A DNA stretch of 51,613 nucleotides, from positions 1-51,613 of the forward strand of contig JAJZEC010000022.1 in the NCBI GenBank assembly GCA_021805825.1. The letters are read 5' to 3'. The translations under genes were made by a program, and so were the position numbers. Below the pieces are notes generated by a model. That model searched no databases, was not told the DNA's origin, and saw only the letters and a list, made by a program, of their open reading frames with translations. Position 1 is the first letter of the stretch. Every line of letters begins with the position of its first letter. Below, piece after piece: positions 1-51,613 of this stretch. This DNA comes from Pseudomonadota bacterium (GTDB lineage Bacteria; Pseudomonadota; Gammaproteobacteria; Burkholderiales; Burkholderiaceae_C).

Positions 1-105
1 TCTGGCCGCCGGCGTGCTCGCCGGCCTGTCAGCGCGTCATCGCGCCGTGGCCAGGGTGGGGGAATTTAGGTGGCCAAAGGTGGGGGAGTTTGGGTGGCCA
101 TCGGG
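1..105. mobile_element. possible end of an IS21-type insertion sequence
   Basis: The first hundred bases carry no convincing gene but contain iterated GTGGCCA-plus-G-run repeats. Multiple short repeats near the termini are a known trait of IS21-family elements, and their istB transposition-helper gene would lie left of the window. No transposase gene is visible here, so this rests on repeat style alone. It could equally be another repeat type. The position just before a toxin-antitoxin cassette fits a mobile-element boundary. Confidence 0.3.
47..100. repeat. tandem repeat, about 23-24 bp, 2.3 copies
   Basis: Three starts of GTGGCCA at 47, 70 and 94. The first two are each followed by GGTGGGGGA and then a short T-rich tract (AATTTAG or AGTTTGG). 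The third copy is cut off after TCGGGG. Read directly from the sequence. Confidence 0.8.
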
Positions 106-278
106 GCTTCGAGCCACTTGACCATAGTGGAATGACCGCGTTGAAGTATCGCGGGTAGTTGGGATGGGTTCGGCTGACGTACGTTGAGTTATCGGACTAG
201 CTGCTGTGGGGGCTTGTGCGTGTTCCAAAACGTCGCCTTCCATTGACAATGGTGTGCGATATGGAACATGATCCTCCC

Positions 279-878
279 ATGGAACATTACGCAGCGGCAG
301 TCATTGACCTTGCGCGTGCGCGCGGTTTGATTCGGTCGGCTGACATGGAGCAGATGGGGATCCCCCGGGTCGTTCTGACGAGATTGGTTCGTCGGGGGGC
401 TCTTATCCGGCTGCGGCGCGGACTCTACGCGTTGCCAGACCGTTCGGTCTCCGAGCACGCACTCCTCGCCGAGGTGGCGCGTATACACGGAAGGGGCACC
501 ATCTGCCTCTTGTCTGCCTTGCGCTTTCATGGTCTCACGACCCAGGCTCCGTTCGAGGTCTGGCTTGCGATCCCAAAGTCAGCGAGAGTGCCTAAGGCCA
601 GCTATCCACCGCTGCGGATCGTTCGGTTCTCCGGCAACGCGTTGACTGAAGGGGTCGAGCAGCACATGGTCGATGGAGTCTCGGTCCGCATCACGAGCGT
701 CCCCAAGACCGTGGTCGACTGCTTCAAGTTCCGGAACAAGATCGGCCTGGACGTCGCGCTGGAGGCCCTGCGCGAGGCCTGGAGGGCCAAGCGGGTGACC
801 ATGGATGAGCTCTGGCATTTCGCCACGATCTGCCGGGTGGCGAACGTGATGCGGCCCTACCTGGAGAGTCTTCCGTGA
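279..878 (+). CDS. abiEi: AbiEi-family antitoxin of a type IV toxin-antitoxin system
   Basis: Antitoxin half of an AbiE abortive-infection module. AbiEi proteins repress their own promoter and counteract the AbiEii nucleotidyltransferase toxin without binding it. The N-terminal 55 residues form the family's winged-helix domain, with LVRRGALIRLRRGLYALP as its wing. The middle carries the family-typical CLLSALRFHGLTTQAPFEVWLA and a KFRNKIGLDVALEAL segment. I chose the ATG at 279 because family members start just before the AxxLARxxGLI helix. In-frame starts at 216 (GTG), 249 and 261 are possible. The stop overlaps the toxin start by four bases (GTGA), which indicates translational coupling. Confidence 0.85.
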   Translation: MEHYAAAVIDLARARGLIRSADMEQMGIPRVVLTRLVRRGALIRLRRGLYALPDRSVSEHALLAEVARIHGRGTICLLSALRFHGLTTQAPFEVWLAIPKSARVPKASYPPLRIVRFSGNALTEGVEQHMVDGVSVRITSVPKTVVDCFKFRNKIGLDVALEALREAWRAKRVTMDELWHFATICRVANVMRPYLESLP

Positions 879-1780
879 CGAAGCGCAACGCAGCCGCTTC
901 GGTGCGCGCCAGGCTGCTGAACAGGGCGCGCGAGGAGGGGAGGGACTTCAACCTGGTTCTGACCCGCTACGCGCTGGAGCGATTCCTCTATCGTCTGAGC
1001 ACCTCGGCGCATGCCGGGCAATTCCTGCTCAAGGGCGCATTGCTGTTCGACCTCTGGTTCGACATGCCGCATCGACCGACCCACGACGCCGACCTGCTGG
1101 GTTTCGGCTCAGCCGACCTTCCGCATATCGAGGCCGTGTTCCGCGAGATCTGCGGCCAGGAAAGCGAGGACGGCATCCTGTTCTATGCCGACACGGTCCG
1201 TGCCGAGGAAATCCGCAAGGAGGCCAACTACGCGGGCGTGCGCATCACCCTGATCGGGATTCTGGGTGGCGCGCGGTGCCCGATCCAGGTCGACGTCGGA
1301 TTTGGCGACGCGGTGACCCCGGGTCCGGAGGACGTGGACTACCCAGTCATGCTGGCGGAGATGCCGGCACCGCGGTTGCGGGTTTATCCGCGCTACACAG
1401 TCGTGGCCGAGAAGCTGGAGGCCCTGGTGCCGCTTGGGATCGCCAACAGCAGGATGAAGGATTTCTTCGATCTCTGGATCCTGTCGCGCCACAGCGGGTT
1501 CGATGGGCCGATCCTGTCCCGTGCCATCCGCGCCACCTTCGAGCGCCGCGCAACTCCGCTGCCGGCAGGGCAGCCATTCGGGTTGAGCGAGGCCTTCGTG
1601 CAGGATGCGCAGAAGCAGACCCAGTGGAAGGCCTTCCTGCGCAAGAACGTCCTGGACGCTGTGCCGCTGGACGAGGTGGTCGCCGACCTGCGGCGCTTCT
1701 TGTTGCCGGCGATCGATGCGGCGCGAACGGGCGATTGTGACCTTGCCGCGACGTGGTCTCCCGAACGCGGCTGGGTGTGA
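875..1780 (+). CDS. abiEii: AbiEii/AbiGii-family nucleotidyltransferase toxin
   Basis: Toxin partner of the upstream AbiEi, a DUF1814-type nucleotidyltransferase; characterised relatives (MenT type) add nucleotides to tRNA. The 301-residue protein has the family's first motif in LLKGALLFDLW (Lys53-Gly54) and an HDADLL metal-binding Asp pair around residues 71-73. A KLEAL segment around residue 180 and an SRMKDFFDLW segment near residue 200 match the conserved second half of the family. The GTG start overlaps the antitoxin stop. The ORF is full length with no frameshift, so the module looks functional. It is the only complete defence or addiction system seen in the window. Confidence 0.88.
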   Translation: MTKRNAAASVRARLLNRAREEGRDFNLVLTRYALERFLYRLSTSAHAGQFLLKGALLFDLWFDMPHRPTHDADLLGFGSADLPHIEAVFREICGQESEDGILFYADTVRAEEIRKEANYAGVRITLIGILGGARCPIQVDVGFGDAVTPGPEDVDYPVMLAEMPAPRLRVYPRYTVVAEKLEALVPLGIANSRMKDFFDLWILSRHSGFDGPILSRAIRATFERRATPLPAGQPFGLSEAFVQDAQKQTQWKAFLRKNVLDAVPLDEVVADLRRFLLPAIDAARTGDCDLAATWSPERGWV

Positions 1781-1821
1781 TCCGGGCCGGCAGCACGGAC
1801 GCGGGTTTGGTACGTTGGAAG

Positions 1822-2079
1822 TCAATCGAACGCCGCTGCTGTTGCTTGGAAGCAATACTCCCATCGTGCCAGTAACGTATCCAGCGCTTGCACCGCTTCG
1901 GCGATGCGAGGCAGCTTGGAGCCATGGTGCGGGTCGAGCAGGCGCCGATCCTCTTTTTCGTCGATGCCCAGACGCTGGGCAAGTTGCACCTTGTTCACGC
2001 CGGCCTCGCGCATCGCGACGGCATCGAGCACGACGGGCACGGCCCGCGTCTTCCCCTCGTCGGCATCACGCCTGCAGGA
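1822..2079 (-). pseudogene. truncated HicB-type antitoxin remnant
   Basis: Reading from 2079 down, the frame gives DEGKTRAVPVVLDAVAM, then REAGVNKVQLAQRLGIDEKE, then RRLLDPHHGSKLPRIAEAV. This matches the C-terminal DNA-binding helix-turn-helix of HicB-like antitoxins. The frame is closed by a TAG (2080-2082) immediately upstream, so the N-terminal HicB fold is gone, and no HicA toxin lies beside it. The only in-frame start is a GTG at 2040, which would leave a 72-residue DNA-binding fragment. I read it as a decayed antitoxin. An orphan regulator is possible but less likely. Confidence 0.65.
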
Positions 2080-2208
2080 CTAGCCTGCAGCCCGCATTTA
2101 GGCTCCTGCGGCCTCATGGACAGGTACAGGCATTCCTGCTTAGGATGAAGGACACGCGACCTCGCAACTTGTGAAGCGAGCCCGCCCATGAGAAGAGATC
2201 CATCCATT

Positions 2209-3213
2209 ATGCGACGCCAAGCCTGGAGTCTTTGCACCGTTGCCTTGCTTTCCTGCCTTGCATCCTGCGGTGGTGGCGGATCCTCGGCAACCAGTGCCGG
2301 GACGACGGCTTCCGCCGGGTCGAGCACAGGCAGCACGACGACTGCGGCTTCTTCGACGCTGCCCATCACGATGGATCAGGCGGCCTGGCCGTCCGGCGCG
2401 TTGCCTCTGGGCGACGGCCTGCGCAGCACCACGCCCACGCAGGGCGAGCTCATGTCCTGCAGCAGCAGTTTCCCCAAGAGCACGAGCCACACCGGGCCAT
2501 GGATCCAGGGCTCCTACTGGTACCCGGCGCAGAAGGTCGCCGTGCAGGGTACCGTGAGCTGGCCCAACGCATCCACCACGATCGGCACGAGCGGCTCGAC
2601 CACCACCATCGTCTCGAACAACCTGCCGATCGCGCCGGCAACGACCGGCATCTTTCCCATTCAGCCCAGCGATCCGGCCTACCAGTACGACACCAACCCC
2701 AACGCCATCGTCGCGCAGACCATCGACCTCACCCTTCCGGCCAACCCTGCGATCGCCGCCAGCCCGAGCTGCCTGCCGATGGGCATGATCGGATTCACCA
2801 CGACCGGCGTCGCCATCTACAACGCGCTCGACGACGCCGGGAACGACGCCATGGCCCACGAAACACAGGATTCCTGCGACGGGCATCCCCAGAAAGGGGG
2901 CCAGTACCACTACCACGGTCCCTCGGTCTGCATGCCCGGCGTGGACAGCTCCAATCTGGTCGGCTACGCGCTGGACGGATTCGGCATCTACGGCGAGAAG
3001 GATCTGAGCACCGGCAAGACCCTGCACGACAGCGATCTGGACGCCTGCCATGGAACGACCAGCCCGGTGATGTGGCAAGGCAAGCTCGTCGATATGTACC
3101 ACTACGTGCTCACGCCGGAGTACCCCTACACCCTTGGGTGCTTCATGGGCACGCCTGTCACCGCGGATCTGTCCGCGGGACAGATCGCGCAGATCGCCAA
3201 CTTCAAGGGCTGA
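2209..3213 (+). CDS. YHYH-domain lipoprotein
   Basis: Predicted exported lipoprotein of about 334 residues. It starts with a short Arg-containing n-region, a hydrophobic core and a lipobox ending LASC, followed by a Gly/Ser/Thr-rich linker. The mature part has the YHYH-domain signature near residues 220-250 (KGGQYHYHGPSVCMPG), then GYALDGFGIYG. This domain occurs in secreted proteins of unknown function, and its His and Cys residues suggest metal binding. An in-frame ATG at 2188 would add seven residues; I prefer 2209 because it gives the more typical signal peptide. It stands alone, just right of the toxin-antitoxin debris. Confidence 0.75.
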   Translation: MRRQAWSLCTVALLSCLASCGGGGSSATSAGTTASAGSSTGSTTTAASSTLPITMDQAAWPSGALPLGDGLRSTTPTQGELMSCSSSFPKSTSHTGPWIQGSYWYPAQKVAVQGTVSWPNASTTIGTSGSTTTIVSNNLPIAPATTGIFPIQPSDPAYQYDTNPNAIVAQTIDLTLPANPAIAASPSCLPMGMIGFTTTGVAIYNALDDAGNDAMAHETQDSCDGHPQKGGQYHYHGPSVCMPGVDSSNLVGYALDGFGIYGEKDLSTGKTLHDSDLDACHGTTSPVMWQGKLVDMYHYVLTPEYPYTLGCFMGTPVTADLSAGQIAQIANFKG

Positions 3214-3347
3214 TGCGCGGGCGCGCGGGCAACGCAGCCCGACGCGCCCTGGATCAGCCAGCTCCGGCGCGATCGGAGCCGGCCATGGCGCATCCCCCGC
3301 CGGGGCGCCCAGCGCCCGAACCCCGTGCGTGGCACAATCCTCTGAAA

Positions 3348-3360
3348 TTGTCCAGGACAA
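3348..3360. promoter_or_regulatory. palindromic operator upstream of the SDR gene
   Basis: The 13-bp palindrome TTGTCC-A-GGACAA lies 18 bp before the SDR start codon and about 10 bp downstream of a weak -10-like CACAAT (3333-3338). The same palindrome occurs upstream of the photolyase gene at 5902-5916. Shared use by two neighbouring genes suggests one regulator; LitR/CarH-type or ECF-sigma control of photolyase genes is known in other bacteria. The binding protein is not visible in this window. Confidence 0.55.
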
Positions 3361-3378
3361 ACACGGAGCCATGAAGCC

Positions 3379-4125
3379 ATGCAACACCCCGTGGCATTGA
3401 TCACCGGCGCCAGCGGCGGGCTGGGTCGCGCGCTGGCCGCGCGCCTGCAAGGCGCGGGCTGGCGCCTGGTCGTGGTCGGGCGCGATGCGGCTCGGCTGCG
3501 CCAGGCCTATGGCGATGCCCACCTGCAGGTCGAGGCGGACTGCAGCACGCCGCAGGGGGCGCGTGATGCGATGGCCCTGGCTACTGCGCAGGGCATGGCG
3601 CCGGACGCACTGGCGCACTGCGTCGGCAACATCCGGCTGGGCGCGGTGCATCGCGTGCAGCCGCAGGACTGGGAGGACTGCCTGCGCGCCAATCTGCACA
3701 GCGCCTTCCATACTCTGGGCGCCTTCGTCGGCGACCTGCGGCGACGCGGCAGCCCGGGCAGCGCCGTGTTCGTCTCCTCGGCCGCCGCGCGCATCGGCAC
3801 GCCGAACCACGAGGCGGTGGCGGCGGCCAAGGGCGGGCTGGAGGCGCTGGTGCGCGCGGCCGCCGCCAGCCACGCGGCGGCGGGCATACGGGTCAACGCG
3901 GTGGCCCCCGGGATGATGCAGACGCAGGCCAGCGCAGGATTCATCGCCAGCCCGGCGGCGCGCGAGGCGGCCCAGCGCCAGTACCCCCTGGGTGGCCTGG
4001 GGACGGCCGGAGAAACGGCCGAGCTGATGGCCTGGCTGCTGTCGGAGCAGGCGGCGCGGGTGACCGGTCAGGTGTGGGAGATCGATGGCGGCTTTGCCGC
4101 CATCCGCCCCTTGGTCAAGGTTTGA
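3379..4125 (+). CDS. SDR-family protein linked to the photolyase gene
   Basis: Short-chain dehydrogenase/reductase fold, 248 residues. The NAD(P)-binding TGASGGLG motif sits at residues 9-16 and the catalytic-loop Ser at 133/134. Lys151 is present, but the canonical YxxxK tyrosine is replaced by Val147 within NHEAVAAAKGG. From memory, NHE-type replacements recur in SDRs near photolyases, so this may be a real subfamily rather than decay. Its reaction is unknown, and loss of Tyr suggests a non-standard reaction or a binding role. It converges with the photolyase gene and shares its upstream palindrome, which points to a light or DNA-damage regulon. Confidence 0.8.
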   Translation: MQHPVALITGASGGLGRALAARLQGAGWRLVVVGRDAARLRQAYGDAHLQVEADCSTPQGARDAMALATAQGMAPDALAHCVGNIRLGAVHRVQPQDWEDCLRANLHSAFHTLGAFVGDLRRRGSPGSAVFVSSAAARIGTPNHEAVAAAKGGLEALVRAAAASHAAAGIRVNAVAPGMMQTQASAGFIASPAAREAAQRQYPLGGLGTAGETAELMAWLLSEQAARVTGQVWEIDGGFAAIRPLVKV

Positions 4126-4248
4126 GGCCGGCTGGCCGCACCCGTTTCCACCACGCCGGGAACGAGGGGCACGATTGCGCAGCTTCGGGGAATGCTGCGG
4201 GTGCGATCCGCGCCCAGGATCGCGCGCGTGCGGGCGAAGGCTCGACGC

Positions 4249-5805
4249 TCATGCGCCTGCCGCCATGCGCCTGCGCCATGCATCCGCCTGCGCTCGAATG
4301 GCCTCGCGCTCGGACGCCTCGATGCGCTCGAGGTTGCGCAGTTGCATCGAGGTGCGCGGGTTGGCTGCCAGAGCCTGGCGATGTCGCTGCACAAAGTCCC
4401 AGTACAGCACCGTGTAGGGACAGGCGTCGGCGCCGCTGCGTCGCTTGGGGTCGAATCGGCACGAACGACAGTGGCTGCCTGAGCTCATGCGCTCGATGTA
4501 CTGGCCGCTGGCGATGTAGGGCTTGCTGGCCATCACGCCGCCGTCGGCGTATTGGCTCATGCCCAGGGTATTGGGCAGTTCCACCCATTCCACGGCATCG
4601 ACGTACACCGCCAGGTACCAGCGGTGTACCTGGGCGGGGTCGACCCCGAGCAGCAACGTGAACAGCCCGATGACCATCAGGCGCTGGATGTGGTGGGCGT
4701 AACCCCGATCCAGGGTCTGTCGCAGCGCATCGGCCAGGCAGGCCAGTTCGGTCTGGCCGGTCCAGAAGAACCCCGGCAGATCCTGCGTGGCGCCCAGCGC
4801 ATTGCCCTGCGCATAGTGGGGCATGCGGATCCAGTAGATGCCTCGCACGTATTCGCGCCAGCCCAGGATCTGGCGCACGAAACCTTCGACGGCGGCCAGC
4901 GGGGCGCGGCCCGCGCGCCAGGCCTGCTCGGCGCGCTCCACCACCTCGCGTGCGCCCAGCAGCTTGAGGTTGAGGGCCGCCGACAAGCGCGAATGCCACA
5001 GCCAGGGCTGCTCGGGCCACAGCGCGTCCTGCCAGCGCCCGAAGCCAGCCAGTCGCTGGTCGATGAAATCGTCCAGCGCGAGCAGTGCCTGCTCGCGTGT
5101 GACCGGCCAGTCGAAGTGCCCCAGGCCACCCGGGTGTCCGGGGAACAGGCGCTCGACCTGCTGCAAGACGGCGGCGGTCAGCGCGTCGGGCGCGAAGGAG
5201 CGCGGCGGCTGCAGCCCGGACGGGCCGTCGGCGCCGAAACTCCGGCGGTTGTCGGCGTCGAAGTTCCAGCGCCCTCCGGCGGGCTGGTCGCCGTCCATCA
5301 GCACCCCGTGGCGGCGGCGCGCTTCGCGGTAGAAGATCTCCAGGCGCAAGGCCTTGCGCCCGCGCGCATGCGCGGCGAACTCGGCCACCGTGGTGAAGAA
5401 GTGGCGATCCGGGTCGATGTGGAGCAGAAGCCCGGCGGCGGCAGCCGCCTGGCGGAGTTGCTGCAGCACGTGCCAGTCGCCGGGTGCCGTCATGCGCAGC
5501 TCGGTGGGATCCAGGGCGGCCAGCGCGCGGGACAGTTCCGCGCCCAGCGAAGCCCGGTTGCCGGGATCGTCGATCAGCGTGTAGTGCACCGTGCGCCCGC
5601 GTGCCCGCAAGGCCTGCGCAAAATGCCGCATCGCCGCCAGGAACAGCGCGATGCGCGGCTTGGACGACCAGACGTGGGTGGCCTCCTCGGTGACCTCGGC
5701 CATCCACACGGCGTCGCACGTGGCATCGAATCCGTCGAAGGCCGCCGCCTCCAGATCCAGCTGGTCGCCCAGCACGATCACCAGTCGGCGCAGGCGCCCG
5801 CTCAT
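4249..5805 (-). CDS. FeS-containing cryptochrome/photolyase (PhrB/FeS-BCP type)
   Basis: 518-residue member of the FeS bacterial cryptochrome/(6-4) photolyase family, flavoenzymes that use light to reverse UV photoproducts. It opens with LRRLVIVLGDQLDLEA, the Rossmann start typical of the family. The 4Fe-4S ligands Cys446, Cys449 and Cys462 (HCRSC...ACPYT) have the same 3- and 13-residue spacing as in Agrobacterium PhrB. A fourth Cys in TELACLADAL, roughly 90 residues earlier, fits the remaining ligand. The start is taken at ATG 5805; an upstream in-frame ATG at 5856 is possible. Its 5' region carries the palindrome shared with the SDR gene. Confidence 0.93.
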   Translation of the reverse strand: MSGRLRRLVIVLGDQLDLEAAAFDGFDATCDAVWMAEVTEEATHVWSSKPRIALFLAAMRHFAQALRARGRTVHYTLIDDPGNRASLGAELSRALAALDPTELRMTAPGDWHVLQQLRQAAAAAGLLLHIDPDRHFFTTVAEFAAHARGRKALRLEIFYREARRRHGVLMDGDQPAGGRWNFDADNRRSFGADGPSGLQPPRSFAPDALTAAVLQQVERLFPGHPGGLGHFDWPVTREQALLALDDFIDQRLAGFGRWQDALWPEQPWLWHSRLSAALNLKLLGAREVVERAEQAWRAGRAPLAAVEGFVRQILGWREYVRGIYWIRMPHYAQGNALGATQDLPGFFWTGQTELACLADALRQTLDRGYAHHIQRLMVIGLFTLLLGVDPAQVHRWYLAVYVDAVEWVELPNTLGMSQYADGGVMASKPYIASGQYIERMSSGSHCRSCRFDPKRRSGADACPYTVLYWDFVQRHRQALAANPRTSMQLRNLERIEASEREAIRAQADAWRRRMAAGA

Positions 5806-5901
5806 GCGCAGAGACGGGGCTGCGGCGACGCCGGGCCGGCCGCGCACATACGGCATGGGAAGCGCACCAGGCGGCCAAGGGACATGCCGCGCAGCATAGC
5901 A

Positions 5902-5916
5902 TTTGTCCAGGACAAA
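5902..5916. promoter_or_regulatory. palindromic operator upstream of the photolyase gene
   Basis: TTTGTCC-A-GGACAAA, a 15-bp palindrome containing the same 13-bp core as at 3348-3360. On the minus strand it lies directly upstream of a -10-like TATGCT (5893-5898), about 97 bp before the photolyase ATG. An operator overlapping the -35 region is therefore plausible. Confidence 0.6.
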
Positions 5917-5986
5917 AAGTGCGCGGACAGGAAGGATGCCCGACGCAGGGAGGTCGCGCCGGCGGCCGCTTGCGGCCGTGCAGGGC

Positions 5987-6703
5987 TCAGGTGCCGTGGT
6001 GGAGGCAGCCCCGCGGGCCGGCGCAGGCCGGCGGCGCAGCGGGAATGAATTCGGCCTCGACGTGCAGGCGCACGGTGTCGCCGACGAATCCCGGCCAGGC
6101 GCGCAGCCCGAGGCCAGCGCGGGAGAAGGCCGCGCGTGCCGAAAACCCGAGGGTGGGCTGCCCGGTCACCGGGTCGACGCCGTAACCGTGGAAGCGCAGG
6201 TGCAGCACGACGGGCTCGCTGGCTTTGCCCAGGCGCAGCACGCCTTCGAGGTCGCCACGCGCCGGGCCGGTGGCGCGCCACCCGGAACCCTGGAACTCGA
6301 TGTAGCGATGGCGCGCAGCATCCAGCATCGCCGGCGAGCGCAGTTCGGCATCCAACTGCGGGTCGTTGGTGTCCACACTCGCGGTTGCGACCCAAGCGTG
6401 GATGGATGCTCCCGCAACTCCCCGCGCTGGCCAGTGCAGCGTTCCCGCAACCCTGTCGAAGCGCATGATGAAGCGCGAAAACCCCAGGTGATCCACGCTG
6501 AAGACCACACTGCAGTGGCTGGGGTCGATGCGCCAGGTGCCGGGGGCGACCGCGGCCAGGCTGCGATCCTGCTCGCGCGTCGCCGCATGCAGTACCGAGC
6601 ATCCCGCCAGCGCCGTCGCGGCGAGCAGGCCGGCCAGCGCGCGGGCCGCAATCCGGCGCAGATGCCCTGGCCACGGCCTCCGCGGCCGCTTCAGCGACGG
6701 CAT
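5987..6703 (-). CDS. YceI-like lipoprotein
   Basis: About 238 residues, with an Arg-rich start, a hydrophobic segment and a lipobox LAGC, so probably a lipoprotein. The mature region follows the YceI lipocalin-like pattern: GTWRIDPSHCSVVFSVDHLGFS, then SVDTNDPQLDAELRSPAMLDA, FQGSGWRATGPARGDLEGVLRL and GFSARAAFSRAGLGL. YceI proteins bind polyisoprenoids such as ubiquinone and are often stress-induced. The ATG at 6703 fits the signal peptide; an extended frame to 6853 would overlap the divergent PaiB gene. The photolyase lies downstream on the same strand but has its own upstream palindrome. Confidence 0.82.
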   Translation of the reverse strand: MPSLKRPRRPWPGHLRRIAARALAGLLAATALAGCSVLHAATREQDRSLAAVAPGTWRIDPSHCSVVFSVDHLGFSRFIMRFDRVAGTLHWPARGVAGASIHAWVATASVDTNDPQLDAELRSPAMLDAARHRYIEFQGSGWRATGPARGDLEGVLRLGKASEPVVLHLRFHGYGVDPVTGQPTLGFSARAAFSRAGLGLRAWPGFVGDTVRLHVEAEFIPAAPPACAGPRGCLHHGT

Positions 6704-6805
6704 CGGCAGCTGCCTGCCCGGGCTGCGCCGGCGTAGGCTTGGGGGTGGCCGCCTGCGCCGGCCCGATCGGGGATCGGCGGGGTCGAGGTCGCTGCGGAGT
6801 TCACG

Positions 6806-7444
6806 ATGTACATTTCCCAGGCGTTTCGTGTGGATGAGGAATCCCGGCTGCACGATCTGCTGCGCCAGCGTCCGCTGGCCACGCTGCTGAGCAGCGGCTC
6901 CTCGGGGCTGCAGGTCTCGCCGCTGCCCATGCTATTCGATGCCGCGGCAGGCACGCGCGGTGCGCTGTTCGGCCACATGGCGCGGGCCAACCCGCAGCTC
7001 CAGGATCTGCGTGCGGGCGCGCCATGCCTGGTTCTGTTCCACGGGCCGCAGGGCTATGTCAGTCCGTCCTGGTACCCGTCGAAGGCTCGCCACCACCAGG
7101 TGGTTCCGACATGGAACTACGCGGTGGTCGAGGTGCGCGGGCAGGCGCAGGTGATCGACGATCCGCGGTGGTTGCGCGACCATGTGGACAGGCTGACCGC
7201 CAGCCAGGAAGCACGCCGCGCGGAGCCATGGAGCCCGGCCGACGCACCGCCGGAGTTCATCGACCGCATGCTGGCGATGATCGTCGGCGTGCGCATCGAT
7301 ATCGCATCCCTCGAAGGCAAGTTCAAGTTCAGCCAGAACCGCGAGCCGGCCGATCGCGCCGCCGTGCTGGCGGCGCTGGATCGCGCGCAGGATCCCCACG
7401 GCAACCCCGAGCTGGCGGCCTGGATGCGCGCCTGCCTGGCTTGA
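6806..7444 (+). CDS. PaiB-like FMN-binding protein
   Basis: 212 residues matching the PaiB/Protease-synthase-regulator family, which has a split-barrel flavin-binding fold. Family landmarks visible are the MYISQAFRVDEESRLHDLL start, GPQGYVSPSWYPSKA around residues 83-97, VPTWNYAVVEVRG just after, and EGKFKFSQNR near residue 170. Named as a transcriptional regulator in Bacillus, the fold more generally binds FMN or heme, so the role here is uncertain. The start is supported by GGAG eight bases upstream. It is divergent from the YceI-like gene across about 100 bp. Confidence 0.88.
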   Translation: MYISQAFRVDEESRLHDLLRQRPLATLLSSGSSGLQVSPLPMLFDAAAGTRGALFGHMARANPQLQDLRAGAPCLVLFHGPQGYVSPSWYPSKARHHQVVPTWNYAVVEVRGQAQVIDDPRWLRDHVDRLTASQEARRAEPWSPADAPPEFIDRMLAMIVGVRIDIASLEGKFKFSQNREPADRAAVLAALDRAQDPHGNPELAAWMRACLA

Positions 7445-7484
7445 GGCCCGGCACGGCGCTTCGGCCCTGCAGCGAGATGGAGCC

Positions 7485-7640
7485 TCAGCGGTCGTCGTCG
7501 TGGGGGTGCCAGCCCCAGCCGCCGTGGTAGCCGTAGCCGGGCCCCGCGCAGCAGGGGATGACGTAGCAGCCGCCCAGGCTGAGTAGCAGCAGGGTTGCGG
7601 CCGCGGCAGCCGCTGCGCGGCGAAGCGTGCGCGCTTTCAT
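7485..7640 (-). CDS. small lipoprotein, 51 residues
   Basis: Begins MKARTLRR, followed by an Ala/Leu-rich hydrophobic stretch and the lipobox LGGC, then a short Gly/His/Trp-rich tail with HGGWGWHPHDDD. The ATG overlaps the upstream gene's stop codon by four bases (ATGA on the minus strand), supporting a real two-gene operon. The His/Asp-rich tail could bind metal, but that is a guess. No known family recognised. Confidence 0.6.
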   Translation of the reverse strand: MKARTLRRAAAAAAATLLLLSLGGCYVIPCCAGPGYGYHGGWGWHPHDDDR

Positions 7641-8008
7641 CGCCCGATGCGCCGGCTGATGGCATTCTGCTGCCGGTTCAGGCGCGCCTGCTGGGCCCGG
7701 GTGATGTAGCCGCCGTTGCGGCGGGCCATTGCACGCTGCTCCATGCGGGTGTGGTGTACCTGGGCGTGCAGCCGCCGCGCGCGTGCCGGGCTGAGTTCGC
7801 CTGCGCGGCGCTCGCTGCGGATGCGCTGGTTCAGGTTCTGGACGCGGTCGTTGACCTGGTCGCGTCGGGGATGCGCGCGCTCGAAGGAAGCTGCGTGGGC
7901 GGCGGCCAGCGGCGCCAGTACGCCCAGGGTCACGGCGCACAGCAGGCGCACGCAGGCCGAGGATCGGGCGGATGCAGCGGATGAGGCAAGGCGAGAGCGA
8001 AGATTCAT
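7637..8008 (-). CDS. small basic exported protein of unknown function
   Basis: About 123 residues. The N-terminus MNLRSRLASS plus the hydrophobic run VRLLCAVTLGVLAPLAAAHAA looks like a Sec signal peptide. The mature protein is very Arg- and Gln-rich and helical, with the repeated pattern NxRIRxxRRxGxLS and NRQQNAISRRIGR. The start is set by GGAGT seven bases upstream of ATG 8008. The stop overlaps the start of the following small lipoprotein, so the two are probably co-translated. Charge and helicity suggest an envelope nucleic-acid- or polymer-interacting protein, but no function can be assigned. Confidence 0.6.
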   Translation of the reverse strand: MNLRSRLASSAASARSSACVRLLCAVTLGVLAPLAAAHAASFERAHPRRDQVNDRVQNLNQRIRSERRAGELSPARARRLHAQVHHTRMEQRAMARRNGGYITRAQQARLNRQQNAISRRIGR

Positions 8009-8149
8009 TGCAGGACTCCAGAGGGTTGCGGCATCGGAACGATGCATGGGCATCTGCGCCGTCAACGGTCTGTTCCATCCAATGCGCGACAGTCGATCCT
8101 TTGTCGATGCAACCGGTTGTTTCGAGCGCCGCCGACCCGAGCGCGGTTC

Positions 8150-8179
8150 GATCGGGTCGCTTCAGATCGGGTCGCTTCA
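8150..8179. repeat. 15-bp direct tandem duplication
   Basis: GATCGGGTCGCTTCA is present twice back to back (8150-8164 and 8165-8179). The second copy covers the stop codon of the adjacent minus-strand membrane protein gene. Probably a slippage duplication. Confidence 0.85.
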
Positions 8180-8749
8180 GCCGCCGGGCGCAGGCAAGCG
8201 GTGGTAGCTGACCACGTCGTGGCCGAACCAGGATCTCTGGTCGCCGACCAGCAGCAACTGCCCTGGAAGGTCATTGCGCTCGGCGCTGATCGATACGCAG
8301 ATCTCCCCCAATTCCGGTCCGCGCCCGATCGCCGAAAGCTGCAGCACGTCGCAGTCGCCCCAGCGCTGGTAACGGATGAACTTGCCCGTGATGACGTAGC
8401 GGTGGTAGTGCAATCCGCCGAACAGGGTGTTGCCCAGCGAGTCTGCGAAGAACACCAGGACGAACACGCACAACAGCGAGCGCATCAGCGCTTCCCGCCA
8501 AGCCTGCGCAGCGGTGAACAGCCTGTACTGCCGGTCGAGCCGGCTGCGATAGCGGCAGCCGACAAGATCCTTCTGCATGCGCGACGCGAGCGCCGCGGTG
8601 CCGAGCAGGATCGGCGCGATGCTGAACCACAGGAAGGTGTGGCTGGGGTTGAAGTTGCCGTGGGTGGCGTACATCGCCAGCAGCAGCACGACGCTGCCTA
8701 TCGGCAGAACCATGGTCCACAACGGCTGCTTGATTTCGCTGTCGTCCAT
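8177..8749 (-). CDS. membrane protein of unknown function
   Basis: 190 residues. Two hydrophobic segments lie near the N-terminus (MVLPIGSVVLLLAMYA and FLWFSIAPILLGTAALA) and a third near residue 95 (SLLCVFVLVFFADSL). A soluble C-terminal part of about 85 residues follows (RYQRWGDCDVLQLSAIG). The start is well supported: GGAGG five bases before ATG 8749. A PH-like or small beta domain in the C-terminal half is possible, but I do not recognise the family. It is preceded by a 13-bp palindrome CCAGGAATCCTGG at 8803-8815. Confidence 0.7.
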   Translation of the reverse strand: MDDSEIKQPLWTMVLPIGSVVLLLAMYATHGNFNPSHTFLWFSIAPILLGTAALASRMQKDLVGCRYRSRLDRQYRLFTAAQAWREALMRSLLCVFVLVFFADSLGNTLFGGLHYHRYVITGKFIRYQRWGDCDVLQLSAIGRGPELGEICVSISAERNDLPGQLLLVGDQRSWFGHDVVSYHRLPAPGG

Positions 8750-8968
8750 CGCGCCTCCATCGAGCCGAATCCGCGCTCCATCCTGGCTTCGTCGGGGCTC
8801 TGCCAGGAATCCTGGAGTCCAGAAACAAGAGAGCCCGCACCACCGACTCCATGAAATTCCACGGCGCGGGCCGCCACGATCACCGCATATTGTGCATGCG
8901 CTTCGGACGGAGGGCGCAAGCCGCGGCGCAACGTTCCGCCGCAAGCCGCGCCCTGCGCCGGCGTCGCG

Positions 8969-10387
8969 TCAAAGGGCCCAGCCGAAGCCCCGCATCGCTT
9001 GCTGGGTATGCGCGCTCAGCACCCGGTGGCCGGCAGGCGTCGGATGCAGCCCATCGGCGAACAGCCAGCTCTGCAGGTTGCCTGTGTGGGCCCCCTGACC
9101 AGCCGCGGGAGTCTCCACGTTGCACAGCAGGGACGACTCCTGGGTCAGCACGGAGTCGCACCAGGGGGTGCTGGTGTTGGTGAATCCGAAGGCCGCGGGC
9201 TGGGCGATTTCGCGCTGCAGCAGCGCGTAGCTGTCGACCACCTTCACCGCCTTGCCGTCGAGGTTGTCGAGCAGGCGCTGGTTGAAGACCTTCGTGAGCT
9301 GGGAAAGCAGGTGGCAGGGTGCCTGCGGATTGCGGTTGTCGCAGGAGCCGGTGCCATCCAGTGCGCGACCGAAGGGCGTCAGCGAGGCGTCGGGCAGGGT
9401 GTAGACCAGCAGGTAGCGTGCGCCGTGGTTCAGCATCGTCGTGACGGTCGCGGCCAGATCGTCGGCGGCCTTGCGCACCGTGGCCCGAGCCTGGACGACG
9501 GCATCGGGCGTGGGCGGCGCGAAGGCGCGCTGCGCCGGCACCACGCCGGCAGCGCCAGCGCCATCCGAGGCCGCCTGCGCTTGCAGCTGCGACAGCCCCT
9601 GCGACTGCCCCTGTCCCTGGGCATCGTCCGGTGCAGGACCCTGGGTAGGCACAAGTGCGGGATGGTAGACAGCGGCCGGGGACACTGCGGATCGGAATCC
9701 CTCCAGCGCCTGGTCGAAGGCGGCGAGCACGTCGTTGCCACCGGCGAACACCGTCAACAGCTGCCAAGGGCGGAAGGACTGGAACTGCTGCAGGTAATTG
9801 GCAAGTTGCGAGGTCACAGGGTAGGTCAGGGCGCCCTGGTCGTGGCCGATGCCCCGTTCCACCGCGACGCGCGCGCCGCCCTGGGCGAAGTTGGTGCATT
9901 CGCGCGGCCTGCCCGGTGGCGCGGAGTCGAATGCGCAGAATGCCGCCGCGGGGTCGGTGCTGAGGCTGCCGTCGCTGCGCACGTAGCGGGTTCCGATGCC
10001 CAGGAGGTCGTAGCCGATCAGGTTCGGCGTCAGGTCCAGGCCCAGGTCATGCGCGAGCTCGACCGTCCAGTTGCTGGTGTCGTGGCCGTTGACCGTGAAC
10101 TGCCCGCCGTAGTAGTAGGGGTAGGTGAAGGGTGCCTTCGCACCGTGCGTGGGGGAGTAGAAGGAATAGGCGGCGAGGGTGTAGGCGCCGGCGTCGGACA
10201 GGCTGTCGCCGAAGGAGACGACGTTGCGAAAGCCGCCCTGCGGTGGCGTCCTGGGTGCCGCGCTGTGGGCATTGACGCTGGCGACCGTGGCGCCGGAGGG
10301 CCCACCCGGGCCTCCTCCGCCGCCGCAGCCGGCGAGCAAGGCAAGGCCGGCCGCGGCCAGCGCCAGTGACGGGCGGGTGATGATCAT
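8969..10387 (-). CDS. SGNH/GDSL-family lipoprotein esterase
   Basis: 472 residues. The signal peptide ends in lipobox LAGC (Cys21), followed by a Gly/Pro linker. The block-I GDSL motif FGDSLSDAG places nucleophile Ser62. Block V near the C-terminus is DGLHPTPAGH, giving the catalytic Asp and His. The block-III-type GGND is seen in VFAGGNDVL. A low-complexity Gln/Ala insertion of roughly 60 residues interrupts the domain after it. Related proteins are outer-membrane or periplasmic esterases or lipases (EstA/ApeE-like), though no autotransporter barrel is present here. The start is supported by AGGAGA before ATG 10387. Confidence 0.87.
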   Translation of the reverse strand: MIITRPSLALAAAGLALLAGCGGGGGPGGPSGATVASVNAHSAAPRTPPQGGFRNVVSFGDSLSDAGAYTLAAYSFYSPTHGAKAPFTYPYYYGGQFTVNGHDTSNWTVELAHDLGLDLTPNLIGYDLLGIGTRYVRSDGSLSTDPAAAFCAFDSAPPGRPRECTNFAQGGARVAVERGIGHDQGALTYPVTSQLANYLQQFQSFRPWQLLTVFAGGNDVLAAFDQALEGFRSAVSPAAVYHPALVPTQGPAPDDAQGQGQSQGLSQLQAQAASDGAGAAGVVPAQRAFAPPTPDAVVQARATVRKAADDLAATVTTMLNHGARYLLVYTLPDASLTPFGRALDGTGSCDNRNPQAPCHLLSQLTKVFNQRLLDNLDGKAVKVVDSYALLQREIAQPAAFGFTNTSTPWCDSVLTQESSLLCNVETPAAGQGAHTGNLQSWLFADGLHPTPAGHRVLSAHTQQAMRGFGWAL

Positions 10388-10598
10388 CGGATTCTCCTGG
10401 GCATGCTGTGCACGCCGCACCGTGCACGGTGACTGGCTGCGCGTCTTCAGGCAGCCAGGGAGTCGATTGCATCACGCGCCTTCAGGGCCTTTTCTTGTGT
10501 CGGGATCCGGGTTTTCGATGCGCAGGAAGCCGCATACGCGGCCGGTTCGCAGCGTCGATGCTCGAAATCCCGCAGAGATGGGACGATTCCTAACAATC

Positions 10599-10627
10599 GT
10601 TGTCGGAATGCGCGGTGCGCCGACAAC
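10599..10627 (-). terminator. stem-loop downstream of the LysE-type gene
   Basis: GTTGTCGG and CCGACAAC form an 8-bp perfect stem around a 13-base loop, about 40 bp past the exporter stop codon. No clean T-run follows on the minus strand (GATTGTTAGG), so intrinsic termination is only plausible. Confidence 0.3.
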
Positions 10628-10665
10628 CCGGCCCGGCGGCACAACGCGCTGCCGCAGCCGGAGAC

Positions 10666-11307
10666 TCAATTGCGCAGCAGGGCCATCGCGGTGCCGAAGC
10701 CGACGAACAGCCCGCCGGTGAGCTTCGCGAAAGCGGCCGCGACTCCGGCGCGCCGCAGCCAGCGCTCGAGACGTACCCCGCTGCTGGCGTACACCAGGTA
10801 CCAGGACACTTCGATGACCGCGAAGCTCAGCAGCAGAACGACGAACTGGGGCAGCGTGGGTTGGGTCGGGTTGATGAACTGCGGCAGCAGCGCGGCGGCG
10901 AACAGGATCGCCTTGGGGTTGCTGCTGGCCACCGCGAAGCCGCTGCGGTAGAGCGCCGCCGCGGTGCGCGCCGCAGGCGCGGCCTGCGGCAGGCTGCCCG
11001 CGCCCGGCTGGCGCGCATCGTGGCGCGCGCCCCGCCAGGTGCGCACGCCGAGCCACACCAGGTAGGCGGCGCCGAGCAGGCGCAGGGTGTCGAACACCGT
11101 GGGCCACTGCCGAAGCAGCGCGCCCAGGCCGGCGGCCGAGATGGCCATCATCAGCAGCAGCGCGCTGAGGCAGCCGGCCATGGTCGCGGTGCTGCGGCGC
11201 AGTCCGTGGCGCGCGCCATGGCTCATCACCAGCAGCATGTTCGGCCCGGGAATGGCCGAGATCACGGCCACGGTGGCGAGGTACAGCAACCAGATGTGCA
11301 GGCTCAT
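10666..11307 (-). CDS. LysE/RhtB-family amino-acid exporter
   Basis: 213-residue integral membrane protein with the six-helix plan of the LysE superfamily. The hallmark AIPGPNMLLV near residue 20 is the family's conserved GPN motif, followed by HGLRRSTATMAGC. The helix-4 region carries SSNPKAILFAAALLPQF, also typical. The substrate cannot be told from sequence; relatives export homoserine, threonine, lysine or homoserine lactones. The ATG at 11307 sits directly before the first helix. It is divergent from the copper regulator gene, but nothing ties it to copper. Confidence 0.9.
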   Translation of the reverse strand: MSLHIWLLYLATVAVISAIPGPNMLLVMSHGARHGLRRSTATMAGCLSALLLMMAISAAGLGALLRQWPTVFDTLRLLGAAYLVWLGVRTWRGARHDARQPGAGSLPQAAPAARTAAALYRSGFAVASSNPKAILFAAALLPQFINPTQPTLPQFVVLLLSFAVIEVSWYLVYASSGVRLERWLRRAGVAAAFAKLTGGLFVGFGTAMALLRN

Positions 11308-11440
11308 CGCAAGGGCAGTTCGGGGGAACGCGCAGGGCCGGCCCGGCCACGGCGCGGCCCGGGGAGGGGCGTTGCGACGCAGCGCGCTCGTCCCCCGCGG
11401 GCAAGCCCGAGAGTATGCCACGCCACCGCTCGCCGCGCGC

Positions 11441-11486
11441 TTGATCTGGCGCAAAGTCAAAAGCTTACTACCAACTACAATGTTGG
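11441..11486 (+). promoter_or_regulatory. MerR-type promoter of the cueR-copA operon
   Basis: TTGATC (11441-11446) and TACTAC (11466-11471) are separated by 19 bp, the long spacer that MerR-family activators act on. A second candidate -10, TACAAT (11476-11481), sits inside the inverted repeat CCAAC-N6-GTTGG and would leave almost no leader before ATG 11488. Either could be used; the classical CueR dyad ACCTTCC-GGAAGGT is not obvious. Confidence 0.4.
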
Positions 11487-11487
11487 C

Positions 11488-11949
11488 ATGCAAACTCCCA
11501 CCCCGTCTGCCGGCTCCATCGAGCGCCCCGCGGGTGCCTGGACCATCGGCCAGCTCGCGCGCCGGGCCGCGCTCGCTCCGGAGACCCTGCGCCACTACGA
11601 GCGCCTGGGGCTGGTCGAGCCAGCGCGGCGCAGCCACTCCAATTACCGCCTGTACGACGCGGCCGCGCTGCGTCGCCTGGAATTCATCCGGCGCGCGCAG
11701 GTTCTGGGCTTTTCGCTGCCCGAAATCGCTCAGCTGCTGGGGCTGCATGCCCAGCGCGACGAGAGCGGCGACATGGCGCAGGTGCATGCCATTGCCCGCC
11801 AGCGCTTGCTGCAGATCGAGCAGCGCATGGCCGACCTGCGTCGATTGCATGACGGGTTGCAGCAACTGCTCGATGCCTGCCCCGGGCATGGCAAGCTGGA
11901 CGATTGCCCGATCCTGGGCGCCCTGTGTGGCCCGAAGGAGCAGCCGTGA
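11488..11949 (+). CDS. cueR: CueR-type copper-responsive MerR regulator
   Basis: 153 residues. The N-terminal MerR winged helix reads [20 protein letters not shown], then [21 protein letters not shown] long dimerisation helix follows. The C-terminal metal loop [13 protein letters not shown] retains the two Cys that bind Cu(I) in CueR (CPG...DCPI pattern). It would activate the operon when cytoplasmic Cu(I) rises. The gene overlaps copA by four bases (GTGA), so regulator and pump are co-translated, unlike the usual divergent arrangement. The first 20 residues before the HTH are a Pro/Ser-rich extension. No good Shine-Dalgarno precedes ATG 11488. Confidence 0.9.
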
Positions 11950-14537
11950 CCGCGTCTTCCACGGTGGCCGAGCCGCTTGCGCCGCAGGGCGCGGCGGCAC
12001 CGGCCGAATGCGCCCTGCAGATCGACATCGAGGGCATGACCTGCGCCTCCTGCGTCAGCCGTGTCGAGCGTGCGCTGCGATCCTTGCCCGGGGTACTGCA
12101 GGCAGACGTCAACCTGGCGACCGAAACCGCCAGCGTGCGCCTGCAGCCGGCCGCCCTGCAGCCGCAGGCCCTGGTCGATGCGGTGCGCGGGGCCGGGTAC
12201 GGCGCCTCGCTGCGCGACAGCGATGCCGGGCGCGCCGACCGCGAGGCCGGGCAGCGCAAGCAGACGCAGCTTGCGTCCATGCGCAGGCAGGCATGGCTGG
12301 CGGCCGGCGCGGCCTTGGCGGTGGTGCTGCTTGCCATGGGGAGCATGGCCTGGCCGGCCGCGCACCGTGCGCTGGAGACCTCGGCTGCGCTGCGGCAGGC
12401 GGTGGATGCGCTGCAGGCCCTGTTGGCCAGCTGGGTGGTGTTCGGCCCCGGCAGGGGCTTTTTGCGCAACGGCTGGATCGCCTACCGCCACGCGGCACCG
12501 GACATGAATTCCCTGGTGGCCACCGGAGCCGGCGCGGCCTGGCTATTCAGCGTCGCGGTGCTGCTGGCGCCGCAGTGGTTCCCGCCGCAGGCCCGCCATC
12601 TGTACTTCGATTCGGCCGCGGTGGTGGTGGCGGCGGTGCTGTTCGGCAAGTATCTCGAGGAAATCGCCAAGGGGCGCGCCTCGCGGGCGATCCGCTCGCT
12701 GGCCCACCTGCAGGCGCGCAGCGCCCGCGTGCGCACCCCGCAGGGGGAGCGCGAGCTCCCGATCGGCGAAGTCCGGCAGGGCGACCAGGTGGTGGTGCGC
12801 CCGGGCGAACGGCTGCCGGTCGACGGCCAGGTGCTGGAAGGCGCCTCGCATGTCGACGAATCGATGCTCAGCGGCGAGCCGATTCCCGTCGACAAGCAGG
12901 TGGGCAGCGTGGTGCGGGCCGGCACCGTGAACCAGCAGGGCCTGCTCGTGGTGCGCGCCACGTCGGTGGGATCGGCCACGGTGCTGGCGCAGATCATCCG
13001 GCTGGTGGAGCAGGCGCAGGGCGGCAAGTTGCCGATCCAGGGCCTGGCCGATCGCGTGGTGCGGGTGTTCACCCCGGCGGTGCTGGCCGTGGCCGCCCTG
13101 AGTTTCCTGCTCTGGTTGCTGCTGGCTCCGGCCCCTGCGCTCGGACACGCGGTGCTGGCCGCGGTCGCCGTTCTGGTCGTGGCCTGTCCCTGTGCGATGG
13201 GCCTGGCGACCCCGGCGGCGATCATGGTCGGCACCGGGCGCGCAGCCGAACTGGGAGTGTTGTTTCGCCGCGGCGAAGCCCTGGAAGGCCTGTCCCATGT
13301 CGATACCGTGCTGCTCGACAAGACCGGGACGCTGACCCTGGGCAAGCCGCAGTTGACGGCGCTGCAGCCGATGCCCGGCGTCGAGCAGCAGGAGTTACTG
13401 CGCTGGGCCGCCGCGGTGGAGTCGGGTTCCGAGCACCCGCTGGCGCAGGCGGTGGTAGCCGAGGCCCGCCGGCAGCGGCTGCAGCTGCCAGCCCCCCGGG
13501 AGTTCCAGGCGCGTGCCGGTCACGGTGCGCAGGCGCGGGTCGACGACGCGCTGGTCGTGGTGGGCAGCTTGCGCTACCTGCGCGCTCTCGGGGTCGATAC
13601 CCCGGCGCTGGAATCGCAGGCGCAGCCGCTGCTGCAGCAGGGGGTGAGCGTGGTCTATGTGGCCCGCGCGGGCCACGCCGTCGGCCTGCTGGGGATTTCC
13701 GACCCGGCGCGTGCCGAGGCGCCGGCGGTCGTCGGGCGCCTGCAGGCGATGGGCCTGCAGGTGCAGCTCGTCAGCGGCGACGCCCGGGGCGCGGTGCAGG
13801 CGCTGGCCGATGCGGTGGGTATCGGCGCCGTGCATGCCGAGGTGCTGCCGCAGGACAAGGCCGAGGTGGTGCGGGAGTTGCAGCGCCAGGGGCACCGCGT
13901 GCTGTTCGTGGGCGACGGCATCAACGACGCACCGGCGCTGGCCCAGGCCGACGCCGGCATGGCACTGGCCAGCGGCACCGACATCGCGATGGAGGCTGCC
14001 GACATGACCCTGACGCGGGCGGAACTCGGCGGGGTCATCGATGCGCTGCAGGCCGCCGCGCATACCATGCGCACCATCCGGGGCAACCTGTTCTGGGCCT
14101 TCGCCTACAACGTGCTGCTCATCCCGCTGGCGGCCGGAGCGGGGGCGCCCTGGAATCTGCAGCTGCAACCGATGCTGGCGGCGATGGCGATGGGCATCTC
14201 CTCGCTGTTCGTGCTGGCCAACAGCCTGCGCCTGCGCCGGATGCGCGCCTGGAAGGTGCCCGCCGGGCCTGCGGCGCAGTCCCCGCCGATGCGAATTTCC
14301 CTGCCAACCTTGAGGAGTCCCGCGATGACCCAAACCCGAACCCTGACCATCGAAGGCATGAGCTGCCAGCACTGCGTGGGCAGCGTGACGCGCGCGCTGC
14401 AGGAAGTGCCGGGAGTGGAGTCGGCGCAGGTCAGCCTCGACGAGTCCAACGCCCGAGTGCGCGGCAGCGCGCCGCTGCAGGCCTTGCTGGACGCCGTGCA
14501 GCGAGCGGGCTACGTGGCCACCGCCGAAGAGGGCTGA
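11946..14537 (+). CDS. copA: Cu(I) P1B-type ATPase with C-terminal CopZ-like domain
   Basis: 863 residues. Exports Cu(I) across the inner membrane with ATP. N-terminal HMA domain with GMTCASC (30-36); transmembrane CPC metal site (414-416); phosphorylation motif DKTGT (458-462); nucleotide-domain SEHPLA; hinge GDGINDAP (from 656). The unusual part is the end. After the last transmembrane helices a 25-30-residue linker continues in frame into a complete second HMA domain ([17 protein letters not shown], Met794) that looks exactly like a free CopZ chaperone. That Met is an ATG with GAGGAG seven bases upstream, so a separate 70-residue chaperone is probably also made. GTG start overlaps cueR. 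Confidence 0.93.
14312..14327 (+). promoter_or_regulatory. copZ: internal ribosome-binding site and start for a CopZ-like chaperone
   Basis: GAGGAG at 14312-14317, seven-base spacer, ATG at 14325, all inside the copA reading frame and in frame with it. The product from this ATG to 14537 would be a 70-residue HMA protein with GMSCQHC at its residues 11-17, the size and start of ordinary CopZ. This suggests a former copZ gene whose upstream stop was lost, now read both as a fusion and alone. Confidence 0.6.
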
Positions 14538-14572
14538 AGGCCTGCGCCGGGGATCCGCCGGCGGGCGGGCGT

Positions 14573-17032
14573 TCAGCCGGGCGCTGCCGGTTGCAGCACG
14601 AACACCGCGCCGGCGCCTCCCTGCACGGTCAGCGCCCAGAATTGCTCGCGCAGCTCATCGCTGGCCAGGTGCAGGTCGAGTTCGAGCCCGGGGCGCGCGA
14701 GAGGTTCCTCGAGCCAGCGCCGCACCAGACCGTAGAACTCGGCGTGTCGCTGCACCAGCTGCTCGAAGCGCGCCTGGTGCCGCCAGCGACCGGCGTGATG
14801 CTGGCACCACAGCCCCAGCGCGCAACGCAGGTGGGCGTCGGGCTGGCGCAGGCTCTGCTCGCTTTCCGCGTCCAGCCCGCCTTGCAGCAGCTGGCGCAGC
14901 ATGGTGCCCAGGGAGACGATGGCCTCGATGCCGTCGGGGCCGAGCGCGCTGCCTTGCGCCAGTTCGGCGCTCCAGCCCAGGCGCTGGCGCCAGTCGGCGA
15001 TCCATTCGGGAAGCTGTGCAGCCGGCATCGGCCGGGCGATGGCATAGCCCTGCAGATGGCGGCAGCCCATGGCCACCAGCACGCGAGCCAGCTCGACGCT
15101 CTCCACCCCCTCGGCGACCACGCGCACCCCCATCAGCTGGGCCGTGCGCAGGATGCCGTAGGCAATGCTCAGGTCGCGCGCATCCTGCAGCAGATCCTTG
15201 ACGAAGCGTCGCTCGATCTTCAGCGTGGACACGGCCAGGGCCTGCAGGTGGGTGAGCGAGGCGCTGCCGGTGCCGAAGTCGTCCAGACTGACTTGCACCC
15301 CCAACGTATGGCATTGCTCGACGCGCCGGCGGGTGGCGTCGCCGTCGAGCAGGGCGCCGTGCTCGGTGAGCTCCAGCGTCAGGCTGGAGGGGCGCATGAG
15401 CGGGTGGCGGCCCAGCAGTTCACGCACATCGTCGAGGAAATTGGGCCCCAGGAAATGGCGCGGGCTGATGTTCACGCTCATGGCCATGTCCAGGCCGCAG
15501 GCGCTCCAGTGCTCGATCCATCGGGCGGCGCTTTCGAGCACCCAGCGGCCCACCGGGACGGACACGCGCGGCTCGTCCAGCACATGCTCGAAGGCGCCAG
15601 CGCTGTGCAGGCGGCCGTCGGCGTCCTGCAGCCGCAGCAGGCCCTCCACCTGGAGCACCGATGGCTGCGCGCCACGGCGCGCCGGAACCCCGAGGATCGG
15701 TTGCACATGCAACTGCAGCCGCTGCTGCGCGAGCGCGGCCTCGAGTTCGCTGAGCCAGCCCTGGCGCGCCTCCACCTCGGCTTGCATCGTCTGGTCGAAC
15801 ACGCAGGCCTGGTTGCGCCCGCGTGACTTGGCCGCGTACAAGGCCATGTCGGCCTGGCGCAGCAGGGTCTGCGCGTCCTCGCGCTGGGCGCGCAGCGCCA
15901 GCCCGAGGGACAGTCGCGCCGACAGCATCTGGCCGTCGACCTCGATGGGCTCGCGCAAGGCCGTCATCACCCGTTCCGCGATGCGGTGGACGCGTTGCGG
16001 ATCCTTGCCCACCTGCAGCAACAAGGCGAACTCGTCGCCCCCGATGCGCGCCAGCATGTCGGTTCCTCGGCCCTCGCGCGATTGCTGCGACAGACGCAGC
16101 GCGCGCCGCAGGCGCGCGGCCACCTCAACCAGCAGGGCGTCGCCGGCAGCGTGGCCGAACCGGTCGTTGACGGCCTTGAAGTCATCCAGGTCGGCGATCC
16201 CCAGGGCCACGTCCTCGCGTTGCTGCAGGGTCTGCCCCAGCAGGTGCTCGAAGGCGCCGCGGTTGCTCAGTCCGGTCAGGGCATCGCGCTCAGCCAGCGC
16301 GCGGATCTGCTCCTCCTGGCGCTTGCGCTCGGTGACGTCCTGGATCGACCACAAGGCTCCGGCCGATGCTCCCTGGGGGTCGCGCAGGGGGATGTAGTGG
16401 CGCAGCAGGATGCGGCCGTCGGTGAGCCAGACTTCGTCGACCGCGGGGATGTGTTCGCGGAACAGGATCTTCACTTGCTTCAAGGCGTCGGCGCCGCCCA
16501 GATGCATGCCGGCGATGCGATTCCAGACCGCGCGCCAGTCCTCGCCGACGATCGATCGGGCTTGCTCCTGCAGGCTGGTCATGCGCAGGAACCCCTCGTT
16601 GCAATACCGCACCACGCCCGCGGGGTCGAACACGATCAGGCCGCCTGGCAGCTGATCCAGGATCTGGGTGAACAGCAGGGCATGCGCGCGCTGCGCCTCG
16701 CGCGCCTCCTCGTCGGCGCGCGACTGGGCGCGGGCTTTGGCGATCCATGCGCGCTGCATGTTTCGTTGGCGCAACAAAAGCGCCAGCAGCAGCACCGCCA
16801 GCAGCAGCGACAGCGTCATCGGGATGCGCGGCAGGCCCCACCAGCCTCGCGCCAGCGCCCCGGCCGACTGCGCCGAAGGCCGCGCGCGGCCCAGCCACGA
16901 CAGGCTCAGCGCGAGGAAGGACGCGGTGCCGGCGAGCAGCGCGGCCAGCACCGTGGCCAGCGTCGCCAGGTCGCGGCGGCGCGGCCGCAGCGCATCGGCA
17001 AGGGGCGACTGGCCAGGGTCGGTCATGGACAT
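14573..17032 (-). CDS. membrane GGDEF-EAL protein with extra C-terminal helical domain
   Basis: 819 residues. Two N-terminal transmembrane helices, a PAS domain (about 100-230), GGDEF domain with intact GGDEF at 331-335, then EAL domain. The EAL site has drifted: EGL at about 463 replaces EAL and KIE replaces KID, while NISPRHF, ELTE, DDFGTGSAS, VAEGVES and QGY persist. Diguanylate cyclase activity looks intact; phosphodiesterase activity is uncertain. The last 130 residues include CALGLWCQHH and, further on, QRHAEFY, resembling a CZB zinc-binding domain with the final His replaced by Tyr. ATG 17032 is followed closely by a second ATG at 17026. Divergent from the next cyclase gene. Confidence 0.88.
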   Translation of the reverse strand: MSMTDPGQSPLADALRPRRRDLATLATVLAALLAGTASFLALSLSWLGRARPSAQSAGALARGWWGLPRIPMTLSLLLAVLLLALLLRQRNMQRAWIAKARAQSRADEEAREAQRAHALLFTQILDQLPGGLIVFDPAGVVRYCNEGFLRMTSLQEQARSIVGEDWRAVWNRIAGMHLGGADALKQVKILFREHIPAVDEVWLTDGRILLRHYIPLRDPQGASAGALWSIQDVTERKRQEEQIRALAERDALTGLSNRGAFEHLLGQTLQQREDVALGIADLDDFKAVNDRFGHAAGDALLVEVAARLRRALRLSQQSREGRGTDMLARIGGDEFALLLQVGKDPQRVHRIAERVMTALREPIEVDGQMLSARLSLGLALRAQREDAQTLLRQADMALYAAKSRGRNQACVFDQTMQAEVEARQGWLSELEAALAQQRLQLHVQPILGVPARRGAQPSVLQVEGLLRLQDADGRLHSAGAFEHVLDEPRVSVPVGRWVLESAARWIEHWSACGLDMAMSVNISPRHFLGPNFLDDVRELLGRHPLMRPSSLTLELTEHGALLDGDATRRRVEQCHTLGVQVSLDDFGTGSASLTHLQALAVSTLKIERRFVKDLLQDARDLSIAYGILRTAQLMGVRVVAEGVESVELARVLVAMGCRHLQGYAIARPMPAAQLPEWIADWRQRLGWSAELAQGSALGPDGIEAIVSLGTMLRQLLQGGLDAESEQSLRQPDAHLRCALGLWCQHHAGRWRHQARFEQLVQRHAEFYGLVRRWLEEPLARPGLELDLHLASDELREQFWALTVQGGAGAVFVLQPAAPG

Positions 17033-17205
17033 ATAGCCTAATCGATACTTGGGTACGTACGGATCCGTGGACACCGGACGGGGCCGGCGCGCGAATTCAT
17101 CGCGGATCGTGCATTTGTTCTCAGTTCTTCGACCCCGCCTTTGTTTAGACTTGCGGTCGGGCACCACGCCAGCCGAGCGTCGGTGTCTTGTCGACAGGTT
17201 CGCGC

Positions 17206-18537
17206 ATGCCATCGCGGCTTGTCCCTGGCTGCCGCAGAGCGCAGTCGTCGATGCTCGCCCGGATGATGCTTGCCGCAGAAGGTTCCTTCGGTGCCTTGCC
17301 CGCCCAGGCCGCCTGGCTCGACGCCCTCGCGGCGCCGGTGGTGCTGGTGGTCGGCGAGAGCATGCGCTACGTCAATGCGGCGGCGGTGTCCCTGCTGCGC
17401 GCGGAATCGGCCGGGTACCTGATCGGCCGCAGCCTGCGCGATTTCATCCACCCGCTCGACGCGCACCGGATCTTCGCGCGCATTCAGCGCGCCGAGGCTG
17501 GCGTGGCGATCAACCCGCCGACCAGCGTGCGGGTGTTCGATTGCGCGGGGGCCGAGCGCACGCTGGCCGTCACCAGTTCCCCGGTCGACTGCTCCGGACA
17601 GACCGGCGTGCTCGCCACCTGCATCGACATGACCGAGCGCGTGGCCATGGAGCAGCACCTGCGACGCACCGACGAGGACTTCCGGCGCATCATGGACACC
17701 ATGCAGGATGTGTTCTACCGCACCGACGAAAAGGGCATCACCCGATACGTGTGCCCGGCGGTGCGCAATGTGCTGGGCTACAGCGCGGAGGAGATCATCG
17801 GGCTGCCGGCGGCCGCGTTCTATCCGGATCCGGTCGAGCGCAATGCTCTCGTCGAGGCCATCCGCGCGCAGGGCTTCGTGCGCGATTTTCCCGGCCGCAT
17901 GCGCCGCAAGGACGGGGTGATCATCGACATTTCGATCAGCACCCAGGCACTGCGCGACGAGCAGGGGCAATTCGCCGGCGTCGAGGGCATCTGGCGCGAC
18001 ATCTCCGAGCGTCGGGCGATGGAGCGCGAACTGCTTCGCCTGGCCACCCGCGACCACCTGACGGGCCTGTTCAGCCGTCGCCATGTCCTGGAAATGCTCG
18101 AGGAGGAACTGCAGCGCCGGCGTGACCGGCGCGCGCAGGCGCCGCTGTCCGTGCTGCTGCTGGATCTCGATCATTTCAAGCGGGTCAACGACGAGTTCGG
18201 CCATGCCGCCGGCGACGAAGTGCTGCGCCAGTTCGTGCAGCGGGTCGAGCAGTCGCGCCGCGGCAACGATTCCTTCGGCCGACTCGGCGGCGAGGAATTC
18301 CTGTTGCTGTTGCACGGTGCCGACGGGGTGGCGGCGCGGCAACTCGCCGAGCGCATACGCGCCGGCGTCGCGGCCGAGGATTTCCGCCTGCCCGGGGATG
18401 GTGCGGTGCGGCTGAGCGTGAGCATCGGCTGGACCCTGGTGGAAGCCGCCGACGCTCGAGCCGGCGAAGTGCTCGAGCGAGCCGACCGAGCGCTGTACGA
18501 GGCCAAGCGCGGTGGGCGCAACCGGGTGTCGCCCTAG
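17206..18537 (+). CDS. PAS-PAS-GGDEF diguanylate cyclase
   Basis: About 443 residues, no transmembrane helix seen, so probably cytoplasmic. Two PAS domains: the first around APVVLVVGESMRYVNAAA to the CIDMTERV linker, the second from RIMDTMQDVFYRTDEKG to IWRDISERRAME. The GGDEF domain follows (RDHLTGLFSRRHVLEML, DLDHFKRVNDEFGHAAGDE, GRLGGEEF, ADRALYEAKRGGRN). The active-site GGEEF is intact, so it should make c-di-GMP in response to a PAS ligand or partner. Start is uncertain; TTG 17188 and ATGs at 17251 or 17263 are alternatives. It faces away from the GGDEF-EAL gene, suggesting a paired c-di-GMP control unit near the polysaccharide locus. Confidence 0.87.
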   Translation: MPSRLVPGCRRAQSSMLARMMLAAEGSFGALPAQAAWLDALAAPVVLVVGESMRYVNAAAVSLLRAESAGYLIGRSLRDFIHPLDAHRIFARIQRAEAGVAINPPTSVRVFDCAGAERTLAVTSSPVDCSGQTGVLATCIDMTERVAMEQHLRRTDEDFRRIMDTMQDVFYRTDEKGITRYVCPAVRNVLGYSAEEIIGLPAAAFYPDPVERNALVEAIRAQGFVRDFPGRMRRKDGVIIDISISTQALRDEQGQFAGVEGIWRDISERRAMERELLRLATRDHLTGLFSRRHVLEMLEEELQRRRDRRAQAPLSVLLLDLDHFKRVNDEFGHAAGDEVLRQFVQRVEQSRRGNDSFGRLGGEEFLLLLHGADGVAARQLAERIRAGVAAEDFRLPGDGAVRLSVSIGWTLVEAADARAGEVLERADRALYEAKRGGRNRVSP

Positions 18538-18605
18538 CTGGTTATCCAGGCAGGCGATGCGCAGACTTGCAGGTTGTTCCCGGATCAGGATCCCGGAGCC
18601 ATTCC

Positions 18606-19040
18606 ATGCACAAGCCAACTCGTAGATACCGCACCGACGCCGCGCCGCTGGCTGTCGATGGCCCATGGCGTGACGCGCCGGGCCTGAGCGTGCAGGTCGA
18701 TGCGCTGCTGCTCGACCCGCGCGGGCAGTTCCGGCCTCGTGCGCTCGTCCTGCGTGCGGCCGACGACCCGCATGTCGAGCAGGAACTGCTGGTGATGCAG
18801 GTCGGGGAGCACGCCGACGGCAGCCTGAGCGTGATCACCAACGAACCCCTGGTACCGGGCGAGAGCTTCCAGGTGCGCGCCTCCGAGCAGCGTTCGCCGG
18901 ACGATGCGGTAGCCCGTGGCGAGATCTACCTCGTCTGCGGCTGCCGTCCGGGGAACCGACCGGAGGATGGCGGGCAGCAGTGCTGGGTCAGCGTGCTGCA
19001 GCCCCAGCCGGGTGTCGCTGCCGTCCGCCACGGAGGCTGA
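18606..19040 (+). CDS. unknown protein preceding the FHA protein
   Basis: 144 residues, beginning MHKPTRRYRTDAAPLAVDG, without signal peptide or transmembrane segment. It looks like a small beta-rich domain (LSVQVDALLLDPRG, EQELLVMQVGEHADGSLSVI, GEIYLVCGCRPG). ATG 18606 has GGAG eight bases upstream. The stop lies four bases before the GTG of the cyclase-like/FHA gene, whose Shine-Dalgarno GGAGG sits in this gene's last codons, so the two are an operon. I do not recognise the family. Context suggests a partner in signalling or surface behaviour. Confidence 0.65.
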   Translation: MHKPTRRYRTDAAPLAVDGPWRDAPGLSVQVDALLLDPRGQFRPRALVLRAADDPHVEQELLVMQVGEHADGSLSVITNEPLVPGESFQVRASEQRSPDDAVARGEIYLVCGCRPGNRPEDGGQQCWVSVLQPQPGVAAVRHGG

Positions 19041-19044
19041 AGCC

Positions 19045-19959
19045 GTGCTGCGACGCTGGCTGTCCCAACGCGCATCCACCCAGCTGGTGGCGCTGCACGC
19101 CGCGTTGGCCAGCACCCACCAGCTGTTCCTCAGCCTGGGCGAACTGCGCGCCCGGCAGTTCCTGGAACTGACCATCAACCGCCTGGCGCACCGCGCCGCG
19201 GCGATGTCCGGCCTGGTGGTGCGCAGCGACGGCAGCTCCCTGCTGGTGCTGTTCGAACAGGCCGAGCAGGCCTTGCGGGCGAGCTGGGCCCTGCGCGAAG
19301 AACTGCGCGCCTGGTGCCTGAACGTGGACGCGGAGTTCGAGCTCCCCATGGACATCGGACTGAGCAGCGGCTCGGTGCTGTGCCGGCCGCCGACCTACCA
19401 GGGTGAGACCCTGATGCGCGCGTCGATCCTGGCGGCGGCCGGGCAGGGCGGGGAGACGCTGCTCGACCAGGGTGTGATGCAGGCCTTGCCGCCGGAACTG
19501 GCGGCACGCGCGCACCCGGCGGTGCCCGCGCCCGGCTTCGCCCACCTGGGGGACGCCTGGAGCGTGGATTTCGTGCCCGGCAGCGCGATCAAGGTCGCCG
19601 ATCCGCTGTGGCTGCACCTGCGCAGCCCCGACGGGCGCATCTACCTGAGTTTCAGCCCGTCACGCCCGATCCGCATCGGCCGCGACGGGCGCGCCGACAT
19701 CGTGATCGATAGTCCCCAGATCTCGCGGCAGCACGCGGTGATCGTCTGGCGCAACGGCAGCTACATGCTGGCCGACACCAGCCGCAACGGTACCTGGGTA
19801 CGGCACCAGGCGGCGCTGCAGCCGGTGCACCTACAGCGCGGGGTGTGCCTGCTCGACCGTGCCGGCTCGATCAACCTCGGACGCGGGCCGCGCACCGGGC
19901 GCGCGCCGGATCTGCTGTTCAGCATCACCGAGCCGCCGCCTGCGCCCGGGGCGCCCTGA
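19045..19959 (+). CDS. cyclase-like domain fused to an FHA domain
   Basis: 304 residues. The first 190 residues resemble a class III nucleotide cyclase homology domain: FLELTINRLAHRAAAMSG, DGSSLLVLFEQAEQAL, DIGLSSGSVLCRPPTYQGET, then a DQGVMQALPPEL segment like the AGQILLS end of cyclases. The paired catalytic Asp residues are not clearly in place, so it may be a degenerate sensor. The C-terminal FHA domain is clear: RIGRDGRADIVI, SPQISRQHAVIVW, TSRNGTWV, which binds phosphothreonine. GTG 19045 is preceded by GGAGG at 19032-19036; the frame is open upstream but overlaps the previous gene. Confidence 0.75.
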   Translation: MLRRWLSQRASTQLVALHAALASTHQLFLSLGELRARQFLELTINRLAHRAAAMSGLVVRSDGSSLLVLFEQAEQALRASWALREELRAWCLNVDAEFELPMDIGLSSGSVLCRPPTYQGETLMRASILAAAGQGGETLLDQGVMQALPPELAARAHPAVPAPGFAHLGDAWSVDFVPGSAIKVADPLWLHLRSPDGRIYLSFSPSRPIRIGRDGRADIVIDSPQISRQHAVIVWRNGSYMLADTSRNGTWVRHQAALQPVHLQRGVCLLDRAGSINLGRGPRTGRAPDLLFSITEPPPAPGAP

Positions 19960-20116
19960 CGCCGGCTTCCTGAGCGCGGCGCCCGGCAGCGATTCCCGGG
20001 GCGCTTCGGGGCATACGGCAGGCGCTATGCTTGCCGCTTCGCGACTTCGGGTATGGTCGATGCTGCTGCAGCCCTCGATCGGCCTGCGGTATCCGATTCT
20101 CCCGCGCCCCTGCCTG

Positions 20117-21523
20117 ATGCCCTTTCCTCGCGGCCGCCTGAAGGAACATTCCAGCGCCTTTGCCATGCTGCAACGCGGTGTGGATCTGCTGCTGATGGTC
20201 GCGGCCGCCATGTTCGCGGCCTGGCTGCGCTATGGCAGCGTGCGTTTGAGCCAGGAACAGGCCACGACGGTGGTCATTGCTCTGCTGATGGCCTCGCTGG
20301 CCTTCAGTCAGCTCGGTCTGTATCGATCCTGGCGCGCCGGCAGCATTGCGCGCGAGATCAGCCTGCTGTGGGCGGCCTGGGGCGGGGTGTTCCTGTTGCT
20401 GACCGGGCTGCTGTTCGCGCTGAAGATCGGCGCAGACTACTCCCGACTGTGGGTGGCCAGCTGGTTCAGCCTGGCGGCCGCGCTGCTCGCGCTCGGCCGC
20501 GGCGCGCTGCGCCTGGGCCTGCGCTGGTTGCGGGCTCGGGGCTACAACGAGCGCATGGTGTGCCTGGTCGGCGACGGGGAGACCGCGCGCAGCTTGCGCG
20601 ATCTCATGGGAGCCGGCGCGAGGCTGGGATTTCGCATGGTGGCCTGGTACGGGGTGCACGAACCGCCACCGCGGGACATGGCGCCGCGCAGCGGCCTGCT
20701 CGGCGAGCTCGCGTCCTTTGTCGCCGCCTCGCCCGTCGACGAGGTCTGGGTGGCGATGCCCCTGCGCGACGAGGACGGTCTGCGCGCAGCGTTCGACGCC
20801 TTGCGCCACAGCACGGCCAATGTGCGCTATGTCCCCGACCGCTTCGGCTACGAACTGCTCCAGCATGCCGCGACCCGCATCGGCAGCGTGACGATGCTCG
20901 ACCTTTCGGTCTCGCCGATGGAGGGGCTCAATCGCCTGCTCAAGCGCACCGAGGATCTGCTGCTGGGCACACTGTTCCTGCTGCTGGCGAGCCCGCTGAT
21001 GGCCTTGATCGCGCTGGCGATCAAGCTGGATTCCCCGGGCCCGGTGTTGTTCCGCCAGCGTCGTATCGGCTGGTCGGGCAAGGAGTTCGTGATCTACAAG
21101 TTCCGCACCATGCGGGAGCACCCGGTGCCTGTCGCAGGGCAGTTGCCCCAGGCCACCCGCGAAGACCCGCGCATCACGCGCCTGGGCAGGTGGCTGCGGC
21201 GCAGCAGCCTCGATGAACTGCCGCAGCTGATCAATGTGCTGCAGGGGCGCATGTCGCTGGTCGGCCCCAGGCCGCACGCTGTCGAGCACCACCACCTGTA
21301 CATCGACCGCATACCGAGCTACGCCGCACGCCACATGGTGAAGCCCGGCATCACCGGTTATGCGCAGGTGGAGGGCTTTCGCGGCGAGACCGAGACCGCA
21401 GAGAAAATGGCGCGGCGCGTCGAATACGACATGCTGTACATACAGCAGTGGTCGATTGCCCTGGATCTCAAGCTGATCCTGCTGACCCTGTTGAAGGGCC
21501 TGGTGCACCGCAATGCCTATTGA
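20117..21523 (+). CDS. undecaprenyl-phosphate sugar phosphotransferase, WcaJ type
   Basis: Initiating enzyme of surface polysaccharide synthesis: transfers a sugar phosphate, usually glucose-1-phosphate, from UDP-sugar to undecaprenyl phosphate at the inner membrane. 468 residues. Four N-terminal transmembrane helices, a Rossmann-like middle (ERMVCLVGDGETARSLRDL), and a C-terminal bacterial sugar-transferase domain with FRQRRIG, VIYKFRTM, RRSSLDELPQLINVL and SLVGPRPHA, ending HRNAY. All catalytic motifs are intact. An upstream in-frame ATG at 20060 would add 19 residues; neither has a strong ribosome site. First gene of the polysaccharide locus. Confidence 0.92.
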   Translation: MPFPRGRLKEHSSAFAMLQRGVDLLLMVAAAMFAAWLRYGSVRLSQEQATTVVIALLMASLAFSQLGLYRSWRAGSIAREISLLWAAWGGVFLLLTGLLFALKIGADYSRLWVASWFSLAAALLALGRGALRLGLRWLRARGYNERMVCLVGDGETARSLRDLMGAGARLGFRMVAWYGVHEPPPRDMAPRSGLLGELASFVAASPVDEVWVAMPLRDEDGLRAAFDALRHSTANVRYVPDRFGYELLQHAATRIGSVTMLDLSVSPMEGLNRLLKRTEDLLLGTLFLLLASPLMALIALAIKLDSPGPVLFRQRRIGWSGKEFVIYKFRTMREHPVPVAGQLPQATREDPRITRLGRWLRRSSLDELPQLINVLQGRMSLVGPRPHAVEHHHLYIDRIPSYAARHMVKPGITGYAQVEGFRGETETAEKMARRVEYDMLYIQQWSIALDLKLILLTLLKGLVHRNAY

Positions 21524-21550
21524 CCGGGTCGGCTCGGCAGGGAGTGCGGC

Positions 21551-22495
21551 GTGAAGGTGGCGCTGATCGTCCCGGTGCGCAATGGCGGTGCGGCCTGGGC
21601 TCGCTGCGCAGCGGGCATTGCCGCGCAGTCGCGCCAGCCGGATCGTGTGCTGGTGATCGACTCCGAGTCGACCGATGGCAGCGATCAGGTCGCCCTCGAC
21701 CACGGCTTCGGATTGCAGCGCATCCAGGCGCGTGATTTTGATCATGGCGGAACGCGGCAGCTCGCGGCCGAGCAATGTACCGACTGCGACATCCTCGTGT
21801 ATCTGACGCAGGATGCCGAACTTGCCGACCCGGATGCGCTGCGGCGCTTGCTGGAGGTCTTCGATGATGCGCAGGTGGCCGTGGCCTACGGGCGCCAGCT
21901 GCCGCGCCTCGGAGCCGGGCCGATCGAGGCCCATGCACGACTGTTCAACTACCCGGCGCAATGCCAGTTGCGCACCTCGAAGGACGTGCAGACGCTCGGC
22001 CTGAAGGCCGCGTTCACCTCGAATTCCTTCTGCGCCTACCGCCGATCCGACCTGCTGCGGATCGGTGGCTTCCCTCCGCGGGTGATCGTTTCCGAGGACA
22101 TGGTGACGGCCGCGCGTGCGCTGCAGGCCGGGCGCGCGGTGGCCTATGTCGCAGACGCCTGCGTGCTGCACTCGCATGGCTATACCCTGGCCCAGGAACT
22201 GGGACGCTACTTCGATATCGGGGTGTTGCACAACGCCGAGCATTGGCTGCTCGAGGACTTCGGCAAGGCGGATGGTGAAGGCCTGCGTTTCGTCGTTTCG
22301 CAGGTGGCGTACCTTCTGCGTGTCGCGCCGTGGCGACTTCCGGAGGCCGCGGTGCGCACGGTGTTCAAGTACCTGGGCTACAAGGCGGGCCTGCACTGTC
22401 AGAGGCTGCCGCCACGCTGGCGCGCCGCACTCAGCCGGCAACCGGGCTATTGGGGTGCGCGGGATATGCGGGACTTGCGACGCGCCGAGCCTTGA
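21551..22495 (+). CDS. family 2 glycosyltransferase, rhamnosyltransferase-like
   Basis: 314 residues. GT-A fold start MKVALIVPVRNGGAAWARC, acceptor segment VLVIDSESTDGSDQVA, and TQDAEL as the likely metal-binding DxD equivalent. The later SNSFCAYRRSDLLRIGGFP and VSEDMVTAARAL (ED motif) match GT2 rhamnosyltransferases of O-antigen loci. The C-terminal part carries basic and hydrophobic stretches that could touch the membrane. GTG 21551 has AGGGAG seven bases upstream, 27 bp after the phosphotransferase stop. It would add an early sugar to the lipid-linked chain; the sugar cannot be named from sequence. Confidence 0.88.
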   Translation: MKVALIVPVRNGGAAWARCAAGIAAQSRQPDRVLVIDSESTDGSDQVALDHGFGLQRIQARDFDHGGTRQLAAEQCTDCDILVYLTQDAELADPDALRRLLEVFDDAQVAVAYGRQLPRLGAGPIEAHARLFNYPAQCQLRTSKDVQTLGLKAAFTSNSFCAYRRSDLLRIGGFPPRVIVSEDMVTAARALQAGRAVAYVADACVLHSHGYTLAQELGRYFDIGVLHNAEHWLLEDFGKADGEGLRFVVSQVAYLLRVAPWRLPEAAVRTVFKYLGYKAGLHCQRLPPRWRAALSRQPGYWGARDMRDLRRAEP

Positions 22496-22603
22496 GCGGG
22501 CGCCGGTTCACCATGTCCCAGCATCGTGCAACCGGAAGCAGGCCCGTTACCATAGGCGGTTTGCCTCTCGGCTGGCACTGTCTTCTCCTCCCCGGTTCCT
22601 TCG

Positions 22604-23395
22604 ATGTCCGCCTTCCGAATTGCCTTGCGCGACCTGCACCAGAGCATGGCGGCCTGGCGCCTCTGGATTCTGCTGGGCTGGCTGGAAATCCGCCAGCGCT
22701 ACGCGCGTTCCAAGCTGGGACCATTCTGGCTGACCATCAGCATGGGCGTGCTGGTGGGGACGATGGGCGTTGTCTACGGAGCGCTGTTCGGGCAGAAGGT
22801 CGGCGATTATCTTCCGATGGTGGCCGTGGGTATCGTGGCGTGGGGCTTGTTTTCCGGTATCGTCAACGAAGGCAGCAATGCGTACATTGCGAGCGCCAAC
22901 TACATCCGCCAGGTCAACACCCCCCGCCTGATCTACGTCCTGCAGGCCGTCTGGCGCAATCTGGTGATCTTCGGCCACAACTTCATCATCGTGCTGCTGG
23001 TGTTGCTGCTGTTCGGGGTGAAGAGTTGGGGCAGCCTGCCGCTGTTCATTCCGGGCCTGCTGCTGTTTCTGCTCAATGCAGGCTGGATCGCGGCTCTGGT
23101 CGGCCTGCTGTCGGCGCGCTTCCGCGACCTGCCGCAGATCGTGTCCGCACTGCTGCAGGTGGCCTTCTACGTGACTCCGATTCTCTTCAGCGGACGGATG
23201 CTCAGTGGCAAGCATCGCTGGATCGTCGAATTCAATCCTCTGGCCTACCTGATCGATGTCGTGCGCGACCCGCTGCTCGGGAGCATTCCGCGATGGCCGG
23301 TCTGGGCGCTCGTCAGCGGCATGGCGGTTCTCGGTTGGAGTCTCGCCCTGGCGGGCACCGGGCGGTACCACAAGCGCATACCGTACTGGGTCTGA
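22604..23395 (+). CDS. wzm: Wzm-type polysaccharide ABC transporter permease
   Basis: 263 residues with six predicted membrane helices, of the ABC-2 TagG/KpsM/Wzm group. Family landmarks are EIRQRYARSKLGPFWLTIS near the N-terminus, ANYIRQVNTPRLIYVLQ, and the C-terminal FNPLAYLIDVVRDPLLG. It forms the channel that flips undecaprenyl-linked glycan across the inner membrane with the ATPase encoded 35 bp downstream. ATG 22604 follows a 108-bp gap holding a weak -10-like TACCAT, so an internal promoter is possible. No strong ribosome site is seen. Confidence 0.93.
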   Translation: MSAFRIALRDLHQSMAAWRLWILLGWLEIRQRYARSKLGPFWLTISMGVLVGTMGVVYGALFGQKVGDYLPMVAVGIVAWGLFSGIVNEGSNAYIASANYIRQVNTPRLIYVLQAVWRNLVIFGHNFIIVLLVLLLFGVKSWGSLPLFIPGLLLFLLNAGWIAALVGLLSARFRDLPQIVSALLQVAFYVTPILFSGRMLSGKHRWIVEFNPLAYLIDVVRDPLLGSIPRWPVWALVSGMAVLGWSLALAGTGRYHKRIPYWV

Positions 23396-23430
23396 GCAAC
23401 GAGCGATTCCCGACCGTCGACTGCACATCC

Positions 23431-24192
23431 ATGTCTGCGAGCATTCACCTCGACAAGATCCACCTGGATCTGCCGATTTTCGACGTTTCGGCGCAATCCC
23501 TGAAAAAGCGCGTGCTCAGCGTGGGGCGACGCAACCGCATCGCCGAGGACAACACCGGTGTGGTCATCGTTCGCGCCATCGACGATCTGAGCCTCGAACT
23601 GCGCAGCGGGGACCGCCTCGGACTGGTCGGGCAGAACGGCGCCGGCAAGAGCACCCTGCTGCGTGTCATCGCGGGTATCTATCCGCCGTCGGCAGGCACC
23701 GTGCGCGTGGTCGGCAAGGCGGTGCCGCTGCTCGATATCACCCTGGGCATGGACGAGCAGTCCACGGGACGACAGAACATCCGGCTGCGGGGTCTGCTCC
23801 TCGGCATGAGCGACCGTGAAATTCGTCGCAAGGCCGAGGAAATCGCGGAGTTCACCGAGCTCGGAGATTACCTGGATCTGCCATTGCGGACGTATTCCAA
23901 CGGCATGCGCGTGCGTCTGGCCTTTGCGGTTTCCACAGCAGTGGACGCGCAGATATTGCTGCTGGACGAGGTTCTGGGTGTCGGAGATGCGGGTTTCCAG
24001 GAAAAGGCCAACCAGCGCTTGCGAGACCTGCACAACCGATCGGAAATCGTCGTTCTGGCGATACACTCGAACAAGGTCATCCGGGAGACCTGCAACAAGG
24101 TTCTCTGGATGGAAAAGGGAAGAGTGCGGATGTGCGGCGGGGTCGACGCCGTGCTGGACGCCTATCAGGAGGCGATCGGTGCGACAGCGTGA
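23431..24192 (+). CDS. wzt: Wzt-type polysaccharide ABC transporter ATPase, short form
   Basis: 253 residues. Walker A GQNGAGKST, the Wzt-typical signature YSNGMRVRLAFA in place of LSGGQ, Walker B ILLLDEVLGVGD and switch His in LAIHSN. The protein ends right after the nucleotide-binding domain (AYQEAIGATA). It therefore lacks the C-terminal carbohydrate-binding domain that O9a-type Wzt proteins use to recognise a capped chain. Export is then probably not coupled to a terminal modification. The 75-residue part before Walker A contains a family-typical insertion (DVSAQSLKKRVLSVG). Confidence 0.93.
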   Translation: MSASIHLDKIHLDLPIFDVSAQSLKKRVLSVGRRNRIAEDNTGVVIVRAIDDLSLELRSGDRLGLVGQNGAGKSTLLRVIAGIYPPSAGTVRVVGKAVPLLDITLGMDEQSTGRQNIRLRGLLLGMSDREIRRKAEEIAEFTELGDYLDLPLRTYSNGMRVRLAFAVSTAVDAQILLLDEVLGVGDAGFQEKANQRLRDLHNRSEIVVLAIHSNKVIRETCNKVLWMEKGRVRMCGGVDAVLDAYQEAIGATA

Positions 24193-24312
24193 CGCCGGCC
24201 GGCGGAATCGGTTCTTCGCGGCCGGGGTTCTCCGTCCGCCTATGCATCGGCGGCAGGCGGTCGGCATCGGTTCTGATGCGCGCGGCACGGCGAGGGAGAA
24301 GGTGAATCGCAG

Positions 24313-25467
24313 ATGATCAGGGCGCTCTTGAAATGGGCATTGTTTAACGGCTTTCTGGCCCTCCACGATCTGCGCGAGGCATGGCGCGAACGTGGGCACG
24401 TGCGGCAGTTGAGGAGCCCGGACTACTCCAATCTGCTGTTGGCTCTCGAGTCCGCCGGGGCGACGCGGCTGGCGGTGGTTGCACCGCATCCGACGCGTCC
24501 GCTGGTCTTCAGTCTGCGCAATCTGGTTGCAGCCCTGCTCGCGGAAGGTTACGAGGTGGTCGTGCTGTCCTGCGCGCCGAAGGACATGGCCTGGTTGCCT
24601 GCGGAATTTCCGTCGGTTCACCTCGCCCCGAGGAACATGACGGGCCGGGATTTCGGCGCGTGGAAATTCCTGCTGCAGTCGGTGCTCGGCAGCGACACGC
24701 TGAGGTCTCGACTGGATGATTTGATCCTGGTCAATGACAGTGCCTTTTATTCACGTACGGGCACGCGCGATGTCGTGGCCTGGTTGCGCGGGATCCGGAA
24801 GGCCTGGGCCTGTGTTTTCGAGACGCACGAGATTCATTACCATGCCCAGTCGTTCCTGCTGAAATTCTCGGGGGATGCGGTGCGGAACCCCGCATTTTCC
24901 GCGTTCTGGGCAGGCTACCAGCCCTACAGTTCGCGCAAGCATTCGATCGGGGCGGGCGAGGTCGGACTGAGCAGCGTCATGCGCGCAGCCCTGGGGTTGC
25001 CGGAGTGCTACGTGACGCCGACCCGGATGCTGGCTGCGTTGCAGGCGGCGGACGAGCGGCAGATCCTGGCCAGCGTGCGGGCGATGGAGCATGGATTTGC
25101 CTTGAGCGGATACGGTTTCCGGGACGTTCGCCGCGCGCTCGGGTTGGCGCCCTTCGCCAATGGGAGCTACGCGCAGAGCCCGAACTACGAACTGGCACGG
25201 CGTGCGGTGTCGGATGCAGCGATCGAGTTGATGGAGTCCAGGAATGCGGCGCACGCGGTGGGCGTGCTTGCGAACCTCTTGATGCATACTCCGGTGAAGC
25301 GTGATCTTTGTTATCGCGGGGTGTACCGGATCGGCCAGATCCTGCAACTGTGTTCAGGCTTCGATGCCGAGGAACTTCAGAGCATGGAGGAGGATCTGAG
25401 ATCCATGGGCGAACCGGAGAGCCTGACGGGCCGCCGCAAGTTTCTCTATGGCGTTGGCCGCATATGA
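24313..25467 (+). CDS. RgpF-like rhamnan-synthesis glycosyltransferase
   Basis: 384 residues. The central core VHLAPRNMTGRDFGAWKFLL followed by DDLILVNDSAFYSR matches the N-G-x-DFG and LxNDS pattern of RgpF-type proteins, which extend or finish rhamnose-containing polysaccharides. Upstream, ATRLAVVAPHPTRPLVFSLR looks like a nucleotide-binding beta-alpha start. The protein is shorter than the large multi-domain RgpF relatives and has one such module. The likely role is addition of a 6-deoxyhexose. The stop overlaps a short 13-codon frame by four bases (ATGA at 25464). Confidence 0.7.
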   Translation: MIRALLKWALFNGFLALHDLREAWRERGHVRQLRSPDYSNLLLALESAGATRLAVVAPHPTRPLVFSLRNLVAALLAEGYEVVVLSCAPKDMAWLPAEFPSVHLAPRNMTGRDFGAWKFLLQSVLGSDTLRSRLDDLILVNDSAFYSRTGTRDVVAWLRGIRKAWACVFETHEIHYHAQSFLLKFSGDAVRNPAFSAFWAGYQPYSSRKHSIGAGEVGLSSVMRAALGLPECYVTPTRMLAALQAADERQILASVRAMEHGFALSGYGFRDVRRALGLAPFANGSYAQSPNYELARRAVSDAAIELMESRNAAHAVGVLANLLMHTPVKRDLCYRGVYRIGQILQLCSGFDAEELQSMEEDLRSMGEPESLTGRRKFLYGVGRI

Positions 25468-25505
25468 CAAAAGGCGCGCGTGCCGGCAGGCGGCTGTGGC
25501 CTTGA
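25464..25505 (+). other. 13-codon leader frame, degenerate copy of the rfbF start
   Basis: ATGACAAAAGGCG...GGCAGGCGGCTGTGG at 25464-25499 is a degraded copy of the true rfbF start ATGACAAAGGCG...GGCAGGCGGCTTGGG at 25522-25557. Both are preceded by CGCAT. The copy encodes [13 protein letters not shown] and stops, against [13 protein letters not shown] in rfbF. It probably arose by local duplication or recombination at the gene junction. A leader-peptide role is possible but unsupported. Confidence 0.6.
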
Positions 25506-25521
25506 AATTCTTGGAGCGCAT

Positions 25522-26295
25522 ATGACAAAGGCGGTTCTTTTGGCAGGCGGCTTGGGTACGCGAATCAGCGAGGAAACCGCGAGCAAGCCCAAGCCGATGG
25601 TCGAGATCGGAGGCAAACCGATACTCTGGCATATCATGAAGATCTATTCTGCTCATGGTATCAACGATTTCGTGATCTGTCTGGGCTACAAGGGTTACGT
25701 CATCAAGGAATATTTTGCGAATTATTATTTGCACATGTCGGATGTCACATTCGACATGCAGAACAATTCGATGCAGGTGCATCACAACCAGGCGGAACCG
25801 TGGAAGGTCACGTTGGTGGAAACCGGCGAGAACACCATGATCGGAGGGCGTATCAAGCGAATTCTCCCCTATGTCGAGGAGGATCCGTACTTCTGCCTTA
25901 CCTACGGCGATGGAGTGGGGGATGTGAACATCGCGGAAACGATTGCGATGCACCAGCGCCACGCGCGTCTGGCGACCGTGACCGCGACCCAGCCACCGGG
26001 CAGATTTGGCGCGATACGCTTCGAGGCAGACCGTGTCCTGGGTTTCCAGGAAAAGCCTCAGGGCGACGGCGGATGGATCAACGGCGGCTTTTTCGTGCTG
26101 TCGCCGAAGGTCGGGAAGTATATCGACGGCGATCAGACGGTATGGGAGCGCGAACCGCTGGAGCGCCTGGCGCGGGACGGGGAACTGTCCGTATATTTTC
26201 ATGATGGATTCTGGCAGCCGATGGACACTCTGCGCGATCGCAACCATCTGGAAGAACTCTGGGCGGGTGGGCGTGCGCCCTGGAAATGCTGGTGA
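25522..26295 (+). CDS. rfbF: glucose-1-phosphate cytidylyltransferase
   Basis: Makes CDP-glucose from CTP and glucose-1-phosphate, the entry step to CDP-deoxysugars. 257 residues, the usual RfbF length. Nucleotide-binding start [30 protein letters not shown] with the metal-binding Asp, then GRFGAIRF and [19 protein letters not shown], all RfbF landmarks. Codons around 25640-25780 are visibly more AT-rich than the flanks (AATTATTATTTGCAC), which suggests separate acquisition. It is followed by sugar-modifying enzymes in one strand-uniform run, but no CDP-glucose 4,6-dehydratase (RfbG) is recognisable. Confidence 0.93.
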
Positions 26296-26325
26296 AACAC
26301 ACGGATTGAATACGGAGGCTGGAGC

Positions 26326-27375
26326 ATGAGGATTCTTGTCACTGGAAATATGGGCTATGTTGGGCCGGTGCTGGTCAGGCATCTGCGCTCGGTGATGCCG
26401 AATGCGGAACTCATCGGCTACGACAGCGGCTTCTTTGCGCATTGCCTGACCGGGGCCGAGCAGTTGCCCGAGCGCTTGCTGGACGCGCAGTACTTCGGAG
26501 ATGTCCGTTCGTTGCCGGATGCGCTGTTGCGGGGCGCGGATGCCGTGATCCAGTTGGCTGCGGTGTCGAACGACCCCATGGGTTTGCGCTTCGAGCAGGT
26601 GACCGCCGAGATCAACCACCGTGCGGCCGTCGATATCGCGCGGCGCGCGGTTGCGGCCGGCGTGCGCAGGGTGGTGTTCGCATCGAGCTGCAGCATGTAC
26701 GGATTTGCTGCCGGAGGGCCGCGTTCCGAGACCGACCCGCTGAACCCGCTGACGGCCTATGCGCGATCGAAGGTCGACACCGAGGCGCAGCTCGCTGCAC
26801 TGGATCTGGCGGATAGCGTGGTGACTTCCCTGCGCTTCTCGACGGCCTGCGGCATGTCCGATCGCCTGCGGCTCGATCTGGTGCTGAACGACTTCGTGGC
26901 CTGCGCGGTTGCGACCGGGGAGATCACCGTGCTCAGTGACGGCACGCCCTGGCGCCCGCTGATCGAGGTTCGGGACATGGCGCGGGCCATCGAGTGGGCC
27001 CTGGTGCGCGATGCGCGCGATGCCGGCGCCTACGTGGCTGTCAACGTCGGATCCGACGAGTGGAATTACCAGGTCAAGGATCTTGCCGAAGCCGTGGCTG
27101 CGGCAGTTCCGGGAACACGCACCTCGATCAACACCTCGGCACCCCCCGACCGGCGCTCCTACCGGGTCGATTTCTCGCTGTACAGGCGCATTGCGCCCGA
27201 GCACCAGCCGCAGGTCAGCCTGGCGCAGGCGATCGAAGGCCTGAAGGACGGCATGACACGCATGGGGTTCCGGGATCCGGCCTTCCGCTCCTCCCCCTTC
27301 ATGCGGCTGAAGGTGCTGGAGAAGCACACGGCCGATGGGCGGCTGGACGCGGCCCTGCGGTGGATCGGGGAATAG
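26326..27375 (+). CDS. extended SDR nucleotide-sugar epimerase/dehydratase
   Basis: 349 residues. Rossmann motif GNMGYVG at residues 7-13, then VIQLAAVSNDPMG, catalytic SSCSMYG, and YARSK as the YxxxK pair, all intact. The later RPLIEVRDMARAIEWAL matches UDP-/CDP-sugar epimerase-dehydratases. The partner reaction is not fixed by sequence: a 4-epimerase, 4-reductase or atypical 4,6-dehydratase acting on CDP-glucose are all possible. It directly follows rfbF with a GGAGG-GGAG ribosome site and precedes the RmlC-like gene, so CDP-sugars are the probable substrate. Confidence 0.85.
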   Translation: MRILVTGNMGYVGPVLVRHLRSVMPNAELIGYDSGFFAHCLTGAEQLPERLLDAQYFGDVRSLPDALLRGADAVIQLAAVSNDPMGLRFEQVTAEINHRAAVDIARRAVAAGVRRVVFASSCSMYGFAAGGPRSETDPLNPLTAYARSKVDTEAQLAALDLADSVVTSLRFSTACGMSDRLRLDLVLNDFVACAVATGEITVLSDGTPWRPLIEVRDMARAIEWALVRDARDAGAYVAVNVGSDEWNYQVKDLAEAVAAAVPGTRTSINTSAPPDRRSYRVDFSLYRRIAPEHQPQVSLAQAIEGLKDGMTRMGFRDPAFRSSPFMRLKVLEKHTADGRLDAALRWIGE

Positions 27376-27441
27376 GCTCCGGCGCACCCGGGCGCCTCGG
27401 CCCCGGGACGAGCAAGGGCTGGAAATGATCGGAGAAGATGC

Positions 27442-28008
27442 ATGCTGTTCCAAGATACGCCACTGCAGGGCGCGTTCACCATCGACCTGGAAAAGCGGGG
27501 AGACGAACGAGGATTCTTCGCGCGCTTGTTCTGCGAGGTGGAATTTGCCGCAGCCGGACTCGAGAGCCGCTTCGTGCAGATCAATACGTCCGGGAGCGCG
27601 AAGCGGGGAACCCTGCGCGGGATGCACTTCCAGCTTCCTCCCGCTGCCGAGGTCAAGGTCGTGCGCTGCATTCGCGGGGCCTTGTACGACGTCATCGTCG
27701 ACCTGCGCCCGGATTCCCCGAGCTTCAGGAAATGGTTCGGCGCGGAACTGAGCGCAGACAACCGGCGCATGATGTACGTGCCCCGGGGCTTCGCGCATGG
27801 CTTCATGACCCTGGAGGACGACACCGAAGCGCTGTATCTGGTCAGCGCCTTCTATGCGCCGCAACAGGAACGGGGCCTGCGTTTCGATGACCCCGCCATC
27901 GGCATCGAGTGGCCGCTGGTTCCGGGCGAGATGTCGGACAAGGATCGCTCCTGGCCGGATCTGGATGCCGCATGGCACGGGCTCTCGACGATGACGGGGT
28001 TGCGGTGA
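27442..28008 (+). CDS. RmlC-like nucleotide-sugar 3,5-epimerase
   Basis: 188 residues, cupin fold of the dTDP-4-dehydrorhamnose 3,5-epimerase family. GTLRGMHFQLPP carries the catalytic His; VRCIRGALYDVIVDLRPDS, PRGFAHGFMTLEDDTEALYL and FYAPQQERGLRF, then DPAIGIEWP follow in family order. In RmlC the substrate is a 4-keto-6-deoxy sugar linked to dTDP. Here the setting next to rfbF argues for a CDP-linked 4-keto sugar, as with the enzymes for CDP-ascarylose-type products. Start ATG 27442 has GGAGAAG upstream. The stop overlaps the next start by four bases. Confidence 0.9.
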   Translation: MLFQDTPLQGAFTIDLEKRGDERGFFARLFCEVEFAAAGLESRFVQINTSGSAKRGTLRGMHFQLPPAAEVKVVRCIRGALYDVIVDLRPDSPSFRKWFGAELSADNRRMMYVPRGFAHGFMTLEDDTEALYLVSAFYAPQQERGLRFDDPAIGIEWPLVPGEMSDKDRSWPDLDAAWHGLSTMTGLR

Positions 28009-28952
28009 CCAGGATCCTGCTCACCGGCGCGAGTTCCTTCACCGGCGCCTGGTTCGCGATGGCCTTGCGACGTGCCGGACATGAGGTGCGAGCGACCTTG
28101 CGGCGGCGCGCCGAGGCCTATGATTCCCTGCGCGCCGATCGCCTGCAGTTGCTGCGTGACGCCGGTGTGGAGCTGATCGAGGGCTGCAGCTTCGGAGACG
28201 AGAACTTCCTGTCGGCGCTGGCCTCCGGGGTCGACGTGCTCTGCCACCACGGAGCCGAAGTGAGCAACTACAAGAGCCTGGACTTCGAGGTGCAGGCTGC
28301 TGTCGCGGGCAACACACGCAACGCGCGGCGGGTGTTCGAGGCCTCGCTGCGCGGTGGCGCGCGCTGCATGGTGGCAACCGGAAGCGTGTTCGAACAGGAC
28401 GAAGGCCTCGGCCCGCAGCCGCTGCGGGCCTTTTCGCCCTACGGCCTGTCCAAGGGACTGAGCTGGCAGATCCTTCGCTACTGGGGCGAGCAGGTGGGGC
28501 TGCCGGTGGCCAAGTTCGTCATTCCGAATCCCTTCGGCCCCTACGAGGAGCCGAGATTCTGCGGCTATCTGATGAGCCGGTGGTCGCGCGCGGAAGCGGC
28601 GCAGGTGGGCACGCCGGCGTACATACGCGACAACATCCATGTCTCGCTGCTCGCCGCGAGCTATCGCGACTTCGTCGAACGGGCTGCCCGCGGCCAGGCT
28701 CCATCGCATTACGGACCTTCGGGATACGTCGAGTCGCAGGGAGCTTTCGCGCGGCGTTTCGCGCGTGAGATCGGCGGCCGCCTCGGCCTGTCCGCCAGCC
28801 TGCTGTTTGCCGAGCAGGAGACCTTCGCCGAACCGGAAATGCGCATCAACCCGGATCGTCCGGCACCGCGCGACCTGGGTTGGAACGAGGCGCAGGCCTG
28901 GGACGATCTGGCCGCCTACTACCGCGTGCTGTACGCGCTGCCCGCGAGGTGA
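28005..28952 (+). CDS. second extended SDR nucleotide-sugar oxidoreductase
   Basis: 315 residues from a GTG that overlaps the RmlC-like stop (GTGA). N-terminal Rossmann loop TGASSFTGAWF with the GxxxFxG form, CHHGAEVSNYKS, MVATGSVFEQDE and YGLSK as catalytic YxxxK. The NPFGPYEEPRFCGYLMSRW segment resembles dTDP-4-dehydrorhamnose-type reductases and CDP-paratose-like enzymes. The likely job is reduction of the 4-keto group after epimerisation, giving the final CDP-6-deoxysugar. Co-translation with the RmlC-like gene supports sequential action. Confidence 0.82.
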   Translation: MTRILLTGASSFTGAWFAMALRRAGHEVRATLRRRAEAYDSLRADRLQLLRDAGVELIEGCSFGDENFLSALASGVDVLCHHGAEVSNYKSLDFEVQAAVAGNTRNARRVFEASLRGGARCMVATGSVFEQDEGLGPQPLRAFSPYGLSKGLSWQILRYWGEQVGLPVAKFVIPNPFGPYEEPRFCGYLMSRWSRAEAAQVGTPAYIRDNIHVSLLAASYRDFVERAARGQAPSHYGPSGYVESQGAFARRFAREIGGRLGLSASLLFAEQETFAEPEMRINPDRPAPRDLGWNEAQAWDDLAAYYRVLYALPAR

Positions 28953-28953
28953 C

Positions 28954-30060
28954 ATGACGATCGAAGTCGATTGCCTGGTCATCGGCGCAGGCGTGGTCGG
29001 GTTGGCCGTCGCGCGTGCTCTGCAACTGGCCGGGCGGGAGGTCGTCCTGCTCGAAAGGGAGCGCAGCTTCGGAACCCAGACCAGTTCGCGCAACTCCGAG
29101 GTGATCCATGCGGGAATCTATTATCCGACCGGCTCGCTGAAGGCCAGGCTCTGCCGACGTGGACGGGATCTGCTCTATGCCTACTGCGCCTCCCGTGGGG
29201 TGGCGCATGCGCGCAAGGGAAAGCTGATCGTCGCCAGCGCACCGTCCGAGGTCGAGGTGCTGCAGCAGTACATGGAAACGGGGCGGGCCAATGGCGTGGA
29301 CGATCTGCAGTGGATCGACGCGGAAGGCCTGGCGCAGATGGAGCCGGCAGTACGCGCCGTGCGCGGCCTGTGGTCGCCGAGCACCGGAATCATCGACAGC
29401 CACGGCTACATGCAGTGCCTGCTGGATGACTTCGAAAGCGCGGGAGGGCAGTTCGTGCGGGCCGCTCCGGTGCTTGGCGGCAGACTGCTGCGCGAGGGCC
29501 TGCTGTTGCGCCTGGGCGACGCCGAATCCACCGAGGTCAGGGCGCACACCACGATCAACTGTGGCGGGCTGGAGGCCGTGGACATTGCCGCGCGCCTCGA
29601 GGGCCTCCGGGTGGAGCGCCTGCCGCGACCGCACTACGCCGTCGGTCACTACTACACCCTGGCCGGCCGCTCACCCTTCCGGCATCTCGTCTACCCTATC
29701 GCGGCCCAAGGGGGGCTGGGCGTGCATGTGACCCTGGATCTGGCCGGTTCGGCGCGCTTCGGCCCCGATCTGCGCTGGCGCGAATCCATCGACTACGCCT
29801 TCGACGACAGCCGCCGCGAGGCATTCGTCCATGCCATCCGGCGGTACTATCCGCAGCTTCGCTCGGCAGATCTGCGGCCGGGCTACACCGGCATTCGCCC
29901 GAAGATCTCGGGCCCCGAGGATCCATCGCGCGACTTCTGGATCCAGGAAGGTTCCGAACTGGGAGCGAACGGCCTGATCAATCTGTTCGGCATCGAGTCG
30001 CCGGGCCTGACCGCCTCGCTGGCCATTGCAGAGCATGTGTGCAGTCTGGCTGCGCAGTGA
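28954..30060 (+). CDS. LhgO-like FAD-dependent oxidoreductase in a sugar locus
   Basis: 368 residues of the DAO/L-2-hydroxyglutarate oxidase family. FAD motif VIGAGVVGLAVARAL at residues 8-22, then SSRNSEVIHAGIYYP, LWSPSTGIIDSHGYM and PGYTGIRPKISGP, matching LhgO closely, so a 2-hydroxyacid or related secondary alcohol is the expected substrate. Finding it inside a CDP-sugar run, two bases after the SDR stop, is unusual. It may oxidise a hydroxyl on the nucleotide sugar, or be a metabolic passenger. All recognisable FAD-binding residues appear intact. Confidence 0.85.
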   Translation: MTIEVDCLVIGAGVVGLAVARALQLAGREVVLLERERSFGTQTSSRNSEVIHAGIYYPTGSLKARLCRRGRDLLYAYCASRGVAHARKGKLIVASAPSEVEVLQQYMETGRANGVDDLQWIDAEGLAQMEPAVRAVRGLWSPSTGIIDSHGYMQCLLDDFESAGGQFVRAAPVLGGRLLREGLLLRLGDAESTEVRAHTTINCGGLEAVDIAARLEGLRVERLPRPHYAVGHYYTLAGRSPFRHLVYPIAAQGGLGVHVTLDLAGSARFGPDLRWRESIDYAFDDSRREAFVHAIRRYYPQLRSADLRPGYTGIRPKISGPEDPSRDFWIQEGSELGANGLINLFGIESPGLTASLAIAEHVCSLAAQ

Positions 30061-30075
30061 GCCTGGAGAGCCCGT

Positions 30076-31014
30076 GTGGTGGAGGACGTTTGCGCGATCG
30101 CGGTCACCTACAACCCCGAACTGGAACGTCTCCGCCAGGTGCTTTGCGCGCTGCAGCCGCAGGTCGGCCGCATCATCGTGGTCGACAACGCGTCTTCCGA
30201 GGCCGATCGGCTGGCTGACCTCGTGGAGTCCATCTCCGGCTGCGAGTTGCTCCGCCTGCCGACGAACCAAGGTCTGGGCCTGGCGCTCAACCGCGGTGCG
30301 CAGCAGGCCCGGCGGGGCAACTGCGGTGCGCTGTTGCTGATGGATCAGGACAGCATTGCCTCGCCGACCATGGTCGGCGATCTGCTGCGCGGCCTGCACG
30401 CTCTGCAGCAGGGCGGCGCGGCGGTGGCGGCCATAGGCCCTCGCTTCCGGGATCGCCACAGCGGGAATCTCTCGCGGCACGTGGTGTTTGCCGGATGGCG
30501 CGTGGGACGCGTCCATTGCGCGCATGCCGCGCAACCGGTACGCGTGGACTTCCTGATCACCTCCGGCACGCTGATTCCCCTGTCGGCCCTGGATCGGGTC
30601 GGTGCCTTCGAGGAAGCGCTGTTCATCGACCACGTCGACACCGAATGGGTGCTGCGGGCGCAGCACCAGGGCATGCAGGTCTTCGGCGACTGCGCCGCAG
30701 TCATGGAGCATGATCTGGGCGAGTATCGCCAGCGTTTCTGGCTCGGGCGCTGGCGCGAGATCCCGATGCACAAGCCCTTTCGCTACTACTACATCGTGCG
30801 CAACAGCCTGTGGCTGCGCAGGCAGCGCCATGCTTCGCGCGCGTGGAAGCGGGTGGATGCTACGCGCCTGCTGCAGATCCTGCTGTTCATGGCGATGTTC
30901 CACCGGGAACGCTGGTCGGTGCTGCGCATGATGATGCAGGGTGCGTGGGATGCCTGGCGCGGCCGCATGGGGCGCATGGGCATGGCCGATGGCCCCGCGC
31001 CAGCCAGACGCTGA
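30076..31014 (+). CDS. family 2 glycosyltransferase, WbbL-like rhamnosyltransferase
   Basis: 312 residues. ICAIAVTYNP-type start (CAIAVTYNPELERLRQVL), nucleotide-binding IIVVDNASSEADR, NQGLGLALNRGAQQA, LLMDQDSI with the DxD equivalent, then DFLITSGTLIPLSALDRVGAF and FIDHVDTEWVLRA. These are the landmarks of RfbN/WbbL rhamnosyltransferases that use a dTDP-rhamnose-like donor. A hydrophobic segment near residue 270 (LLQILLFMAMF) may hold it at the membrane. GTG 30076 is immediately preceded by another GTG in a different frame. It is last of the transferases in this strand run. Confidence 0.9.
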   Translation: MVEDVCAIAVTYNPELERLRQVLCALQPQVGRIIVVDNASSEADRLADLVESISGCELLRLPTNQGLGLALNRGAQQARRGNCGALLLMDQDSIASPTMVGDLLRGLHALQQGGAAVAAIGPRFRDRHSGNLSRHVVFAGWRVGRVHCAHAAQPVRVDFLITSGTLIPLSALDRVGAFEEALFIDHVDTEWVLRAQHQGMQVFGDCAAVMEHDLGEYRQRFWLGRWREIPMHKPFRYYYIVRNSLWLRRQRHASRAWKRVDATRLLQILLFMAMFHRERWSVLRMMMQGAWDAWRGRMGRMGMADGPAPARR

Positions 31015-31120
31015 GCGAGGATGCACGCGGATGCCGAAGCCTTCGAACACCGTGTGTGCGGGCCGATGAGGATCGCGGCCATGCTCTTGCTCCGGCCCAT
31101 GTCCCGGCAGCCCGTATCCC

Positions 31121-32314
31121 ATGCAGCTCTATAGTCCCGCGGGCTACTTCATGGTCATGACAGCGCTTCTCGCGCTGGCGGCCAGCCCGCTGCTGCGCGG
31201 CGCCGATGCATCCGGGCACGCGCAGTCGGTACGCGTAGCCACCATCGACGGCTTGCGTGGATTCCTCGCGCTCGGTGTGTTCTTCCACCATGCGATGATC
31301 TATCACCTGTACCTGCAGCGCGGTCTGTGGACGTTGCCACCATCGGCCTTCTTCACCCAGCTTGGTCAGTCGGCGGTTCTCGCCTTCTTCATGATCACCG
31401 GCTACCTGTTCTGGGGCAAGGCGCTCGCTGCCTCCGGCCGGCTGGACTGGCTGCCGCTGTATATCGGGCGCGTCCTGCGCATCGGCCCGGTGTATTACCT
31501 CGCGACCGCCGGGATGCTGGCCATCGTATGCGTCCACACCGCGCTGCATCCCGCGCAGGCGCGCGGCTCCCTGGCCGCGCTGGTGCACGAGTTGTCCCGG
31601 CTGGCGCTGCTCGGCTACTTCACGCCGGGGGCACGGATCCTCGGATACGCCCAGCCCTGGATCCTGCTCGCCGGGGTGACCTGGACCCTGCACTTCGAAT
31701 GGCTGTTCTACCTGCTGATCCTTCCTTGCTCCAGCGTATTCGCGCGCTGGCGCTGGACCCAGCTTCCCTATGTCGCTGCCGGACTCGCTGTGCTGCTTGC
31801 GCGGGTGGCCTATCACCCGACGACGCAGAACGTCGGCTTTGCAGCCTTTTATGCAGGCATGCTTTGCGCCACCCTGCGCGCACGGGGCCTGGCCATCGCG
31901 GCCGGCAGTTTGTCGGATCGACTGGCTTCGGCTGCCGTGCTGGCGCTGTTGGTCGTACTGGTGCGGATCCCGCAGGCCTACGCGTTGCGCCCGCTGCTGC
32001 TGCTGTGCGTGATGTTCGCGTTGCTGAGTTCCGGATGCAGCCTGTTCGGCCTGCTGCGCACGCGGGCGTCGCGCCGGCTCGGCGAAATCAGCTATTGCAT
32101 CTATCTGCTGCAGGGGCTTGCGTTGCACGCGTGGCTGTCACCACCGTGGCTGCGCAATCTGGCTCTGTCCTCGGTGCCCGCATATTGGGGCCTGGTTCTG
32201 CTCACCTCCGTGACGCTGATCCTGGCGGCTCTTTTCGCCCATGTGCTGGTAGAAAAGCCCGGGATCGCGCTGGGGCGGAAGATCGCCGGGCGCCACGCGC
32301 GCACACCCGCCTGA
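31121..32314 (+). CDS. acyltransferase 3 (OafA/YrhL-type) membrane protein
   Basis: 397 residues, about ten transmembrane helices. Family motif TIDGLRGFLALGVFFHHAMI (with the conserved HH), FFMITGYLFWGKALAASGR, and RVLRIGPVYY. These proteins transfer acetyl or other acyl groups from the cytoplasm to sugars in the periplasm, decorating surface polysaccharide. The last residues form a short cytoplasmic tail without an SGNH domain. It closes the polysaccharide locus; the next gene runs the opposite way. No strong ribosome site before ATG 31121; ATG 31151 is an alternative. Confidence 0.9.
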   Translation: MQLYSPAGYFMVMTALLALAASPLLRGADASGHAQSVRVATIDGLRGFLALGVFFHHAMIYHLYLQRGLWTLPPSAFFTQLGQSAVLAFFMITGYLFWGKALAASGRLDWLPLYIGRVLRIGPVYYLATAGMLAIVCVHTALHPAQARGSLAALVHELSRLALLGYFTPGARILGYAQPWILLAGVTWTLHFEWLFYLLILPCSSVFARWRWTQLPYVAAGLAVLLARVAYHPTTQNVGFAAFYAGMLCATLRARGLAIAAGSLSDRLASAAVLALLVVLVRIPQAYALRPLLLLCVMFALLSSGCSLFGLLRTRASRRLGEISYCIYLLQGLALHAWLSPPWLRNLALSSVPAYWGLVLLTSVTLILAALFAHVLVEKPGIALGRKIAGRHARTPA

Positions 32315-32394
32315 TCGAGCGCGACGGCCTTTCGGGCTGCCCGCGGTAGAACCTTCCGAGCAGGCCTTCGAACTGCCGCGGTGCCCGTAGCGCC

Positions 32395-33498
32395 TCAGTC
32401 GAACACCGGGGTCTCGACCCCGAGCACCTTGTGCAGCTTCGGGCTGGTGGTCGTGTACTGCAGGTGCACCTTCTTCTCCGGGAATACGTAATTCGCGGCG
32501 CCGAAGGCGGCGAGGGCCGCCTCGTGGAAGCCCGACAGGATGAGCTTCTTCTTGCCCGGGTAGGTGTTGATGTCGCCGACTGCGAACATGCCGGGAATGC
32601 TGGTCTCGAACTTCTCGGTGTCGACCACCACCTGCTTGCGTTCCAGCGCCAGACCCCAGTCGGCGATCGGCCCCAGCTTGGGACTCAGGCCGAAGAACAC
32701 CAGCAGCGCATCCAGCGGCAGGCGGCGGGTGATGCCGTCGTTGCCGGTGACCTTGATTCCGCTCAGGCAGCCAGCGCGCTCCTCGTAGCCACTGACCTGG
32801 CCGACGACGAACTGCATGGCGTGCTGCTCGCACAAGGCGTGCATCTTCGCCACCGAACTCGGCGCCGCGCGGAAACCCTCGCGGCGGTGCAGCAGCACCA
32901 CGCTTTCCGCGCGATGGGCCTCCTCGGTGGTCGCGAAATGCAGCGCCCAGTCCAGCGCCGAGTCGCCGCCGCCGACGATCACCAGGTTCTTCCCGGCGAA
33001 CTGATCCGGGCTCTTGACGCGGTAGAACAGCTGCGAATCGGTGAAGCGCTCGATGCCGTCGACCTTCAGGGTGCGCGGCTGGAACGAACCCACCCCGGCG
33101 GCGAGAAACACCGTGCGGGTGAGAAAGCTCGTCGCCTTGCTGGTCGAGACGAAAAAGCGCCCGTCGTCGACCTTGCGCACCTCGGTGACGTCCTGCCCGA
33201 GGTGGAAGGTGGGATGGAAGGGCGCGATCTGCTTGAGCAGGCTGTCCGTCAGCTCCCGGCCGGTGCACACCGGAACCGCCGGGATGTCATAGATGGGCTT
33301 GTCGGGATAGAGCTCGATGCACTGGCCACCCGGGTGTGCCAGGCTGTCGACGACATGGGCCTTGATTTCCAGCAGGCCGAGTTCGAATACCTGGAACAAT
33401 CCCACGGGGCCGGCGCCGATGATCACGGCATCGGTTTCCACGGGCTGTCCCTCGCTGCGGGCTGCGGCGCTGATCGCCGGGTCGGTATGCATGTGCAT
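32395..33498 (-). CDS. ferredoxin/flavodoxin-NADP(+) reductase, thioredoxin-reductase type
   Basis: 367 residues. FAD-binding [19 protein letters not shown], then [21 protein letters not shown](P)-binding [14 protein letters not shown] near residue 170, and [21 protein letters not shown] near the C-terminus. This is the YumC/TrxR-like ferredoxin reductase group, which lacks the CxxC of thioredoxin reductase, as here. It moves electrons between NADPH and ferredoxin. The ferredoxin gene lies 22 bp upstream on the same strand, so the two form a natural redox pair. Confidence 0.93.
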
Positions 33499-33520
33499 CA
33501 GGGTGCAGGCCGGGGTCGTG

Positions 33521-33844
33521 TCAGCGTTCGAGGAGCGGGCGCTTGTCCGCCTTGCCGTTCCATTCCTCGGCGTCCGGCGGCGCGGCCTTGCGCTTGGTGA
33601 TGCTCGGCCACTTGCGCGCCAGCTCGGCGTTCAGGGGAATGAAATCCTGCTGGTCGCCGGGCACGTCCTCCTCGGCGAAGATGGCGTTCGCCGGGCATTC
33701 CGGAACGCATACCGCGCAATCGATGCATTCGTCGGGATCGATCACCAGAAAATTCGGCCCTTCCCTGAAGCAGTCGACCGGGCATACATCCACGCAGTCG
33801 GTGAACTTGCAGCGAATGCAGTTTTCTGTCACGACGAAGGTCAT
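33521..33844 (-). CDS. fdxA: FdxA-type 7Fe ferredoxin
   Basis: 107 residues, standard FdxA length. N-terminal cluster Cys in [20 protein letters not shown] and second set in [18 protein letters not shown], the pattern for one 3Fe-4S and one 4Fe-4S centre. The C-terminal extension ([19 protein letters not shown]) is characteristic of FdxA. It is a cytoplasmic electron carrier, co-transcribed with the NADP reductase. A probable promoter lies just upstream (TTAAAAT). Confidence 0.95.
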
Positions 33845-33877
33845 CTTCTGCCTGGCTCCGATGTGGGGAAAAGATCG

Positions 33878-33902
33878 ATTTTAACCCCGCCATGGTGGCG
33901 GG
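33878..33902 (-). promoter_or_regulatory. probable fdxA promoter with hairpin
   Basis: On the minus strand TTAAAAT (33878-33884) makes a good -10 element about 35 bp before ATG 33844. A 6-bp inverted repeat CCCGCC-N5-GGCGGG (33886-33902) lies immediately upstream of it and could be an operator. Confidence 0.4.
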
Positions 33903-34129
33903 CGACCGGGGCCGCGCGCCATCGCGTCTTGCGGCGGTGCAGCGATGCGCAATCCGGGTGCAGCGGCCGCGAAAAGCCACGTAGGCAGCATGGGATATAG
34001 GCAAACCCGGGGAGGCCACAGCGACCGTTGTCGTTGTACAGTGGCTGGCGACGCCCGCGCCTGCCGCCGGCGCACCGCGCGCCGGGCCGGCCACGGCGCG
34101 ACGATGAACAACACGACAGGAGACACACG

Positions 34130-35761
34130 ATGATGGGTTTGATGCAGCAGCAGCCGTTGCTGATTTCCCGCTTGATCGATTTCGCGGCCCGCTTCCATGG
34201 CGACACCGAGATCGTGTCGCGGCGCGTCGAGGGCGACCGCCACCGTACGACCTGGGCACAGGTGCAGCGTCGCAGCATGCGCCTGGCGCGCGGCCTGGAC
34301 GCCTGGGGCCTGCAGCGTGGCGACCGCGTGGGCACGCTGGCCTGGAACGGCTACCGCCACCTGGAGCTGTACTACGGGGTGTCCGGCAGCGGGCGCGTGC
34401 TGCACACCGTGAATCCCCGGCTGCACTCCGATCAGATCGCGTGGATCATCAACCATGCCGGCGACAAGGCCCTGGCCTTCGACATGACTTTCGCGCCGAT
34501 CATCCGCAGCATCGCGGCCTCCTGTCCGCAGGTGGCGCATTGGGTGGCGCTGTGCGACGAGGGTGCGCTGCCGGCCGACCTGGTGCAGGCGGTGCCGGGC
34601 CTGCTCAGCTACGAGGCCTGGCTCGACGGCCAGGGCGATGCGGCCTACGCGTGGCCGATCCTCGACGAGAACGAGGCTTCGAGCCTGTGCTACACCAGCG
34701 GCACGACCGGCAACCCGAAGGGGGTTCTGTACAGCCACCGCTCGACCCTGCTGCACGCGGCCGCGGGCGCCTTGCCCGACGTGATGTGCCTGGCGGCGGC
34801 CGATTCGGTGCTGCCGGTGGTGCCCATGTTCCACGTCAACGCCTGGGGCTCGCCCTACGCCGCGGCCATGGTGGGTTGCAAGCTGGTGATGCCGGGCCCG
34901 GCGCTCGACGGGGCTTCGCTGTTCGAACTGATGGACGATGAAGGCGTGACCTTGTCGGCCGGCGTGCCCACCGTGTGGCTGGGCCTGCTGGCCAGCATGC
35001 GCGAGCACGGCCGGCGTCCGTCGGCGCTGCAGCGGGTGCTGATTGGTGGGTCGGCGGCGCCGCCGGCGATGATCGAGGCCTTCCAGAAGGACTTCGACGT
35101 GGAGGTGCGCCACGCCTGGGGCATGACCGAGCTCAGCCCGCTGGGCACTTCGGCGGCCTTCAAGTTCAAGCATGCGCAGATGGACGCCGCGCAACGATTG
35201 CAGGTGCAGACCGCGCAGGGGCGCGCGCTGTTCGGCGTGGATCTGCGCGTGGTCGATGCGCGCGGGGCCGAATTGCCCTGGGATGGCCGCTCGGTGGGCG
35301 AACTCGAGGTGCGCGGGCCCTGGGTGCTGTCGGACTACTACGAGTCGGGCCTGCCCAATCCCCTGCACGACGGCTGGTTCCCCACGGGTGACGTGGTGTC
35401 GATCGATGCCGACGGCTACATGCGCATCGTCGACCGCAGCAAGGACGTGATCAAGTCCGGTGGGGAGTGGATCAGCTCGATCGACATCGAGAACGTGGCC
35501 ATGGCGCATCCCGCCGTGGCGATGGCCGCATGCGTGGCCGTGCCGCATCCCAAATGGGACGAGCGCCCGTTGCTGGTGGTGGTGCGCAAGCCCGGCGCCG
35601 AGGTGCAGGCGCGCGAACTGCTCGCCTTCTACGAGGGCAAGGTGGCCAAGTGGTGGATTCCCGACGACGTGATGTTCGTCGAGAGCATTCCGCTCGGGGC
35701 CACCGGCAAGATCCTCAAGACCCGCTTGCGCGAACAACTGCTCGGCCCCGCCGCGGGCTGA
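34130..35761 (+). CDS. medium/long-chain fatty-acyl-CoA synthetase
   Basis: 543 residues of the ANL superfamily; activates a fatty acid with ATP to an acyl-adenylate, then to acyl-CoA. P-loop CYTSGTTGNPKGVLYSHRS at about residue 185, HAWGMTELSPLG as the adenylate motif, GWFPTGDVVSIDADGYM, DRSKDVIKSGGEWIS and the terminal catalytic Lys in LGATGKILKTRLR. The 13-residue SPLGTSAAFKFKH region and length fit the FadD3/AlkK-type medium-chain group. AGGAG lies seven bases before ATG 34130, with a second ATG three bases on. Stands alone, divergent from fdxA. Confidence 0.92.
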   Translation: MMGLMQQQPLLISRLIDFAARFHGDTEIVSRRVEGDRHRTTWAQVQRRSMRLARGLDAWGLQRGDRVGTLAWNGYRHLELYYGVSGSGRVLHTVNPRLHSDQIAWIINHAGDKALAFDMTFAPIIRSIAASCPQVAHWVALCDEGALPADLVQAVPGLLSYEAWLDGQGDAAYAWPILDENEASSLCYTSGTTGNPKGVLYSHRSTLLHAAAGALPDVMCLAAADSVLPVVPMFHVNAWGSPYAAAMVGCKLVMPGPALDGASLFELMDDEGVTLSAGVPTVWLGLLASMREHGRRPSALQRVLIGGSAAPPAMIEAFQKDFDVEVRHAWGMTELSPLGTSAAFKFKHAQMDAAQRLQVQTAQGRALFGVDLRVVDARGAELPWDGRSVGELEVRGPWVLSDYYESGLPNPLHDGWFPTGDVVSIDADGYMRIVDRSKDVIKSGGEWISSIDIENVAMAHPAVAMAACVAVPHPKWDERPLLVVVRKPGAEVQARELLAFYEGKVAKWWIPDDVMFVESIPLGATGKILKTRLREQLLGPAAG

Positions 35762-35832
35762 GCGCGCGCGGAGCCTGCAGGCGCTGCGCCGCGCGGCGAC
35801 GACGCGGTCGGCGCCCGCTTCGACGATCTCCT

Positions 35833-35872
35833 GCTGCAGCCACGCTGGCGCCGGCGCCAGCGTGGCTGCAGC
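35833..35872. repeat. 40-bp perfect palindrome
   Basis: Two 20-base arms with no loop, GCTGCAGCCACGCTGG... and its exact complement, symmetric about GGCGCC/GGCGCC. It lies in the 303-bp gene-free stretch (35762-36064) between the acyl-CoA synthetase and the APC transporter, 72 bp past the former's stop. No T-run follows in either direction, so it is not a typical intrinsic terminator. Apart from the transporter's ribosome site, nothing else was seen in this gap. Confidence 0.92.
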
Positions 35873-36064
35873 TCGTCCGCGCCGGCTGCGGATATTGCAA
35901 CGTCAGGCTAATGGCCGTTTGCGCGTGGGGGCGTGCCGCGTGGGCGCTGCACGGGCCTTGCGCTGCGCGTCCAATGCCGGGAACTTGCCTGCCTCCCGGC
36001 CTTGTACCCCATGGTCGCAGTGCGCGGGCAGTCCCGCAGTTCCCGAGACGACCTGGAGGTTCCC

Positions 36065-37648
36065 ATGCAATCGCGCATCGGTTCGTGGCAGCTCGCGTTG
36101 GTGTCGCTTGGCAGCGTCATCGGTTCGGGTTGGCTGTTTTCCCCCTTCTACGGATTGCAGGCCGCGGGCGGCGCGGTGCTGCTGGCATGGCTGCTCGCAG
36201 CCTTGCTGAGCCTGCTCATCTGCCTGACCTTCGCCCGCATGTGCAAGGCCTTCCCGCTCGTTGGGGGAACCTATCGCCTGCTGGGTATCACCCATCCCGG
36301 AAGCACCTCGCGGCTGTTCCTGATCGTCGGTTGGCTGAGCTTCGTCGTGCTGCTTCCGCTGGAGGCGCAGTCGGTCGTGCAGTACCTGGGATTCTGGTTT
36401 CCCCGGCTGCTGCACCACGCCCCCGGCGGCGAGGTCGACCTGAGCTGGTCGGGCCTGGCGGTGGCGGTGGTCGTCGGGCTGTGCGTGACCTGGTTCAACA
36501 CCCTGCACATCAGCCGGGTCGCGCAGGCCAATGCCTTGGTCAGCGTCTGGAAGCTGCTGATCCCGCTGCTGCTCGCACTGGTCGTGATCATCGGCTTCGG
36601 CAGCATGGAGCAGTTCGGGCGCTACTGGAACCGCGGCATGCTCGACTTCGAGCCCGCGATGCAGGCAGTCGTCGGCAGCGGCCTGGTGTTTGCCTTCACC
36701 GGCTTCCAGAACGGCCTGATGCTGGCCAACCAGGCCCGCGATCCGCAGCGCGCGGTACCCTATTCGCTGTACCTGCCTCTGCTCCTCGGGCTGTTGCTGT
36801 ACCTGTTGCTGTCGATCAGCTACATGGCCTCGATGCCCGGCGAGGGCAGGGAGCTGGCCAGTGCCGCGGCGCCGCTGCTGGGCCTGCTTTCGGTGCTCGG
36901 GCTGAGCCTGCTGACTCCGGTGCTGCTCGCCGACGCGGTGGTCTCGCCGCTGGGTACCGCCAACGCCTATGTCGCCGCCAGCGGGCGCATTCTGTATGCC
37001 TTCGGCTACGAGGTGCGCCCCGGGAGCCTGTTGACGCGGTTGAACCGCCACGGCAGCCCGGCGCTGGCGCTGTGGGTCAATGCCGCGGTCGGCCTGCTGT
37101 TCCTGCTGCCCTTTCCAACCTGGAAGCAACTGGTCAGCCTGATGTCGTCGATGATGGTGTTCACCTTCGCTTCGGCGCCGGTCAGCCTGGGCGCGCTGGC
37201 CGCGATGCGCCGCCCGGCTGGCGAGTTACCCGCGCGCCTGTCCCCGACGAGCGGGCTGCGCGCGCAATGCGTAGGTGTGGCAGGCTTCCTGGGCTGCACC
37301 TGGATGGTCTACTGGAGCGGCGCGCACAACCTGGCGCTGCTGTGGGCGACCTTGGCACTGGCCATGGTCGCCCACGGCTGGTTGGAGGCCCGCTTCGCCG
37401 GCATCCGCGATGCCCTGCGCGAGAACCTGCACATGCTGATGCTGGTGGCCGGGCTGTGGCTGCTGGCGTGGCTGCGGCAGCGGGATCTGCTGGCCTTCCC
37501 ATGGGACAACGTGCTGGCCGCCGCGGCCGGCCTGGCGGCCTACGCGGTGTTCGTCGGCGCGCGTCTGGAGGCCGCGCAGATCGACCGCAACGTGGATCGT
37601 GCCGACAGCGAACGGCGCGGCGATGCGATGCGCGCGGCGGCGACCTGA
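36065..37648 (+). CDS. APC-family amino-acid permease
   Basis: 527 residues, 12 to 14 membrane helices. It begins with the APC helix-1 motif LGSVIGSGWLFSPFYGLQAAGG, the unwound G-S-G substrate site, then helix 2 and LVGGTYRLLGITHP. WFNTLHISRVAQANAL and FAFTGFQNGLMLANQARDPQR are also typical of this transporter group (aspartate/glutamate-type permeases). The C-terminal 30 residues are soluble and charged. ATG 36065 is preceded by GGAGG at a five-base spacing. The substrate is not determinable, and no metabolic neighbour points to one. Confidence 0.88.
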   Translation: MQSRIGSWQLALVSLGSVIGSGWLFSPFYGLQAAGGAVLLAWLLAALLSLLICLTFARMCKAFPLVGGTYRLLGITHPGSTSRLFLIVGWLSFVVLLPLEAQSVVQYLGFWFPRLLHHAPGGEVDLSWSGLAVAVVVGLCVTWFNTLHISRVAQANALVSVWKLLIPLLLALVVIIGFGSMEQFGRYWNRGMLDFEPAMQAVVGSGLVFAFTGFQNGLMLANQARDPQRAVPYSLYLPLLLGLLLYLLLSISYMASMPGEGRELASAAAPLLGLLSVLGLSLLTPVLLADAVVSPLGTANAYVAASGRILYAFGYEVRPGSLLTRLNRHGSPALALWVNAAVGLLFLLPFPTWKQLVSLMSSMMVFTFASAPVSLGALAAMRRPAGELPARLSPTSGLRAQCVGVAGFLGCTWMVYWSGAHNLALLWATLALAMVAHGWLEARFAGIRDALRENLHMLMLVAGLWLLAWLRQRDLLAFPWDNVLAAAAGLAAYAVFVGARLEAAQIDRNVDRADSERRGDAMRAAAT

Positions 37649-37681
37649 TCCCTTGCCCGTTCGTGCGCGCCGTTCTTTCAA

Positions 37682-37699
37682 TATACTAGGCGCGGTATA
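37682..37699. promoter_or_regulatory. candidate operator/promoter before the MBL hydrolase
   Basis: TATAC-N8-GTATA inverted repeat about 70 bp upstream of the hydrolase start. It is AT-rich in a GC-rich setting, and GGTATAG could serve as a -10. ArsR-family (BigR-type) regulators bind such sites before persulfide-handling MBL genes elsewhere; no such regulator is beside it here. Confidence 0.35.
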
Positions 37700-37766
37700 G
37701 AGGCGGCCGCGGGCCTCCGGGGCCCCCGAAGGCGCGGCCGGCAGCAGCCGAACCGGGAGGAGTGCG

Positions 37767-38669
37767 ATGGAAACGATGCAGGACGAGGCGCAGCAGGGAG
37801 TCGCCCAGGGCGGGCAGCCGCGGGTTCGCAGCTGGTTCCATGCTCCCACCAACACGGCCTGCCATCTGATCATCGATCCACACACCGGTCGCAGCGCGCT
37901 GGTCGACAGCGTGCTGGATTTTGATTACGCCTCGGGCCGGACCCGCACCACCTTCGCCGACGAGATCATCGCCTTCGTGCGCGGTGAGGGACTGCAGCTC
38001 GACTGGCTGCTGGAGACCCATGCGCACGCCGATCATCTGTCGGCCGCGGCCTACATCCAGCGCCAGCTGGGCGGGAGGATCGCGATCGGCGAACACATCC
38101 GCGAGGTGCAGCATGTGTTCGCCGAGTTGTTCCACGACCCGGCGATTCCCCGCGACGGCAGACCCTTCGACCACCTGTTCCGGGACGGCGAGGAGTTCGC
38201 CGTGGGCTCGCTGCGGGCGCGGGTGATGCACACGCCGGGGCATACTCCGGCCTGCGTCGTCTACGTCGTCGGCGATTGCGCCTTTGTCGGCGATACCCTG
38301 TTCATGCCGGATTACGGAACCGCGCGCTGCGACTTTCCCGGGGGCGATGCCCACCAGCTCTACGCCTCGGTGCGCCGCATCTTCGAACTGCCGCCTGACA
38401 CCCGGCTGTACCTGTGCCACGACTACATGCCCGGCGGCCGCGAGCCGCGCTGGGTGTGTACGGTGCGCGAGCAGCGGCAGGCCAACGTGCAGATCCACGA
38501 CGGCGTCGGTGAAGAGGAGTTCGTGGCCTTCCGCAAGCGGCGCGATGCCACGCTGGGCATGCCCGCGCTGATCATGCCTTCGATCCAGGTCAATGTCCGT
38601 GGAGGGCACATGCCGGCCCCGGAGGCCAATGGCATCAGCTACCTGAAGGTGCCGATCGACGCGGTCTGA
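37767..38669 (+). CDS. MBL-fold hydrolase of the persulfide dioxygenase-like group
   Basis: 300 residues. Metallo-beta-lactamase metal motif ETHAHADHLSAA (HxHxDH) near residue 90, HTPGHTPACVVY, GDTLFMPDYGTARCDFPGGD and a final CHDYMPGG. The DYGTARCDFPGGDA segment is typical of ETHE1/BLH-type persulfide dioxygenases, single-iron enzymes that oxidise glutathione persulfide. Full persulfide dioxygenases often carry or adjoin a rhodanese domain, which is absent here. GGGAGGAG precedes ATG 37767. Monocistronic between larger genes, with its own AT-rich upstream element. Confidence 0.85.
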   Translation: METMQDEAQQGVAQGGQPRVRSWFHAPTNTACHLIIDPHTGRSALVDSVLDFDYASGRTRTTFADEIIAFVRGEGLQLDWLLETHAHADHLSAAAYIQRQLGGRIAIGEHIREVQHVFAELFHDPAIPRDGRPFDHLFRDGEEFAVGSLRARVMHTPGHTPACVVYVVGDCAFVGDTLFMPDYGTARCDFPGGDAHQLYASVRRIFELPPDTRLYLCHDYMPGGREPRWVCTVREQRQANVQIHDGVGEEEFVAFRKRRDATLGMPALIMPSIQVNVRGGHMPAPEANGISYLKVPIDAV

Positions 38670-38734
38670 GTACCCCGGGTCGGCTCGGGTATTCGGGCGC
38701 CGTAGACTAGCGGGCTTTGCCCCGCACCGCAACG

Positions 38735-41158
38735 ATGAGCCTGCCCGACCGCACCCACCCCGCGTCTGCATCGACTGCCTTCCCGAGCCCGGCGGCCACG
38801 GCCGCCGCGACGCCCCAGCCGCCGCAGCGCGACCCCGCGGCGCAGCAGGCCAGGATCCTCGCGCAACTGGCGGCCGAGCTGCAACTGCGCGTGGAGCAGG
38901 TCGGCGCAGCGGTGGATCTGCTCGATGGCGGGGCGACGGTTCCCTTCATCGCCCGCTACCGCAAGGAAGCCACCGCGGGCATGAGCGACGAGCACCTGCG
39001 ACTGCTCGAGCAGCGCCTGGGCAGCTTGCGCGAGCTCGAACAGCGCCGCGCGGCGATCCTCAAGTCGATTGCCCAGCAGGGCAAGCTGAGCCCGCAGTTG
39101 CTGCAGTCGATCGACGCCGCCACCCAGCGCCAGCAGCTCGAGGATCTGTACCTGCCGTACAAGCCGCGCCTGGTGACGCGGGCACAGAAGGCGCGTGCCG
39201 CCGGCCTGGCGCCGCTGGCCGAACAGCTGTTCGCCGACCCCACCCTCGACCCGAGCAGCCGGGCGCAGGCTTTCGTGCGCGCCGAGAAGGGCGAGGATGG
39301 CTCGGATTTCACGAGTGTCGAGGCCTGCCTCGACGGCGCGCGCGACATCCTGGTCGAAGGCTGGGCCGAGGATCCGGCGCTCGTCGGCTCGCTGCGCGCA
39401 TGGCTTTGGGGCTGCGCGCTGCTGCGCTCCCGGGTGCGCGAGGGCAAGGAGGGCGAAGGCGCGAATTTCCAGGACTATTTCGACCATGTCGAAGCGCTGG
39501 CGCGCGTACCCTCGCACCGCGCGCTGGCCATGCTGCGCGGGCGCACGCAGGAAATCCTGGATCTGGCTCTGGAGTTGCCGCAGGCCGGCGAGGGCGCGGT
39601 GCTGAACCTGGCGCAGCAGCGCATCGCGGCCCATGCGGGGTGGGCGCACGCCGGCCGTGCCGCCGATGACTGGCTGCAGCGCTGCGTGCAGTGGGCCTGG
39701 CGCGTGAAGCTGTCGCTGTCGCTGCAGCGCGATCTGCTGGCGCGCCTGCGCGAAGCCGCCGAGGAGCAGGCCATCGCGGTGTTCGGCTCCAACCTGCGCG
39801 ATCTGCTGCTGGCCGCGCCGGCGGGGGCGAAGACCATCCTGGGGCTGGATCCGGGAATCCGCACCGGGGTGAAGGTGGCGGTGATCGACGCCACCGGCAA
39901 GGTGCTCGAGACCGCGACCATCCATCCCCACGAACCGCGGCGCGACTGGGAGGGCAGCCTGCAGCGCCTGGGCGAACTGGGCCGGCGGCATCGCGTGGGC
40001 ATGGTCGCCATCGGCAACGGCACCGCCAGCCGCGAGACGACGCGCCTGGTCTCGGATCTGGCGCGACGCCACCCCGAACTCCAGCTGCTGCAGCTGGTGG
40101 TCAGCGAGGCCGGGGCCTCGGTGTACTCGGCCAGTGAACTGGCCTCGCGGGAACTGCCCGGGCTGGACGTGAGCCTGCGCGGCGCGGTGTCCATTGCGCG
40201 ACGCGTGCAGGATCCGCTGGCCGAGCTGGTGAAAATCGATCCCAAGAGCATCGGGGTCGGGCAGTACCAGCACGATGTCGACCAGGGCCTGCTCGCGCGC
40301 CGCCTGGATGCTGTGGTGGAGGATTGCGTGAACCGCGTCGGCGTGGATCTCAACACCGCGTCGCCGGCGCTGCTGGCCCGCGTGGCCGGGCTGAACGCGC
40401 GCATCGCCGAGCAGATCGTGCAGCGCCGCGACCAGACCGGCGCCTTTCGCAGCCGCGCCGCGCTGCGGGACGTTCCGGGGCTGGGACCGAAGACCTTCGA
40501 ACAGGCGGCGGGCTTCCTGCGCATCCGCGACGGGGAGAACCCGCTGGATCGCTCGGCGGTGCACCCGGAGAGCTATCCGCTGGTCGAACGCATTCTGGCT
40601 GCCGCCGGCCAACCCATCGAGCTGCTGATGGGAGACGCCACGCGCTTGCGCGCGCTGCGCGCGGAAGCCTTCGTCGACCAGCGCTATGGATTGTTCACGG
40701 TGCGCGACGTGCTGGCCGAGCTGGAGAAGCCTGGGCGCGACCCCAGGCCGCAGCTGCGCGTGGCGCGCCTGCAGGAAGACGTGCAATCCATCGCGGATCT
40801 GCGCACGGGCATGCGCCTGGAAGGCACGGTGAGCAATGTGGCCGCTTTCGGTGCCTTCGTCGACCTCGGCGTGCATTGCGACGGACTGGTGCATGTCTCC
40901 CAGCTGGCAGATCGCTTCGTCGGTACTCCTGCCGAGGTCGTCAAGGTCGGCGACGTGGTGCAGGTGACGGTGCTCGAGGTCGACCTCCAGCGCCAGCGCA
41001 TTGCGCTGAGCATGCGCAGCCAGCCCGAGGTCGGCCGGCCCGCGCCGGCCGCCTTGTCCAAGGCCCGCGGCAGCACCTCCGGCCCGCGCGCCGCGCGGCC
41101 GCAGGTGGAGTCGGCAATGGCCGCGGCCTTCGCCCGCCTCGGCAAGCCGCCGCGCTGA
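38735..41158 (+). CDS. tex: Tex RNA-binding transcription accessory protein
   Basis: About 807 residues. After an Ala/Pro-rich N-terminal stretch comes the Tex N-domain (LLDGGATVPFIARYRKEATA), the RNase H-like YqgF module starting LGLDPGIRTGVKVAVID, the helix-hairpin-helix pairs (NTASPALLARVAGLNARIAE, RDVPGLGPKTFEQAAGFLR) and a C-terminal S1 domain from RTGMRLEGTVSNVAAFG. Tex is a conserved nucleic-acid-binding protein linked to transcription elongation and stress. The tail after S1 is a short Ala/Arg-rich extension. A TTG at 38717 is an alternative start. Confidence 0.95.
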   Translation: MSLPDRTHPASASTAFPSPAATAAATPQPPQRDPAAQQARILAQLAAELQLRVEQVGAAVDLLDGGATVPFIARYRKEATAGMSDEHLRLLEQRLGSLRELEQRRAAILKSIAQQGKLSPQLLQSIDAATQRQQLEDLYLPYKPRLVTRAQKARAAGLAPLAEQLFADPTLDPSSRAQAFVRAEKGEDGSDFTSVEACLDGARDILVEGWAEDPALVGSLRAWLWGCALLRSRVREGKEGEGANFQDYFDHVEALARVPSHRALAMLRGRTQEILDLALELPQAGEGAVLNLAQQRIAAHAGWAHAGRAADDWLQRCVQWAWRVKLSLSLQRDLLARLREAAEEQAIAVFGSNLRDLLLAAPAGAKTILGLDPGIRTGVKVAVIDATGKVLETATIHPHEPRRDWEGSLQRLGELGRRHRVGMVAIGNGTASRETTRLVSDLARRHPELQLLQLVVSEAGASVYSASELASRELPGLDVSLRGAVSIARRVQDPLAELVKIDPKSIGVGQYQHDVDQGLLARRLDAVVEDCVNRVGVDLNTASPALLARVAGLNARIAEQIVQRRDQTGAFRSRAALRDVPGLGPKTFEQAAGFLRIRDGENPLDRSAVHPESYPLVERILAAAGQPIELLMGDATRLRALRAEAFVDQRYGLFTVRDVLAELEKPGRDPRPQLRVARLQEDVQSIADLRTGMRLEGTVSNVAAFGAFVDLGVHCDGLVHVSQLADRFVGTPAEVVKVGDVVQVTVLEVDLQRQRIALSMRSQPEVGRPAPAALSKARGSTSGPRAARPQVESAMAAAFARLGKPPR

Positions 41159-41249
41159 GCGCAGGCGCGAAGCGCCGGCACGGGTGTCCTGCTCGCGGCT
41201 TCCCGGGCCTTCGCCGGCAGGGCGTGGGGACTGAGCATTTCCAGGCGCT

Positions 41250-41263
41250 TTGATGCATGTCAA
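41250..41263. promoter_or_regulatory. FNR/ANR box upstream of ccoG
   Basis: TTGAT-GCAT-GTCAA, matching the FNR consensus TTGAT-N4-ATCAA in nine of ten positions, 66 bp before ATG 41329. It predicts activation of ccoG at low oxygen by the FNR protein encoded 1.5 kb downstream. Confidence 0.7.
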
Positions 41264-41328
41264 GTAGGACGTGCGCGGCCTCGGATACCTTGCGGTCCAT
41301 TGCCCCGAGCCTTTGCTTCCTCCCATCC

Positions 41329-42453
41329 ATGCGCAACTCCCCGCAGAGCACCGAGCAAATCCTGCGCGATACACGGCGCAAGATCTACAGCGGGTCGGTT
41401 GCCGGGGTGTACGCACGGCGGCGCGTGGCGATGGTCTGGGTGACGCAGATTCTTTTCTACGGAGCGCCCTGGCTTCTCTGGAACGGACGCCAGGCGCTGC
41501 TGCTGGATCTGGCGCACCGCAGGCTCGATCTGTTCGGCCTCATGCTTTGGCCGCAGGATCTGTTGCTGCTCGGGTTTCTGCTGTTGCTGATCGCCGTCTG
41601 CGCGCTGCTGCTGTTCACCGTGGTCGCCGGGCGGCTGTTCTGCGGCTATGCCTGTCCGCAGAGCGTGTATACGGAAATCTTCCTGTGGATCGAACGCTGG
41701 GTCGAAGGCGACCGCCTGGCGCGCATACGCCTGGATTCGCGGCCGATGGATGCGCGCAAGTTCCTGCGCAAGGCCGCCAAGCATGGACTGTGGATCGCCC
41801 TGGCGCTGTGGACGGGCTTCACCTTCGTCGGCTATTTCAGCCCGATTCGTCAGCTCGCGCAAGACGCATCCCGACTCGGCATCGGCGACTGGCAGACGTT
41901 CTGGATCGCCTTCTATGCGCTGGCCACCTACGGCAATGCCGGCTTCCTGCGCGAGCAGGTCTGCAAGTCGATGTGCCCTTATGCACGCATGCAGCCGCTG
42001 CTGTTCGATCAGGATACGCCGCGCGTGGTCTACGACAGCGCGCGTGGCGAACCAAGGGGCCTTGGTCGAGAGCTTTCCGCCCCCGCGCAAGGCCGCGGAG
42101 CGTGCGCCGACTGCTCGGTGTGCGTGCAGGTGTGCCCGACGGGGATCGACATCCGTGAAGGCGCTCAGGATCTGTGCATCGACTGCGGAGCCTGCGTCGA
42201 TGCCTGCGACCAGGTGATGCGCAGCCTGCGGCAACCGCAGGGGCTCATCGGCTACGCCGACGGCGGCGCCCGGCCGCAGTCCTGGGGCCCACGCCAGACC
42301 TGGGCGCGCATGCGACGCCCGCGCGTGGCGCTGGGCGGTGCCGTGCTGCTGCTGTTGCTGCTGGCGTTCGCCGGGGTGCTGCTGCGCAGTCCACCCGCGC
42401 GCGGACTGCAAGCCGCGGCGACGGTCGTCGCAGCGCCGGGGCAGGCGTCGTGA
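41329..42453 (+). CDS. ccoG: CcoG-type cbb3 oxidase assembly protein, short form
   Basis: 374 residues. CcoG is a membrane iron-sulfur protein for maturation of cbb3 cytochrome c oxidase, involved in copper reduction. Membrane helices flank CGYACPQSVYTEIF and CKSMCPYARMQPLLF, and two 4Fe-4S motifs follow (CADCSVCVQVCPTGIDIR, then CIDCGACVDACDQVM). Typical CcoG proteins are about 470 residues and end in an Ig-like FixG_C domain. Here the protein stops right after the last helix (VLLLLLLAFAGVLLRS), so that domain is missing. The stop overlaps the next gene by four bases. Two in-frame earlier starts are less likely. Confidence 0.92.
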   Translation: MRNSPQSTEQILRDTRRKIYSGSVAGVYARRRVAMVWVTQILFYGAPWLLWNGRQALLLDLAHRRLDLFGLMLWPQDLLLLGFLLLLIAVCALLLFTVVAGRLFCGYACPQSVYTEIFLWIERWVEGDRLARIRLDSRPMDARKFLRKAAKHGLWIALALWTGFTFVGYFSPIRQLAQDASRLGIGDWQTFWIAFYALATYGNAGFLREQVCKSMCPYARMQPLLFDQDTPRVVYDSARGEPRGLGRELSAPAQGRGACADCSVCVQVCPTGIDIREGAQDLCIDCGACVDACDQVMRSLRQPQGLIGYADGGARPQSWGPRQTWARMRRPRVALGGAVLLLLLLAFAGVLLRSPPARGLQAAATVVAAPGQAS

Positions 42454-42743
42454 GGCGCGTCGGTCGATCCTCCGATTTTCTGCGCGCGGCGTGGCCAGCC
42501 TTTCTCGTGGCCGCGCTCGCGAGCGGCCTGCTCATCGCTCTGTTCGATCCGGCGCGCGCGCCGCTGCCTTCGGCGCTCGCCGGCTGGCATCCGCGCGCCA
42601 TCGATTCCCTGCTGTTCCTGTCGCTGTGGCTGGCCTGCTGGGCAGCCGGTGCGCTCAGCCTGTGGCTGTTCGCGCGCCGGCCGGCCGGGGCGGGCGATGT
42701 CTTCGAGGAACGCGACGAGGAGCGTGACGACGCCGTGGAGTAG
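42450..42743 (+). CDS. small two-helix membrane protein coupled to ccoG
   Basis: 97 residues from a GTG overlapping the ccoG stop (GTGA). Two transmembrane helices (FLRAAWPAFLVAALASGLL and DSLLFLSLWLACWAAGALSL) are separated by a short periplasmic loop, with an acidic tail (EERDEERDD). No known family recognised. Tight coupling to ccoG suggests a role in cbb3 oxidase assembly. It converges with fnr across about 30 bp. Confidence 0.72.
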   Translation: MRRVGRSSDFLRAAWPAFLVAALASGLLIALFDPARAPLPSALAGWHPRAIDSLLFLSLWLACWAAGALSLWLFARRPAGAGDVFEERDEERDDAVE

Positions 42744-42772
42744 GGTGCGCAGGGTCGAGCGCAGGCGCCGGC

Positions 42773-43510
42773 TCAAGCCTCGTGGCTGAGCAGTTCCTCG
42801 AGGCCGTCGCGGTCGGTGATCCGCACCTGTCGCTGCGCGACCTGCACCAACCCGGCCTGATGGAAGCGGGACATCAGGCGGCTCACGGTTTCCAGCTTCA
42901 ACCCGAGGTAGCTGCCGATCTCCTCGCGGCTCATGCGCAGCACGAACGCATCGGGCGACAGGCCGCGGGCCTTGTAGCGTTCGGAAAGATCCAGCAGGAA
43001 GCGGGCCAGGCGCTCGTCCGCCTGCATGCTGCCGAGCACGAACTGATCCTGCTGCGCGCGCGCCAGGCGGTTGCCGATCAGGCAGTGGATCTGGTGCTGC
43101 AGGGTCGGCAGTTCGCGCGCGGTGTTCTCCAGCGTGCGCACGTCGATCTCGCAGGCCTCGCTGTCCTCGAGCGCGAGCGCGTCGGTCATGTAGACACGGG
43201 TCGAGAATCCTTCCAGACCCATCAGTTCCCCGGGAACGTGGAAGCCGACGATCTGCTGCCGGCCGTCCGGGCTTCCGACCACCGATTTGAACGACCCCGC
43301 ATGCACGGAGTAGACCTTTTCCATGGATTGCCCGCTCTCGAACAGCCGCTCGCCTTTGGCCAGGCGCACGGTGTTCTGCATGATGTCGCGCATGCGGTTG
43401 AGTTCGTCGGCCGGTAGCGCGATCGGCAGGCAGAAACGGCTCTGGAAGCAGACATCGCAAGGATGCGGCTTGTCCAGCCGGTGGATCGTCGCGGCGGGCG
43501 TGGATTTCAT
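42773..43510 (-). CDS. fnr: FNR/ANR oxygen-responsive transcription regulator
   Basis: 245 residues, Crp/Fnr family. Cys18, Cys21, Cys27 and Cys120 reproduce the spacing of E. coli FNR Cys20, 23, 29 and 122, which hold the oxygen-labile 4Fe-4S cluster. The C-terminal HTH (MSREEIGSYLGLKLETVSRLM) carries the FNR recognition E-x-x-S-R. It should act as a dimer at TTGAT-N4-ATCAA sites; candidate sites lie before ccoG and before fnr itself. ATG 43516 is an alternative start. No clear ribosome site. Confidence 0.95.
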   Translation of the reverse strand: MKSTPAATIHRLDKPHPCDVCFQSRFCLPIALPADELNRMRDIMQNTVRLAKGERLFESGQSMEKVYSVHAGSFKSVVGSPDGRQQIVGFHVPGELMGLEGFSTRVYMTDALALEDSEACEIDVRTLENTARELPTLQHQIHCLIGNRLARAQQDQFVLGSMQADERLARFLLDLSERYKARGLSPDAFVLRMSREEIGSYLGLKLETVSRLMSRFHQAGLVQVAQRQVRITDRDGLEELLSHEA

Positions 43511-43586
43511 GAGCATGGGAGACGATCGGTATGCGCTTGCTTTATATCACGAAAGCGGCGGATGTCGCGCGGGCGCTGGATGCCTT

Positions 43587-43600
43587 CTGATGCAGATCAG
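43587..43600. promoter_or_regulatory. FNR-like palindrome upstream of fnr
   Basis: CTGAT-GCAG-ATCAG, perfect 5-bp arms with a 4-bp spacer, differing from the FNR consensus only in the outer base of each arm. It lies 77 bp before ATG 43510, a fitting place for autoregulation. An FNR-related site such as DNR is also possible. Confidence 0.45.
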
Positions 43601-43665
43601 CCTTTTGGAAACACTTTTGCCCAGCGGGCTGACCTGGGCCTGACAACGGAGCGCGCCTGTCGGCT

Positions 43666-44211
43666 TCAGGCCACCTCGAAGGCCTGCAGGCTCCATCCCC
43701 GACCGGCGCGCAGCTCGCCGAAGTAGCGCCGCAGGGTTTCTCCCACGGCGCGGAAGGCGATGTGTTCCCATGGCACTTCCTCGGCGGAGAACAGCCGGGC
43801 CTCGAGGGTCTCGGCGCCAGGCTGCCATTGCGGGCTCAGCAGGCGCGCTCGATACAGCAGATAGATCTGGTTGACCGGCCGTACGTTGACCACACTGTAC
43901 AGGCCTTGCAGTTCGACCTCGGTGCCGGCTTCCTCCAGGGTTTCGCGCACGGCTCCCTGCTCGCTGGACTCGTCGAGTTCCAGGAAGCCGGCCGGCAGGG
44001 TCCACAGACCCAGGCGTGGCTCGATCGCGCGCCGGCACAGCAGCACCCGGTTCTCCCACTGCGGCAGTGTGCCGACGATGTTGCGCGGGTTTTCGTACTG
44101 AATGTGGGAACAGGCGGTGCACACCGCGCGCGGCAGGCTGTCACCCGTGGGGACGCGGTACTGAACGAGGGCGCCGCAGGCATTGCAATGCCGGATCGGG
44201 GAAGGCTTCAT
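43666..44211 (-). CDS. Nudix hydrolase with N-terminal zinc ribbon
   Basis: 181 residues. The first 35 residues form a zinc ribbon (CNACGALVQYRVPTGDSLPR, then CTACSHIQYENPR), as in NudC-like proteins. The Nudix box GFLELDESSEQGAVRETLEE-AG fits GX5EX7REUXEEXGU with all catalytic residues. Family members hydrolyse nucleoside diphosphates linked to another moiety, such as NADH or ADP-ribose; the exact substrate is unknown. ATG 44211 gives the protein its ribbon close to the N-terminus. It is the gene upstream of fnr on the minus strand. Confidence 0.9.
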   Translation of the reverse strand: MKPSPIRHCNACGALVQYRVPTGDSLPRAVCTACSHIQYENPRNIVGTLPQWENRVLLCRRAIEPRLGLWTLPAGFLELDESSEQGAVRETLEEAGTEVELQGLYSVVNVRPVNQIYLLYRARLLSPQWQPGAETLEARLFSAEEVPWEHIAFRAVGETLRRYFGELRAGRGWSLQAFEVA

Positions 44212-44336
44212 GCGGAATATTGTCGCAGGGCTGGCAGCCAGGGTGCCGGAGGCCTCGGCCGCGGCGCCCGTATCATCGGCGGCCACTTTCGCCCGCGCGG
44301 GCGGCACCGGCCGCCCGGATCGTGCGCTGACCGTCC

Positions 44337-45380
44337 ATGCCCATTGTCTCGATTCCCGCGCTGGGCCTGCGCCTGCAGGCTGCCCCCGACGACAACCTGC
44401 TCAAGGTGCTGCGCCGCCACCGCGTGCCCATCGCGTGGTCGTGCAAGCGCGGGGAGTGCGGCACCTGCAAGTGCGTTCTGGAGGACGGGCAGGTGCGCCT
44501 GGCTGGCTACGAGGAGGACGCGCTGCCGCCGGGGCAGCGCGCGCGCGGCCTGATTCTCGCGTGCAGCAGCAGCCTGGTCGGCGATGTGCGCCTGCGCCTG
44601 GTCGACCCCGACGAGTGGATCGAGCACCCGAAGCGGCACCTGCACTGCCGGGTGCTCGATGTGCGCCGACTCGCGCCCGAGGTGTTCGCGCTGCGCCTGG
44701 GGATCGTCGGCAGCGACGATGCGCGCGGGCCGCTGGTGTTCAGCGCCGGGCAGTACGCCCACCTGCGGGTGCGCGATGCGCAGGGCCTGTGGGTCGGGCG
44801 CGATTTCTCGATGGCCGGCACGCCGGTGGAGGCGGAATACGACGGCCAGCTGGAATTCCACGTCCGGCGCACCGCCACGGGGGCTTTCTCGTCGCTGCTC
44901 GGCGACGGACTGCGGCCTGGCGACGAAGTGCGGGTCGAGGCGCCGATGGGAAGGGCCTACTTCCGTCCGCGACATGCCGGGCCCTTGTACGCGATCAGCG
45001 CCGGCACCGGTCTGGGCGCCATGCTGTCGCTGGTGCAGACCGCGCTGGACAACGGCAAGACCGAGCCGGTGGCGCTGTACGCGGGCTTCCGCAACGTCTC
45101 GGAGGTCTATGGCAGCCAGCACATGGCCGAGATGGAGCGCAGGCACCGCAACTTTCGTGCGCATCTGGTCGTGGAATTCGATTCGCCGCAGGGCATGCGC
45201 GTCGGCCGCGTCGGCGACGCTTTGCTCGCCGATCTCGCGCCACAACCGGCCGGAGCCAAGTTCTACCTGGCCGGCTCACCGTCGATGGTCGATGCGGTCA
45301 GCCGGCAACTGCTGGCGCGCGACGTGCCGGCGGGGGACCTGCATGCCGACGCCTTCTACGCGCCGGGCCCGGCGGATTGA
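44337..45380 (+). CDS. ferredoxin-fused FAD/NAD(P) oxidoreductase
   Basis: 347 residues. N-terminal plant-type 2Fe-2S ferredoxin with CKRGECGTC and a fourth Cys in GLILACSSS, then FAD-binding domain (VGRDFSMAG, in the RxYS-like position) and NAD(P)-binding domain (AISAGTGLGAMLSLVQ, YLAGSPSMVDAVSRQL). The architecture matches reductase subunits of monooxygenases and AscD/RfbI-type CDP-sugar dehydrase reductases. No monooxygenase subunit is beside it. RfbI-like activity could connect to the CDP-sugar locus 18 kb away, but that is speculation. Divergent from the Nudix gene. Confidence 0.88.
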   Translation: MPIVSIPALGLRLQAAPDDNLLKVLRRHRVPIAWSCKRGECGTCKCVLEDGQVRLAGYEEDALPPGQRARGLILACSSSLVGDVRLRLVDPDEWIEHPKRHLHCRVLDVRRLAPEVFALRLGIVGSDDARGPLVFSAGQYAHLRVRDAQGLWVGRDFSMAGTPVEAEYDGQLEFHVRRTATGAFSSLLGDGLRPGDEVRVEAPMGRAYFRPRHAGPLYAISAGTGLGAMLSLVQTALDNGKTEPVALYAGFRNVSEVYGSQHMAEMERRHRNFRAHLVVEFDSPQGMRVGRVGDALLADLAPQPAGAKFYLAGSPSMVDAVSRQLLARDVPAGDLHADAFYAPGPAD

Positions 45381-45882
45381 TTCCGCGGCGTGGCGTTGCG
45401 TGCTGCCGACAGTAGACGGGACGCTGCCTGGGGACTGCGCACAGCTGCGTGGATCGCGTGGGTTACAATCGGGCCGAACGTGTGTGCCGGACGCCAGCGC
45501 GGTGCGGCCCTGCGAATCCAGGCCGGCTTGATGCCCGCCGGGAAGGGCAGGGAAGGGAAGCGCTCGGCGGCCAGCGGATCCACCGGGAACTTGCGCCGGG
45601 ACTTGGCGGGCTTGCGGGCTTGCGTCCCTTCGCTCTGCGGATGCGGCGCGGGCCGATGCGCAGGAACCCGGTTCCCGTGATGCGGATTCGGATGCGGATG
45701 CGGCGGGCTGTTGCCGCGTCGGGTTCGCGCCGCGTTTCGCTTCGTGGTGGCTCCGCAGGCTGGCGCAAGGTCTCAAGGTGGCGGGCGCACGCGCCTGCCG
45801 CAAGCCACGGCGAACAACGAAGGCTCCATCGGCACCGGAAGCTGCGGCGCCGTATGAGGCGCATCCTGCGCTCCAATCCTAT
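45381..45882. other. 500-bp gene-free stretch before the inverted-repeat element
   Basis: Open frames exist on both strands but are Arg/Ser-rich with no recognisable product or ribosome site, so I call none. Visible features are GGGTTACAAT at 45460-45469, a good -10-like element on the plus strand, and imperfect GCGGAT hexamer repeats near 45680-45705. A long leader or a non-coding RNA starting near 45475 is possible. Confidence 0.4.
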
Positions 45883-46062
45883 TGTCCTGTCCCGCTCATG
45901 ACTGTCATTTCGCTGGGCCGTATCGGGGCGCAGGCAAGGCGCGCCCGCAACGCATCCTGCGCCCCGATACGGCCCAGCCCGAAGGGTTCGGCGCCTGCGG
46001 GCGGACGCCGATCGCTCCCGCAGGTACACGAACGAAATGACAGTGCGTAGCGGGACAGGACA
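45883..46062. repeat. 180-bp nested inverted-repeat element
   Basis: Outer arms TGTCCTGTCCCGCT (45883-45896) and its exact complement (46049-46062). Next, ACTGTCATTTCG (45901-45912) pairs with CGAAATGACAGT (46033-46044). Then an inner perfect 22-bp pair at 45913-45934 and 45956-45977. A 55-bp tract in the right half (45978-46032) has no partner, as though inserted. The element ends nine bases before scpB. It resembles a REP- or MITE-like element; no clear target duplication was seen. Confidence 0.85.
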
Positions 46063-46071
46063 CTAGCCAGC

Positions 46072-46734
46072 ATGGATACTGCATGGGCCAAGCGGGTCAT
46101 CGAGACCGCGCTGCTGTGTGCCACTCAGGCGCTGAGTGTCGCGGCCCTGCGCGGGCTGTTCGACGAACAGCTCGACGCCGCCAGCGTGCGCGCACTGCTG
46201 GAGGAGTTGCAGCGGGACTGGAGCGAGCGCGGAATCGAGCTGCGGGAACTCAGCTCGGGATGGCGCTTCCAGAGCCGCGAGGACATGCAGCCCTACCTGC
46301 AACGTCTGGCGCCGGAACGCCCGCCGCGCTATTCGCGGGCCGTGCAGGAGACGCTGGCGATCATCGCCCATCGGCAGCCGGTCACCCGCGGCGAGATCGA
46401 GGACATCCGTGGGGTCGCGGTCAACGCCCAGATCCTGCGCCAACTCGAGGAGCGAGGCTGGATTGAAGCCATCGGCCATCGCGAAACTCCAGGGCGCCCG
46501 CTGCTGTACGCGACGACCCGCCAATTCCTCGACGACCTCGGGCTGCGTGCGCTGGAGGAAATCCAGGCGCCGCCGCTGGAGCAGGAACACGCGCGGCAGA
46601 TCGAACTGCTCGCGTCGCCCGAAGGTCGCTCCGATGCGCAGCCCGGGGCGGCTGGGGCGAGCCTGGACGCCGATCCGCCGCAGCCCGCGGCTTCCGTGGC
46701 CTCGGCATCGGAACTGCCACACTCCGGGAAGTGA
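46072..46734 (+). CDS. scpB: ScpB chromosome segregation and condensation protein
   Basis: 220 residues. ScpB is the winged-helix kleisin-interacting subunit of the SMC-ScpAB condensin. The first winged helix includes [20 protein letters not shown]; the second contains [20 protein letters not shown], then [20 protein letters not shown] and [18 protein letters not shown], which are very typical. The last 45 residues are a low-complexity Ala/Pro/Ser tail. It opens the scpB-rluB-ndk-rlmN-pilF-rodZ block. No scpA lies upstream; instead an inverted-repeat element is placed immediately before it. Confidence 0.95.
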
Positions 46735-46757
46735 CCTCTTTTCAACCTGAACTCCTT

Positions 46758-48419
46758 ATGTCCGATCCAGATCAAGTCCAGCTGACGGCCGCGGTGCCCG
46801 AGCAAGTCACCGAGGCGCCCGCGGCGCAGCAGCCTGCGCAAGACTCCGCGCAGCCGCACCGTGACGGTGCGCGCCGGCGCAGCCGCCGACGCGGTGGCCG
46901 CGTCCAGCGCGAGGCCGCGGGCGCTGCGGCCTCCGCGCCGGCCGAAGGAACGGACGAGGCCCCGGCGGGCGGGGCTTCCTCCGATCGTGCCGGCCAGGGC
47001 GCGCGCCCGCGCGGCGCGCCCCGGCCTGCCGAGCGGGCGCCGCTGCCCGCGGTGCGCATCGAAGAGGTGGTGTCGGGAGACTTCGACCGGGCGGTCGAGC
47101 TCGCGGACACGAGCGCGCCGGGGCTGCGCAGAGTGCTGGCGCCGTCGCCGGAGGCACCCAAGCTGCACAAGGTGCTGGCTCAGGGCGGGATCGGTTCCAG
47201 GCGCGAAATGGAGGAACTGATCCAGGAGGGTCGCGTGTCCGTGAACGGAGAGCCGGCGCATCTCGGGCAGCGCATCCAGCCAGGCGACCAGATCCGGGTC
47301 AATGGCAAACCCCTGAAGATCCGCATTTCGGCGCCTCCGGCGCGCGTGCTGGTGTACCACAAGCCGGTCGGCGAAGTGGTGACCTTCAAGGATCCCGAAG
47401 GACGGCCCACGGTCTTCCGCAACCTGCCGCGGGTGCACAACGCCAAGTGGACCGCGGTGGGCCGGCTGGACATCAACACCGAGGGCCTGCTGCTGCTGAC
47501 GACCTCGGGCGAACTGGCGAACAAGCTGATGCACCCCAGTCAGGGCGTCGAGCGGGAGTACGCGGTGCGGGTGCTGGGCCAGCTCGATGACGCGCAGCGC
47601 CAGCGCCTGCTCGAAGGCGTCGAACTCAGCGACGGGCCGGCGCGCTTTCTGAGCCTCGAGGAGGCCGGAGGTGAAGGCGCCAACCGCTGGTGGCGCGCGG
47701 TCATCGGCGAGGGTCGAAACCGCGAGGTGCGCCGGCTGTTCGAGGCCGTGGGCCTGACGGTCAGCCGTCTGATCCGGGTGCGCTACGGCTCGATCAGCCT
47801 GCCTGCGGGGCTGCGTCGAGGGGATTTCGGGGAAATCGATCGCGAGGATGTCAAGGCGCTGATGGCGCGCGCCGGCCTCGCAGCGGCTCCGGGCAACCGG
47901 CGCAAGTCGGGACGCGCTGCGCCGGGGCAGGGCGCGGGGCAGGGCGCGGGGCAGGGCGCGGGGCAGGGCGCGGGGCCGGCGAGGCGCAAGGGCGGCGCAC
48001 GCGAAGAGCCGCGGGCCGGCGGGCGTGGTGAACGCGCCGAACGAGGTGAGCGCGGTGAGCGCGGTGAGCGCGAGCCGGGCCCGAACAGCTACGCGATGAG
48101 CGCGGTCGACGCCTTGTTCGGCCGCGCCAGCCGCGAAGCACGGTTGGCCACCCTGCGTCATGCGGCGATGGATGAGGAGAGCGAACTGCCCGAACGCGAG
48201 CCGGGCCCGAACAGCTACGCGATGAGCGCGGTCGACGCGCTGTTCGGCAAGTCCGCGGCAGGGCGCGGGGCCCCGCGTGGCCCCCGCGGCGCCGAGCGTG
48301 GACGCAAGCCGGCACGCAAGGGCCCGCCGCAGCCCGATTCCTCGCGCTCGGCGCTGGGCGCTGGGCAACCGCAGGGCCACCGGAGCGGCGCCGCGAAGCG
48401 CCGCAACCATTCGCGCTGA
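46758..48419 (+). CDS. rluB: RluB-type 23S rRNA pseudouridine synthase with long repetitive tail
   Basis: About 553 residues. RluB modifies U2605 of 23S rRNA. An N-terminal low-complexity region is followed by the S4 domain ([20 protein letters not shown]) and the RsuA-family catalytic domain with [14 protein letters not shown] (catalytic Asp) and [10 protein letters not shown]. The last 180 residues are disordered: GQGA repeats, ERGERGE repeats and two copies of [20 protein letters not shown]. coli RluB is shorter, about 290 residues, with a modest basic tail. A GTG at 46731, overlapping the scpB stop, is an alternative start. Confidence 0.93.
47924..47971 (+). repeat. 12-bp tandem repeat, four copies, in rluB
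   Basis: GGGGCAGGGCGC repeated four times without change, encoding GQGA units in the rluB tail. Copy number is likely variable by slippage; being a multiple of three, it would not shift the frame. Confidence 0.95.
48066..48248 (+). repeat. 57-bp direct duplication in the rluB tail
   Basis: 48066-48122 and 48192-48248 encode the same [19 protein letters not shown] segment, almost identical at the DNA level (third-position changes). They are spaced 126 bp apart. Confidence 0.9.
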
Positions 48420-48508
48420 ACGCCAGGCCCGCTCCGCTGTTCGCCGGGATTCCCGACCCATCGGGGCGTCTCAGCCTTCGATGGAGTGCAGCGGACTTGG
48501 CGGGCGAC

Positions 48509-48515
48509 TTACAAT
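48509..48515 (+). promoter_or_regulatory. -10-like element before ndk
   Basis: GACTTACAATTTCC contains TTACAAT, 36 bp upstream of the ndk ATG, in an otherwise GC-rich gap. A clear -35 was not seen. The AT-rich leader after it ends in a GGAGGAA ribosome site. Confidence 0.4.
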
Positions 48516-48550
48516 TTCCGCTTAATTTCTTGAAAACTGGAGGAAATCCG

Positions 48551-48970
48551 ATGGAGCGCACGCTCTCGATCATCAAGCCCGATGCCGTGGCGAAGAATTG
48601 CATTGGAAAAATCATCGATCGCTTCGAGTCGGCCGGACTGAAGGTCGTCGCTGCGCGCATGATGCACCTGTCGCGCGCCGAGGCCGAGGGCTTTTATGCC
48701 GTGCACAAGGATCGTCCGTTCTTTCGCGACCTGGTGGAATTCATGGTCTCCGGGCCGGTGCTGGTGCAGGTGCTGGAAGGCCCTGATGCGATTGCCCGGA
48801 ACAGGGAGTTGATGGGAGCGACCGATCCCAAGAAGGCAGCGCCCGGGACGATTCGTGCCGATTTCGCCGACAGCATCGACGCCAACGCCGTCCACGGTTC
48901 CGACAGCGCCGAGAACGCGGCGACGGAAATTGCGTTCTTCTTTCCGGCGAATTGGATTTTCTCGCGCTGA
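48551..48970 (+). CDS. ndk: nucleoside diphosphate kinase
   Basis: 139 residues, standard Ndk length. It transfers phosphate between NTPs and NDPs through a phospho-His. [15 protein letters not shown] at the start, then [39 protein letters not shown] and [16 protein letters not shown] with the active-site His. GGAGG lies seven bases before ATG 48551. Part of the conserved core block. Confidence 0.97.
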
Positions 48971-48998
48971 GTCTCCCTTCGTTGCCGAGCCCCGCGCC

Positions 48999-50144
48999 AT
49001 GACGCTAGCCGACGCCAACCTGCTGGAGTACGACAAGGCCGCCCTGGTCGAATGGTTCGGCCGCGCGGGGCACAAGGCCTTTCGCGCGCGGCAGGCCATG
49101 CACTGGGTGCACCAGCGCGGAGCCGCCGATTTCGGCGCGATGAGCGACCTCGCGCGGCCCTTGCGTGAATGGCTGCAGCAGCATGCCTGCGTGCGTGCGG
49201 CGCCGCTGCTGACCGAGCAGCGTTCGCGCGACGGCACGGTGAAGTGGCTGTTCGATGTCGGCGGTGGAAACGCTGTCGAATCGGTGTTCATTCCCGAGGT
49301 CGCGCGCAACACCCTGTGCGTATCCTCGCAGGCCGGATGCGCGATGGCCTGCAGCTTCTGTTCCACCGGGGCGCAGGGATTCAGCCGCAACCTGAGCACT
49401 GCGGAAATCATCGGCCAGTTGTGGTGGGCCGAGTTCAGCATGCGCCAGCGCCTGGGGCTGGGCGATGGTGAGCGCGCGATTTCCAATGTGGTGATGATGG
49501 GCATGGGCGAGCCGCTGCAGAACTACGGGGCGCTGCTTCCGGCCCTGCGCCTGATGCTCGACGACGACGCCTACGGACTGTCCCGGCGCAGGGTCACCGT
49601 GTCGACCTCGGGCGTGGTGCCGATGATCGACCGGCTGGCCGGCGACTGCCCGGTGGCGCTGGCGGTGTCGCTGCATGCGCCGGACGATGCGCTGCGCGAC
49701 CAGCTGGTGCCCCTGAACCGCAAGTATCCGCTGGCCGAACTGCTGTCCGCCTGCGAACGCTACCTGCGGCATGCGCCGCGGGATTTCCTGACCATCGAAT
49801 ACTGCCTGCTCGACGGGGTCAACGACGGCCCGCGGCATGCCCGCGCGCTGCTCGAGCTGATGCGCGGGCGCTTCCCCTGGAAGTGCAACCTGATTCCCTT
49901 CAACCCCTTTCCCGGAAGCGCGCTGCGCCGCACCTCGGCGCGGCGCGTGGCCGATTTTGCCGCCATCCTGACCGAGGCCGGCATCGTCGCCACGGTGCGC
50001 AAGACACGGGGAGACGACATCGACGCGGCCTGCGGGCAACTGGCCGGGGAGGTGCAGGATCGCACCACCCGTCATGGGCGTCGCGTGGTGCCGATCGCCC
50101 GTGACGGCCGACCATCTGCAGCGAACGAGGGATGCACAGCATGA
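48999..50144 (+). CDS. rlmN: RlmN dual-specificity RNA methyltransferase
   Basis: 381 residues. Radical-SAM enzyme that makes m2A at 23S rRNA A2503 and tRNA A37. The cluster motif CAMACSFC (CxxxCxxC) lies in [25 protein letters not shown] follows, and the second catalytic Cys is in AACGQLAGE near the C-terminus. The N-terminal domain ([18 protein letters not shown]) is family-typical. ATG 48999 fits the usual start, 28 bp after ndk. The stop overlaps the pilF start by four bases (ATGA). Confidence 0.96.
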
Positions 50145-50995
50145 ATGCTCGCGACTTGTCATCGATCGCCATCCAGCGCCGCGGCGCGCGCGACTGGCTT
50201 GCCATCCTGCTCGTCGGCCTTGCGCTGGGCTGGCTCGGCGGCTGCGCCGCGCCGAACCGCGGCGGCAACTACGCGACGGCACAATCCGGGGCCGCCGCGA
50301 GCGCCGCCGACAAGAGCGCCCGCATTCGCCTCGAACTGGCCGAGGGCTATTACCAGCGCGGCCAACCCGACGTCGCGCTGCAGGAAGTGCACAAGGCCCT
50401 GTCCGACGACCCGGGCTACGTTCCCGCCTACACCATGCGCGCCCTGATCGAAATGAGCATGGGCCAGGATGCCCAGGCCGAGGCCAGTTTCCGCAAGGCG
50501 CTCTCGCTGGCGCCCGACAACCCGGACACCCTGCACAACTATGGATGGTTCCTGTGTTCCGCCAAGCGCTACCGGGAATCCTTCGGCATGTTCCGCAAGG
50601 CCCTGGCGGTACCCGGATACCGCAAGGCCGAGCGTACCGATCTGGCCTATGGCGTCTGCCAGTACCGCGCCGGCGACCTTTCGGGGGCGGAGAAGACCCT
50701 GCGTGAAGGTTTTGCGATCGATCCGGCCAACCCGGCGCTGGCCACGAACCTGGCCATGGTGCAGTACCTTCGTCATGAGTACAAGCAGGCGATCTTCTAC
50801 ATCCGTCGGGTCAATGCCAGCGGCAGCGCCAACGCGCAGACGCTGTGGCTGGGCATCCTGATCGCGCGCCACGCGGGAGACGCGCAGGACGCCGCCGCAT
50901 GGACCAACCTCCTGGTCAACAAGTACCCGGATTCCAACGAGGCCATCGCCGCACAGCAGGGTCATTTCGACGACTCCGCGCTGCTGCCGCACTGA
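50141..50995 (+). CDS. pilF: PilF/PilW type IV pilus biogenesis lipoprotein
   Basis: 284 residues. TPR-repeat outer-membrane lipoprotein that pilots the PilQ secretin. Signal segment [19 protein letters not shown] with lipobox LGGC. Several TPR units follow ([54 protein letters not shown]), with the PilF-typical NYGWFLC. ATG 50141 overlaps the rlmN stop (ATGA) with GAGGG nine bases upstream; ATG 50132 is an alternative. Next to rodZ as in other Burkholderiales. Confidence 0.93.
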
Positions 50996-51002
50996 AGCAC
51001 CG

Positions 51003-51613
51003 TGGCGAATCGCACACCTGAATCCCTGGCGAGCGGGCAGGGCGATGCCGGCGCCGATGTGCAGGCTCGCCAGCAGGCCGGCGCACTGCTGCGGGAGGCG
51101 CGCGAGGCTGCGCAGCGCAGCGTGGCGGAGCTTGCCACGCAACTGAAGGTGGCTTCCGAGAAGATCGTCGCCCTCGAATCCGGGGACTGGAGCAGGCTCC
51201 ACGGCGATGCCCACGCGCGCGGCTTGCTGCGCGCGGCCGCGCGCGCCGTGCACGCCGACCCCGAGGCGGTGCTGCAGCCCTTGCCTCCGGCCTTCGTGGC
51301 TGGTGCGCCGATGTTCCCCGGCCGTGGCGCGAGCCTGCTGCCTGGGCGTGCTCCGACTCCTGTGGGAACGCATTCGGGGGGCACGCGCCTGGTCTGGGTG
51401 GCTCTGGTTTTGCTGCTGCTGGCGCTGGCGCTGCTCTATCTGCCGCGCAGCGCGAGCATCAGCCACTGGCTGCAGCGCCTGCGCGCGCGCGAGCATGGCG
51501 GCCCGGCGCCGGCCCACCTGCTCGCACCCGCGCACCATGCGCTGGCCGGCAGTGGCGCGTCGGCCGCGGCGCTGCCGAAGCGTGCCGGTGCCTTCGCACC
51601 GGCTGCCGCGGCT
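51003..51613 (+). CDS. rodZ: RodZ-like cytoskeletal protein, cut by the window edge
   Basis: Runs off the right edge; 203 residues are visible from GTG 51003. The N-terminal helix-turn-helix Cro-like domain (ALLREAREAAQRSVAELATQ and LKVASEKIVALESGDWSRLH) is the MreB-binding HTH_25 of RodZ. A linker and one transmembrane helix (LVWVALVLLLLALALLYL) follow at about residues 138-155, then an Ala/Pro/His-rich periplasmic start. The gene order after pilF supports RodZ over other HTH proteins. Confidence 0.85.

Follow-up and report, generated by a model that had tools for sequence, protein, structure and literature searches.

A copA gene fused in frame to copZ keeps a ribosome-binding site and a start codon for the chaperone inside its frame

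The window, the whole stretch of DNA that was analysed (51,613 nucleotides; assembly GCA_021805825.1, contig JAJZEC010000022.1, from a bacterium of the Burkholderiaceae_C), carries a copper pump gene whose frame is open from the GTG at 11946 to the TGA at 14535-14537 and encodes 863 residues (Table 1). Cu+-transporting PIB-1 ATPases are recognised by the signatures CPC, DKTGT, SEHP, GDGxND, YN and MxxSS, and a motif scan found all of them in the protein. The pump scored 556.1 bits against TIGR01511 (Cu+-ATPase, CopA), above the cut-off of 397, and 704.7 against PRK10671, the equivalog for the E. coli CopA, below its cut-off of 1316. The TGA of an upstream regulator gene overlaps the GTG of copA. 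Because this regulator remained below every cut-off of the NCBIfam equivalogs ZntR, CueR and MerR (105 bits for CueR, TIGR02044, cut-off 147.4), it is named only as a member of the MerR family, with no metal assigned. A scan of 11300-14800 for sigma-70 type promoters found no internal promoter for a short copZ transcript. Beside copA are a PAS-GGDEF-EAL gene (14573-17212, minus strand) and a PAS-GGDEF gene (17188-18537, plus strand), both signs of cyclic-di-GMP signalling.

Table 1. Features of the fused copA-copZ gene and its upstream neighbour, in window coordinates.
Feature	Position	Strand	Detail or evidence
MerR-family regulator, 153 aa	11488..11949	+	Pfam MerR_1, MerR-DNA-bind and MerR over cut-off
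Shine-Dalgarno AAGGAG of copA	11935..11940	+	5 bases before GTG 11946, read from sequence
Fused copA-copZ gene	11946..14537	+	863 aa, Cu+-ATPase and CopZ-type HMA domain
N-terminal HMA domain (GMTCASC)	12021..12200	+	PF00403 67.6 bits, E 4.1e-18
CopA signatures, by residue			CPC 414, DKTGT 458, SEHP 495, GDGIND 656, FAYN 719, MGISS 749
Linker, residues 766-793	14241..14324	+	AlphaFold2 model
Embedded Shine-Dalgarno GAGGAG, candidate for copZ	14312..14317	+	sequence and genus comparison
Embedded candidate copZ start ATG (Met794)	14325..14327	+	ATG 15, GTG 1 among 17 fused genes of genus
copZ reading frame, 70 aa	14325..14537	+	NF047957 89.8 bits, cut-off 85
C-terminal HMA domain (GMSCQHC)	14340..14513	+	PF00403 65.1 bits; model

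An earlier reading of the sequence alone had claimed that the copA frame continues through a linker into a full HMA domain with the motif GMSCQHC, and the uninterrupted frame together with the PF00403 match bears this out. The last 70 residues passed the cut-off of NF047957, the CopZ family metallochaperone, whereas the N-terminal HMA domain reached only 64.4 bits; the C-terminal domain is therefore more like CopZ than the pump's own HMA domain is. The C-terminal residues fell short of three further models, NF033795 (54.3, cut-off 91), NF033794 (53.5, cut-off 95) and TIGR00003 (45.6, cut-off 62), and so did the N-terminal domain. The genome (3.35 Mb in 110 contigs, stated completeness 100) holds no PF00403 match at E <=0.001 besides this pair. 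A single N-terminal HMA match was found in the window's CopA, while many CopA proteins of the genus have two.

The structure of the protein was modelled with AlphaFold2 from 40 sequences (mean pLDDT 87.8, pTM 0.78). In the model, the final long helix comprises residues 742-765. Residues 777-792 had a pLDDT below 50, and the linker is predicted to be disordered. The C-terminal HMA domain was modelled from residue 796 as strand-helix-strand-strand-helix-strand, with pLDDT blocks of 96-98 over residues 801-860. Since the first strand begins at residue 796, Met794 would stand at the domain boundary.

In agreement with the sequence-only reading, the domain has an ATG of its own at its beginning, preceded by GAGGAG with a gap of 7 bases and followed by a frame of 70 codons. 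When the ten codons before Met794 were re-encoded synonymously, 0 of 2000 versions matched the strength of the anti-Shine-Dalgarno duplex. By duplex energy alone the site is rare, not unique, because 2 of the 67 in-frame ATG or GTG codons of the window's pump have an equally strong Shine-Dalgarno sequence. The RNA around the ATG (-30 to +16) was less structured than every pump window sampled, at every third codon, and this openness was equalled by 4.75% of synonymous recodings. Here and in 10 other fused genes of the genus, the start codon is part of an ATGA (14325-14328 in the window) that puts a +1-frame TGA on the start itself, possibly reflecting nothing but a frequent Ser or Thr as second codon.

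The distribution of the fusion was examined in 28 genomes of the genus, one of them the window's own. CopA and CopZ share one frame in 17 of these. In six genomes copZ is a separate gene with an ATG and a Shine-Dalgarno sequence of its own; counted from the first base of the copA stop, its start lies 45-81 bases away. The outgroup, G045, also has a separate copZ. One genome has a copA with no copZ directly after it (G025), one has a copA cut by a contig end that was excluded from the counts of changes of state (G003), and a comparable copA end (G024) or a comparable CopA (G007, G018) was not found in the others. In the CopA tree of the genus, 16 fused genes form one group, the main clade, with a support of 93/93 and a branch that is not starred. 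The remaining fused gene, in G011, was placed among unfused genes, and the tree needs two changes of state. Between the end of TM8 and the HMA motif lie 40 to 71 codons, depending on the fused gene. A separate copZ, which the sequence-only reading had thought conceivable as the ancestral state, is a plausible one judging from the gene order in the six genomes and the outgroup.

A ribosome-binding site and a start were found inside the frame in 16 of the 17 fused genes, the start being ATG in all of them but G019, where it is GTG. The register from Shine-Dalgarno sequence to start is constant; between start and HMA motif there are 9 to 20 codons. The strength of the Shine-Dalgarno sequence exceeded synonymous recoding at P <0.05 in 15 of 16 genes (G016 was skipped). 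Furthermore, in all 16 genes no sampled pump window was as open as the start region (-30 to +16), whose RNA energies resembled those at the starts of separate copZ genes. Openness beat synonymous recoding at P <0.05 in only 12 of 28 genes, those outside the genus included, and is therefore due in part to amino-acid composition. The exception is G016, which is fused and has lost both the Shine-Dalgarno sequence and the start; another ATG lies 22 codons upstream, with a Shine-Dalgarno score of -7.1. Free CopZ would thus be dispensable in this organism or made in some other way.

Genomes outside the genus were searched with a profile (A1) derived from fused proteins, which could be biased towards sequences like them. 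The samples comprised 399 genomes of the family, 399 of the order and 398 of the phylum, and one Sutterella locus was added. At least 15 further fusions were found, a lower bound that gives no rate, since the samples overlap and only listed matches were counted. A start with a Shine-Dalgarno sequence was present at the first CopZ boundary in 12 of these 15. In the others, the embedded start stands only before the second C-terminal HMA domain (G054, L197) or is absent from a gene with several such domains (G746, L194; G661, L198); these three were skipped in the tests of openness and recoding. Tandem C-terminal HMA domains, two in G746 and G054 and three in G661, are an observation from family f20 of the same order. 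Shine-Dalgarno strength beat recoding at P <0.05 in 5 of the 12 outside genes that have the start.

When all fused genes were taken together, a start with a Shine-Dalgarno sequence at the CopZ boundary was seen in 28 of 32. An in-frame ATG or GTG with a Shine-Dalgarno score of -6 or stronger was found at 28 of the 32 junctions (27 without the non-homologous ATG of G016), as compared with 15.5% of 24-codon pump windows taken as the null. All 29 starts belonged to the most open 5%, of which 28 are homologous and one is the non-homologous codon of G016. Because the genes are related, these counts are not independent trials. On the CopA tree that combines the fusions with unfused relatives, six changes of state are required, each of them imposed by starred branches; this was a quick tree with several long rows, in which starred branches are trusted less and gains and losses are indistinguishable by count. 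The Sutterella CopA groups with family f20 in this tree. In genus g73 of the same family (L165-L168), the open reading frame after copA is not copZ and begins with MPSIVFSAQ, and an SD-like stretch lies at the copA stop; no Pfam family matched the first 45 residues of the L165 frame at E <=0.001.

The possibility was considered that only the long protein is made and that the embedded Shine-Dalgarno sequence and ATG are unused leftovers of the separate gene. Such an explanation would be consistent with the loss of the site in the G016 fusion, with the three tandem fusions whose first C-terminal HMA domain has no start, and with G011, where the Shine-Dalgarno sequence is weak (-5.6) and no better than expected: 11 of 79 pump ATG or GTG codons scored as well, and 14% of recodings reached its strength. 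However, a site without function should decay like other rare codons, and its surroundings have changed in both sequence and length. In the 17 pumps, AGG accounts for 21 of 712 Arg codons (2.9%) and AGT for 17 of 468 Ser codons, and the Arg codon of the site in the main clade is AGG in 13 genes and CGG in 2. Different subclades of the main clade share AGG in 126 of 162 comparisons at the Shine-Dalgarno sequence (78%) and in 20 of 199 elsewhere in the pump (about 10%), and AGT in 148 of 172 (86%) as against 12 of 154 (8%); 16 genes entered at the site and 13 on the pump side, three truncated ones being left out. Moreover, among 27 conserved Arg and 14 conserved Ser columns of the pump, the rare codon never occurred in more than 4 species. 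Disused remains of a former gene are accordingly an improbable explanation.

It has been suggested, though not without dispute, that SD-like sequences within genes slow the ribosome. The stretch could have been preserved to pause translation for the sake of membrane insertion or CopZ domain folding, and in the model it lies about 24 codons past the last long helix. A pause, however, requires neither a start codon in a fixed register nor unstructured RNA, and where the ATG has changed, in just one of the 16 kept sites (G019), it has become GTG, which is also a start codon. It is very unlikely that pausing, rather than initiation, is what has preserved the site. Equally slight is the chance that the residues R-S-x-x-M are conserved for a reason at the protein level, for example as a protease site from which free CopZ would arise by cleavage. 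The motif is common in the fused proteins, also outside the genus (RSLDM, RSQQM, RSQEM, RSIQM). Yet the preference is for particular codons, with AGG at 14 of the 16 kept sites in spite of its rarity in the pumps, and other fusions have different residues at this place (GEKGM, GAGTM, GVSTV, GENTM) and still keep the Shine-Dalgarno sequence.

A TGA at 14311-14313 does lie in the +1 frame, as the sequence-only reading had pointed out. Its suggested role as what is left of a former copA stop did not survive comparison: the TGA was found at this position in 0 of the 16 other fused genes of the genus and, not being conserved, is no mark of such a stop. It is probably there by chance. An assembly or sequencing indel, the other explanation for which this TGA might speak, has a negligible probability, because the fusion recurs with different linkers in the many separate assemblies of the 17 genomes and also in other families.

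In the E. coli CopA(Z) system, the chaperone is reportedly the N-terminal HMA region, made by programmed -1 frameshifting. Frameshifting of this type was rejected for the present gene, as a scan for X-XXY-YYZ motifs gave no suitable heptamer. The single in-frame match is at 12800, and from there the -1 frame stays open to the end of the gene; a slippery heptamer after the N-terminal HMA domain with an early -1-frame stop, as in the E. coli type, was not found among these motifs.

The genus comparison makes it very probable that internal initiation lets the fused gene specify both a free CopZ and a pump that carries a tethered chaperone. The earlier suggestion that one gene gives both by a route unlike frameshifting gains support from the spread of the fusion, the retention of the start and the signs of selection on its codons in the main clade. 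A copZ gene that was separate in the ancestor of the clade would have become joined in frame to the copA upstream of it. Ribosomes starting at GTG 11946 would produce CopA with the CopZ domain held on the linker, and the comparison of genomes shows that selection has preserved the ribosome-binding site and start of copZ inside the coding frame. Other ribosomes therefore most likely initiate at ATG 14325 and yield the free chaperone of 70 residues. CopZ collects cytosolic Cu+ and delivers it to CopA. By this function the tethered copy may pass Cu+ on to the pump, and the free copy may gather it in the cytosol. A single mRNA would serve for both products, perhaps controlled by the upstream MerR-type regulator. 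The evidence is best for the genus's main clade; each fusion beyond it is less well supported. That fusions with a kept start arose repeatedly, as a convergent solution in which selection holds a free and a tethered supply of the chaperone from one mRNA, is on balance somewhat favoured by the six changes of state and the starts seen at the CopZ boundaries.

Parts of this arrangement are known from other systems. According to PMC9548414, the E. coli copA gene also gives rise to both a pump and a copper chaperone by frameshifting. The chaperone domain of that system is reportedly N-terminal, whereas here it is C-terminal and has an embedded start, and the scan for X-XXY-YYZ motifs found no suitable slippery site. 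An in-frame start with a Shine-Dalgarno sequence, conserved at a domain boundary, is what characterises internal initiation of the SctQ type, and the fused gene shows these features. In SctQ / SctQC (HrcQ / HrcQC) of type III secretion, an internal in-frame start likewise produces the C-terminal region alone, as PMC12376730 describes, but the proteins are unrelated, their role is structural and there is no chaperone-to-pump relation. A further counterpart is a separate CopZ (NF047957) beside CopA, the order seen in six genomes of the genus. The cut-off of this family is also reached by the 70 residues, and the difference is that no stop lies between pump and chaperone here.

PDB 3fry, which we take to be the C-terminal metal-binding domain of Archaeoglobus fulgidus CopA, matches at 1.5e-5. 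The title of Agarwal 2010 names a C-terminal metal-binding domain in this Cu+-ATPase, a likeness to the fused protein. The CopZ of A. fulgidus differs in being fused to an iron-sulfur domain. Among the papers listed in literature searches, none described a fusion of CopA with CopZ in which the copZ start is preserved. Thus the frameshift chaperone of CopA, the C-terminal metal-binding domain of CopA and the internal start of SctQ are known, while the fusion with a kept start seems to be unreported.

If the proposed internal initiation is correct, it would give bacterial copper pump genes a second way to supply a free chaperone of their own. This way would use the other end of the protein and another step of translation than in E. 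coli, and would apparently have arisen more than once. The question why the same domain is needed both tethered and free would become testable. The fused genes also show that a downstream start can survive long after a gene fusion, where annotation of the long frame alone hides it. As a minor observation on the neighbourhood of the fused genes, a tRNA-Arg (TCT) gene follows the fused copA in G011 (L149:1383-1459), G008 (L152:895-971), G019 (L153:1035-1111) and G016 (L157:1343-1419).
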